Shown one piece after another: positions 1-48,392 of a stretch of 48,392 bases of DNA (positions within the stretch are counted from its first letter, which is position 1; the number at the start of each line of letters is the position of its first letter). The position numbers and the translations under genes are program-made. Under the pieces are notes generated by a model, which was not told the DNA's origin, did no database searches, and saw only the letters and a program-made list of their open reading frames with translations. The DNA is from an uncultured Alphaproteobacteria bacterium (GTDB lineage: Bacteria > Pseudomonadota > Alphaproteobacteria > CAAHEQ01 > UBA3637), in NCBI GenBank assembly GCA_944392145.1, contig CALXVS010000001.1, positions 75,502 to 123,893 of the forward strand, in the 5' to 3' direction.

Positions 1-2229
1 GACATGATCACGCAACAAGCGCACTTTCGCTCCACGGCGGACAAGTCCTTCTTTGACCATGCAACCGGCAACTTTACCAACCTTTGAAACAGAAATAACC
101 TGACGCACCTCGGCATACCCCAAAATCTTTTCTTTATATTCGGGTTCAAGCAGGCCTTCCAATGCTTTTTTCATATCATCCGCAACATCATACACAATGG
201 AATAATACCGGATGTCAACGCCGTCACGCTTGGCCATTTCACGGGCGGTCGGATTGGCACGCACATTAAACCCGATCACAATTGCTTTGGATGCCCGGGC
301 CAATGTAATATCCGATTCGGAAATAGCTCCCACACCACTGTGCAACACGTGAACTTTAACGGCATCATTGGCAATCTTGGATAAAATACCGTTCAACGCT
401 TCCACAGATCCTTGCACGTCACCTTTCACCAAAACGGGCAGTTCTTTAATTTCGCCGGCTTTGATTTTGGCTAACAAATGTTCGGCGCTGCTGATCGTCT
501 TAACCTGTAAGCTTTCACGCGCTTTACGTTGACGATAGGCAGAAATTTCCCGTGCCCGACTTTCCGAATCAACAACAATAAAGTCATCTCCCGCACCCGG
601 TGTTCCTTGCAACCCGATAACTTCAACCGGCTCACTCGGCAACGCCGACGAGACACGTTTGCCCTGATCATTAAACAAAGACCGAACGCGTCCCCATTCC
701 TGACCCGAAACAAAAATATCACCGACTTTTAACGTTCCCTTTTGAATCAAAACCGTTGCAACCGATCCGCGGCCTTTATCCATGCGCGCTTCAACCACAA
801 CACCTTCGGCCGAACGATCGGGGTCAGCTTTTAAATCCAATACTTCGGCCTGTAATAAAATGGATTCAACCAATTTATCCAAATTTATTTTTTTCTTGGC
901 GGAAACTTCTACATCCAATACATCCCCGCCCATGGACTCAACAACTACCTCATGCGACAGTAAATCTGTCCGAACCCGATCCGGATTGGCTCCCGGCACG
1001 TCTATTTTGTTAATGGCGACCACAATCGGCACCCCGGCCGCTTTAGCATGGTGAATGGCTTCAACCGTTTGCGGCATGACCGAATCGTTTGCTGCCACAA
1101 CCAATACGACCAAATCGGTCACTTTGGCTCCACGGGCCCGCATGGCGGTAAAAGCTTCATGTCCCGGAGTATCAATAAACGTCACTTTTTGACCATTGGG
1201 TAAAGCAACCTGATATGCCCCGATGTGTTGGGTAATACCACCCGATTCACCGGCCGCCACACTGGTTGACCGCAACGCATCCAACAAAGATGTTTTTCCG
1301 TGGTCAACGTGCCCCATAACAGTTACCACCGGCGGACGAGATACCATGTGTGCGGCATCATCTTCAGCAGTCTTTAAAAACTCTTCAACGTCGGCTTCGG
1401 CCACACGTTTTGCCTTATGGCCTAATTCGGCCACAACCAATTCGGCGGTGTCAGCATCAATGGTTTGCGTAATGGTCACCATCATTCCTAATTTCATCAG
1501 TGTTTTGACAACCGTCGCCCCTTTTTCACTCATTCGGGTGGCTAATTCCTGCACCGTAATCGTTTCCGGAATGGTTACTTCACGAATAATTTTTTCGGCT
1601 GTTTTCAATTGTTCCAAATGTTTTAAACGTTCCTTTTCCCGTGACCGGCGAATAGAAGCCAACGACCGCCGTTGCGGCCGAAAACCGTCGGCATCATCAT
1701 CTTCATCCGAATCACCGCTGCTTCTGTTTTTAAAGGCGCTTAAGTTCATTTTACCACCACGTTTATCTTCAAAATACGCGGCTTTGCGGTTTTGCCGTTC
1801 ATCTGCCTCTTTCACCTCTTTTTTGCGAACGGCCGCCGGGGCTGCTTTTTGTTCACGTTCTTCCCGTGTCGGTGTCGCCTGACGTGCCGCGGCTTCAGCG
1901 GCCAATGCGGCGGCCGCTTCATCTGCTAACCGTTTTTTCTCGGCGGCCTGACGTTCTTCTTCCTCTTTCAGGCGACGTTCGGCTTCTTTTTGACGGGCAA
2001 CCTCGGCCAATCGTTGTGCCTCTTGAATCAATTTTAATTTATACGAGGTATCTTCAGATAAAATCCCGGCAGGATTTTCCGGAGCAATCACCCGTTTTTT
2101 GCGCACTTCAACCTGAACCGTTTTCCCGCTGCCGACATTTTGGCGAACACGATTTCCCAAAGACAATGTTCCTTTTTTCAATTCCAATGTTTTCCCTGAC
2201 AAGCTCAATGGTTTCTTTTCGTCCGTCAT
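1..2229 (-). CDS. infB: Translation initiation factor IF-2 (3' end outside window)
   Basis: IF-2 is the GTPase that brings initiator tRNA to the 30S subunit and promotes subunit joining. From the ATG at 2229 the frame stays open to position 1 (743 codons), so the C-terminus lies beyond the window. The N-terminal ~200 residues are charged and Ala/Glu/Lys/Arg rich, with a likely coiled coil. The GTPase domain begins with the G1 motif GHVDHGKT near residue 305, followed by DTPGHE and NKID. The rest of the domain II/III region, including [14 protein letters not shown], is intact. An SD-like AAGGG lies 10 bases upstream. It is the last gene of the rimP-nusA-ylxR-infB operon, starting a few bases after ylxR. 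Identification is certain; only the end is missing. Confidence 0.97.
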
Positions 2230-2234
2230 ATCTG

Positions 2235-2852
2235 TTACCCTTTCTTATTGCCTGTTGTATCCAAAAAATAAGTCAATTTGCGGGCCGCATCGTGCAATTC
2301 ATCTGCCAAGGCACTTTGCGTGGCTGCCACATACACACATGCCCCAATTCCCAATGCCGCCCCCAATTCATCCCGCGACAATGCCCGACAAACAAAGAAT
2401 GAATCATCGGGACGAAACAACCGTTCGTGTTCACGTGCCGACGCATCCGGGCTTTCAAACGCAATTCGACATTGGCCGGCTGTGACAATCTCTTTGGTTC
2501 CCTCAAATCCGATTCCCAACACACCCGCTTTTCGGCACAATCCTAACAAAGACATTGTTTGTTTTTTCAGTTGCTCTGTCACGATATCAATTATGTCATT
2601 CGGAATATGAGCCAACTGATGTGCGTTTTTTTGAAAAACACGCTTTTGAATAGCCTCTTTCAATACATTTTGATCGGGAACAAGCCATATACCGCGCCCG
2701 GGTAACTTGCACGCCGCATCAAAAAACAATTTACCGTCCGGCGCCACCACAAACCGTAACATGTCACGGCGCGAAAGAACCTGACGCGTTACCGCGCAGG
2801 TCTTTTCACCTGTTGCTGCCGGTTTCTTAACGATTTTGGGCGTCTTGTTCAA
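2235..2852 (-). CDS. YlxR family RNA-binding protein fused to an L7Ae-like domain
   Basis: The 205-aa protein has two parts. Residues ~15-85 form a DUF448/YlxR domain (motifs [23 protein letters not shown]). Residues ~90-190 resemble the L7Ae/L30e/YlxQ fold ([18 protein letters not shown], then a Gly-rich [14 protein letters not shown] end). In Gram-positives YlxR and YlxQ are separate neighbours between nusA and infB. The fused form is, as far as I recall, usual in alphaproteobacteria. YlxR proteins bind RNA and have been linked to RNase P and to nucleoid or RNA regulation. The start overlaps the nusA end by 26 bases, which suggests translational coupling. No in-frame ATG downstream would keep the YlxR motif, so the upstream start is kept. 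Confidence 0.9.
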
Positions 2853-4341
2853 ACCAATGCTCCCGTGCTTTCATAATTAACCGGTTTGCCGCGGTTTCCG
2901 TCAAAGAACTTTCCGCCATTTCAAGCAGCTCATCCGTTGCCAGATCCGCCAAATCATCCCGTGTTTTAACGCCGTTTTGACCCAATTTGACCAATAAATC
3001 CAGATCTAAACCTTCCAGATTCTTTAAATCATCCTGAATGCCCAGGGTTTCAATTTGTTTGGTCAACGTGTCTTGCTTAATCAATAAATGTGCCTTAGCC
3101 CGATTTTGCAATTCTTCGGCCAACGCCTCATCAAACCCTTCTATTTTCAACAATTCTTCTTGCGGGATATAGGCGATATCTTCTACTTTGGCGAATCCTT
3201 CCTGAATTAACAAATGCGCCATCATATCATCAATATCCAGTGCCTGCATAAATAAATCTACGCGTTCTTTGGTTTCACGCGTGCGATGTTCAGATTCCTG
3301 CGCCTCGGTCATCATATCAATATGCCAACCGGTCAACTGACTGATTAACCGAATATTTTGTCCTCGGCGGCCGATCGCTAATGATAGTTGTTCTTCACTT
3401 AATACAACTTCAACGTTTTTACTATCTTCATCAATGACAATTTTTAAAACTTCATTCGGTGCCAAAGCATTAATGATAAATGTCGCCGGATCATCCGACC
3501 AGGTGACCACATCAATTTTTTCACCTTGAAGTTCGTTCACGATTGCCTGAATTCGAATACCGCGCACACCGATACAGGCGCCGCGCGCATCAACGGTAGA
3601 ATCTTTTGAGGCAACCGCTACTTTAGACCGTGATCCCGGATCACGGGCAACCGCTTTAATTTCCACCAGGCCGTCATAAACTTCGGGAACCTCGGCCGTG
3701 AACAATTTAGCCAAAAACTGCGGATGTGAGCGAGACAAAAAGACTTGCGGTCCTTTCACTTCAAACCGCACATCCATAATCAGAGCACGTAACCGATCCC
3801 CGACACGGTAAATTTCACGTGGCAACAACTCATCTCGACGCAACAACGCCTCGGTGCGGCCCACTTCAACAATCAAATTTCCGCCTTCAACCCGTTTAAC
3901 AATCCCGTTGATAATTTCTCCTTTTTTATCCTTCATATCGTTGTATTGGCACATCCGCTCGGCTTCACGCACTTTTTGCATAATGACCTGTTTTGCGGTT
4001 TGGGCTGCGATACGGCCGAAATCCATCGGTGGCAAATCGTCAACAATTTCATCCCCGATGTTTAAGCGTGCATTCTGTTTTTTGGCATCAGCTAAAGAAA
4101 TTTGCGTAAATTCATCCTCTACCGTTTCAACAACCGTTTTGTATCGGGACATTTTAATGGCACCGTTATTGGGGTCAATTTGTGTGCGAATATCATATTC
4201 GGGACCGTATTTTGACCGGCCGGCTTTGGAAATGCCTTGCTCCATGGCTGCCAAAACGGCATTTTTTTCAATATTTTTTTCCCGCGCCAGCATATCTGCC
4301 ATTTGAATCAGCTCGGGTCTGGGAAGTGTTGCATTTTGCAT
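2827..4341 (-). CDS. nusA: Transcription termination/antitermination factor NusA
   Basis: NusA binds RNA polymerase and nascent RNA and modulates pausing, Rho-dependent and intrinsic termination and antitermination. The order seen is an N-terminal polymerase-binding domain (~1-125), an S1 domain (~130-200, with GGNLIVEVGRTEALL), two KH domains (GACIGVRGIRIQAI and LAIGRRGQNIRLISQLTGW), and two acidic helical repeats at the C-terminus. Three ATGs are available at 4356, 4344 and 4341. AAAGGA sits 6 bases before the ATG at 4341 (504 aa, MQNATLPRP), whereas the ATG at 4356 has no good SD, so 4341 is preferred. It lies 18 bases downstream of rimP and overlaps ylxR. Confidence 0.97.
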   Translation of the reverse strand: MQNATLPRPELIQMADMLAREKNIEKNAVLAAMEQGISKAGRSKYGPEYDIRTQIDPNNGAIKMSRYKTVVETVEDEFTQISLADAKKQNARLNIGDEIVDDLPPMDFGRIAAQTAKQVIMQKVREAERMCQYNDMKDKKGEIINGIVKRVEGGNLIVEVGRTEALLRRDELLPREIYRVGDRLRALIMDVRFEVKGPQVFLSRSHPQFLAKLFTAEVPEVYDGLVEIKAVARDPGSRSKVAVASKDSTVDARGACIGVRGIRIQAIVNELQGEKIDVVTWSDDPATFIINALAPNEVLKIVIDEDSKNVEVVLSEEQLSLAIGRRGQNIRLISQLTGWHIDMMTEAQESEHRTRETKERVDLFMQALDIDDMMAHLLIQEGFAKVEDIAYIPQEELLKIEGFDEALAEELQNRAKAHLLIKQDTLTKQIETLGIQDDLKNLEGLDLDLLVKLGQNGVKTRDDLADLATDELLEMAESSLTETAANRLIMKAREHWFEQDAQNR

Positions 4342-4359
4342 CATAATTCCTTTCATCTT

Positions 4360-4845
4360 TTAGTGTTGTTGTTTTTTAATCAATTCATCGGTCAAAATAA
4401 GCTTTGCCTTTAAAATATTGTCAAATTCAAAGGCAACCTTATTTCCTTCAAAATTCAACAAAACGGTATTGGGTGTTTCGCCAAGACCCAGCAGCTGTCC
4501 TTTAAAACGACGACGACCGCCGATGTCATGCACCGTTTCAATTTTTGCTTCAAACCCCGCAAAACGTTCATAATCATTTAACCGAACCAACGGACGATCA
4601 ATCCCGGGTGACGAAACCTCCAATGTCCACCGACCGGGAATCGGATCGGAAACATCCAACAGAGCCGAAACCATTTTACTGATTGCTTCACAATCATCAA
4701 CTGTCATGTCCCGCCGATCAAGACGTTCGGCCATTACCTGTAACGTTCGGACATCTCCACCGCGCAAAACAACACGGACAATTTCATACCCCATGTTTGT
4801 CAGTGATGGTTCTATTTGTGCCGTAATTTGTTCACATAATTCCAT
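4360..4845 (-). CDS. rimP: Ribosome maturation factor RimP
   Basis: RimP assists late maturation of the 30S subunit. The 161-aa protein has the family's N-terminal domain (GYEIVRVVLRGG..LQVMAER) and the conserved VDDCEAISK and LEVSSPGIDRPL motifs, followed by an SH3-like C-terminal half. The length is normal. It is the first gene of the rimP-nusA-ylxR-infB operon and is preceded by a -10/-35 pair and a terminator-like hairpin in the leader. Confidence 0.96.
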   Translation of the reverse strand: MELCEQITAQIEPSLTNMGYEIVRVVLRGGDVRTLQVMAERLDRRDMTVDDCEAISKMVSALLDVSDPIPGRWTLEVSSPGIDRPLVRLNDYERFAGFEAKIETVHDIGGRRRFKGQLLGLGETPNTVLLNFEGNKVAFEFDNILKAKLILTDELIKKQQH

Positions 4846-4865
4846 TTTTTTAATCCTTTTTTATC

Positions 4866-4894
4866 AAAAAAGGCGGAGCTTTTTAGGCCCCACC
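4866..4894 (-). promoter_or_regulatory. Hairpin plus T-run in the rimP leader (possible attenuator)
   Basis: On the minus strand GGTGGGGC (4894-4887) can pair with GCTCCGCC (4879-4872) with two G-U pairs across a 7-base loop. Six T follow directly, about 20 bases before the rimP ATG. It has the form of an intrinsic terminator lying between promoter and gene, so attenuation is the natural reading. A 'rimP leader' attenuator has been proposed in gammaproteobacteria; that this is the counterpart is inference. Confidence 0.6.
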
Positions 4895-4923
4895 CTCTAT
4901 CTGATTTTGAGAATGATGCCTCT

Positions 4924-4951
4924 ATTATAACAAACAAAAAAAAAAAAGCAA
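4924..4951 (-). promoter_or_regulatory. Probable sigma70 promoter of the rimP-nusA-infB operon
   Basis: TTGCTT (4951-4946) and TATAAT (4929-4924) are separated by 16 bases that are almost all T on the minus strand. Transcription would start near 4917, giving a leader of about 70 bases that contains the hairpin at 4866-4894. Confidence 0.65.
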
Positions 4952-5067
4952 CTTTTTTTTGCAAAAAAACGATGAACGTGTCTTTTTTCGGAAAAATACT
5001 TGCAAATCACATTAAAAATTTGTAAAAAAAAAAGAGACCGTGTCATTCAAAAATAAGGATAAGCAGT

Positions 5068-6378
5068 ATGATTTTACCGAAAATTACCTTTCCGGGCAGT
5101 AGTAAAAAAGAGGCTTCTACTCAACCGAGCACCCCAATACCACAGGTTTCTGTATCCCCCGATGCTGCACCGGCAGTGTCAACGACGGCATTACCGCAAA
5201 TTCAGATTCCAGTTACGTCTGCACCACCATTACAACAAACGGACCGGAACCGATTTGCTCCGCCACAGCAAATGACGCCGGTTTCCACTCCGGCCGTTGT
5301 GCCGACGGAATCGGCACCTGCATCTCCTTCTAAACTGGTCAAGGACATACCTTTGCAGGCATCTGAACCTGTTGCTGATACGTCCGTATCACCCGCCGAA
5401 GAACAACCTGTGGTACATGCCCATTCCGTTCGCGATGTTAAGTTTGCCGATATTTGGATGACACCGGAAAACATTTCTTATATCCGTGATGTTAAAACAA
5501 AATGCGGTTTAATCCCCATTGAAACCGATGATTTAAGGGAATTTAAAAGTGTTTTAGAGCAAAATTATACGGGGTCTTCATCCTATGCTTTAAATTTTAA
5601 AGGGGAAAATTATCGTATTGAACGTATCATGACCACAACGGGTGTTCAATATAACTGCCGTAAAATGCCGACGGAAACACCGGATATTTTTTCGCTGGGA
5701 TTGCCGCAGCCGGTTGTCAAGCAATTGGTTAGTTTATCCCAAGAAGCAGGCCTTATTTTAATCGGCGGACCAACGGGAATGGGTAAAACAACAACACTGT
5801 CAGCCTTACTGCGCCAATATTTGGAAAAAGACGGTGGTTTTTTATACACAGTGGAAGATCCACCCGAAATGCCGTTAAATGGTGTTTATCATGCCCGAAA
5901 CGGTGCTTTAGGCTTGTGTAAGCAAACGCCTGTTGAAAACGAACGCTGGGAAGACGGCTTAAAATCTGCACTTCGTTCCCGGCCGCGTTATATTTTGGTT
6001 GGTGAGGTTCGGACGCCTGAAACAGCCTCGCAAGCTTTGCGCGCGGCAACATCGGGACACTTGGTTTTAACCACTATTCACGCCAATTCGGTAGAAGATG
6101 CTCTTAATTCCATGATTAAATACGCTGCAGGTGCAGGATTGCCCGAAATGTTGGTATTAGATCTGTTGGCGCGTTCTATTTTGGCCGTTATTCACCAAAA
6201 GTTGGTGGGCACAACCGTTTTACACCCCGTGATTCAATCTGCTTTTGCAAATCCGGATTTGGGCGTCGGGGATCAAATGCGTTCCACTATACGCGAAGGT
6301 AAAATCTCTTTGGGAACATTGATGGAAGCACAGGCCACAAAACTTTTGCAAGGGAAACCGTTGTTTAAGTCGTATTAA
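5068..6378 (+). CDS. PilT/DotB-like secretion ATPase with disordered N-terminus
   Basis: This is a 436-aa type II/IV secretion superfamily ATPase, which would power pilus or secretion machines from the cytoplasmic face. Residues ~10-125 are rich in Pro, Ser, Thr and Ala and look disordered; the ATPase core follows. Walker A is GGPTGMGKTT (K240), with Met where Ser is usual. An acidic box (TVEDPPE), a Walker B region (ILVGEVRTPETA, with Thr where Asp is common) and a His box (LVLTTIHANS) are present. The family includes PilT/PilU retraction ATPases and DotB/TraJ of type IVB secretion; the sequence alone does not decide between them. SD AAGGATAAG precedes the ATG. The gene stands alone between two minus-strand operons, with no pilus genes adjacent. 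The prepilin-like genes further along the window are conceivable clients. Confidence 0.88.
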   Translation: MILPKITFPGSSKKEASTQPSTPIPQVSVSPDAAPAVSTTALPQIQIPVTSAPPLQQTDRNRFAPPQQMTPVSTPAVVPTESAPASPSKLVKDIPLQASEPVADTSVSPAEEQPVVHAHSVRDVKFADIWMTPENISYIRDVKTKCGLIPIETDDLREFKSVLEQNYTGSSSYALNFKGENYRIERIMTTTGVQYNCRKMPTETPDIFSLGLPQPVVKQLVSLSQEAGLILIGGPTGMGKTTTLSALLRQYLEKDGGFLYTVEDPPEMPLNGVYHARNGALGLCKQTPVENERWEDGLKSALRSRPRYILVGEVRTPETASQALRAATSGHLVLTTIHANSVEDALNSMIKYAAGAGLPEMLVLDLLARSILAVIHQKLVGTTVLHPVIQSAFANPDLGVGDQMRSTIREGKISLGTLMEAQATKLLQGKPLFKSY

Positions 6379-6426
6379 AAGGATTTAAACAGAAACCCCG
6401 CTGCTTGCCGGTAGTTTTCAAGATAC

Positions 6427-6458
6427 AAAAAAGCCCTTGGTGTTATCCAAGGGCTTTT
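6427..6458 (-). terminator. Intrinsic terminator of the rpoBC operon (possibly bidirectional)
   Basis: AAAAGCCCTTGG and CCAAGGGCTTTT form a 12-bp stem around a 6-base loop, with a T-run on the minus strand. It lies 20 bases past the rpoC stop. The plus-strand reading also ends in T, so it may serve the ATPase gene as well. Confidence 0.9.
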
Positions 6459-6477
6459 AGGAATGCGATAAAATCGC

Positions 6478-10650
<4,173 letters not shown>

Positions 10651-10710
10651 TTACCTCTTTATCTCGTTAATGGATTATCAAAGAGGGGGGAAATCCCCCT
10701 CCCCGATTAA

Positions 10711-13700
10711 CTATTTCTCTGTCTGATTCAGTTCAACATCCAACCCCAAGGAACGCATTTCCTTGACCAAAACGTTAAACGATTCTGGAATTCCGGATTC
10801 AAAATTATGATCCCCCCGAATAATCGTTTCATACGCTTTAATACGGCCGGACACATCATCCGATTTGATCGTCAGCATTTCCTGCAACGTATAGGCGGCA
10901 CCGTAAGCTTCCAATGCCCACACTTCCATTTCGCCGAAACGCTGACCACCGAACTGCGCTTTACCACCCAGCGGTTGTTGCGTAACCAACGAATACGGTC
11001 CAATGGAACGGGCGTGGATTTTTTCGTCCACCAAGTGGTGCAGTTTCAACATGTAAATATAACCGATTGTGACTTTCCGATCAAACGGTTCACCGGTCAA
11101 TCCGTCATACAGTGTCACCTGACCCGACGGGGACAAACCGGCCATTTCTAACATGTTTTTAATATCGTCCTGATGAGCCCCATCAAAAACGGGCGTCGCA
11201 ATCGGCACACCGTTTTTCAGGTTTTCGGACATCGCCAACATTTCTGCGTCATCCATATCGGCAATCTGCTTTTTATATTCACGTTCACCATAGACTTCTT
11301 TTAACTTGGCCCGCAAATCGCTTGCTTTGGCATGTTGCGCCTTAACGGCATCAACAATTTCACCAATTTGACGACCCAATTCGTGACAGGCATATCCCAG
11401 GTGCGTTTCAAAAATCTGCCCCACGTTCATACGCGACGGCACACCCAACGGGTTCAACACGATATCCATCGGTGTTCCGTCTTCGGTATAAGGCATATCT
11501 TCAATCGGCAAAACGCGTGAAACAACGCCCTTGTTTCCGTGGCGACCGGCCATTTTATCACCCGGCTGCAATTTCCGTTTGGTGGCAATGAAAACTTTAA
11601 TTTTTTTCAATTCACCTGCCATCATTTCATCGCCGCGTTGCAGTTTTTCCACACGATTTTCAAACCGTTCCTGAAGCCGTTTTTCGGCTGCCAATAATGT
11701 TTCAATCAACTGCTCCAATTCAGCCATGATTTTATCATCTTCAACGGAAATGGCCCGCAAGTGATATCCGGCAATACCGTCAATCACCTCTTTTGTCAAA
11801 ACCGTTCCGGATTTAATCCCTTCAGCCTTAACAACCTTTTGTCCCGCCAACAGCTTCCGCATCCGATCATAAAAACTACCTTGCAAGATGGCTTTTTCGT
11901 CATCACGGTCTTTGGCTAACCGATTGATTTCTTGCTGCTCAATGGATAAGGCCCGCTCGTCCTTTTCAACACCGCGACGCGTGAACACACGCACATCCAC
12001 CACCGTTCCGGAAATTCCGGGCGGCACACGCAAGGATGAATCCCGCACATCAGCGGCCTTTTCACCAAAAATCGTGCGCAGCAGTTTTTCCTCCGGCGTC
12101 ATGACCGTTTCGCCTTTCGGCGTCACTTTTCCGACCAAAATATCACCCGGTTTAACATCGGCCCCTACATAAATGACACCCGTTTCATCCAGGTTTTTCA
12201 AACCTTCCTCACCAACATTCGGAATGTCGCGCGTGATTTCTTCCTGACCCAGCTTGGTATCGCGGGCGGTCACTTCAAATTCCTCCAGATGGATTGATGT
12301 AAACACATCATCCCGGGCAATCCGCTCGGAAATTAAAATTGAGTCTTCATAATTATAACCGTTCCACGGCATAAACGCTACCAAAACGTTTCGCCCCAAC
12401 GCTAATTCACCTAATTGGGTACAAGGACCGTCAGCAATAATATCACCTTTTTTCACCTCATCCCCCGCGTGCACCAACGGTCGCTGCGTCATACAGGTTC
12501 CTTGGTTAGAACGTTGGAATTTTTCCAATGTGTAAATATCCACGCCCGACGATGTCGTCGTTAAATCCTCTGTTGCCCGAATAACGATACGGGCCGAATC
12601 AACCTGTTGCACAACACCGCTGCGCTTAGCTGTGATAGCCGCCCGCGAATCCCGTGCAACAACACCTTCCATACCGGTTCCGACCAACGGCGCTTCCACT
12701 TTTAACAAGGGAACACCCTGACGTTGCATGTTTGACCCCATCAAGGCCCGGTTTGCGTCATCGTTTTCCAAAAACGGAATCAACGAGGCTGCCACAGAAA
12801 CAACCTGCTTCGGCGAAACATCAATCATATCAATTTCTTCCGGTTTGGCCAAAATCACTTCACCGGCATGACGCGCGGTCACAAACTCTTCTGTTAAACG
12901 ACCTTTATTATCCAATTTGGCGTTCGCCTGAGCAATGGTGTATTTACTTTCCTCCATCGCGGACAAGTAAACCACGTCATCCGTTACTTTACCATTTGCG
13001 ACTTTGCGATACGGACTTTCAATAAATCCATATTTGTTGACTTTAGCAAACGACGCCAAAGAATTGATCAACCCGATGTTTTGCCCTTCCGGCGATTCAA
13101 TCGGGCAAATACGGCCGTAATGTGTCGGATGCACGTCGCGCACTTCCATACCCGCGCGATCCCGCGTCAATCCTCCCGGACCTAATGCCGATAAACGCCG
13201 TTTGTGCGTAATTTCCGCCAACGGATTATTTTGATCCATAAACTGCGACAACTGCGATGAGGCAAAGAACTCGCGCACTGCAGCTGATAACGGCTTGGCA
13301 TTGATTAAATCACATGGCATGACCGTATCAATTTCACTGGACGTCATCCGTTCGCGAATCATGCGTTCCATACGCAACAATCCCAAGCGGTATTGGTTTT
13401 CCATCAACTCACCGACCGAGCGCACCCGACGATTGCCCAAGTTATCAATATCGTCAATAGTTCCCCGCCCGTCTTTTAAATCAACCAATGTTTTTAAAAT
13501 ACTTAAAATATCTTCTTTCCGTAACGTACGCACCGTATCGGGCACATCGGCCATATCAAATCCCAAACGGGCATTCATTTTGACACGTCCGACATTGGAT
13601 AAATCATAGCGCTCCAGGTCAAAGAACAGGCTGCGGAACAACGCATCGGCCGTTTCTACAACCGGCAGTTCGCCCGGACGCATGATTTTATAAATATCAA

Positions 13701-14889
13701 TCAACGCCTCTTCACGCGTTGTGTTTTTATCCGCTACCAACGTGTTGCGGATATAAGGACCGACGTTGACATAATCAATATTCAAAACGGGCAATTCTTT
13801 GATTTTCAATTCGTCAATTTTCTTTAAATCATCTTCGGTCAGTTCATCTCCCGCTTCTAAAATCACTTCACCGGTTTTTTCATCAACAAAATCCGTAGCG
13901 ACGAAACGTCCCAACAATTCATCTGACGAAACAGTGTATTCACTTAACCCGTCTTTTTTCAATTTATTGGCACGTGCCAAGGTCAATTTTTGACCCTTTT
14001 CCAAAACAACTTCACCGGTTTTGGCATTCACTAAATCCGTTGTTAATTTAACACCCTTCATCAATTCGGGAACAAACGCGGATTTCCAGTTTTTCTTGTC
14101 TCTCTTAAACCGAATCGTTTCATAAAAAGAGGATAAGATTTCTTCCTTGCTCATCCCATAAACATCGGCCGGATCCAATGCGACACCATCTTTTTCTGCC
14201 TGAGCTCTTTTTTGAGCAGTTTCGGCACTGTCCAACGCATACAGGAATGATGACACGGGCAACTTACGACGGCGGTCAATACGGACATATAATAAATCCT
14301 TGGCATCAAATTCAAAATCAATCCATGATCCGCGATACGGTATAATCCGCGCCGCAAACAAAAACTTTCCTGACGAATGCGTTTCACCGTTATCATGATC
14401 AAAAAATACACCGGGGGAGCGATGCATTTGCGACACGACGACACGTTCCGTTCCGTTAACGATAAACGAGCCTTTTTCCGTCATCAGGGGTAAATCACCG
14501 ACATAAACGTCCTGCTCTTTAATATCGCGAATGGAACGGGTGCCGGCGGCAGCATCTACATCCCATACCACAAGACGCAGTGTCGCCCGCACTGATGCGG
14601 CATAAGTTAATCCCCGCTTTAAGCATTCATCTACATCAAATTTTGGTTCATCCAATTCATATCGGATAAATTCTAAATCACCCCGTCCGGCAAAATCATG
14701 AATGGGGAAAACGGATTTAAAAACGGCCTGTAAACCGCTATCCTCTCTTTCGGAAACGGGAACGCCGTCCTGCAAAAACTGTTTGTATGAATTGGTTTGA
14801 ACCTCTATTAAATTCGGCATCTCTACAGCAGCTTCAATACGGCCGAAATTTTTGCGGGCTCTTCTGCGATTCGTTTCGGATTTGATCAT
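10711..14889 (-). CDS. rpoB: RNA polymerase subunit beta
   Basis: The 1392-aa beta subunit forms half of the RNA polymerase active-site cleft. Typical motifs are present: the fork/rifampicin region [45 protein letters not shown], and the C-terminal [24 protein letters not shown]. The rifampicin-binding residues visible (Q, D, H, R, S) are of the sensitive type. It is separated from rplL by 136 bases that hold a strong hairpin. Confidence 0.99.
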
Positions 14890-14960
14890 TTATACATCCC
14901 CATAAATTCAAATAAATTTTCCGGTTAAAAGGAACCGGAGCCTTTTGGTCTTTTAAGACG

Positions 14961-15005
14961 CTGTTAGGTCGTTATCAATTTCTGCAAATTGAAACGACCC
15001 AACAG
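14961..15005 (-). promoter_or_regulatory. Long stem-loop between rplL and rpoB
   Basis: A 13-bp outer arm (15005-14993 with 14973-14961, one G-U pair) is continued by CAATTT/AAATTG around the loop GCAG. There is no T-run, so it is not a simple terminator. In E. coli the same intergenic position holds an RNase III processing site downstream of an attenuator. A processing function here is inferred from position and shape. Confidence 0.6.
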
Positions 15006-15025
15006 ACCCTATTTTCAAAGTTAAC

Positions 15026-15391
15026 TTATTTCAATTCAACTTTGGCGCCGGCAGCTTCTAACTGCTTTTTAATCTTTTCGGCTTCTTCCTTGCTGACACC
15101 TTTCTTCAATTCTTTCGGCGCGCCTTCAACCAAGTCTTTGGCTTCTTTTAAGCCCAAGCCCGTGATTGTGCGCACTTCTTTAATTGCGTTGATCTTGTTG
15201 GCACCGCCTTCAACCAAAATCACGTCAAATTCGGTTTTTTCTTCGGCAGCGGCAGCAGCACCCGCGGCAGCAACAGCTACCGGCGCAGCAGCGGACACGC
15301 CCCATTTTTCTTCCAACATTTTGGACAGCTCGGCCGCTTCCAACACGGTCAAAGCAGATAATTCTTCAACGATTTTATTCAAATCAGCCAT
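15026..15391 (-). CDS. rplL: 50S ribosomal protein L7/L12
   Basis: This is the 121-aa stalk protein that recruits translational GTPases. It has the N-terminal dimerisation helix region ([19 protein letters not shown]), an Ala-rich hinge (residues ~37-53) and the conserved C-terminal domain ([20 protein letters not shown]). It follows rplJ by 57 bases. Confidence 0.98.
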
Positions 15392-15448
15392 TTTAATACT
15401 CCATTTTATAATAATAAGTTATTTTTACTAAATTAACAAAATAAGCCG

Positions 15449-15934
15449 TTAAGCCGCCTGTTCCTTTTCGGAATAAGCTTTGGCCACACGGGCAATCGCA
15501 CCGGCCGGAGCGACCAACAAACCAACCAGTTTGCCGCGCAGTTCGTCCAAAGACGGTAAAGCAGCCAAAGCCTGAATGGTTTTGACGTCAATCTTTTTTC
15601 CGTCCATGACACCGCCGACAACTTCCAGCTTGTCATTGTTTTTCGCCATTTTCACAACCGCACGCGCCGCCGAAATATTATCGGACGAATACGCAATTGC
15701 CGTCGCCCCCGTCATCAAATCTTGAATAGATTCGCACGGAGTTCCTGCCAGAGCCAATTTTGTTAAACGGTTTTTTGTCACTTTATAGCTGGCGCCATCT
15801 TGACGCACGGCATTTCTTAACTCGGTCGTTTCGGCCATTGTTAATCCCTTATTCAAGGTAACAACAACCAAAGCAGACGCATTAAACACCGCGTTCAATT
15901 CGGAAATCAGCTTTTGTTTTTCTTCGCGTTTCAC
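15449..15934 (-). CDS. rplJ: 50S ribosomal protein L10
   Basis: L10 anchors the L7/L12 dimers on the ribosome. The 161-aa protein has the family N-terminus (REEKQKLISELNAVF...VVVTLNKGLTMAETTELR) and the helical C-terminus that binds L7/L12. The start codon is GTG at 15934, preceded by GGAG with 7-base spacing; no ATG in frame would keep the N-terminus. It is preceded by an L10-type mRNA leader. Confidence 0.97.
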   Translation of the reverse strand: MKREEKQKLISELNAVFNASALVVVTLNKGLTMAETTELRNAVRQDGASYKVTKNRLTKLALAGTPCESIQDLMTGATAIAYSSDNISAARAVVKMAKNNDKLEVVGGVMDGKKIDVKTIQALAALPSLDELRGKLVGLLVAPAGAIARVAKAYSEKEQAA

Positions 15935-16072
15935 GTTTTGTCTCCGCTTGTTGATTTATAAATCACTTTATAAATCTTGTTTCTACACAGGTTTTTTTCA
16001 AAACCCAACCAAACCTGCCCAGAAACCCGCCTCGTTATTCCAATGGAATATTTGATGTGTGTTCTGTCTATT

Positions 16073-16134
16073 GCGGGCGGGATGCTTCCCCTTAAGTCTC
16101 ATCCCGTGATGAGCGCCCGCAGTCTTGGACAGGC
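16073..16134 (-). promoter_or_regulatory. L10-type autoregulatory leader element of rplJL
   Basis: On the minus strand the rplA-rplJ gap carries CAAGACTGCGGGCG, then an inner hairpin CTCATC-ACGG-GATGAG, an asymmetric loop, and CCCGCCCGC closing the outer stem. Sequence and architecture (kink-turn-like bulge) match the ribosomal protein L10 leader, where the L10-L12 complex represses its own mRNA. The rest of the 240-base gap (15935-16174) holds a palindromic TATTCCATTGGAATA stem near 16037-16051 and no gene. Confidence 0.75.
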
Positions 16135-16174
16135 ATTTTTTTTGCGTCCTGTTAAACAGGGCACAAAACTTTTG

Positions 16175-16867
16175 TTATCCGGCAACGCTGGATACGCTGA
16201 CTTTTACACCGACACCCTGTGTCGTGCTCAACGTTATGCGTTGCAGATAAACACCTTTCGCTGAAGCGGGTTTTAAAGCAAGCAATGCCTTGATAAACGC
16301 TTCAACGTTTTGCTTGATTTGATCGGCACCGAAACTGGCCTTACCGATACCGGCATGCACGACAGCCGACGGATCAACCCGGAATTGCACTTGACCGGCT
16401 TTCGCAGCTTTCACCGCATCGGCGACCGCCATGGTTACCGTTCCCAATTTCGGGTTCGGCATCAATCCTTTAGGACCCAACACTTTTCCTAAGCGACCAA
16501 CCACACCCATCATATCAGGTGTAGCGATTAAGCGCTGAAAATTAATCTTTCCGACCATAATATCGGCTGCCAAATCCTCATCACCGACTAAATCGGCACC
16601 GGCTTTTTTCGCTTCTTCCGCTTTCGGACCCTTGGCAAACACGGCCACTGTCAGGGTTTTACCCGTTCCGGCCGGCAATGACACCGCACCACGCACCATT
16701 TGATCGGATTGCTTCGGATCAACACCAATTTTTACAGCAATATCAACCGTTTCATCAAATTTAGCACTCGCCGTCCCTTTAATGACCTGAATCGCTTCAT
16801 CCAATTCATACACTTTCTGCGTATCAACCGTTTCATAGGCCTTTTTCAATCTTTTTCCGTATGTCAT
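16175..16867 (-). CDS. rplA: 50S ribosomal protein L1
   Basis: L1 binds 23S rRNA at the E-site stalk and in many bacteria represses its own operon. The protein has 230 aa from MTYGKRLKKAYE. The open frame extends 22 codons further up, but that stretch overlaps rplK out of frame, so the ATG at 16867, 4 bases after the rplK stop, is chosen. Family motifs include DETVDIAVKIGVDPKQSDQ and the MPNPKLGTVT segment. Confidence 0.98.
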   Translation of the reverse strand: MTYGKRLKKAYETVDTQKVYELDEAIQVIKGTASAKFDETVDIAVKIGVDPKQSDQMVRGAVSLPAGTGKTLTVAVFAKGPKAEEAKKAGADLVGDEDLAADIMVGKINFQRLIATPDMMGVVGRLGKVLGPKGLMPNPKLGTVTMAVADAVKAAKAGQVQFRVDPSAVVHAGIGKASFGADQIKQNVEAFIKALLALKPASAKGVYLQRITLSTTQGVGVKVSVSSVAG

Positions 16868-16871
16868 GACC

Positions 16872-17297
16872 TTACTCCACTTCAATACCCATAGAGCGCG
16901 CTTGACCGGCAACCATTTCCATCGCGGATTCAACCGTATGGCAATTCATATCCGGCATTTTTTGCGCTGCGATTTCTTTAATCTGCGCTTGTGTAATCTT
17001 GGCAACTTTCTTCCGTCCCGGTTCTTGCGATCCGCTCTTTAAGCCCGCTGCTTTTTTAATCAGATAACTAACCGGCGGCAATTTCGTCACGAACGAAAAC
17101 GTTCTGTCGGCATATGCCGTAATAATGACGGGAATCGGCGTCCCCGGTTCCATTTTTTGCGTTTTAGCGTTAAACGCCTTACAGAATTCCATAATATTCA
17201 AACCGCGCTGACCCAACGCCGGACCAACCGGAGGGGAGGGGTTTGCCTTACCCGCTTCAATCTGAAGCTTGATAAAACCAATAACTTTCTTTGCCAT
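16872..17297 (-). CDS. rplK: 50S ribosomal protein L11
   Basis: L11 binds the GTPase-associated region of 23S rRNA and is needed for RelA stimulation. The 141-aa protein has the typical Pro-rich N-terminal motif [21 protein letters not shown] and the C-terminal rRNA-binding domain ([17 protein letters not shown]). It is followed directly by rplA. The 131-base gap to nusG holds a candidate regulatory hairpin. Confidence 0.98.
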
Positions 17298-17354
17298 TTT
17301 TTAACCTCTAAAAAACTTCATCCGATTCATGAAACAAAATTTGTTCTGAAGTTC

Positions 17355-17383
17355 TGTGGTCCGACAATGGCTTGTCCGCCACA
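17355..17383 (-). promoter_or_regulatory. Hairpin in the rplK leader (candidate L1 target)
   Basis: The minus strand reads TGTGG-CG-GACAA-GCCA-TTGTC-GGA-CCACA, two helices separated by a small asymmetric loop. It sits in the nusG-rplK gap. In E. coli, L1 represses the rplKA mRNA by binding its leader; the equivalence here rests on position only. Confidence 0.35.
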
Positions 17384-17428
17384 AAGACAAAGGGCACGAA
17401 TCGGTTTTACCCCTTGCTTAAAACACGT

Positions 17429-17956
17429 TCAGGCCTTTTTAACCTGCGTAAAATTCAAATCTACCGGCGTCGGCCGCCCAAAAATAGACACCAATACCTT
17501 TAAGCGTTCCTTACCTGCATCCACATCTTCAACTGTTCCAACAAACGAAGCAAAAGGTCCGTCAACCACACGCACCTGTTCTCCAACTTCATAAGTCATC
17601 ATTGAACGCGGTTTTTCCACACCCTCTTTAACTTGATTCACGATTCGCAACGCTTCCGCTTCGGAAATCGGTGTCGGCGTTTTACCCCCCAAAAAGCCGG
17701 TTACCTTCGGCGCCCCATTGACCAACTGCCACGTTTCGTTACTCATTTCCATTTTTACCAGCACGTAGCCGGGAAAAAATTTACGCTCGGATTCAACTTT
17801 TGCGCCGTTTTTAACACTGATTACATTTTCAGTCGGCACCATTACTTCCGTGATTTTATCTTGTAACCCCTTTTTTTCAGCCTGTTCCATAACAAAATCG
17901 GCGACTTTTTTTTCAAATCCGGAATACGCATGCACCACATACCAACGCACTGCCAT
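17429..17956 (-). CDS. nusG: Transcription antitermination factor NusG
   Basis: NusG binds the beta' clamp, suppresses pausing and couples polymerase to Rho or the ribosome. The 175-aa protein has the NGN domain ([30 protein letters not shown]) and the C-terminal KOW domain ([23 protein letters not shown]). It starts 3 bases after the secE stop. Confidence 0.98.
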
Positions 17957-17959
17957 CTT

Positions 17960-18148
17960 TTATCCTCCCACAACAAAACGAATCGCTGCCGCGAAAATCA
18001 AATCAATCAAAAACAAAAAAAACGCCAAAGCAACGCTCATCACCAAAACAACGATTGTTCCTTGCATCGTCTCGGAACGTGTCGGCCAAGTAATCTTGGC
18101 GATTTCCTGTTTCACTTGGCGAACAAATTGCGCCGGTGTTGTTTTCAT
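17960..18148 (-). CDS. secE: Preprotein translocase subunit SecE
   Basis: SecE clamps SecY in the inner-membrane protein-conducting channel. From MKTTPAQFVRQVKQ (ATG 18148) the protein has 62 aa, with the conserved amphipathic motif EIAKITWPTRSET and one membrane helix, the usual short form. The frame is open 16 codons further up, but those codons lie in tRNA-Trp. SD AGAGGAAG supports 18148. Confidence 0.97.
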   Translation of the reverse strand: MKTTPAQFVRQVKQEIAKITWPTRSETMQGTIVVLVMSVALAFFLFLIDLIFAAAIRFVVGG

Positions 18149-18168
18149 ATCTTCCTCTTTCTTTTTAT

Positions 18169-18244
18169 TGGCAGGGGCAGTAGGGATCGAACCCACGACC
18201 TTCGGTTTTGGAGACCGACGCTCTACCAGTTGAGCTATACCCCT
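18169..18244 (-). tRNA. tRNA-Trp (CCA)
   Basis: A 76-nt cloverleaf with the CCA end encoded. The acceptor AGGGGTA pairs with TGCCCCT, the anticodon loop CTCCAAA gives CCA, and the T-arm has GTTCGAT. It is first in the transcript with secE-nusG. Confidence 0.97.
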
Positions 18245-18299
18245 TTCTTTTCAAACTTTTAAAAACAAATAGCTGAACGTCAACCACCCGCAAATAAAA

Positions 18300-18341
18300 G
18301 TCGGGACGAGTAATAATACCCGCCCCGACAAAAAATGTCAA
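18300..18341 (-). promoter_or_regulatory. Promoter for tRNA-Trp/secE/nusG merged with the tuf terminator
   Basis: TTGACA (18341-18336), 17 bases, TATTAT (18318-18313) is a near-consensus sigma70 promoter. The -10 lies inside the hairpin 18300-18329 (12-bp stem with two G-U pairs, loop ATTATT), which is followed by TTTTATTT and would end tuf transcription. Terminator and next promoter thus share the same bases. Confidence 0.8.
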
Positions 18342-18382
18342 GTCTTTTTTAACAAAAGACCGATTTTTTTAGTCTGCCGACA

Positions 18383-19573
18383 TCATTCAATGATCTTTGA
18401 AACGACACCGGCACCAACCGTATGACCGCCTTCACGAATAGCAAAGCGCAATCCTTCGCTCATCGCAACCGGCGCAATCAACGTCACGGTAATTTTGACA
18501 TTGTCACCCGGCATAACCATTTCGACACCGGCAGGCAATTCAATTGTTCCCGTCACGTCCGTTGTGCGGAAATAGAATTGCGGACGATAGTTCGCAAAGA
18601 ACGGTGTATGACGACCGCCTTCTTCTTTGCTTAAAACATAGCATTCCGATTCAAACTTCGTATGCGGCGTGATAGTCCCCGGCGCAGCCAAAACTTGACC
18701 ACGTTCCACTTCTTCACGTTTTGTCCCGCGGAGCAAGACACCGACGTTATCACCGGCTTCACCTTGATCCAACAATTTGCGGAACATTTCAATACCCGTA
18801 CAGGTCGTTTTCTGTGTCGGTTTTAAACCAACGATTTCAACTTCGTCACCGACTTTGATAACACCGCGTTCAACACGCCCCGTCACAACGGTACCACGAC
18901 CGGAAATTGAGAACACATCTTCAATCGGCATCAAGAACGGTTCATCTTTCGGACGATTCGGCTGCGGGATGTAAGAATCAACCGCTTCCATCAATGACAA
19001 AATGGCATCTTTACCGATTTTGGCATCGCCACCTTCCAAAGCAACTTTGGCAGAACCTTTAATAATGGGGATATCATCACCTGGGAATTGATAGGAAGAC
19101 AGCAATTCACGCACTTCCATTTCAACCAAATCCAACAATTCCGGATCATCAACCATATCCACCTTGTTCATGAACACGACAATCGCGGGAACGCCGACTT
19201 GACGCGCCAACAAAATGTGTTCACGTGTTTGCGGCATCGGACCATCAGCAGCCGACACAACCAAGATTGCACCATCCATTTGCGCAGCACCCGTAATCAT
19301 GTTTTTCACATAGTCAGCGTGACCCGGGCAGTCAACGTGCGCATAGTGACGGTTAGCCGTTTCATATTCAACGTGTGATGTTGAAATGGTAATACCGCGG
19401 GCACGTTCTTCCGGCGCCTTATCAATATTGGCATAATCAACAAAAGCAGCACCGCCTTGTTCGGCCAACACTTTGGTAATAGCCGCCGTCAAAGTGGTTT
19501 TACCGTGGTCAACGTGACCGATGGTGCCGATATTGCAGTGCGGCTTTGTTCTTTCAAATTTTTCTTTACTCAT
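18383..19573 (-). CDS. tuf: Elongation factor Tu
   Basis: EF-Tu delivers aminoacyl-tRNA to the ribosome as a GTPase. It has 396 aa with [17 protein letters not shown] and NKVD motifs, domain II ([13 protein letters not shown]) and the C-terminal end [14 protein letters not shown]. It lies in the classical tRNA-Tyr, tRNA-Gly, tuf, tRNA-Trp, secE order. Confidence 0.99.
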
Positions 19574-19637
19574 TTAATACTTCCTTAACTGATCAGTGTT
19601 AAAAAAAATGAAATTCCTTGGCACGGAACTTCGTTAT

Positions 19638-19711
<74 letters not shown>

Positions 19712-19733
19712 TTACAGGTTCATTCAGCCCCGA

Positions 19734-19820
19734 TGGTGGAAGGGGAAAGATTCGAACTTTCGTAGACGTGAAGTCGGCAGATTTACAGTCTGCTGCCATT
19801 AACCACTCGGCCACCCTTCC
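19734..19820 (-). tRNA. tRNA-Tyr (GTA)
   Basis: An 87-nt tRNA with a long variable arm and encoded CCA. The anticodon stem CAGACTGTAAATCTG gives GTA. First gene of the tRNA-Tyr/tRNA-Gly/tuf transcript. Confidence 0.97.
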
Positions 19821-19839
19821 AATGTCGGGACAGAGCTTG

Positions 19840-19868
19840 ATTATGCATTTTTTTCTTGCAGTTGTCAA
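19840..19868 (-). promoter_or_regulatory. Promoter of tRNA-Tyr/tRNA-Gly/tuf
   Basis: TTGACA (19868-19863), 17 bases, CATAAT (19845-19840). The predicted start near 19833 leaves about a dozen bases before the mature tRNA-Tyr 5' end. Confidence 0.85.
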
Positions 19869-19884
19869 GCGTTTTTTTTATACT
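19856..19884 (+). promoter_or_regulatory. Divergent promoter of the rRNA methyltransferase gene
   Basis: TTGCAG (19856-19861), 17 bases, TATACT (19879-19884). It overlaps the -35 region of the opposing tRNA-Tyr promoter, so the two probably compete or share regulation. Confidence 0.65.
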
Positions 19885-19906
19885 TTTAAAAAAAAGGTAT
19901 TCTTTC

Positions 19907-20689
19907 ATGAATAAAAAAAGACATTCACATTTATCGCAACCTATAAATAATAAAACCAATCACCTGAAAAAAAATGACCGGTTGTTGTGGCTTTACGGTC
20001 GTCATCCGGTAGAGGCCGCTCTTAAAAATCCGCGGCGACAGGCAATTCAGCTTTTATTGACACCGGGAACAACCATCAATACATCAACAAATTTTCCGAC
20101 GCGTGTTGTTTCCAAAGCAGAGTTAGAGTCTTTGTTACCTGCCGGTGCCGTGCATCAGGGAATGGCATTGTCCTGTTATCCGCTTCAATCGGAAGAGACC
20201 GATTCTTTTTTAAAGAAAATCGCAACAAAAGACAAAAGTGTTCTTTTGTTATTAGATCAAGTGACCGATCCGCATAATGTCGGCGCCATGTTGCGATCGG
20301 CCGTTGCCTTTCATGCGGATGCTGTCTTCATGCCGGCTGACGGAGCCCCCGACGAAACGGGCGTTTTGGCAAAATCTGCCAGCGGTGCGTTAGATATGAT
20401 TCCCTTGATCAAAGTGACAAACCTGACACGTTTGATGGAAAAACTGAAAGAGCAAGGGTTCTGGTGTATCGGTATGGACGGAAACGCCCCAAAAGCAGCT
20501 TACGATGACACACTACCTAAAAAATGTGCTTTTGTGATGGGATCAGAAGGAGACGGACTCAGACGTCTGACACGTGAAACCTGTGATTATATGACGAAAC
20601 TTCCCATTGACTCAAAAATTGACAGTTTGAATGTTTCAAACGCCGCCGCAATTGTTCTTTATGAGTGGAATCGGCAGCATCATGGGTGA
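19907..20689 (+). CDS. rlmB: RlmB-like (SpoU/TrmH family) rRNA 2'-O-methyltransferase
   Basis: This is a SpoU-class SAM-dependent 2'-O-ribose methyltransferase, most like RlmB, which methylates G2251 of 23S rRNA. From ATG 19907 it has 260 aa. An N-terminal substrate-binding domain (LYGRHPVEAALKNP) is followed by the three SpoU motifs: DQVTDPHNVGAMLRSA, FVMGSEGDGL and SLNVSNAAAIVLYEW, which form the trefoil-knot SAM site. The frame is open 17 codons further upstream but that stretch overlaps the promoter. The last 8 bases overlap the next gene (ATGGGTGA). TrmH-type tRNA methylation cannot be fully excluded. Confidence 0.88.
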   Translation: MNKKRHSHLSQPINNKTNHLKKNDRLLWLYGRHPVEAALKNPRRQAIQLLLTPGTTINTSTNFPTRVVSKAELESLLPAGAVHQGMALSCYPLQSEETDSFLKKIATKDKSVLLLLDQVTDPHNVGAMLRSAVAFHADAVFMPADGAPDETGVLAKSASGALDMIPLIKVTNLTRLMEKLKEQGFWCIGMDGNAPKAAYDDTLPKKCAFVMGSEGDGLRRLTRETCDYMTKLPIDSKIDSLNVSNAAAIVLYEWNRQHHG

Positions 20690-21347
20690 AAAGACAGTGC
20701 CAAAACTGATTTTGCTGGACTGTGACGGGGTTTTATATCCGACCGAACAACTGCCCTTTCGTTGTTTTATGACCGCACTTCAAAAAACATGGGATTTGCT
20801 TCATGTATCCCCTCAAACTGTTCAAACCGCTAAGGAAAAACGAAACGCTGCCGACTATACCGGTATTTATAATCATATTTTGTTTGTATGCCGCGAAACA
20901 CAGCTTGATTTTAACCGGGTTACAGATGTCTTTTTGCAACAAGTGGATTACGGGGGATTAAAACCCAATCCGACATTAAAAAAACAATTGGAAGATTTAA
21001 ACCGAAAAATTCCGTGTTGCATTGTCACAAACAATCATAAAAAACACCTAAATACTGTTTTAAACCGGGTATTCGGTATTACTTCCGAAACAAATTTTCT
21101 CCCTCAAATTGATATTTCGGACCGATTTGACGGCACAGGATTCTTATCCAAAAAAAATCCGACTTGTTTTTTAAAAATTTGTCGCCGGTTTAACGTGACC
21201 CCGCAACAAACCCTCTGTGCCGATGACACACCGACGATTTTAAAGATTGCCAAAAGGACGGGACTTAAGACCCTGCTTGTCCATCAATGTCTGCCCCTTT
21301 ATCCGCAAATCGGTGCTTGCTTGGCCAAATTACGCCAAAAAGATTAA
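20682..21347 (+). CDS. HAD-superfamily hydrolase (nucleotidase-like)
   Basis: A 221-aa haloacid dehalogenase-type phosphatase. Motif I is LLDCDGVLYP (nucleophile D13, acid/base D15), motif II is CIVTNN, and the motif IV region is LCADDTPTILKIAKRTGLKT. The layout resembles pyrimidine 5'-nucleotidases of the Sdt1/SSM1 type, but the substrate cannot be read from sequence. ATG 20682 overlaps the methyltransferase stop as ATGGGTGA, indicating translational coupling; further upstream starts run out of frame through that gene. Confidence 0.75.
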   Translation: MGEKTVPKLILLDCDGVLYPTEQLPFRCFMTALQKTWDLLHVSPQTVQTAKEKRNAADYTGIYNHILFVCRETQLDFNRVTDVFLQQVDYGGLKPNPTLKKQLEDLNRKIPCCIVTNNHKKHLNTVLNRVFGITSETNFLPQIDISDRFDGTGFLSKKNPTCFLKICRRFNVTPQQTLCADDTPTILKIAKRTGLKTLLVHQCLPLYPQIGACLAKLRQKD

Positions 21348-21357
21348 TTTTTTCACC

Positions 21358-21386
21358 TTGTCAAACCGTTTTTTTTCTGATATAAT
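21358..21386 (+). promoter_or_regulatory. Promoter of the permuted tmRNA gene
   Basis: TTGTCA (21358-21363), 17 bases, TATAAT (21381-21386). The predicted start near 21393 coincides with the beginning of the tmRNA acceptor piece. Confidence 0.85.
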
Positions 21387-21394
21387 GATTTCCC

Positions 21395-21474
21395 GTCAGG
21401 CAACTGACTATGATGCTAAACGAGGAGTGAAATAGATGTAGTGGACTCGGGGGCAGTGCCCGACACCTCCACCA
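21395..21474 (+). ncRNA. ssrA: tmRNA acceptor piece (two-piece, permuted ssrA)
   Basis: This is the 3' half of tmRNA, encoded first. It holds CTGACTATGATGC as in the tmRNA 3' domain, a T-arm-like stem TCGGG/CCCGA with loop GGCAGTG, and the acceptor strand CACCTCC followed by ACCA at 21471-21474. CACCTCC pairs with GGGGGTG at 21839-21845, the 5' end of the coding piece. The 5' boundary is approximate. The permuted order (acceptor piece before coding piece) is the known alphaproteobacterial arrangement. Confidence 0.87.
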
Positions 21475-21838
21475 ATTTTAAACGGTCTTAAAAAGGCACC
21501 GTTTTTCAACAGCCGGGTTTGTTGATTTAAACGGGGAAAGGGAAGCAAAAATCATTTTGACGTGTATTTTAACATACACGAAAAAGGATTTTAACGATAA
21601 GGCACCGTTTTTTCAACAGCCGGGTTTGTTGATTTAAACGGGGAAAGGGAAGCAAAAATCATTTTGACGTGTATTCAAACATACACGAAAAAGGATTTTA
21701 ACGACAAGGCACCGTTTTTTCAACAGCCAGGTTTGTTGATTTAAACGGGGAAAGGGAAGCAAAAATCATTTTGACGTGTATTTTAACATACACGAAAAAG
21801 GATTTTTGCGACAAGGCACCGTTTAAATCAACAAAGAC
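21475..21838 (+). other. tmRNA intervening segment, enlarged by repeats
   Basis: This is the stretch between the acceptor piece CCA and the coding piece 5' end, removed on maturation. It is 364 nt long. Its two ends can pair (TTTAAACGGT near 21477 with ACCGTTTAAA near 21819), which suggests an ancestral single hairpin. Three tandem ~107-bp units have been added within it. No open frame of interest is present. Confidence 0.8.
21493..21835 (+). repeat. Three tandem ~107-bp structured repeats plus partial fourth
   Basis: Units start at 21493, 21599 and 21706 (106, 107, 107 bp), each with AAGGCACCGTTT; a fragment (21813-21835) restarts the pattern. Each unit has hairpin H1 (in unit 1, 21499-21534: CCGTTT/AAACGG and TCAACA/TGTTGA) and hairpin H2 (21547-21592: CGTGTAT/ATACACG with an AAAATC/GATTTT base). 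The H2 loop differs between units (TTTAAC or TCAAAC) while the stem is kept. Each unit also carries TTTGTTGATTTAAACGG, the reverse complement of the segment's 3' end. Confidence 0.95.
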
Positions 21839-22058
21839 GGGGGTGAAACAGGATCGACACGCATAATAAAGACTTTTTCTTGCATTCGGCATGGTACCGT
21901 CGTTAAAGGACTAAAAAAAATAAATGCAAATGATAATTTTGCTCCGGTTGCAAAAGCGGCGTAAGCTGAAGAAACAACCGATTAATTCCTTGGGCATATG
22001 AGCGCCGAAGGTGGGGGTGGCCGGTTTCCCCAGCAACAGAAAAACCGGCACTTTTTTT
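21839..22058 (+). ncRNA. ssrA: tmRNA coding piece with proteolysis tag and terminator
   Basis: The 5' half of tmRNA begins GGGGGTGAAACAGGATCGAC. The resume codon GCA is at 21926, and the tag frame 21926-21964 encodes ANDNFAPVAKAA followed by TAA. After the tag come pseudoknot-like segments. At the end, GCCGGTTT with AAAACCGGC followed by seven T (22020-22058) serves as terminator, so the mature 3' end lies somewhat before 22058. Together with the acceptor piece it rescues stalled ribosomes and tags the product for ClpXP. Confidence 0.9.
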
Positions 22059-22068
22059 AGGAGAAGAC

Positions 22069-22503
22069 ATGCATCCGAAATATTTCAGGTATTTAAGAAA
22101 AGCGTATATAACAATGGCTGCCGATATTTTAAAAGACGTGGCAAAAAATGGCTTAACGGATGAAAGTTATTATTTTATTTCTTTTGACACGTGTCATCCG
22201 CAGGTGGAAATGCCGGCTTTTTTAAAGGCAAAATACCCCAAAGAAATGAGCATTGTTTTACAACATCAATTTGACAATTTAAACGTTTCGGATACGGAGT
22301 TTTCGGTAGAGTTGACATTTGGCGGGACACCAGCAACACTGGTGATTCCATTTGAAGCCCTTATTTATTTTGCCGATCCGGCACAAGAATTGGCCTTGCC
22401 CTTGCAATTTTCTTTTAATTCGGAAAACGCGAACTCATCTCAAGAGTCTTCACCATCCGAAACAGCAGAAGTGATTGATTTAAAAAGCCGTTTTAAAAAA
22501 TGA
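22069..22503 (+). CDS. sspB: SspB-like ClpXP adaptor for ssrA-tagged proteins
   Basis: SspB tethers ssrA-tagged substrates to ClpX. The 144-aa protein matches the alpha-type SspB pattern: an N-terminal helix, YYFISFDTCHPQVEMPAFLKAKYP, MSIVLQHQFDNLNV, and FSVELTFGGTPATLVIPFEAL. A flexible Ser/Glu-rich linker and a short basic ClpX-binding tail (VIDLKSRFKK) follow. SD AGGAGAAG lies just before ATG 22069, immediately after the tmRNA terminator. The gene sits directly downstream of the RNA whose products it handles, and overlaps the next gene as ATGA. Confidence 0.9.
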   Translation: MHPKYFRYLRKAYITMAADILKDVAKNGLTDESYYFISFDTCHPQVEMPAFLKAKYPKEMSIVLQHQFDNLNVSDTEFSVELTFGGTPATLVIPFEALIYFADPAQELALPLQFSFNSENANSSQESSPSETAEVIDLKSRFKK

Positions 22504-22730
22504 AAAAACATTCATTAATGATTCGCGGACACGCGACCAGTTTATCCCTGGAACCGGCGTTTTGGGATGCCTTAGAGAAAATCGCCCGCGACAAAGGCAC
22601 GTCACGCATGGCCCTTATTACGCAAATTGATGCCACACGCACGACAAATCTTTCCAGCGCGCTGCGTGTGTTTATTTTAGATACATTACTGAAAAAAAGC
22701 GGTTTATCCGACAATCAACCAAATAATTAA
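22500..22730 (+). CDS. Small ribbon-helix-helix protein
   Basis: The 76-aa protein starts within the sspB stop (ATGA). SLMIRGHATSLSLEPAFWDALEKIARDKGTS fits a ribbon followed by helix 1 of an RHH DNA-binding domain of the alphaproteobacterial RHH_4 kind; the second helix is NLSSALRVFILDTLL. Such proteins bind DNA as dimers, but the target is unknown. Its 3' end overlaps the convergent uppP by 27 bases. Confidence 0.75.
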   Translation: MKKHSLMIRGHATSLSLEPAFWDALEKIARDKGTSRMALITQIDATRTTNLSSALRVFILDTLLKKSGLSDNQPNN

Positions 22731-23489
22731 ACCCACACCTAAAAGAACCCGGTAAATACCAAAAACCGCAAATGAAGCATACTTTAACCACCGCATCAAA
22801 CCAAAAATAACCAAAAAACCTAACACAGCGGCCCACATAATGCCTGCCGTCATTTGTGATAAAACCGCATCTGTCAACTGATGATCACGCCAAGCACAAT
22901 AAAAAACATATGCGGCCCCTAATGCAATGGTCGGCACGGATAACAGCATGGAAAAACGGGCACTGGCTTCACGCGTAATCCCCAAAGCCCGGGCACAGGT
23001 CATGGTAATACCCGACCGCGATGTGCCGGGAACCAAAGACAATACTTGGGCACATCCAATTAAAAAGGCTGATTTTAACGTTATATCGTTAAACGAACGC
23101 TGCCGTGGTGCACGCGCATCTATCAACCATAAGAGCACGCCATAAAAAATAGACGTTCCCGCAATCACAGCAACAGACCGAAACGATTCTTCAATGAAAG
23201 ATTTTAAAAAGAATCCGACAAATACAACAGGAAGCGTTGCAACAATGACACGTTTTAATAATTCCCGTTGTGTTCCTTTTTGAAATAATCCCAATATCAT
23301 GTCCCGTATGTCTCGCCAAAAATAAGCCATCACCGCCACCAATGTTCCCAAATGCAGTGCGATATCCATAACAAGGGTTTGCGGTGAAACCTGAAATTTT
23401 TCCAGTAAAATTAAATGTCCCGATGAACTGATCGGTAAAAATTCGGTTAAACTTTGCACCAAAGCGGGAATAATGATTGAAAACAGCAT
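22704..23489 (-). CDS. uppP: Undecaprenyl-diphosphatase
   Basis: UppP (BacA) dephosphorylates undecaprenyl pyrophosphate to recycle the lipid carrier for peptidoglycan and surface glycans, in the inner membrane. The 261-aa protein has the conserved motifs LTEFLPISSSGHLIL and PGTSRSGITMTCA with several membrane helices. It is convergent with the RHH gene and has its own promoter. Confidence 0.96.
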   Translation of the reverse strand: MLFSIIIPALVQSLTEFLPISSSGHLILLEKFQVSPQTLVMDIALHLGTLVAVMAYFWRDIRDMILGLFQKGTQRELLKRVIVATLPVVFVGFFLKSFIEESFRSVAVIAGTSIFYGVLLWLIDARAPRQRSFNDITLKSAFLIGCAQVLSLVPGTSRSGITMTCARALGITREASARFSMLLSVPTIALGAAYVFYCAWRDHQLTDAVLSQMTAGIMWAAVLGFLVIFGLMRWLKYASFAVFGIYRVLLGVGLIIWLIVG

Positions 23490-23512
23490 AAAAAATCCTT
23501 TATTTTTATTTA

Positions 23513-23541
23513 AGTCTAATGATCCTACATTCTTTTGTCAA
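23513..23541 (-). promoter_or_regulatory. Promoter of uppP
   Basis: TTGACA (23541-23536), 17 bases, TAGACT (23518-23513), about 25 bases before the start codon. Confidence 0.75.
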
Positions 23542-23677
23542 GGGCGTGTAAACCTTGTTTTATAAAAATGTCCTATTTAGCGGTTATGTTACATATATAA
23601 TTATCCTTGTTGTCATATTTTGTGATATATTTAATTAAATTCTTCATGTCCTTTTCCATAAAACATCCGGTTCCTCT

Positions 23678-24048
23678 CCTGTTCTTTATGTTACATAAAG
23701 GATCCTTTTCTTTAGACACTGTATTTTTGTTTTATCCCATTGTTTTATAAGAAAAAATCAAACCATGTCGCTGTATTTTTATCCCCTTAAGTTTAAGTGG
23801 TAACTATCGGACCTGTATTGTCACTAAAAAAGTATTTTGCACATGGATTTAGTGTTTAAAAACAACACATTGATTCCGTTTCAAAAAGGAACCTTTTTTT
23901 GCAACTGTTTTTTTATGGTTTTTGAAAAAAAGAAAAATTAGCTGATTTTGCATTTAAATAAGTGTGTTAGGACAAAAAAATCCCGTTATTTGTTTTTGTC
24001 CGATTCGGGCGTTACAAAAAGGTTCCTTTATGTAACATAAAGAACAGG
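23678..24048. repeat. Inverted 28-bp repeats bounding the prepilin promoter region
   Basis: The left arm 23678-23705 (CCTGTTCTTTATG..., ending GGATCC) and the right arm 24021-24048 (beginning GGTTCC, ending AAGAACAGG) are reverse complements with two mismatches. Each contains the palindrome CTTTATGTTACATAAAG. The 315 bp between are AT-rich, without a gene, and hold the upstream palindrome site A. This accounts for most of the 589-bp gap between uppP and the prepilin gene. Confidence 0.85.
23883..24040 (+). promoter_or_regulatory. Two-site regulatory region of the first prepilin gene
   Basis: Site A, AAAAAGGAACCTTTTTTTGC (centre 23890.5), and site B, AAAAAGGTTCCTTTATG (centre 24023.5), are 133 bp apart. 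TTACAA (24012-24017), 16 bases, TACATA is a possible promoter with site B in its spacer. The same arrangement and spacing stand before the second prepilin gene. Confidence 0.65.
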
Positions 24049-24078
24049 TTGAAACCAAGCTGTTTTATGGGAGGTTAC

Positions 24079-26193
24079 ATGTGGAACGTATTTAAAAAGG
24101 TATGGGTTAAGGGCAATAAAAGCGGCATTCATGTTGCCTGGATCCTCGTGTCAAGCACAAGGATGACATGGACTTGGTTGTCCGCTATCGCGGGTGAAGC
24201 GCTCTCATTTATTCGGGATGCGCACAACGCCAAGCATGACGGGCGGAGAGGTGTCACGGACAGCGACACCCTGTCTCCGTCCGTGTCCTCCCGCCATCCT
24301 CTTTTGTCCGAAACAGGTCGCTCTATGATAGAGATGTTGGGGGTCTTGGCCATTATCGGCGTGTTAAGTATTGCTGCTGTCGCCGGGTATCGTTTCGCCC
24401 TGTTAAAGTTCCGCGCCAATGAAGTCATCAACGAACTCAACATGCGCGCTATCAATGTGTCCGCCCAAATGCTTAACACCGGCACTGTCTATGAAAAAAA
24501 CGAACTGATTGAAGACGGATTCGGCGATACCCTGACCGTCGGTTTCCCCGTTGAAACCGCTATCTCGGACAGAAACACCGATTACTTTGAAATCCTGGTC
24601 AGCGATATCCCGGCTGATCTGTGTCGTCAAATCCTGCGCGATTATGAAAACCCTATCATGATCTTTGTCAATAACGTGCGCTATAACGCCGATACAACCA
24701 TCTGTGATGACGAAACACAAAATGCCTTAAACGATATGGGCTTTATTTATAAAAACGACCTGGGGACGCACGAAGCGTGTTCCGAAAAAGGGTATTTTGA
24801 CGAAGAGGACTTTCAGTGTCACTGTTCGGGCAACACCTATCTGGACATTTACACGAACGATTGTTTGTGTCCGGCGGGGCACGTCTGGAGCGCCGGGGAA
24901 GGCACCTGTATTGAGTCTATTTGTCCAGAAGGACAGTTTGAGACTTTAAAAAACGGGTGTGTGCCGTGTTCGGATGACAAGACCTATACCATCGCGACAG
25001 ATGAACGCCACAAACAGCTGTGCGAAGCCTCCACCTGCGGGCGAATCGTGGTGGGGAATTTATGTCGTCATTCTTCTTATATATGTGAACCCGGAAAACA
25101 ATTTAATAATCCGTGGAGAGATGCCTGTTATAATTGTGAAACGGAAGCTTTGGGGGGTGTTTATATCGGCTCCGATGCGGGAAGTCAGGCTTTATGTTTG
25201 CAATGTCCAAATCACCATATTACCGCGAACGTCTATTGCACTGTTAACAATTATTGCAAAAATCAAGGAATGTTTCAAGGCGTTGATGGAGGCTCTGGAT
25301 ATGCCTCTTGCTACAGCTGCAATACCATTTCTGCTGTTCAAATCGGGACCCATTCTGATGATATTGCTGCTTGCAATGCCTGTCAAACAGCAGATGGACA
25401 TCAGTTACGTAAGGCAATTGATGGTTGGTGTTATAAAATAATTTGCGATTCTGGTGAATTTAAGGGAACTGACGGCAGGTGTTATAAGTGTTCAATCCAA
25501 CAACAAATTGAGGTGTCGGATGAATCCGGTTGTACGGATCCGGCCTGCGGACGACAAGAAATTATTCAGTCGGATAAAACATATTGTCGGTTGAATTGCC
25601 CTATCGGCACACATGTATTGCTAGATGACGGGTCTTGTTATGCTTGTGAAGAGCGGACATATTTTAAAGCAACGGCTGAACAATGTGATGGTTGTACTGT
25701 TCATAAAAGATCTTTATTACATTCAGATGATGGGGGGAAAACAGGAACTTGTGCCAGAAATGATATATGTGTTAAAGGAGAAAAATTCATGTATCGTTAT
25801 AATGGTTATTGTTACAGTTGCGGTGATGGGCATCCGACTGGAAACCAACCGTTGGCACATGAATATTGTGAAGCAATCGGAGGCCATATTATTTTTGATG
25901 GTGATTATTATTGTGTTTGTAATGCGGTATGTCCATCAGGACAACAGTTCATAAATGCTAAAGGAGGATGTCGTGATTGTTCGTTAACCGATAAACAAAA
26001 GATAGGAACCTTTGATATTGATCGGCAACAATGTCTTGCCTGCACAACCCAACCGCGTTTTTGGGCAGGATCCTACTGTTATCGGTGTAATTCACCCGAA
26101 ACGCCCGGTGTCACAACTTCTGAAGAAGAAGACAGTTGTAATTCTTGTGCCGAACGCGAAGTCAAAGACGGGAAGTGTATTTTGATTCAATAA
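24079..26193 (+). CDS. Prepilin-like protein with long Cys-rich ectodomain
   Basis: A 704-aa surface protein, function unknown. Residues ~81-110 form a type IV prepilin-type segment: cleavage after G80 would give RSMIEMLGVLAIIGVLSIAA with Glu at +5. A pilin-like region follows (to ~225), then ~470 residues of Cys-rich repeats (C-x2-C pairs, units of ~55-60 aa, patterns like GTDGRCYKC), resembling growth-factor-receptor or EGF-like modules. The start ATG 24079 has SD GGGAGG; a TTG further up is weaker. The leader is 80 residues instead of the usual 10-25, and part of it is encoded by a REP-like repeat. Composition shifts from GC-richer to AT-rich near 25050. The second prepilin gene (32833-34005) shares the pilin core and Cys-rich motifs. 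Confidence 0.75.
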   Translation: MWNVFKKVWVKGNKSGIHVAWILVSSTRMTWTWLSAIAGEALSFIRDAHNAKHDGRRGVTDSDTLSPSVSSRHPLLSETGRSMIEMLGVLAIIGVLSIAAVAGYRFALLKFRANEVINELNMRAINVSAQMLNTGTVYEKNELIEDGFGDTLTVGFPVETAISDRNTDYFEILVSDIPADLCRQILRDYENPIMIFVNNVRYNADTTICDDETQNALNDMGFIYKNDLGTHEACSEKGYFDEEDFQCHCSGNTYLDIYTNDCLCPAGHVWSAGEGTCIESICPEGQFETLKNGCVPCSDDKTYTIATDERHKQLCEASTCGRIVVGNLCRHSSYICEPGKQFNNPWRDACYNCETEALGGVYIGSDAGSQALCLQCPNHHITANVYCTVNNYCKNQGMFQGVDGGSGYASCYSCNTISAVQIGTHSDDIAACNACQTADGHQLRKAIDGWCYKIICDSGEFKGTDGRCYKCSIQQQIEVSDESGCTDPACGRQEIIQSDKTYCRLNCPIGTHVLLDDGSCYACEERTYFKATAEQCDGCTVHKRSLLHSDDGGKTGTCARNDICVKGEKFMYRYNGYCYSCGDGHPTGNQPLAHEYCEAIGGHIIFDGDYYCVCNAVCPSGQQFINAKGGCRDCSLTDKQKIGTFDIDRQQCLACTTQPRFWAGSYCYRCNSPETPGVTTSEEEDSCNSCAEREVKDGKCILIQ
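24137..24167 (+). repeat. REP-like palindrome inside the prepilin leader
   Basis: CCTGGATCCTCG, a spacer, and CAAGGATGAC form the stem ATCCTCGTG/CACAAGGAT. The flank AAAAGCGGCAT is also shared with the intergenic copies near 34270-34456 (read on the minus strand). It is translated as about residues 20-30 of the prepilin-like protein. Confidence 0.8.
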
Positions 26194-26224
26194 AAAAGCG
26201 CCCCTTAAAAAAGGGGCACTTTTG
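26192..26224. terminator. Bidirectional terminator
   Basis: GCCCCTT-AAAA-AAGGGGC with flanking A and T runs, lying between the prepilin stop and the end of the convergent Spy-like gene. The minus-strand reading has six T after the stem. Confidence 0.85.
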
Positions 26225-26228
26225 GTCT

Positions 26229-26723
26229 TTAATCTTTTTCTCCTTTTTTATTTTTTTTGGGGCGTTTCCCGTCAGGACGGCCTTTTTTGCGACCGGATTC
26301 TTCAAATCGGCGTTTCATTTTTTCGTGCAATTGCTCTAATTTTTCTTTTTGTTCGGGAGTCAGCATTTTTTCAAATACTTCTTTGTTTTTCTCGCGCAAA
26401 TCCTTAATTTGTTTTTCCAAATCTTCAATTTGTTTTTTTAGCGGCGCAATTTCGGCACGCATTTTTTGGCGCATTTCTTCCGATGCTTTCTTTTGTTCTT
26501 CCGTCAAGCCTAATTCTTCGGCAAATTTTGCGGGATTTGGCCGCCGATTCATCATACGGGACGGACGCCTCTTTTCATCATCAAAAGCAGGAGGCGGCGG
26601 CATATCAGGGGCCCCCATTTGCGCCGGTGCCGGTTCAAAATCAGGAGCCGGATGGGACTGTGCCAAAGCTATTCCCGATGTCATCAGTGTGACACTTAAA
26701 ATTGTCAAAATTGTTTTTTTCAT
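26229..26723 (-). CDS. Spy/CnrX-like periplasmic LTxxQ protein
   Basis: The 164-aa protein has a signal peptide (MKKTILTILSVTLMTSGIALA, cleavage before QSHP), a Pro/Met-rich segment, and a helical core with two LTxxQ-type motifs (LGLTEEQKKASEEM and MLTPEQKEKLEQL) around a coiled coil. A Lys/Arg-rich tail ends it. This is the CpxP/Spy/ZraP/CnrX fold family: periplasmic chaperones or metal sensors. It is the last gene of a three-gene operon with an ECF sigma factor, starting one base after the sigma stop. Metal sensing is inferred from that context. Confidence 0.8.
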   Translation of the reverse strand: MKKTILTILSVTLMTSGIALAQSHPAPDFEPAPAQMGAPDMPPPPAFDDEKRRPSRMMNRRPNPAKFAEELGLTEEQKKASEEMRQKMRAEIAPLKKQIEDLEKQIKDLREKNKEVFEKMLTPEQKEKLEQLHEKMKRRFEESGRKKGRPDGKRPKKNKKGEKD

Positions 26724-26724
26724 G

Positions 26725-27219
26725 TCATTTTCCTTTCAGTTGTTGTAGTTGAATGCTTAAAATACGACGTGCTTGAAACAGGCGCGACCGGACGGTTCCG
26801 ACAGGAACACGCATTCGGGTTGCGATTTCGTCATATGAAAACGATTCAAATTCATATAACTCTATCGTTTTTTTTAATGCTTTTGGCAACCGATCCACGG
26901 CCGCTAAAACCAATCGTTGGCGTTCTTTTGTGGTTAAAACATCTTCGGGCGTTTGAATACAAACAGGCAAAGATGCTGACTCATCCCATTCTTGTTTTTT
27001 AAGATCGGCTTTATATCGGCTTGATTTCATATAATCACGACACACATTCGCCGCAATTGTTTTAATCCAGGCACTTAAAGTCCCTTTTTCTTGGTATTGT
27101 GTTGGCAAATGCGTATAAATTTTCACATAAACATCCTGTTCCAAATCCTCGTTTGGAGAGCCGGTCAATCCTTTGATAATACCCTGAATTTTAGGGCGAT
27201 GTGCCACTACTTCATTCAT
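26725..27219 (-). CDS. ECF-family RNA polymerase sigma factor
   Basis: A 164-aa extracytoplasmic-function sigma factor. Region 2 is NEDLEQDVYVKIYTHL...GTLSAWIKTIAANVCRDY; region 4 is AVDRLPKALKKTIELYEFESFSYDEIATRMRVPVGTVRSRLFQARR with a helix-turn-helix. No region 3. It starts one base after the stop of the upstream membrane protein, so translation is probably coupled. By arrangement it should be held inactive by its neighbour and released by a periplasmic signal. The CnrH/RpoE-like class is a guess. Confidence 0.92.
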   Translation of the reverse strand: MNEVVAHRPKIQGIIKGLTGSPNEDLEQDVYVKIYTHLPTQYQEKGTLSAWIKTIAANVCRDYMKSSRYKADLKKQEWDESASLPVCIQTPEDVLTTKERQRLVLAAVDRLPKALKKTIELYEFESFSYDEIATRMRVPVGTVRSRLFQARRILSIQLQQLKGK

Positions 27220-27220
27220 G

Positions 27221-27484
27221 TTAATCCACTACAATCAATCCGAATTCATCCGTCGGTATCCAATCCGGCACCGTTTCTGTTTCGGTTTCATACGAAGATG
27301 CATATAATTCGGTATAAAAACCTGTCAAATCCGATGCTTTAGGATGCGGCACCATTCCCAAGGCCAATCCCAAAACAGCCAAACCGGCAACAGTTCTTTG
27401 CCCGATTGTCCGGCGACGTTTGCGTTTTAAGTAAAGTGGTTTTGCTTCCCGGAGCAGCGCAGATATATCGGATAAGTCATTCAT
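27221..27484 (-). CDS. Small single-span membrane protein, probable anti-sigma factor
   Basis: The 87-aa protein begins with a cytoplasmic-type N-terminus (residues 1-28, ending in KRKRRR), has one membrane helix (~30-46, VAGLAVLGLALGMV) and a ~40-residue acidic outer segment. There is no recognisable domain. Size, topology and position directly before an ECF sigma gene fit a CnrY-like anti-sigma factor. The assignment rests on context. SD AAGGAG is good. Confidence 0.6.
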   Translation of the reverse strand: MNDLSDISALLREAKPLYLKRKRRRTIGQRTVAGLAVLGLALGMVPHPKASDLTGFYTELYASSYETETETVPDWIPTDEFGLIVVD

Positions 27485-27508
27485 GGTTTTTCTCCTTGCT
27501 TTATCTTA

Positions 27509-27533
27509 AACGATAACGCGGCTAAAAAGTTCG
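27509..27533 (-). promoter_or_regulatory. Candidate ECF-sigma autoregulated promoter
   Basis: The minus strand reads CGAAC (27533-27529), 16 bases, CGTT (27512-27509), close to the GGAAC-N16/17-CGTT form of ECF promoters. It lies 25 bases before the anti-sigma-like start codon. Confidence 0.5.
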
Positions 27534-27588
27534 GTTGATTTTTTATTTTATCATGCTTATGTGGTTATTTCAACGAAAGGAAAAATAA

Positions 27589-28392
27589 ATGACACCTGTC
27601 TGTTCGGCTTTTTTATTAACAGCCGCCGCCGGTGCAGCAACAGGAATCGGTGCTTTTGCCGCTTTTTTCATGTCCTCAAAAAAAACAGGCGTTTTATCTT
27701 GTTTATTGGGTTTTTCGGCAGGGGTCATGATTTTTATCGCATTTCGTGATATTTGGAATCAAGCGCTTTTTTTATTTCTTCAATCGGCTGAACAAAGACA
27801 CGCCGATTGGGCCGCATTGTTTTTTTTCGGCATTGGTGCCGCAACAACAGCTCTGATAGATGTTTTAATTCCCAAGGCACAAAACCCACATGCCTTTGAT
27901 CAATTTTCCAATACCCAAAATATTGTTTTTAAAAAAGACCCCTCTCATTTGATGCGGTTAGGTATTCTGATGACGGGGGTTTTTATTTTACATAATTTTC
28001 CCGAGGGTTTTGCCGTTTTTATGATGTCGGCATCAGACCCCGCTATCGGCCCGGCAATCGCGCTGGCCATCGCCTTACATAATATCCCCGAAGGAATTGT
28101 TGTGGCTGCCCCAATTTATTATGCCACAAAAAGTCGGCAAAAAGCTTTTTGGATAGCGGCTGTTTCCGGTTTAGCCGAACCGTTGGGGGCGATTATCGGA
28201 TATGCTTTGTTGGCGCCATTTTTAACACCATTTTTACTGGGAGCCCTTTTTGCTGCGATAGCCGGAATGATGGTGTATATTGCTTTTGATGAATTGATTC
28301 CAACGGCGCGAGCCTATGGACACCCGCATTTATCTGTTTGGGGCATTTTTTCCGGTATGGTACTGATTGGTATCAGTCTTTCTTTTTTTTAA
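27589..28392 (+). CDS. zupT: ZIP-family metal transporter (ZupT-like)
   Basis: A 267-aa inner-membrane protein of the ZIP family, importers of zinc and other divalent metals. It has about eight membrane helices and the two metal-site signatures HNFPEG (TM4) and HNIPEG (TM5). The His-containing loop between TM3 and TM4 is modest (NPHAFDQF). SD AAAGGA is at good distance. It is transcribed divergently from the ECF-sigma operon, which supports a shared metal theme. Confidence 0.92.
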   Translation: MTPVCSAFLLTAAAGAATGIGAFAAFFMSSKKTGVLSCLLGFSAGVMIFIAFRDIWNQALFLFLQSAEQRHADWAALFFFGIGAATTALIDVLIPKAQNPHAFDQFSNTQNIVFKKDPSHLMRLGILMTGVFILHNFPEGFAVFMMSASDPAIGPAIALAIALHNIPEGIVVAAPIYYATKSRQKAFWIAAVSGLAEPLGAIIGYALLAPFLTPFLLGALFAAIAGMMVYIAFDELIPTARAYGHPHLSVWGIFSGMVLIGISLSFF

Positions 28393-28402
28393 AAAGAAAA
28401 AG

Positions 28403-30766
28403 TTACGCGGGGACCGGTGTTGCCTCTGAATCAAGGGAGAGACGGCTGAAAATTTCATGTGTCATCACTTGACGCGGCCCGACAATCCAAATTAAATCCC
28501 CCTCTTTAAAAGCAAAGTCACGGTCGGGATTGATAAACAAGGATGATTTACGTTCAACCCCGACAACAAGGCATTTTGTTTTACCCCGAATGTCTGAATT
28601 CATAATCGTATTACCATTCAGGGATGAATCTTGTGTGACAGGCAGGGCATAACACAAAATCATATCATTTGTTTTAACATGGTAATCTTCTTGTTTTAAG
28701 ATATAATCATGCAGGCTGACGGTCTTTTGATCCGTTTCGGGCAGGGGAGCGGTTAAAATACCTTTGGCTTTTACGGCATTTTGAAACACGCGGATTTGTT
28801 TTCCCGTCCCAACCAATAACAATTTGTCATCCGGTGTAATTTGATCGCCGCCGCCCGGGACGGTGACGGATTGTTTGGGGCGGATAATTTTAAAAACATT
28901 GATAGCGTATGTTTCTCTAAACCCTGTTTCACGCAAGGCTTTCCCGACAAAAACACTGTCCGGAGCCACCGTGAATAAAGCCACAAACAGCGATGAATCA
29001 AGCCATTTTTCTTCATCCTTGATTTTGGCTTCATCTTTGGTGTTTTTAAATTGGGTTTCCATTTGATCGCGGTTTAAATTCACCAAAAATTGCGTTTCAA
29101 TTTTTAAATATTGGGTGAAAATCCATTTTGATTTGAACAATAAAACAATAGAAGTTGCTACCAAGAACCAAACAACATACGGATTAGATGTCAAAAGTCT
29201 TGTCACAACCATAATCACAAATAAAACAGCAATCAATACCTTAAACGTTGTCAATAAAATAATTGGCAGGCGATTAGCCTTTTTTTCAGCCCACAAATCC
29301 AAATAAATTTTGGTGATTTCCCCTTTTGAAACCAATAAAGCATTTAAAAACGGCGCCATGGCCCCCAACGTTAATACCGTCAGAACCGGATTGACAAACC
29401 ATGTCGGTAAAAAGGATAAAAGAGCCGGCTCGCATATTTGAAACGATATGTTCATAATACCGATCAGGATAATTGAAAACAAAAAAATACGCGTAAAATA
29501 ATTCTTAAATAATGCTGACCACATGTTTCTTTCAACATGTGTTTCCGTTATGACCGTATTTTTATCAACAGCTGCCAGCCATTTTTGCGGTAACCGGCGG
29601 CGTATTTTTTCATAAAACGGAGTAGCGGCTTTAATCATCAGCGGTGTTGTGAAAGTCGTGATAACCGATACCGCCACAATAATGGGATAAACCGATGGAT
29701 TTAAGACTTTTAAACTCATTCCCAACGCTGCGATAATAAAAGCGAATTCACCAACCTGAGCTAAGGAAAATCCCCCCGAAATAGAGGTTTTAAGCGATTG
29801 TCCCGATACCAAAAAACCAAAGCAGGAAAAGAGAATTTTACCACTGATCACCAAAAGGGTAATCACCAAAATCGGATACCAATGCGCCACAAACATGGCC
29901 GGATCAACCAACATACCGACCGATACAAAAAAAATGGCCCCAAATAAATCTTTGACGGGTTTCAATACATTTTCAATGCGCTTTACAATTTCTGATTCGG
30001 CCAGAATAGACCCCATAACAAAAGCACCCAATGCTGATGAAAATCCCGATGTTGTTGCCAATAATACCATTCCCATGCACAAAGCGACCGAAATAACCAA
30101 TAACATCTCGTCGTTTAAAACAGTCATGACTTTTTTCATGAACGTCGGGACGATATACACACCGAACACAAAGCATAAGACCAAAAATGAAATCAGTTTA
30201 GCCGTGCTTAACAGCAATTCCGTTCCGTTAACACTATTACTTAAAGCAATTGTCGGCAACAATACCAACAACAAAATGCCGACCATGTCTTCAACCACCA
30301 ATACCCCGAAGACAAGATCCGTAAACCGTTGTTTTTTTAAATTCAGTTCTTCAAATGCTTTGATAATGATCGTCGTAGACGACATGGAAATCATACCGCC
30401 CAAAAAGACACTGTCAATCGTGCTCCACCCCAATAATTGCCCGACATTATACCCCAAAAACAACATGAACAAAATATTGGCATTAGCCGTAATCATGGCA
30501 GCCTTGCCGACATTAACGATTTTTTTAAAGCTGAACTCAAGCCCCAAACCGAACAACAAAAAGATGACCCCGATGTCGGCCCAAATCGTGATGTTTTCTT
30601 TATCCGTAATCGTCGGTAAAAAAGAAAAGTGGGGCCCGGCCAAAATACCGGCCAACACGTATCCCAAAACCAAGGGTTGTTTTAAATACTTAAACAACAA
30701 TGTAATTAAACCGGCGTAAATCGTAATAATCGTTAAATCGGTCATTAAAGTCGGGACGGCATGCAT
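28403..30766 (-). CDS. Kef-type monovalent cation/proton antiporter with TrkA-C domains
   Basis: A 787-aa CPA2 family antiporter. The N-terminal ~390 residues form the exchanger domain with ~12 helices (VLAGILAGP, GLEFSFKKI, SSTTIIIKAF). About four further helices follow, then two RCK-C/TrkA-C-like regulatory domains (GDQITPDDKLLLVGTGK and EGDLIWIVGPR). It would exchange K+ or Na+ for protons across the inner membrane. No full Rossmann NAD-binding RCK-N domain is evident. SD GAGG lies 8 bases before ATG 30766. A perfect 16-bp palindrome lies upstream. Confidence 0.85.
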   Translation of the reverse strand: MHAVPTLMTDLTIITIYAGLITLLFKYLKQPLVLGYVLAGILAGPHFSFLPTITDKENITIWADIGVIFLLFGLGLEFSFKKIVNVGKAAMITANANILFMLFLGYNVGQLLGWSTIDSVFLGGMISMSSTTIIIKAFEELNLKKQRFTDLVFGVLVVEDMVGILLLVLLPTIALSNSVNGTELLLSTAKLISFLVLCFVFGVYIVPTFMKKVMTVLNDEMLLVISVALCMGMVLLATTSGFSSALGAFVMGSILAESEIVKRIENVLKPVKDLFGAIFFVSVGMLVDPAMFVAHWYPILVITLLVISGKILFSCFGFLVSGQSLKTSISGGFSLAQVGEFAFIIAALGMSLKVLNPSVYPIIVAVSVITTFTTPLMIKAATPFYEKIRRRLPQKWLAAVDKNTVITETHVERNMWSALFKNYFTRIFLFSIILIGIMNISFQICEPALLSFLPTWFVNPVLTVLTLGAMAPFLNALLVSKGEITKIYLDLWAEKKANRLPIILLTTFKVLIAVLFVIMVVTRLLTSNPYVVWFLVATSIVLLFKSKWIFTQYLKIETQFLVNLNRDQMETQFKNTKDEAKIKDEEKWLDSSLFVALFTVAPDSVFVGKALRETGFRETYAINVFKIIRPKQSVTVPGGGDQITPDDKLLLVGTGKQIRVFQNAVKAKGILTAPLPETDQKTVSLHDYILKQEDYHVKTNDMILCYALPVTQDSSLNGNTIMNSDIRGKTKCLVVGVERKSSLFINPDRDFAFKEGDLIWIVGPRQVMTHEIFSRLSLDSEATPVPA

Positions 30767-30786
30767 ATTTTTAACCTCTTTTTGTC

Positions 30787-30802
30787 ACAATACATGTATT
30801 GT
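30787..30802. promoter_or_regulatory. Perfect 16-bp palindrome before the antiporter gene
   Basis: ACAATACATGTATTGT equals its own reverse complement and lies 21 bases before the antiporter start codon. It could be an operator for a dimeric regulator; no regulator is adjacent. Confidence 0.45.
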
Positions 30803-30852
30803 AAAAAAACGAGCCTTGAAAATCAAGTGCGATTTTTTTAAAAGCGGATTTT

Positions 30853-32664
30853 TTAAAGGCTGCTTTCCGCTTTTAATTGCAATTCCAGCCAAAGTGTTTC
30901 GGCCTTTTCCAATTCATTTTTCACATCTTGCAATGTTTGGGCGGTTTTATCAAACAACGCGGGATTGGTTTGATATAAAAGGGTATCGGACAAGATTTCT
31001 TCGGCCTGTTGTTTTTTTTGCTGTAATTTTTCAATTTCGTCCGGCAACTGTTTTAAACGATGTGCTTCGGTGAATGACAAACCGGTTACTTTCGCGGTCG
31101 GTAACGGTAAAACAGGCGTTGCCTGTTTTTCGGGTTTTGCTCTTTTCGTATTTTTATGTTGGACGGCAGTAGCCTCTTCAGCCAATAAATCCGTATAGGA
31201 ACCGACATATTCGGTTACACTGCCGTCCCCTTTTAAGGACAACAGGGATCCGCAAACTTTATCCATAAAATCACGATCGTGACTGACAATCAACAATGTG
31301 CCGGTGTAATTTAAAAGAGCATCTTGCAATAAATCCAATGTATCCATGTCCAAATCATTGGTTGGTTCATCCAAAACAAGAAAATTGGATTCTTTTGCCA
31401 ATAAAACCGCTAACATAAGGCGATTTTTTTCGCCGCCGGATAACACACTGACGGGTGATTGTGCCTGCTCGGGTTTAAATAAAAAACGCTTTAAATAGGC
31501 AACGGCGTGCACATATTGCCCCTGAACAAGTAAATGATCGCCCTCGGGGCACACGGTTTTCCAAAGGGTTTTTTGGGGGTTTAATGTCACACGCGCCTGA
31601 TCAAAATAGGCTTCCTGCAGATTTTTGGCAACCCGCACATGCCCCCTATCGGGGGCCAGACGTTTTGTCAGTAATTTGATCAAAGTTGTTTTGCCCGCCC
31701 CATTAGGACCGACAATACCGATTTTATTCCCGCGTAAAACCCGAATGGAAAAATCGGTCACAATCGGTTTATCGTTATAGGATTTAAAAAGATGTTTGGC
31801 CTCTATGATTAATTTGGATTGAATATCACCCGCGTCAACGGTCAAACGGACGGATCCTGTTTGACGGATTTGTTCTTTTCGTTCCAACCGTAACTGCTGT
31901 AATCGCCGCAAGCGTCCCATATTCCGTTTACGGCGGGCTGTAACACCCCGATGCAGCCATTCGGTTTCTTCTTGAATTTTTTTGTTTAAGGCTTTTTGGG
32001 CGATGATTTCTTGTTCTATGACTTGATCCTGCCATTCATCAAAAAAGGCATAACCACGGTTATGGGCCCGCAACTGCCCGCGATCCAACCAAAAAGTGGT
32101 ATCGGACACATGTTGTAAAAATGCCCGATCATGACTGATAACCATAACCGCACCGGGGAAATCACGTATCAACTCTTCCAACGCTTCAATGGCCCGAATA
32201 TCCAAATGATTGGTTGGTTCATCCAATAATAAAATATCCGGATCGCTGATTAGGGCGCGAGCCAAAGCACTTTTTTTCAGTTCACCCCCTGATACAGCAG
32301 CGGGATGCTTTTCGCCATTAATTTGAAATCGGCCGATTAAAATATCGGCTTTAAAAAAATGGGCTTCATCGGCCGTGTCTAAACCCGATAAAATAAAATC
32401 GCGTAAGGTGTCAAATCCGGTGGCGTTCGATTCTTGGGGCATATAGGCAATACGTGTTCCGGGTTGAACAAACATGTCCCCGGCATCGGGTTCAACCAAA
32501 CCGCTCATGATTTTCATCAAGGTTGATTTGCCCGATCCATTGCGGCCAATCAAACAGATTTTATCCGTCCGTCCGATTTGCATGTCCAACCCGGAAAAAA
32601 GCGGTTTGCCGCCGAATCCCAGACGAACATCTTTTAATGTAAAAATAGGTGCCTGTATTGCCAT
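30853..32664 (-). CDS. uup: ABC-F family ATPase Uup
   Basis: A 603-aa soluble protein with two ABC domains (Walker A GRNGSGKST and GPNGAGKTT; signatures VSGGELKKS and LSGGEKNRL) and no membrane helices. A basic linker lies between, and a C-terminal coiled coil (last ~80 residues) is typical for Uup. ABC-F proteins act on the ribosome; Uup is also linked to DNA stability. It is preceded by its own short leader and followed by the antiporter in the same direction. Confidence 0.92.
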   Translation of the reverse strand: MAIQAPIFTLKDVRLGFGGKPLFSGLDMQIGRTDKICLIGRNGSGKSTLMKIMSGLVEPDAGDMFVQPGTRIAYMPQESNATGFDTLRDFILSGLDTADEAHFFKADILIGRFQINGEKHPAAVSGGELKKSALARALISDPDILLLDEPTNHLDIRAIEALEELIRDFPGAVMVISHDRAFLQHVSDTTFWLDRGQLRAHNRGYAFFDEWQDQVIEQEIIAQKALNKKIQEETEWLHRGVTARRKRNMGRLRRLQQLRLERKEQIRQTGSVRLTVDAGDIQSKLIIEAKHLFKSYNDKPIVTDFSIRVLRGNKIGIVGPNGAGKTTLIKLLTKRLAPDRGHVRVAKNLQEAYFDQARVTLNPQKTLWKTVCPEGDHLLVQGQYVHAVAYLKRFLFKPEQAQSPVSVLSGGEKNRLMLAVLLAKESNFLVLDEPTNDLDMDTLDLLQDALLNYTGTLLIVSHDRDFMDKVCGSLLSLKGDGSVTEYVGSYTDLLAEEATAVQHKNTKRAKPEKQATPVLPLPTAKVTGLSFTEAHRLKQLPDEIEKLQQKKQQAEEILSDTLLYQTNPALFDKTAQTLQDVKNELEKAETLWLELQLKAESSL

Positions 32665-32726
32665 TTGTCTCTTTTAAAAATAAAAGGCAGTATATCATAA
32701 AAGAATACCTTTTTCAAGAGCACCCC

Positions 32727-32758
32727 CCCCCGCCGGCGGGGAGCCGACGGGGGCTTTC
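32727..32758. terminator. GC-rich hairpin after the second prepilin gene
   Basis: CCCCCGCCGGC and GCCGACGGGGG form an 11-bp stem around GGGGA. The T-rich tail (CTTTCTTTT) is on the plus strand, but pairing is better in the minus-strand RNA (G-U instead of C-A). It lies between the prepilin end and uup; orientation is uncertain. Confidence 0.45.
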
Positions 32759-32832
32759 TTTTGCTGATCGGCGGGAATAGTTTTATGGGAGACACCCGCC
32801 CCAAGGCAAAAGAACCCGATTTATTTGTGCCT

Positions 32833-34005
32833 CTAATCCCCGACGCGGCACAAAGCGTAGCGGTTGAAGGTGCGACCGTTGGCGTTCACGTTACCATCGA
32901 TCAGACGGACGTCGTAAGCGCTACACGCATCCCTCGAATCGCTTGTCCAAAGAGTATCGCTTGTGCCAAAGGCCGTCCGGAAGGCCTTAAAATTATCCGA
33001 ATCACAAGTTGTATCGCCGCAGTCAAAATCCGCGACCGTTACCATCCTGCCTCCAATCGCCTCACAATAGTTCTGTGCGCTCCACCAGTTCATTTCGCTG
33101 CCGGATTTTTGATATGTCCCGACACCGGTAACTGTTACTGGTGTGCCCGAGGCGCTCTCACACGTCCCATACGTCGGCGCTTCCGTGCAGGACTTGTTTT
33201 GGCTTGAATCCAACTCGCAATATTCCCCGCTACCTATACAATCACTGTTCGTTACGCACTCGGGCGTTACACATTCCTTTTTATCGGCATGATATACCTG
33301 TCCCGCCATGCACCCCGGAACGCATTGATTTTCAACTACCATCCGGCGTCCACACGCGCGGCACGATTCATATTCATACTGACTGCCGATATAATAGCTC
33401 CCACTGCTGTCACACGGATAGCATTGGCCATGTGACGAAAACTCCTTTCCGGGTGTGCAGGCCTTAGCCTCAGTACCGCTTATCTCTAGACCTTCTTCCT
33501 TTTCTTGATTTAAATCCGCCGTATACACAAACAACGTTTCCGGGGCTCCCTCCCCGTCTTCTCCACATATGCTATAATTATCTGATCTCGGATCATAAAC
33601 CTTACCCGCAATGACAATCTGATACGGTATCATATAATTCTTTAACAATTGAACACACACTTCGGACGGATAATTCGTTAACGTCACTTCAAATTCGTCC
33701 GGATAATACGACTTATTCGCTTCTACATCATACCCCAATGCGGTCTTGTCCCCAAACTCCCCGTTGCTTAAAGGTTCTCCGGACTGTATCTCGTTATTTA
33801 AAACCTGTGTGGCATACACAAACGCCCGTTTGTTCAGTTCATCTATCGTCTCGTTCGCGCGGGATTTATCCATCGCATACCGATATCCTGCAATCCCTCC
33901 GATACTTAAGACACCCATAATCGCCAACGTCCCCAACATCTCTACCATGCTGCGACCGGTGTCTGTGGATAAAAGTGTTTGTGTCGTTATGTCTTTTTTC
34001 ATCAT
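32833..34005 (-). CDS. Prepilin-like protein with C-type-lectin-like C-terminus
   Basis: The 390-aa protein has a 17-residue leader (ending STDTG), prepilin cleavage before RSMVEMLGTLAIMGVLSIGG (Glu at +5), and a pilin-like region to ~180. A Cys-rich segment follows (182-280, with EC..NSDCIGSGEYC-like knots). The last ~100 residues resemble a C-type-lectin-like fold: MNWWSAQNYCEAIGGRMVTV, then LWTSDSRD, and paired Cys near the end. It would be exported by a type IV pilus/type II-like machine and displayed as a minor pilin or tip adhesin; ligand unknown. The upstream region matches that of the first prepilin gene. CTLD assignment is by motif pattern, not a search. Confidence 0.78.
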   Translation of the reverse strand: MMKKDITTQTLLSTDTGRSMVEMLGTLAIMGVLSIGGIAGYRYAMDKSRANETIDELNKRAFVYATQVLNNEIQSGEPLSNGEFGDKTALGYDVEANKSYYPDEFEVTLTNYPSEVCVQLLKNYMIPYQIVIAGKVYDPRSDNYSICGEDGEGAPETLFVYTADLNQEKEEGLEISGTEAKACTPGKEFSSHGQCYPCDSSGSYYIGSQYEYESCRACGRRMVVENQCVPGCMAGQVYHADKKECVTPECVTNSDCIGSGEYCELDSSQNKSCTEAPTYGTCESASGTPVTVTGVGTYQKSGSEMNWWSAQNYCEAIGGRMVTVADFDCGDTTCDSDNFKAFRTAFGTSDTLWTSDSRDACSAYDVRLIDGNVNANGRTFNRYALCRVGD

Positions 34006-34051
34006 ATGAATCCCCCGTTATGGTACGTATAAACAGATGCTTAGCAGTGTA

Positions 34052-34208
34052 ACATAAAGGTTCCTTTTTGTAACGCCGTCCAAACGGATAGAAGACTTAT
34101 CGGATATTTTTTAAAAAACAGATTGATTCTTAAGGGATTCTTTTGTTTTTTATTTTTTTTCAAAAAACATAAAAAAACGGTTGCAAAAAAAGGAACCTTT
34201 TTGTAACG
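34052..34208 (-). promoter_or_regulatory. Two-site regulatory region of the second prepilin gene
   Basis: On the minus strand, site A (AAAAAGGTTCCTTTTTTTGC, centre 34194.5) and site B (AAAAAGGAACCTTTATG, centre 34061.5) are 133 bp apart, as at the first locus. TTTTTTTATG and TTTTTTGAAAAAAA segments after site A and GGCGTTAC before site B are also shared. A possible promoter is TTACAA, 16 bases, TACACT at site B. Confidence 0.65.
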
Positions 34209-34274
34209 CTTTTAACACGTTGTTTTTATGGGGGAATGGGGAATGTTGTCACCGCCTACGACACCTCTCCGATG

Positions 34275-34582
34275 GTCATCCTTGCGAAAGCGAGGATCCA
34301 GCAACACTGATACCGCTTTTTGGGGACATTAACGCCCCGCCAAAATAATGACTCTTTGCCCTGGACCCTCGGGCCAAGCCCAAGGGTGACGGTAGAGAGG
34401 AGTCCCGGACGCTGACTCAACCCCGGCCGTCATCCTTGCGAAAGCGAGGATCCAGGATAAACAATTCCGCTTTTCCTACCCTTAACGCCCCACATAAATA
34501 AGGACTCATTGCCCTGGATGCCCGATCGGGGTCGGGCATGACGGGAGGGGGAAGATGCCCGGGTCGTATCGGGCATGACGGG
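34275..34582. repeat. Cluster of five REP-like palindromes
   Basis: Copies at 34275-34301, 34359-34392, 34428-34456, 34512-34545 and 34554-34582 share CCTGG at one end and (A)TGAC(GG) at the other, with variable stems: ATCCTTGC/GCGAGGAT (GAAA loop), ACCCTCGGG/CCCAAGGGT, TGCCCGA/TCGGGCA. Base changes in one arm are matched in the other. The elements fill most of the 620-base gap between the prepilin promoter and yejF; no gene is seen there. Confidence 0.85.
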
Positions 34583-34628
34583 AGGGGGGGATTTGTTTTA
34601 ATATACCGAAACAAAATGTTTTCTTTAT

Positions 34629-36101
34629 CTAAAGACCGGAGGCTGCAAGCAACATTTGGGTATAAGGGTGCTGCGGAGCGGTTAAAATCTTCTGAACAGG
34701 ACCTTGTTCAACCACACAGCCGTCTTTTAAAATAATCACGTCATCGGCAATAGCACGAATCAGTTTTAAATCATGTGAAATAAATAAATAAGCCAACTTC
34801 AATTGACGCTGCAACTCAACCAACAGGGTGATAATTTGTCGTTGCGTTCGCACATCCAAACTAGCCGTTACTTCATCTAAAATCAAAACAGCGGGCTCTA
34901 AAATCAATCCGCGCGCCAACGCGATGCGCGTTTTCTGCCCTCCCGACAGTTCATGCGGATAGCGGTTTAACAGTTTGGTATTTAACCCAACGGCTTTCAA
35001 CACATCAACAACCCGTTTTTTTATATCTGCTCTGGGATGGTGAACATCTAATCCTTCACGAATCAAATCTGCAACAGATAACCGTGGGTTTAAGGAAGAG
35101 CCGGCATCTTGAAAAATCAATTGAACACGGGCTCGGGCTGCGCGTAAAGATGAACCGGACAAGGATAAAAAATCTTGTCCGTTAAACATGATTTTTCCCG
35201 TTGCGGGAATCAGACGAACCAACGCACCTGCCGCTGATGATTTACCTGACCCGCTTTCACCGATCAGAGCCGTTGTCCGACCGGGATACAGATCAAACGA
35301 TATATTTTTCAATGCTTGAACAGAACCATAACAAACGCTTAAATGACGGGCACTTAAAACCGGTTTTGCACCGACCGGCAAAAAAGATCGGACAGACACC
35401 GTTTCTTTTTTTTCAAGCAAGCGCGTTGAAACAACCTTACCATATCGCATAACATAAACACGATCGGCTCTGGCACGAATAATATCCAAATCATGTGTAA
35501 TAAACAAAACCGCCAATCCCAATTTTTGCTGAATGGTTTTTAAAAGGGTTAAAATCTGTGCCTGCACACACACATCCAACGCTGTTGTCGGTTCGTCCGC
35601 AATCAACAAATCGGGGTTACCGGCCAATGCCATGGCAATCATAACACGTTGCCGCTGCCCTCCTGACAGTTCGTGCGGATAGGCTTTATAAATCCGTGTT
35701 ACGTCGGTCAATTCAACAAGCCGCAACAAATCAAATACTTTTTCTTTTTGTGCCGTCCCATACCGACGACACAAGCTTTCTTCAATTTGTTTTCCAGCCG
35801 TTAACAACGGATTCAAACTTGTCATCGGTTCTTGAAAAATCATAGCAATTCGTCGCCCGCGAACAGATCGGATTTCTTCTTCGCTTAAGCGTAACAAATC
35901 TTGCCGTTTAAAAAAAATCTGTCCTGACACACGGGCATGATGCAACAACCGTAAAACAGCCATACCGACAGTTGATTTACCCGACCCGCTGTCACCGACA
36001 AGGCCGACAAATTCGCCCTCTTTCACAGCCAAAGATACATGCCGAACGGGCGTAAATCCCGGAAATCGTATTTTTAAATTCTTGATTTCCAATAAATTCA
36101 T
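34629..36101 (-). CDS. yejF: Peptide ABC importer ATP-binding protein (YejF-like)
   Basis: The 490-aa protein has two complete ABC domains: Walker [10 protein letters not shown] and GESGSGKSS, signatures LSGGQRQRV and LSGGQKTRI, Walker [10 protein letters not shown] and LILDEVTA. This is the fused form typical of YejF, which energises import of peptides or microcin-C-like compounds. Its ATG overlaps the yejE stop (ATGA). Confidence 0.93.
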
Positions 36102-37126
36102 TTGATTGCTCCGTCATGATGATGCGGATCAAACGCATCCCGCACCCCTTCCCCGATAAAAATCAACAAGGATAAAAGCACCGTCAGCACAAAAAAAATC
36201 GTCAATCCAATCCACGGCGCATGCAAATTGTCTTTACCCAACCGGACCAATTCTCCCAAACTGGGTGTTCCGGGCGGCAGCCCCAAGCCCAGAAAATCCA
36301 ACGCCGTTAATGATACAATGGCACCGGATAACATAAACGGGACATAGGTAATACTGGATACCATGGCGTTGGGTAAAATATGACGCACCATAATTTTAAA
36401 ATCCCCAACCCCCAATAAACGGGCCGCTTTTACATAATCCAATTGACGTGTTTTTAAAAATTCGGCCCGCACCACACCGGTCAACGATGTCCAACTGAAA
36501 AACAAAAGCACACACAAAACCGACCAAAAACTGGGCATAATCAGTGAAGAAACAATAATTAAAATAAATAACTGCGGCAAGGAACCCCAAATTTCCAAAA
36601 AACGTCCCGTCACCAAATCAACAACGCCGCCGAAATATCCTTGCAGTGCACCGACAAGCATCCCCAAGACCACCGAAAAAAATGTCAAGGTCAGCCCGAA
36701 AATCAAACTGATGCGCAAAGCATAAATCAAGCGGGCCAACAAATCACGCCCTTGATCATCCGTTCCCAACCAATGGTATTTTGAGGGCGGTGCGGGAAAC
36801 GGCCCCTCATGAATATAATCAATCGTATCAAATCGATATGGAATAGGTGCCGTCACCATAAAACCGTTTTGAGCAATTCGTTGCCGCGTTTGTGTATCCG
36901 TATAATCGGCGAACAAGGGCAAATCACCGCCCAAAGCCTGATCCGTCACATCTTGAAATACGGGAAAAAACACTTGCCCCCGATACAGAACAAATAACGG
37001 CCGATCATTTGCCAAAAACGGGGCTGCCAACGAAAGAACAAGTAAAATTCCAAACAAAACAGCCCCCCAAAAGGCCCGCTTATTGGCCCGAAAAAGACTA
37101 AAACGACGTTGTGCTAACGGATGCAT
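36098..37126 (-). CDS. yejE: Peptide ABC importer permease (YejE-like)
   Basis: A 342-aa inner-membrane permease: an N-terminal helix, a large periplasmic insert (~residues 40-130, typical of YejE), then five helices with the EAA-type loop (AARLLGVGDFKIMVRHILPNA). The open frame extends 20 codons further up, but the ATG at 37126 (MHPLAQRRFSLF), one base after the yejB stop, has SD AAGGA. Pairs with YejB. Confidence 0.93.
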   Translation of the reverse strand: MHPLAQRRFSLFRANKRAFWGAVLFGILLVLSLAAPFLANDRPLFVLYRGQVFFPVFQDVTDQALGGDLPLFADYTDTQTRQRIAQNGFMVTAPIPYRFDTIDYIHEGPFPAPPSKYHWLGTDDQGRDLLARLIYALRISLIFGLTLTFFSVVLGMLVGALQGYFGGVVDLVTGRFLEIWGSLPQLFILIIVSSLIMPSFWSVLCVLLFFSWTSLTGVVRAEFLKTRQLDYVKAARLLGVGDFKIMVRHILPNAMVSSITYVPFMLSGAIVSLTALDFLGLGLPPGTPSLGELVRLGKDNLHAPWIGLTIFFVLTVLLSLLIFIGEGVRDAFDPHHHDGAIK

Positions 37127-37127
37127 G

Positions 37128-38225
37128 TTATGACATCCTTTTATCAAAATGAATGCGCGGGTCAACCAGCGTATAGACGAAATCACTGATAAGATTCAAT
37201 ATCAACCCGATTAATGCAAATAAATACAAAGTGCCGAAAACAACCGGATAATCACGGTTTTGGACTGCTTCAAACCCCAACAGCCCTAATCCGTCCAAAG
37301 AAAAAATAACCTCTATTAAAACCGAACCGGTAAATAACATCCCGATTAACATAGCCGGAAAACCGGCAATAACAATCAACATCGCATTTCTGAACACATG
37401 ACCGTATAAAATACGCCGTTCAGTTAATCCTTTGGCACGGGCCGTGCGCACATAAGCTTTTCCCAACTCTTCCAAAAACGCGTTCTTGGTTAAAAAACTT
37501 AACGCGGCCAAAGACCCGACAGACAACGAAATCACCGGCAAAACCATATGCCATAAATAATCACCGATTTTATGCCAAAACCCGAATGTATCCCAATTAT
37601 CCGATACTAATCCGCGTAAGGGGAACCAATCCAAATATCGTCCGCCGGCAAATACAATCATTAAAAAAATCGCCACCAAAAACCCCGGAACGGCATAAGA
37701 AATCGTTAAAAACCAACTGGTCACCTGATCATAGGCCGATCCGTGGCGAACAGCCTTGCGAATCCCCAACGGGATTGAAACCAGGTAAATCAATAACGTG
37801 CTAAAAACCCCCAAAGAAATAGAAACGGGCATTTTTTCTAAAATTAAACGAATAACACTTTTATCCTGATAAAAACTATTCCCAAAATCAAATAGAACAT
37901 AGTTTTTTAACATCAGCACATATCGCTCCCACAAGGGTTTATCAAAACCGAAACGCCGTTCAAGTTCCTTTTTCAACGATTCTTGCAATCCTTGTGACCC
38001 ACGATAAGATGAACCTGTTACATCCGCTGAAACTGTTTCAACCACACCGGTGCCGGAAAACCGCGCCGTTGCATCACCCGAAAGTGCCGGCGATTCCAAT
38101 CGCACCATCATTTGTTCAACCGGCCCACCGGGCGCTAACTGAACAAAGAAAAAATTGATGGTCATGATTCCTAACAGTGTCACGGGAATCAATAAAAGAC
38201 GTTTTAAAAAATACAAGGCTTGCAT
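37128..38225 (-). CDS. yejB: Peptide ABC importer permease (YejB-like)
   Basis: A 365-aa DppB/OppB-type permease with the family N-terminus (FLKRLLLIPVTLLGIMTINFFFVQLAPGGP), a periplasmic insert, and the EAA loop (RTARAKGLTERRILYGHVFRNA). It is first in a yejB-yejE-yejF operon. The substrate-binding protein YejA that normally precedes it is absent here; dnaJ lies upstream instead. The promoter is so close that the mRNA may be leaderless. Confidence 0.94.
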   Translation of the reverse strand: MQALYFLKRLLLIPVTLLGIMTINFFFVQLAPGGPVEQMMVRLESPALSGDATARFSGTGVVETVSADVTGSSYRGSQGLQESLKKELERRFGFDKPLWERYVLMLKNYVLFDFGNSFYQDKSVIRLILEKMPVSISLGVFSTLLIYLVSIPLGIRKAVRHGSAYDQVTSWFLTISYAVPGFLVAIFLMIVFAGGRYLDWFPLRGLVSDNWDTFGFWHKIGDYLWHMVLPVISLSVGSLAALSFLTKNAFLEELGKAYVRTARAKGLTERRILYGHVFRNAMLIVIAGFPAMLIGMLFTGSVLIEVIFSLDGLGLLGFEAVQNRDYPVVFGTLYLFALIGLILNLISDFVYTLVDPRIHFDKRMS

Positions 38226-38231
38226 GGGGGT

Positions 38232-38260
38232 ATTATGCCTGAACCCCTTTAAAAAAGCAA
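38232..38260 (-). promoter_or_regulatory. Promoter of yejBEF directly abutting the start codon
   Basis: TTGCTT (38260-38255), 17 bases, CATAAT (38237-38232). The -10 ends 7 bases before the yejB ATG, so transcription should start at or next to the A of ATG. No SD is present. Confidence 0.65.
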
Positions 38261-38520
38261 TCTTATTTTTTTATGTTTAAAAGTCCCCCATTATCTTGTT
38301 AATCAAAAAATACCCTTCAAAATAAAAATATCAAAAATTTATTGATTTTTCGCCCAAAAAAGGCAAGACCCCGTTGGGTTCATAATCAAATTCCTGATGG
38401 TATAAGCGATATTTTTCTAACACTCAATATCAACGGTCAGGAAATCTCCCATAAACTGATGATTCGTAAAAAAACGTATAAGAATACTTCTTTTAAATTT
38501 TTGGATATTTTTTAACCTGT
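38261..38520. other. AT-rich intergenic stretch between dnaJ and yejB
   Basis: No gene is supported. A plus-strand reading frame of about 50 codons from near 38342 to the stop at 38513-38515 (with NGQEISHKLMIRKKTYK) has no ATG at its head and no SD. It may be a gene remnant or chance. Confidence 0.3.
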
Positions 38521-38563
38521 AAAAATTCCCCGCCAAAAGAATATCTTGTCTTTTGACGGGGAA
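38521..38563 (-). terminator. Terminator of dnaKJ
   Basis: A 15-bp stem (38563-38549 with 38540-38526, one G-U) around an 8-base loop, followed by TTTTT on the minus strand, about 30 bases after the dnaJ stop. Confidence 0.92.
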
Positions 38564-38593
38564 ATGTTATCTAATCACATGGATTGGTTTGAC

Positions 38594-39733
38594 CTATTCC
38601 GTCCAATCTTGCCAAATTTTTTTAAGACGGCAGAAAAAGTCCGTGCATGCTTGCTGATGCTCCCCTTCTTCGGCGGCAAACTCACGCAGCAACTCTTTTT
38701 GACGATCGGTTAAATTTGTGGGTGTTTCCACTTTAAATGATACGTATAAATCCCCAAATGCACCGCCCGATTTTAAAATCGGCATTCCTTTGTTTTTTAA
38801 GCGCACCTGATCCCCACTTTGCAGACCGGCCGATACGGTATGTTTTTCGGCCTTACCACCCATGGTTGGGATTTTAACCTCTCCCCCCAAAGCCGCCGTT
38901 GTCATCGGCACGGGAATTTCACAATAAAGGTCATTTCCCTGACGCACAAAAATATCATGCGGTTGAACGGTCAGAAAGACATATAAATCTCCCGCCGGTC
39001 CCCCATTCAGACCGGCATTCCCCTCACCCGCCAAACGCATACGCACCCCCGAATCCACTCCGGCGGGAATATTGACTTCCAGCGTGCGCTTTTTCCGAAT
39101 ACGGCCGCTGCCGGCACATTCTTTACACGGGTTTTTAACGGATTTTCCTGTCCCACGACATACCGGACAAACCGTTTCAACGACAAAAAAGCCCTGACGC
39201 TGACGCACATGACCGCCCCCCCCACACGTTGGACATGTTTCAAGCGATTCACCGCCCTTACCGTCACAGGCAGCACACTGAACATATGTTTCCACCGTGA
39301 TGTTTTGTTTTACACCCGTAAAACTGTCATCCAAAGTGATGTTCAAATCATAGCGCACATCCGATCCCTTAACCTGACGTGTGCGAGACCGAGCAGCAGT
39401 TCCACCGCCGAAACCGGCACCGAACATTTCCTCAAAAATACTTTCAAAGCCCGTTCCGGAAAAGTCAAACCCACCAAACCCGGCCCCGCCGGAACGCCCC
39501 ATGCCGTTGACATAGGCTTCGTGCCCGTATTGGTCATAGGCCGCCCGTTTTTGGTCATCTTTTAAAACCTCATAGGCTTCATTGATTTGTTTAAACCGGG
39601 TTTCTGCTTCTTTATCCCCCGGATGATAATCCGGATGATATTTTTTTGCTTGAACGCGAAAGGCGCGTTTGATTTCCTCAAACGACGCCGTCCGCTCTAC
39701 GCCAAGCAATTCGTAATAATTTTGATTACTCAC
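38594..39733 (-). CDS. dnaJ: Chaperone DnaJ
   Basis: DnaJ is the Hsp40 co-chaperone that stimulates DnaK ATPase. The 379-aa protein has the J domain with HPD (YHPDYHPGD), a Gly/Phe-rich linker, the zinc-finger region with four CxxCxGxG-type repeats ([32 protein letters not shown]), and C-terminal substrate-binding domains. The start codon is GTG at 39733 with AGG upstream. It lies 16 bases after dnaK. Confidence 0.97.
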
Positions 39734-39749
39734 GATACCTGTCTACATA

Positions 39750-41669
39750 TTATTTTTTCACTTCTTCAAAATCCGCATCTACAACGGTTTCTCCGTCGGA
39801 CGATGGTTCGGCTTTCGGCGCTTCTTCCCCGTTACCGGCCGCAGCACCGGCAGCAGCGGCTTCCTGTTGTTGTTTATACAAGGCCTCACCCAACTTTAAC
39901 GATACCTGTGTCAGATTTTCCGTTTTCGCTTTAATCTTTTCGGCATCATTGCTGTCCAAAACGTCTTTCAACTCTTTGATTGCCGTTTCAATTGCTTCTT
40001 TATCCGACGCGGCAACTTTGTCCCCGTTGTCTTTTAAGGTTTTTTCGGTTGTATGAATCAAGGCATCGGCATGATTACGCGCCTCAACCGCCTCTTTAAC
40101 TTTTTTATCCTCTTCGGCGTGTTTTTCGGCATCTTTAATCATCTGTTCAATATCCGAATCTTTCAATCCGCCCGACGCTTGAATCCGAATGGTTTGCTCT
40201 TTACCGGTCGCTTTATCTTTGGCCGATACATTCACAATTCCGTTTGCATCAATATCAAAGCTGACCTCAATCTGCGGCATACCGCGCGGTGCCGGCGGAA
40301 TACCGACCAGGTCAAATTGACCCAGCAGTTTGTTATCACGCGCCATTTCACGTTCCCCTTGGAACACGCGAATGGTCACGGCTGTCTGACCATCCTCGGC
40401 CGTTGAAAAGACCTGACTCTTCTTTGTCGGAATGGTTGTGTTACGATCAATCAGGCGTGTGAATACCCCCCCCAACGTTTCAATACCCAATGACAGCGGG
40501 GTTACATCCAATAACAAGACGTCTTTAACATCACCCTTTAACACACCGCCTTGAATCGCGGCACCAACAGCAACCACTTCATCCGGGTTCACACCCTTAT
40601 GCGGTTCTTTACCAAAGAAGTTTTTCACGATTTCTTGAACTTTGGGCATACGGGTCATCCCGCCGACCAAAATTACTTCATCAATCTGTGAGGCTGACAA
40701 GCCGGCATCTTTTAAAGCCTTTTCCATCGGACCTTTGGTGCGATTCAGCAAATCTTCCACCAAGCTTTCCAATTTTGCCCGTGTCAATGACACGTTTAAA
40801 TGCTTGGGTCCCGTTGCATCTGCCGTAATAAAGGGCAAATTAATATCTGTTTGTGTTGCCGATGACAATTCAATTTTCGCTTTTTCAGACGCTTCTTTCA
40901 ACCGTTGCAAGGCCATCCGATCTTTTCTTAAATCAATGCCGTTTTCTTTTTGGAATTCATCGGCCAAATAATCCATAACACGGGCATCAAAGTCTTCACC
41001 ACCCAAGAATGTATCTCCGTTTGTGGCTTTCACTTCAAACACACCGTCCCCGATTTCCAAAATAGAGACATCAAATGTGCCGCCGCCCAAATCATAAACG
41101 GCAATCGTGCCGGATTTTTTCTGATCCATACCATAGGCCAAGGCCGCTGCCGTCGGTTCGTTGATAATACGCAACACTTCCAAACCCGCAATTTTACCGG
41201 CATCTTTCGTCGCCTGACGTTGCGAGTCATCAAAATAGGCCGGCACCGTAATAATCGCCTGTGTGATTTTTTCACCCAGATAACTTTCGGCATCCTCCTT
41301 TAATTTTTGCAGCACAAATGCTGAAATTTGACTGGGCGCATATTTTTTATCATGGACTTCAACCCATGCATCTCCGTTATCCCCGCTGACAATATGATAA
41401 GGAACCAATCCTTTATCTTTTTCCACCATTTTATCAGTAAACCGGCGCCCAATCAATCGTTTGATTGAAAACAATGTGCCTTCGGGATTTGTTACGGCCT
41501 GCCGCTTTGCCGGCTGACCGACCAGTCGTTCGCCCTTATTGGTAAATGCCACCATAGACGGTGTTGTTCGGGCACCTTCACGGTTTTCCAAAACTTTAGC
41601 ATCTTTACCGTCCATAATTGCCATGCAGGAATTTGTTGTTCCCAAGTCTATTCCAAGTATTTTTGACAT
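39750..41669 (-). CDS. dnaK: Chaperone DnaK (Hsp70)
   Basis: DnaK is the ATP-driven Hsp70 chaperone. From [15 protein letters not shown] (ATG 41669, SD AAGGAG) it has 639 aa, the normal length. The frame is open 73 codons further up, but that is promoter DNA and overlaps the divergent ftsB-like gene. Actin-like ATPase motifs ([23 protein letters not shown]) and the substrate-binding domain are complete. grpE is not adjacent. Confidence 0.98.
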
Positions 41670-41713
41670 GTCTTTCTCCTTGTTAAATGCCGTATGAAAT
41701 CCTTGTTTGAAGT

Positions 41714-41744
41714 TTATATAGGTCATAACATTGTATTTTGCAAC
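41714..41744 (-). promoter_or_regulatory. Candidate heat-shock promoter of dnaKJ
   Basis: GTTG (41744-41741), 18 bases, CCTATATAA (41722-41714) resembles the alphaproteobacterial sigma32 form CTTG-N17/18-CYTATNTNN. The leader would be about 40 bases. Confidence 0.55.
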
Positions 41745-41823
41745 ACCTGATCTTAAAAAAACTTGGCTTTTTCGGATTTTTTTATTACAATAAGGCAAAA
41801 TACACTTAAAAATTTTTAGAAAA

Positions 41824-42141
41824 ATGAATTTCATGATTAAATTTTCTTTTTCAAAATGGATGATTCCGATGATTTGCACCCTGATCACCGGTTATTTTGC
41901 TTATCACACTGTTCAAGGGAATCATGGTATTAAACGCGGACAACAGATTGATCGTGAAATTGAATTAGCACGATTGACCGCCGATCAAATCAGGAAACAG
42001 CGGGATCTGTTGGCTCAAAAGACCGCCGCTTTATCACCCGCATCATTGGATTTAGATCAGTTAGAAGAATCAGCCATGCGTTTTTTAAATATGGGACATC
42101 CGGGCGATATGGTTATTTTTACACCTGTTACCGATGAATAA
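41824..42141 (+). CDS. ftsB: FtsB/DivIC-like septum formation initiator
   Basis: A 105-aa bitopic protein: a short cytoplasmic N-terminus, one membrane helix (~12-27), a coiled coil ([22 protein letters not shown]), and the family's C-terminal motif [25 protein letters not shown]. FtsB acts with FtsL and FtsQ in the divisome. An internal ATG at 41833 is an alternative start. It is divergent from dnaK and convergent with the permease gene, 8 bases away. Confidence 0.82.
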
Positions 42142-42149
42142 AAATCAAT

Positions 42150-43541
42150 TTATTTTTCCCGTAACCGATTGATATAACGAATGTCAGACTGCGTCCATGC
42201 TTTGGCCTTGGGGCCGAACAAACGAAACACTTTAAGCCCGCTTTCCCGCATCACAATCATGCCCCGCAACAAAATCAACGCGGGCACCATTAAAACACCC
42301 GTAAATAAAAAGAATACCCACCATCCCATCCATTCAGCCCAAAGGCCGCTGTAAACTGAAATAACAGAGGCGGACAATGCCATTAAACTGGCCAATAAGG
42401 CATATTGCGTTGCCGAATAACGTCGGGAACACAATCCCGATAAATAGGCCACAAATACCGCGCCCCCCATACCGCCGATAATATTATCAAATATAATAAC
42501 CAAAAAAAAGACCGGTAGAGAGGCACCAACAAGTGAAAACACCGCAAATGCGCAAGATGTTAAAATTTCAAAAAGGCCCAAATAAAACAAACACTTTAAA
42601 ATCGGATACCGCATAACCAATACACCGCCAAGGGCAATACCGGCCAACGTAACCCACGGCCCGAATGCCCCGGAAACCAACGCAATTTGCTCGTTTGAAA
42701 ACCCGATATCACGATAAAACGGCAACGCCATACGCCCCAAAACGGCATTACACAATTTGTATAAAATCACAAATGCCAAAACCATAACCCAATTGCGCCG
42801 TTTCATAAAATCAGCAAACGGATCAACAACTAAGGCCCGAAACCATCGGGAATCATGTTTGATGAACGGTTGTTTTGGCTCGTGCATGGTCAAAACACCG
42901 ATAAAACCAACCATAATAAAGCACCCAACCAAAAAATACGACAGGTTCCACGATAAATACCCCGATACAGCAACAACACCGGCACCCGATAGCAACATTC
43001 CCATCCGATAGCCGAACTGATACAGTGACGCGCCCTCTCCCAATTCCTTTGATTCAAGCGTGTCAATACGCAAGGCATCAACAACAATATCTTGACTGGC
43101 GGCAAAAAATGCAACGCATAACGCCAACAAAAATGTTTGCATTGGAATCACCTGAAACGTTCCCAAGCCGGCCGAATCGGCCATTGAACGTGTCCATACC
43201 CACGTGTTTTGATCCGGTCCGTAAAAAGACAAGGCAAATACACTGATCATTAAACCCGTTTGAAAGACCAATGCCCATGCTTTTTTATGACCAATTTTGC
43301 GGCTTAAAAGCGGCACACGAAATCGGTCAACAAACGGTGCCCATAAAAATTTCAGGCTGTAAGGCACTAAAACCAAACTGAAAAAACCAACCACCGCCAA
43401 AGCAACACCGACATCCGTCATCCATAAAGACAAACTATAACCCAACAAATTATATGGCAACCCGCACGAAAATCCTAAAAACAGGAAAATCAAAACACGG
43501 GGATTCAAATACCCTTGAAAAGCGGTTTTCCATGAAATCAT
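42150..43541 (-). CDS. ampG: AmpG-like muropeptide MFS permease
   Basis: A 463-aa, 12-helix major facilitator. The N-terminus (FLFLGFSCGLPYNLLGYSLSLWMTDVGV) and the segment KFLWAPFVDRFRVPLL are characteristic of AmpG, which imports GlcNAc-anhydroMurNAc peptides for cell-wall recycling. ASQDIVVDALRIDTL also fits the family. It starts 6 bases after the typA stop and is likely co-transcribed. Confidence 0.85.
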   Translation of the reverse strand: MISWKTAFQGYLNPRVLIFLFLGFSCGLPYNLLGYSLSLWMTDVGVALAVVGFFSLVLVPYSLKFLWAPFVDRFRVPLLSRKIGHKKAWALVFQTGLMISVFALSFYGPDQNTWVWTRSMADSAGLGTFQVIPMQTFLLALCVAFFAASQDIVVDALRIDTLESKELGEGASLYQFGYRMGMLLSGAGVVAVSGYLSWNLSYFLVGCFIMVGFIGVLTMHEPKQPFIKHDSRWFRALVVDPFADFMKRRNWVMVLAFVILYKLCNAVLGRMALPFYRDIGFSNEQIALVSGAFGPWVTLAGIALGGVLVMRYPILKCLFYLGLFEILTSCAFAVFSLVGASLPVFFLVIIFDNIIGGMGGAVFVAYLSGLCSRRYSATQYALLASLMALSASVISVYSGLWAEWMGWWVFFLFTGVLMVPALILLRGMIVMRESGLKVFRLFGPKAKAWTQSDIRYINRLREK

Positions 43542-43547
43542 GCGATT

Positions 43548-45371
43548 CTAGCCCTCTTTCCGGCGTTCAGCCTTACGCCGCTCATTACTGTCCAATAATT
43601 TTTTACGCAAACGAATGTTTTTCGGTGTTACCTCAACCAACTCATCATCTTCAATATATGCCAAAGCGGCCTCTAATGACAGTTGAACCGGCGGATACAG
43701 AATCACATTATCATCTTTGCCGGCCGCCCGCATATTTGTCAATTGTTTCCCTTTAACCGGATTCACTTCAATATCCCCCGGTTTCGCATTCGCTCCGATG
43801 ATCATGCCGGCATATACCTGCACCCCGGCGGGAATAAACAAAGGACCGCGTTCTTGGATTTTCCATAACGCATACGGCACGGCTTTCCCTGCTTCCGTTG
43901 AAATCAACACACCGTTACGACGACCGGTAATAGCCCCTTTAAACGGCGCATACCCATGAAACAACCGATTCAACACACCCGTACCGCATGTATCAGTTAA
44001 AAATTCACTGAAATAACCGATCATGCCGCGCGACGGCGCCAAAAAAACCAATCGCGTTTTACCACCGCCACTGGGCGCCATCTCGGTCATTTCGGCTTTA
44101 CGCAAACTCATTTTTTCAACCACGACACCGGTATATGCATCATCTACGTCAACAATAACCTCCTCAATCGGTTCCAATCGCACACCGTTTTCATCTGTTT
44201 TAAAAACAACCCGCGGACGGGAAACAGACAACTCAAATCCCTCCCGGCGCATGGTCTCAATCAAAATACCCAATTGCAACTCCCCGCGACCGGCCACTTC
44301 AAACGCATCTGTTGTGTCGGTGCGGGAAATTTTAAGGGCGATATTTCCTTCGGCCTCTTTTTGCAGCCGATCCCAAATCATGCGCGAGGTCACTTTATCC
44401 CCCTCGGTTCCCGATAATGGCGACGTGTTAATTGAAAATGTCATCGCCAATGTTGGCGGATCAATCGGTAAGGCGTGCAAGGGCTCGGTCACCGACGGAT
44501 CGCACAATGTGTCTGCCACGGTTGCCTTTTCAAAACCCGCAATACTGACAATATCGCCCGCAACACCTTCATCAATCGGTTGACGTTTTAACCCGCGAAA
44601 CGCTATAATTTTTGAAACGCGGGCCGTTTCAATCGGCTGACCGTCACGAGACAATGATTTAATCATCTGATTTGTTTTGACACGTCCCGACAAAATCCGT
44701 CCGGTCAAAATGCGCCCGACAAACGGATCAGCTTCCAATGTTGTTACCAACATCTTAAACGGCCCTTTTTCATCACATTCGGGCGCCGGCACATGGGCTA
44801 ATATTTTTTCAAACAATGGCGTAATATCTTTACGCTCATCATTTAAATCGTTAACGGCCCACCCCTCACGTCCTGATGCAAACAATGTGGGAAAATCCAA
44901 TTGTTCATCTGTTGCACCCAAATTAGCGAACAAATCAAAAATTTCGTTATGCACTTCAACCGGACGTGCATCAGACCGATCAATCTTATTGATGACGACA
45001 ATCGGTTTTAATCCCAAACGCAAAGCCTTACTAACCACAAACTTTGTTTGCGGTAACGGCCCTTCCGCGGCATCCACTAAAACAATCACACCGTCCACCA
45101 TGGATAAAATCCGCTCAACCTCACCGCCAAAATCGGCATGTCCGGGCGTATCAACAATATTGATCCGCGTCCCTTGCCATTCAACCGAGGTGCATTTAGC
45201 CAAAATCGTAATACCACGCTCACGTTCCAAATCACCCGAATCCATAGCGCAGGTGGTTACCTGCTGATTATCGCGAAAGGTGCCGCTTTGTTTTAAAAAA
45301 GCATCAACAAATGTCGTTTTGCCATGATCAACGTGTGCGATAATGGCAATATTGCGTATATCCTGTGTCAT
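43548..45371 (-). CDS. typA: Translational GTPase BipA/TypA
   Basis: The 607-aa ribosome-binding GTPase is involved in 50S assembly and stress growth. G motifs [23 protein letters not shown] and NKIDRSDARP are present, followed by the EF-G-like domains and the BipA-specific C-terminus ending in LRKKLLDSNERRKAERRK. Confidence 0.97.
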   Translation of the reverse strand: MTQDIRNIAIIAHVDHGKTTFVDAFLKQSGTFRDNQQVTTCAMDSGDLERERGITILAKCTSVEWQGTRINIVDTPGHADFGGEVERILSMVDGVIVLVDAAEGPLPQTKFVVSKALRLGLKPIVVINKIDRSDARPVEVHNEIFDLFANLGATDEQLDFPTLFASGREGWAVNDLNDERKDITPLFEKILAHVPAPECDEKGPFKMLVTTLEADPFVGRILTGRILSGRVKTNQMIKSLSRDGQPIETARVSKIIAFRGLKRQPIDEGVAGDIVSIAGFEKATVADTLCDPSVTEPLHALPIDPPTLAMTFSINTSPLSGTEGDKVTSRMIWDRLQKEAEGNIALKISRTDTTDAFEVAGRGELQLGILIETMRREGFELSVSRPRVVFKTDENGVRLEPIEEVIVDVDDAYTGVVVEKMSLRKAEMTEMAPSGGGKTRLVFLAPSRGMIGYFSEFLTDTCGTGVLNRLFHGYAPFKGAITGRRNGVLISTEAGKAVPYALWKIQERGPLFIPAGVQVYAGMIIGANAKPGDIEVNPVKGKQLTNMRAAGKDDNVILYPPVQLSLEAALAYIEDDELVEVTPKNIRLRKKLLDSNERRKAERRKEG

Positions 45372-45404
45372 TTAAGAAACCTTTACATTTTTTTTAAGGG
45401 CTGC

Positions 45405-45433
45405 ATTATAATTCATTTTTCTTTAAAAGTCCA
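45405..45433 (-). promoter_or_regulatory. Promoter of typA
   Basis: TGGACT (45433-45428), 17 bases, TATAAT (45410-45405), about 35 bases before the start codon. Confidence 0.75.
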
Positions 45434-45495
45434 GTAAAAAGAACTTGTTGACTTTTAAAAACTTTATGTCCTATCAATGGACACGGTTACCGTGC

Positions 45496-46368
45496 TTAAT
45501 TGGATAGACCGATCATATGTGTTTTTTTAAATACCTCTAAATGAGCCGATGCCTTGATTTTATCCAAAGCGGCTTTAACAAACACATCAATATCACTGCC
45601 GGCTCGATAATCTGCCGGTGCCGCCAAATCCACACGCCCATCATGGGCCAATGTCCGCGCCGGACTAGCGGCATCGGGTTTATCGGGCGGATAAACGGCA
45701 ACAGCATATCCTCGCTCCATCTTAACCACTTTCATAGACGGCACATCTGTATCCCCATCACCGATGTAAATCATATGCGCAAAAGGCATTGGCTTATCAT
45801 CATCGTCCATGTGCTGATTGATACGCACATGCTCACCTGTATCCAAACACCCTTTATTGATGCGAAATAAAAATTGCGTTTTGTTCGTATAATTTACGCT
45901 TAATGCCGGCCATAAGGCGCGCCCTTTATCATCATACAAGAAAGCAGAGGCAAAAATCGCTTTAAAATGCCGTGCCACTGACGTTCCCTCAATAATTTCA
46001 CGCAAGCCGGCAGAAATAATATAATGTTCCAAGCGAATCCCTTTTTTTAACGCATAGGTATTGATGCGCTCAAACCATCCTTGAACCCCTGGAAATAATT
46101 CTATTTTTGCACCGCCTTGCTTCATATGTTCATAGGTTAAATCCTGTCCGCGACAACGCATTTCCTCTTTCATCCGAAACATATAAGCCAAAATATTATC
46201 CATCTTATTTTCGCGGGACAAAGCCCCCGACCGCATCCAAAATTCACCCGGCGTCATATTCAAATCTTTGATAAATGCATAATCATGCATCGTCCCGGGC
46301 GATAAAGTTCCGTCAAAGTCATAACATATCGCTGCGGGAATAATTAAATCACACGTTTTTTTTATCAT
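45496..46368 (-). CDS. HAD-family phosphatase
   Basis: A 290-aa haloacid dehalogenase-like hydrolase with motif I YDFDGTLSPG (D17, D19), motif II IISAGL and motif IV YIGDGDTDVPSMK. The helical cap between motifs I and II places it near phosphoserine-phosphatase-like HADs; substrate unknown. SD AAAAAGGA precedes ATG 46368. It is upstream of typA but typA has its own promoter. Confidence 0.82.
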   Translation of the reverse strand: MIKKTCDLIIPAAICYDFDGTLSPGTMHDYAFIKDLNMTPGEFWMRSGALSRENKMDNILAYMFRMKEEMRCRGQDLTYEHMKQGGAKIELFPGVQGWFERINTYALKKGIRLEHYIISAGLREIIEGTSVARHFKAIFASAFLYDDKGRALWPALSVNYTNKTQFLFRINKGCLDTGEHVRINQHMDDDDKPMPFAHMIYIGDGDTDVPSMKVVKMERGYAVAVYPPDKPDAASPARTLAHDGRVDLAAPADYRAGSDIDVFVKAALDKIKASAHLEVFKKTHMIGLSN

Positions 46369-46391
46369 TTTATTCCTTTTTCAAGGAAAAT

Positions 46392-46435
46392 TATATACCA
46401 TAATACGCGATTTTTGTCAAAGACAAAAACCGCGT
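46392..46435 (-). promoter_or_regulatory. Promoter of the HAD gene overlapping an inverted repeat
   Basis: TTGACA (46420-46415), 17 bases, TATATA (46397-46392). The -35 lies in a 13-bp inverted repeat (ACGCGGTTTTTGT against ACAAAAATCGCGT, 46435-46405), which could be an operator or the weak end signal of the DUF1328 transcript. Confidence 0.6.
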
Positions 46436-46463
46436 TATGTGTATACATACTTTTAAAATATCA

Positions 46464-46628
46464 TTAATTCTGATCGCGACGACCGAAAATAAAGCTTAAA
46501 ACGGCTAAAATCAATCCGACGATAAAAACAATTTTCGCAGCCCACGCCGCCGTTCCGGCCAATGTACCAAATCCGAAAAACGCCGCGATCAAGGCAATAA
46601 TTAAAAATATAATAGCCCATCCAAACAT
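46464..46628 (-). CDS. DUF1328/YtjA-like small membrane protein
   Basis: A 54-aa protein, [20 protein letters not shown] onward, with two membrane helices separated by [12 protein letters not shown] and ending FGRRDQN. This matches the DUF1328 family of two-helix inner-membrane proteins of unknown function. SD GGGGAGGAAACT before the ATG is very strong. A longer frame covering the same place on the same strand is a shadow with unnatural composition. Confidence 0.9.
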
Positions 46629-46733
46629 AGTTTCCTCCCCTTTTAAATTGCAACAAACTATTTTTCAATACTTTCTTTACCACTCAAATAAGTTTAAAAA
46701 AACGTTTTTCAATCCATCTTTTGGTGAGGATTT

Positions 46734-47756
46734 TTATGATTTTTTTAAAGTTTTCAAATACCACTCTATCGTTTTAATGATACCCGTATCAAAAGTTTCT
46801 TCGGCACGCCAACCAAGTTTTGTTTCAATTTTGGTTGCATCAACGGCATAACGAAAATCATGACCCGCACGATCTTGCACATAAGTAATAAGTTCTTTGT
46901 ATTTCCGGTTATTTTTTCGGGGATACTTTTCATCTAAAATTGCACAAATTATTTTAATAAGTGAAATATTGCTGCGTTCATTTCTGCCACCAACATTATA
47001 GGTCTCACCGGACAAACCTTTGTGATAAATTAAATCTATTGCCTTACAATGATCTAATACATACAGCCAATCTCGAACGTTTTTCCCGTTCCCGTAAACG
47101 GATAACGGCATTTCATTCAGGCAGTTACCGATAATTTTTGGTATTAATTTTTCACGGTGCTGTTTCGGACCATAATTATTTGAACAATTTGAAGTTGTAA
47201 CATTCATCCCGAATGTCTGATGATAAGATCTTACCAAAAAGTCTGAACTTGCTTTGCTGGCTGAATATGGACTATTTGGCGCATACGGTGTTGTTTCTGT
47301 AAACAATCCGACATTTTCTAATGTTCCATAAACCTCATCGGTTGAAATGTGATGAAACCGACAACTCGAGTATCCCAGTTTTGGCTTAAACGGTGCGTTC
47401 ATCCAATGTTGACGTGCCGCTTCCAATAAATTAAATGTTCCCATAATATTTGTATTTATAAAAATTTTTGGCTCTTTAATTGAACTGTCTACATGACTTT
47501 CTGCAGCAAAATGAATAACTCCGCGAATATCATTTTCAAAAAACAACTTTGCAATTAAATTTTCATCACAAATATCTCCCCGAATAAAATGATAGTTTGC
47601 CATACTTGCACATTCTTTTAGGTTGTCGGAATTACCGGCATAAGTCAATTTATCAAGATTGATAACATTATATTCTGGATATTTGGCGCAAAAATATGGC
47701 ACAAAATTTGAACCGATAAAACCTGCTCCACCGGTTATTAAAATTGTTTCAGACAT
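46734..47756 (-). CDS. rmlB: dTDP-glucose 4,6-dehydratase
   Basis: The 340-aa extended-SDR enzyme converts dTDP-glucose to dTDP-4-keto-6-deoxyglucose in dTDP-rhamnose and related sugar synthesis. NAD-binding GGAGFIGSNF, HISTDEVYG and the catalytic YSASKASSD (Y-x3-K) are present, with the C-terminal GETYNVGG motif. Base composition is distinctly more AT-rich than the left part of the window, as often in surface-polysaccharide genes that move between strains. No rmlA, C or D is in the window. Confidence 0.95.
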   Translation of the reverse strand: MSETILITGGAGFIGSNFVPYFCAKYPEYNVINLDKLTYAGNSDNLKECASMANYHFIRGDICDENLIAKLFFENDIRGVIHFAAESHVDSSIKEPKIFINTNIMGTFNLLEAARQHWMNAPFKPKLGYSSCRFHHISTDEVYGTLENVGLFTETTPYAPNSPYSASKASSDFLVRSYHQTFGMNVTTSNCSNNYGPKQHREKLIPKIIGNCLNEMPLSVYGNGKNVRDWLYVLDHCKAIDLIYHKGLSGETYNVGGRNERSNISLIKIICAILDEKYPRKNNRKYKELITYVQDRAGHDFRYAVDATKIETKLGWRAEETFDTGIIKTIEWYLKTLKKS

Positions 47757-48145
47757 GATTTCAACCTCTCTTTCCCATACAGCGGCTTGATATTAAATAT
47801 TTCTTGACCGTAAATTCGTCCGATATCCTGTAAAACAGCCTTGATACTTTTGTTAAACATCCTGATAATGGAATAAAATTTACAACGTGTTTCAATTTTA
47901 ACAACCCCACAAATCTCCGATTAAGAGCAGACTTCGAATACACACCACTATTGATACAATGATATTATTTTTACTCATCCGGGATAAAATTTCAATGATT
48001 ATCTTTACTAAACTACCGTCACCCCCCAATTACAATACCAGAAAACTTACATCATAATGTCCATCATGTGTAGATAGATACTTGTATTACTTTAGGCGTA
48101 TAATATCTATCAGTCAAATATCCGTATCCTCCCATACTCAAAAAA
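47757..48145. other. AT-rich stretch upstream of rmlB without supported gene
   Basis: Only short frames occur. On the minus strand a 40-codon frame (MFNKSIKAVLQDIGRIYGQE..., ATG at 47859) runs into the rmlB start and might be a leader peptide or the remnant of a lost gene. A 60-codon frame overlaps it. Neither has clear support. Confidence 0.35.
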
Positions 48146-48392
48146 GGGATTATTCGCTATCGCTCATCCCGCTTTCGCGGGACCGCCTGACGGCGTCCAC
48201 TTCGCTTACGCTTCGTGACCGAACCCTCTGCTCGGATTCTCATCCCCCCCCCTCCCCAACAACAAAATACCCCCGAAAACGGGGGTATTTTTGTTGGCTT
48301 AAGAAGGAGGGATTGTTCGCTATCGCTCATCCCGCTTTCGCGGGACCGCCTGACGGCGTCCACTTCGCTTACGCTTCGTGACCGAACCCTCT
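48146..48392. repeat. Two direct copies of an 84-nt structured element
   Basis: 48146-48229 and 48309-48392 agree at all but one base; the second runs to the window edge. Read on the minus strand the element has CAC-GAA-GC-GTAA-GC-GAA-GTG, GGAC-GCC-GTCA-GGC-G-GTCC, CCCGC-GAAA-GCGGG and GC-GATA-GC hairpins, closed by GGTTCG with CGAA(C/T). Confidence 0.85.
48259..48297. terminator. Bidirectional terminator between the two repeat copies
   Basis: AAAATACCCCCG-AAAA-CGGGGGTATTTT, flanked by CAACA and TGTTG, forms a long perfect hairpin with A and T runs on both sides. Confidence 0.85.

Follow-up and report, generated by a model that had tools for sequence, protein, structure and literature searches.

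The 48,392-nucleotide stretch of DNA from an uncultured alphaproteobacterium analysed here (the window) contains a permuted tmRNA gene (ssrA) whose two pieces are separated by a tandem array of three near-identical, highly structured repeats. The array is probably derived from a diverged, antisense member of a palindromic hairpin family that came to lie in the tmRNA spacer, was duplicated in tandem via short AAGGCACCGTTT repeats and was tolerated because this spacer is discarded. The evidence comes from the structure of the gene and of the array, from the tmRNA genes of related bacteria, and from covariance models of the hairpin family that were built with the window left out.

The tmRNA gene and its repeat array

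An Rfam cmscan search located the gene with two models, alpha_tmRNA over its whole length and tmRNA_permuted over 21412-21964 (Table 1), which places a permuted alphaproteobacterial tmRNA at the site named in the original prediction, made from the sequence alone, for which a covariance search had been proposed as a check. The same gene, at 21354-22052, was missed by ARAGORN. Several features define it as a permuted alphaproteobacterial tmRNA: the acceptor piece lies 5' of the coding piece, the two pieces are joined in an acceptor stem in which GGGGGUG (21839-21845) pairs with CACCUCC (21464-21470), the acceptor piece ends in CCA, and the encoded tag ends in Ala-Ala. The acceptor-stem pairing and the sequence also bear out the boundaries first proposed, with the CCA at 21474, the coding piece from 21839 and a gap of 364 nt. 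In the window, sspB lies directly 3' of ssrA, and the same pairing of genes occurs in many relatives. SspB is the adaptor that hands tmRNA-tagged proteins to ClpXP in known systems.

Table 1. Features of the permuted tmRNA gene, its intervening segment and the neighbouring gene (window positions).
Feature	Position	Strand	Basis or remark
Permuted two-piece tmRNA gene (ssrA)	21354-22052	+	Whole alpha_tmRNA match; RF01849, 213.1 bits; RF04321 (tmRNA_permuted), 124.5 bits
tmRNA acceptor piece, CCA end at 21474	21395-21474	+	5' end approximate; tRNA-like part from about 21412
Intervening segment (364 nt), predicted to be lost during maturation	21475-21838	+	Sequence, Rfam; fold z -10.2
Small hairpin	21480-21504		Segment fold; AAGGCACCGTTTTT common to the small hairpin and the units
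Repeat unit 1	21493-21598	-	R2 match 21527-21611, minus strand, 18.8 bits
Repeat unit 2	21599-21705	-	R2 match 21634-21718, minus strand, 20.0 bits
Repeat unit 3	21706-21812	-	R2 match 21741-21825, minus strand, 27.0 bits
Partial fourth unit	21813-21835		3' part 21819-21835 closes a long hairpin with 21732-21748
tmRNA coding piece	21839-22052	+	Sequence and Rfam match
Tag reading frame ANDNFAPVAKAA and stop	21926-21964	+	Translation
sspB, neighbour outside the element	22069-22503	+	PF04386, E 3.7e-31

The array within the intervening segment extends over 21493-21824 with a period of 107, 3.1 copies and 96% matches, which confirms the near-identical units of 106-107 bp described in the original prediction. 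The sequence AAGGCACCGTTT occurs four times, at 21493, 21599, 21706 and 21813 (spacing 106-107), and the fourth copy departs after CCGTTT. The closing arm CCGTTTAAATCAACAAA is kept by the last unit only, and the arms at 21732-21748 and 21819-21835 are complementary at 17/17 positions. The predicted RNA fold of the whole segment was equalled by none of 100 shuffles, and the last unit folded by itself has a z of -10.0. The small hairpin near the start of the segment may be a collapsed remnant, that is, a unit minus its middle. The three units differ from one another at a handful of positions only; hence the pattern of conserved stems and a varying loop, to which attention had been drawn at the outset, is not in itself evidence of selection within the array. 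Since the window units are too alike to provide such evidence, that for a conserved structure is drawn from relatives.

Two other stretches of the window, at 23863-24051 and 34028-34228, are intergenic and have in common inverted arms of the AAAAAGGTTCCTTT type, separated by about 117 nt, together with GTAACATAAAGG motifs. Downstream of the former is a reading frame of 714 aa, which has many CxxC motifs and an N-terminal stretch resembling that of a pilin.

Intervening segments in related tmRNA genes

The intervening segment measures 2-25 nt in 35 of 40 other tmRNA loci of the host's taxonomic family, so that the short segment given as usual in the original prediction is indeed the rule for most same-family relatives. 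In a set of 30 loci, collected with a looser pattern and mostly from other alphaproteobacterial families, it measures 0-56 nt. The remaining five same-family segments are long (102, 209, 209, 365 and 412 nt), and four of these, in genomes G017, G024, G025 and G027, contain related hairpins. The comparison of repeats across related genomes that had been suggested as a check revealed a similar arrangement in G025, whose segment holds three tandem units with a spacing of 113 nt. A hairpin common to the G017 and G025 segments shows 73% identity. The 412-nt segment of G027 (locus L033) includes a run of N and internal repeats that are partial; about 13 nt separate the end of its antisense family hairpin from the coding piece. 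Thus, long tmRNA segments recur in the host's family, at 5/40 loci that include the repeats of G025 and G027. On an SspB tree the long-segment trait needs three changes, with the placement of the source genome unsure, and the tree is compatible with a single old insertion.

These relatives also bear on the quality of the assembly. The source genome is a 49-contig draft, and short reads resolve tandem copies that are nearly identical poorly, which means that the number of units may be incorrect. However, the array lies in the interior of a contig of 123,893 bases, its units differ at several positions and similar arrays are present in the same gene in other genomes, which makes it very improbable that the repeats are an assembly or binning error.

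A dispersed hairpin family

Pieces of the hairpin from the G017 and G025 segments were also found between infB and rbfA in genome G009 (gene names from reading frames). A covariance model built from four such hairpins (R1) found dispersed copies, and a second model (R2) was built from 31 R1 matches. The window was absent from both, although the training set of R2 included the hairpin of the G027 segment and the second hairpin of the G017 segment. R2 gave about 80 matches in 12 of 43 genomes of the host's family and further matches in nine genomes of other alphaproteobacterial families, for a total of more than 100 copies, single and in tandem; ten other small alphaproteobacterial genomes gave no R2 match. 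Copy numbers are lower bounds, as the genomes are drafts, several matches fall at contig ends and few candidates were scored per genome class-wide, and the E-values are rough owing to a short calibration. No full-hairpin R2 match was among those listed for the Eremiobacterota loci in a search of 54 pattern-scan loci.

The family hairpins are roughly 85-110 nt in size, with an apex CTYRTGTAC..GTACACNNCG on a long stem whose arms are paired but variable. In an alignment of 119 distinct R2 matches, 89.3% of cells are paired, two-sided changes occur at 24/25 pairs and the covariation score is 0.735, as against 0.166 when shuffled and at most 0.179 when slid, all these figures being somewhat inflated by the fitting of the alignment to R2. 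Rows from outside the host's family have a mean identity of 47%. Among held-out rows, G-U pairs outnumber A-C mismatches by 89 to 57; this excess may be a mild hint of selection at the RNA level, though R2 itself favours G-U. Arrays with a period of about 100-120 are found in relatives as well (contigs C27, C19 and C39 of G009 and C31 of G001), and those on C27 and C19 have, like the window array, the closing arm on the last unit only. Near the start of C31 of G001 (locus L154, 76-710), six family hairpins follow one another with a period of 110. No convincing Rfam match was obtained for family elements in the 12 loci searched, and a search limited to open-licence papers found no published description of the family.

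Relationship of the window units to the family

Under full scoring, the top three R2 matches in the window are the three repeat units, all on the minus strand (Table 1), followed by a match of 16.7 bits. On the scale of the whole genome, the units lie above an E-value of 0.05; several internal R2 pairs are broken in them, and their score rests partly on training hairpins from the tmRNA segments of other species. Further, a 32-nt core of each unit, when inverted, matches the second hairpin of the G017 tmRNA segment at 91-94%. Among the 43 genomes, this core is the best match of the G017 segment outside its two carrier genomes (E 3.3e-6), and its inverted orientation agrees with the R2 strand calls for the window units and for the second G017 hairpin. 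Together, the weak model score and the 32-nt match suggest that the window units are likely, though not proven, members of the family.

A second copy of the window element was found in the source genome neither by BLAST nor by R2, and R2 gave no match in 280 kb taken from the genome outside the window. This lack of another copy would also be expected if a hairpin native to the spacer had arisen locally and then been duplicated in tandem, its likeness to the family being due to a convergent hairpin shape and an AT-rich apex; an R2 score of just 27 bits, with inner pairs broken, would fit as well. Convergence accounts poorly, however, for the 32-nt match to the G017 segment, for the ranking of the three units ahead of everything else in the window and for the fact that, across 280 kb of source-genome sequence, the other stable hairpins did not score. 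A local origin is therefore unlikely.

Placement behind genes

In other genomes the family copies are mostly intergenic. When open frames of at least 80 codons were considered and the distance was taken from stop codon to model start, 41 of 69 loci with room upstream had a stop codon 3-14 nt before the start of the R2 model (a 12-nt slot), compared with 1.6% for random places in these loci (nominal p 2.6e-55, which treats the loci as independent although a few are orthologues). Where the flanking genes run in the same direction, the hairpin is in sense orientation 26 times and antisense 5 times. At one locus of G009 (L127), the CCA of tRNA-Trp is followed immediately by the start of a family hairpin (467-551). 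The R2 match starts 4-5 nt past the acceptor CCA in the tmRNA genes of G017 and G025. The usual placement of the family, at a gene 3' end and in sense, is shared by the tmRNA copies of G017, G024 and G025, whereas the window units are antisense. Tentatively, the family could represent a hitherto undescribed structured element of Alphaproteobacteria, located immediately behind stop codons and the CCA of tRNA and tmRNA genes, that either acts on the 3' end of the transcript or is inserted by a mechanism recognizing gene ends; on this reading, it would have entered the tmRNA spacer on more than one occasion.

Intrinsic terminators were considered and rejected, the longest T-run 3' of family members being mostly 2-4; in the window the array is followed by GACGGGGG. 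A terminator role is moreover unfit in the window, because a terminator 5' of the coding piece would silence that piece.

The preference for gene 3' ends in sense, the R2 match just past the CCA in G017 and G025, and the very stable fold of the array and of its last unit would all suit repeats with a job of their own, either as a processing platform uniting the tmRNA ends or as a stable RNA released on maturation. Such a job is difficult to reconcile with the 2-25 nt that suffice in most relatives, or with the orientation of the hairpins, which are sense to the tmRNA in G017, G024 and G025 but antisense in the source genome and in G027. In Hodgkinia, the tmRNA segment is 129 nt long and very few reads map there (PMC6581868). 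The functional alternative put forward in the original prediction is thus weakened, above all by hairpins that point opposite ways in the tmRNA genes of different species; it is improbable, and a function residing in the intervening segment is unsupported.

Origin of the array

We favour instead the tolerated insertion of a family member. A palindromic element of the R2 family, diverged and in antisense orientation, would have landed between the two pieces of the permuted gene, and the AAGGCACCGTTT direct repeats at its edges would have allowed tandem duplication by slippage or unequal recombination, leaving three units and a collapsed remnant. Duplication between short repeats that flank a palindrome gives exactly an array in which the last unit alone has the closing arm. 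According to a statement in PMC11915505, the intervening segment of permuted tmRNA is removed by tRNA-processing enzymes; an insert in a spacer discarded by such nucleases would be tolerated. A tolerated insert is the cheapest account, since the spacer is expected to be removed and few reads map there in Hodgkinia. The duplication route, the neutrality of the insert and the removal of the spacer in the source organism are what we infer from these observations. The core of the original prediction, the tandem amplification of a palindromic element within the discarded portion of an RNA gene, is supported by the short segment of most relatives and by the units being picked out by an R2 model free of the window; its likening of the element to those of Rickettsia holds less well, as set out below.

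Significance

Permuted RNA genes contain a dispensable part, and ssrA in this genome and its relatives shows palindromic repeats colonizing and expanding that part. The split tmRNA can therefore serve to document elements of this kind. The R2 hairpin family itself combines dense compensatory change with a strong bias towards the bases immediately past stop codons, a placement that makes it possible to test a function on RNA against targeted insertion.

Comparison with known systems

The CIR elements of Caulobacter and its relatives are intergenic repeats of about 110 bp conserved in Alphaproteobacteria (PMC2229807), and resemble the R2 family in length, intergenic position and host group. CIRs differ in having conserved GANTC sites, in which the R2 elements are not enriched. 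A link to CcrM and CIRs was accordingly rejected (GANTC at 1.4 per kb in elements and 2.2 per kb around them).

The REP/BIME sequences of Enterobacteria are likewise hairpins, some of them just 3' of stop codons, and also occur in clusters. The R2 family differs from them in length and sequence. REPs at most 15 nt from a stop codon can stall ribosomes (PMC12306157). No PF01797 match, indicative of a REP-type Y1 (RAYT) transposase, was found in the source genome or in the copy-rich G009 and G028, and such a transposase was rejected as the mover, its presence not tracking copy number. The 1.5-Mb genome G005 has 28 Y1 transposase matches, many of them broken.

Rickettsia palindromic elements (RPEs) are palindromic, 105-146 bp in length and form a long stem-loop, with insertions in the tmRNA and RNase P RNA genes of Rickettsia (PMC2229807). 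The window array is alike in being a palindromic element with a long stem-loop inside a tmRNA gene. In terms of placement rather than sequence, RPEs are known within genes, whereas copies of the R2 family follow stop codons and mostly share the orientation of the gene. RPEs also have many dispersed copies in their hosts, partly within protein genes; in the source genome neither BLAST nor R2 revealed such dispersal, and with the placement behind stop codons this speaks against the Rickettsia-type reading of the original prediction. For HGM16780 sp944390355, whose tmRNA gene of 1152 bp is the longest known, a repetitive element has also been reported in the intervening sequence (PMC11915505), and in its location this element resembles the window array. 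As RPEs in Rickettsia tmRNA and the HGM16780 element had already been reported, the general phenomenon is not new.
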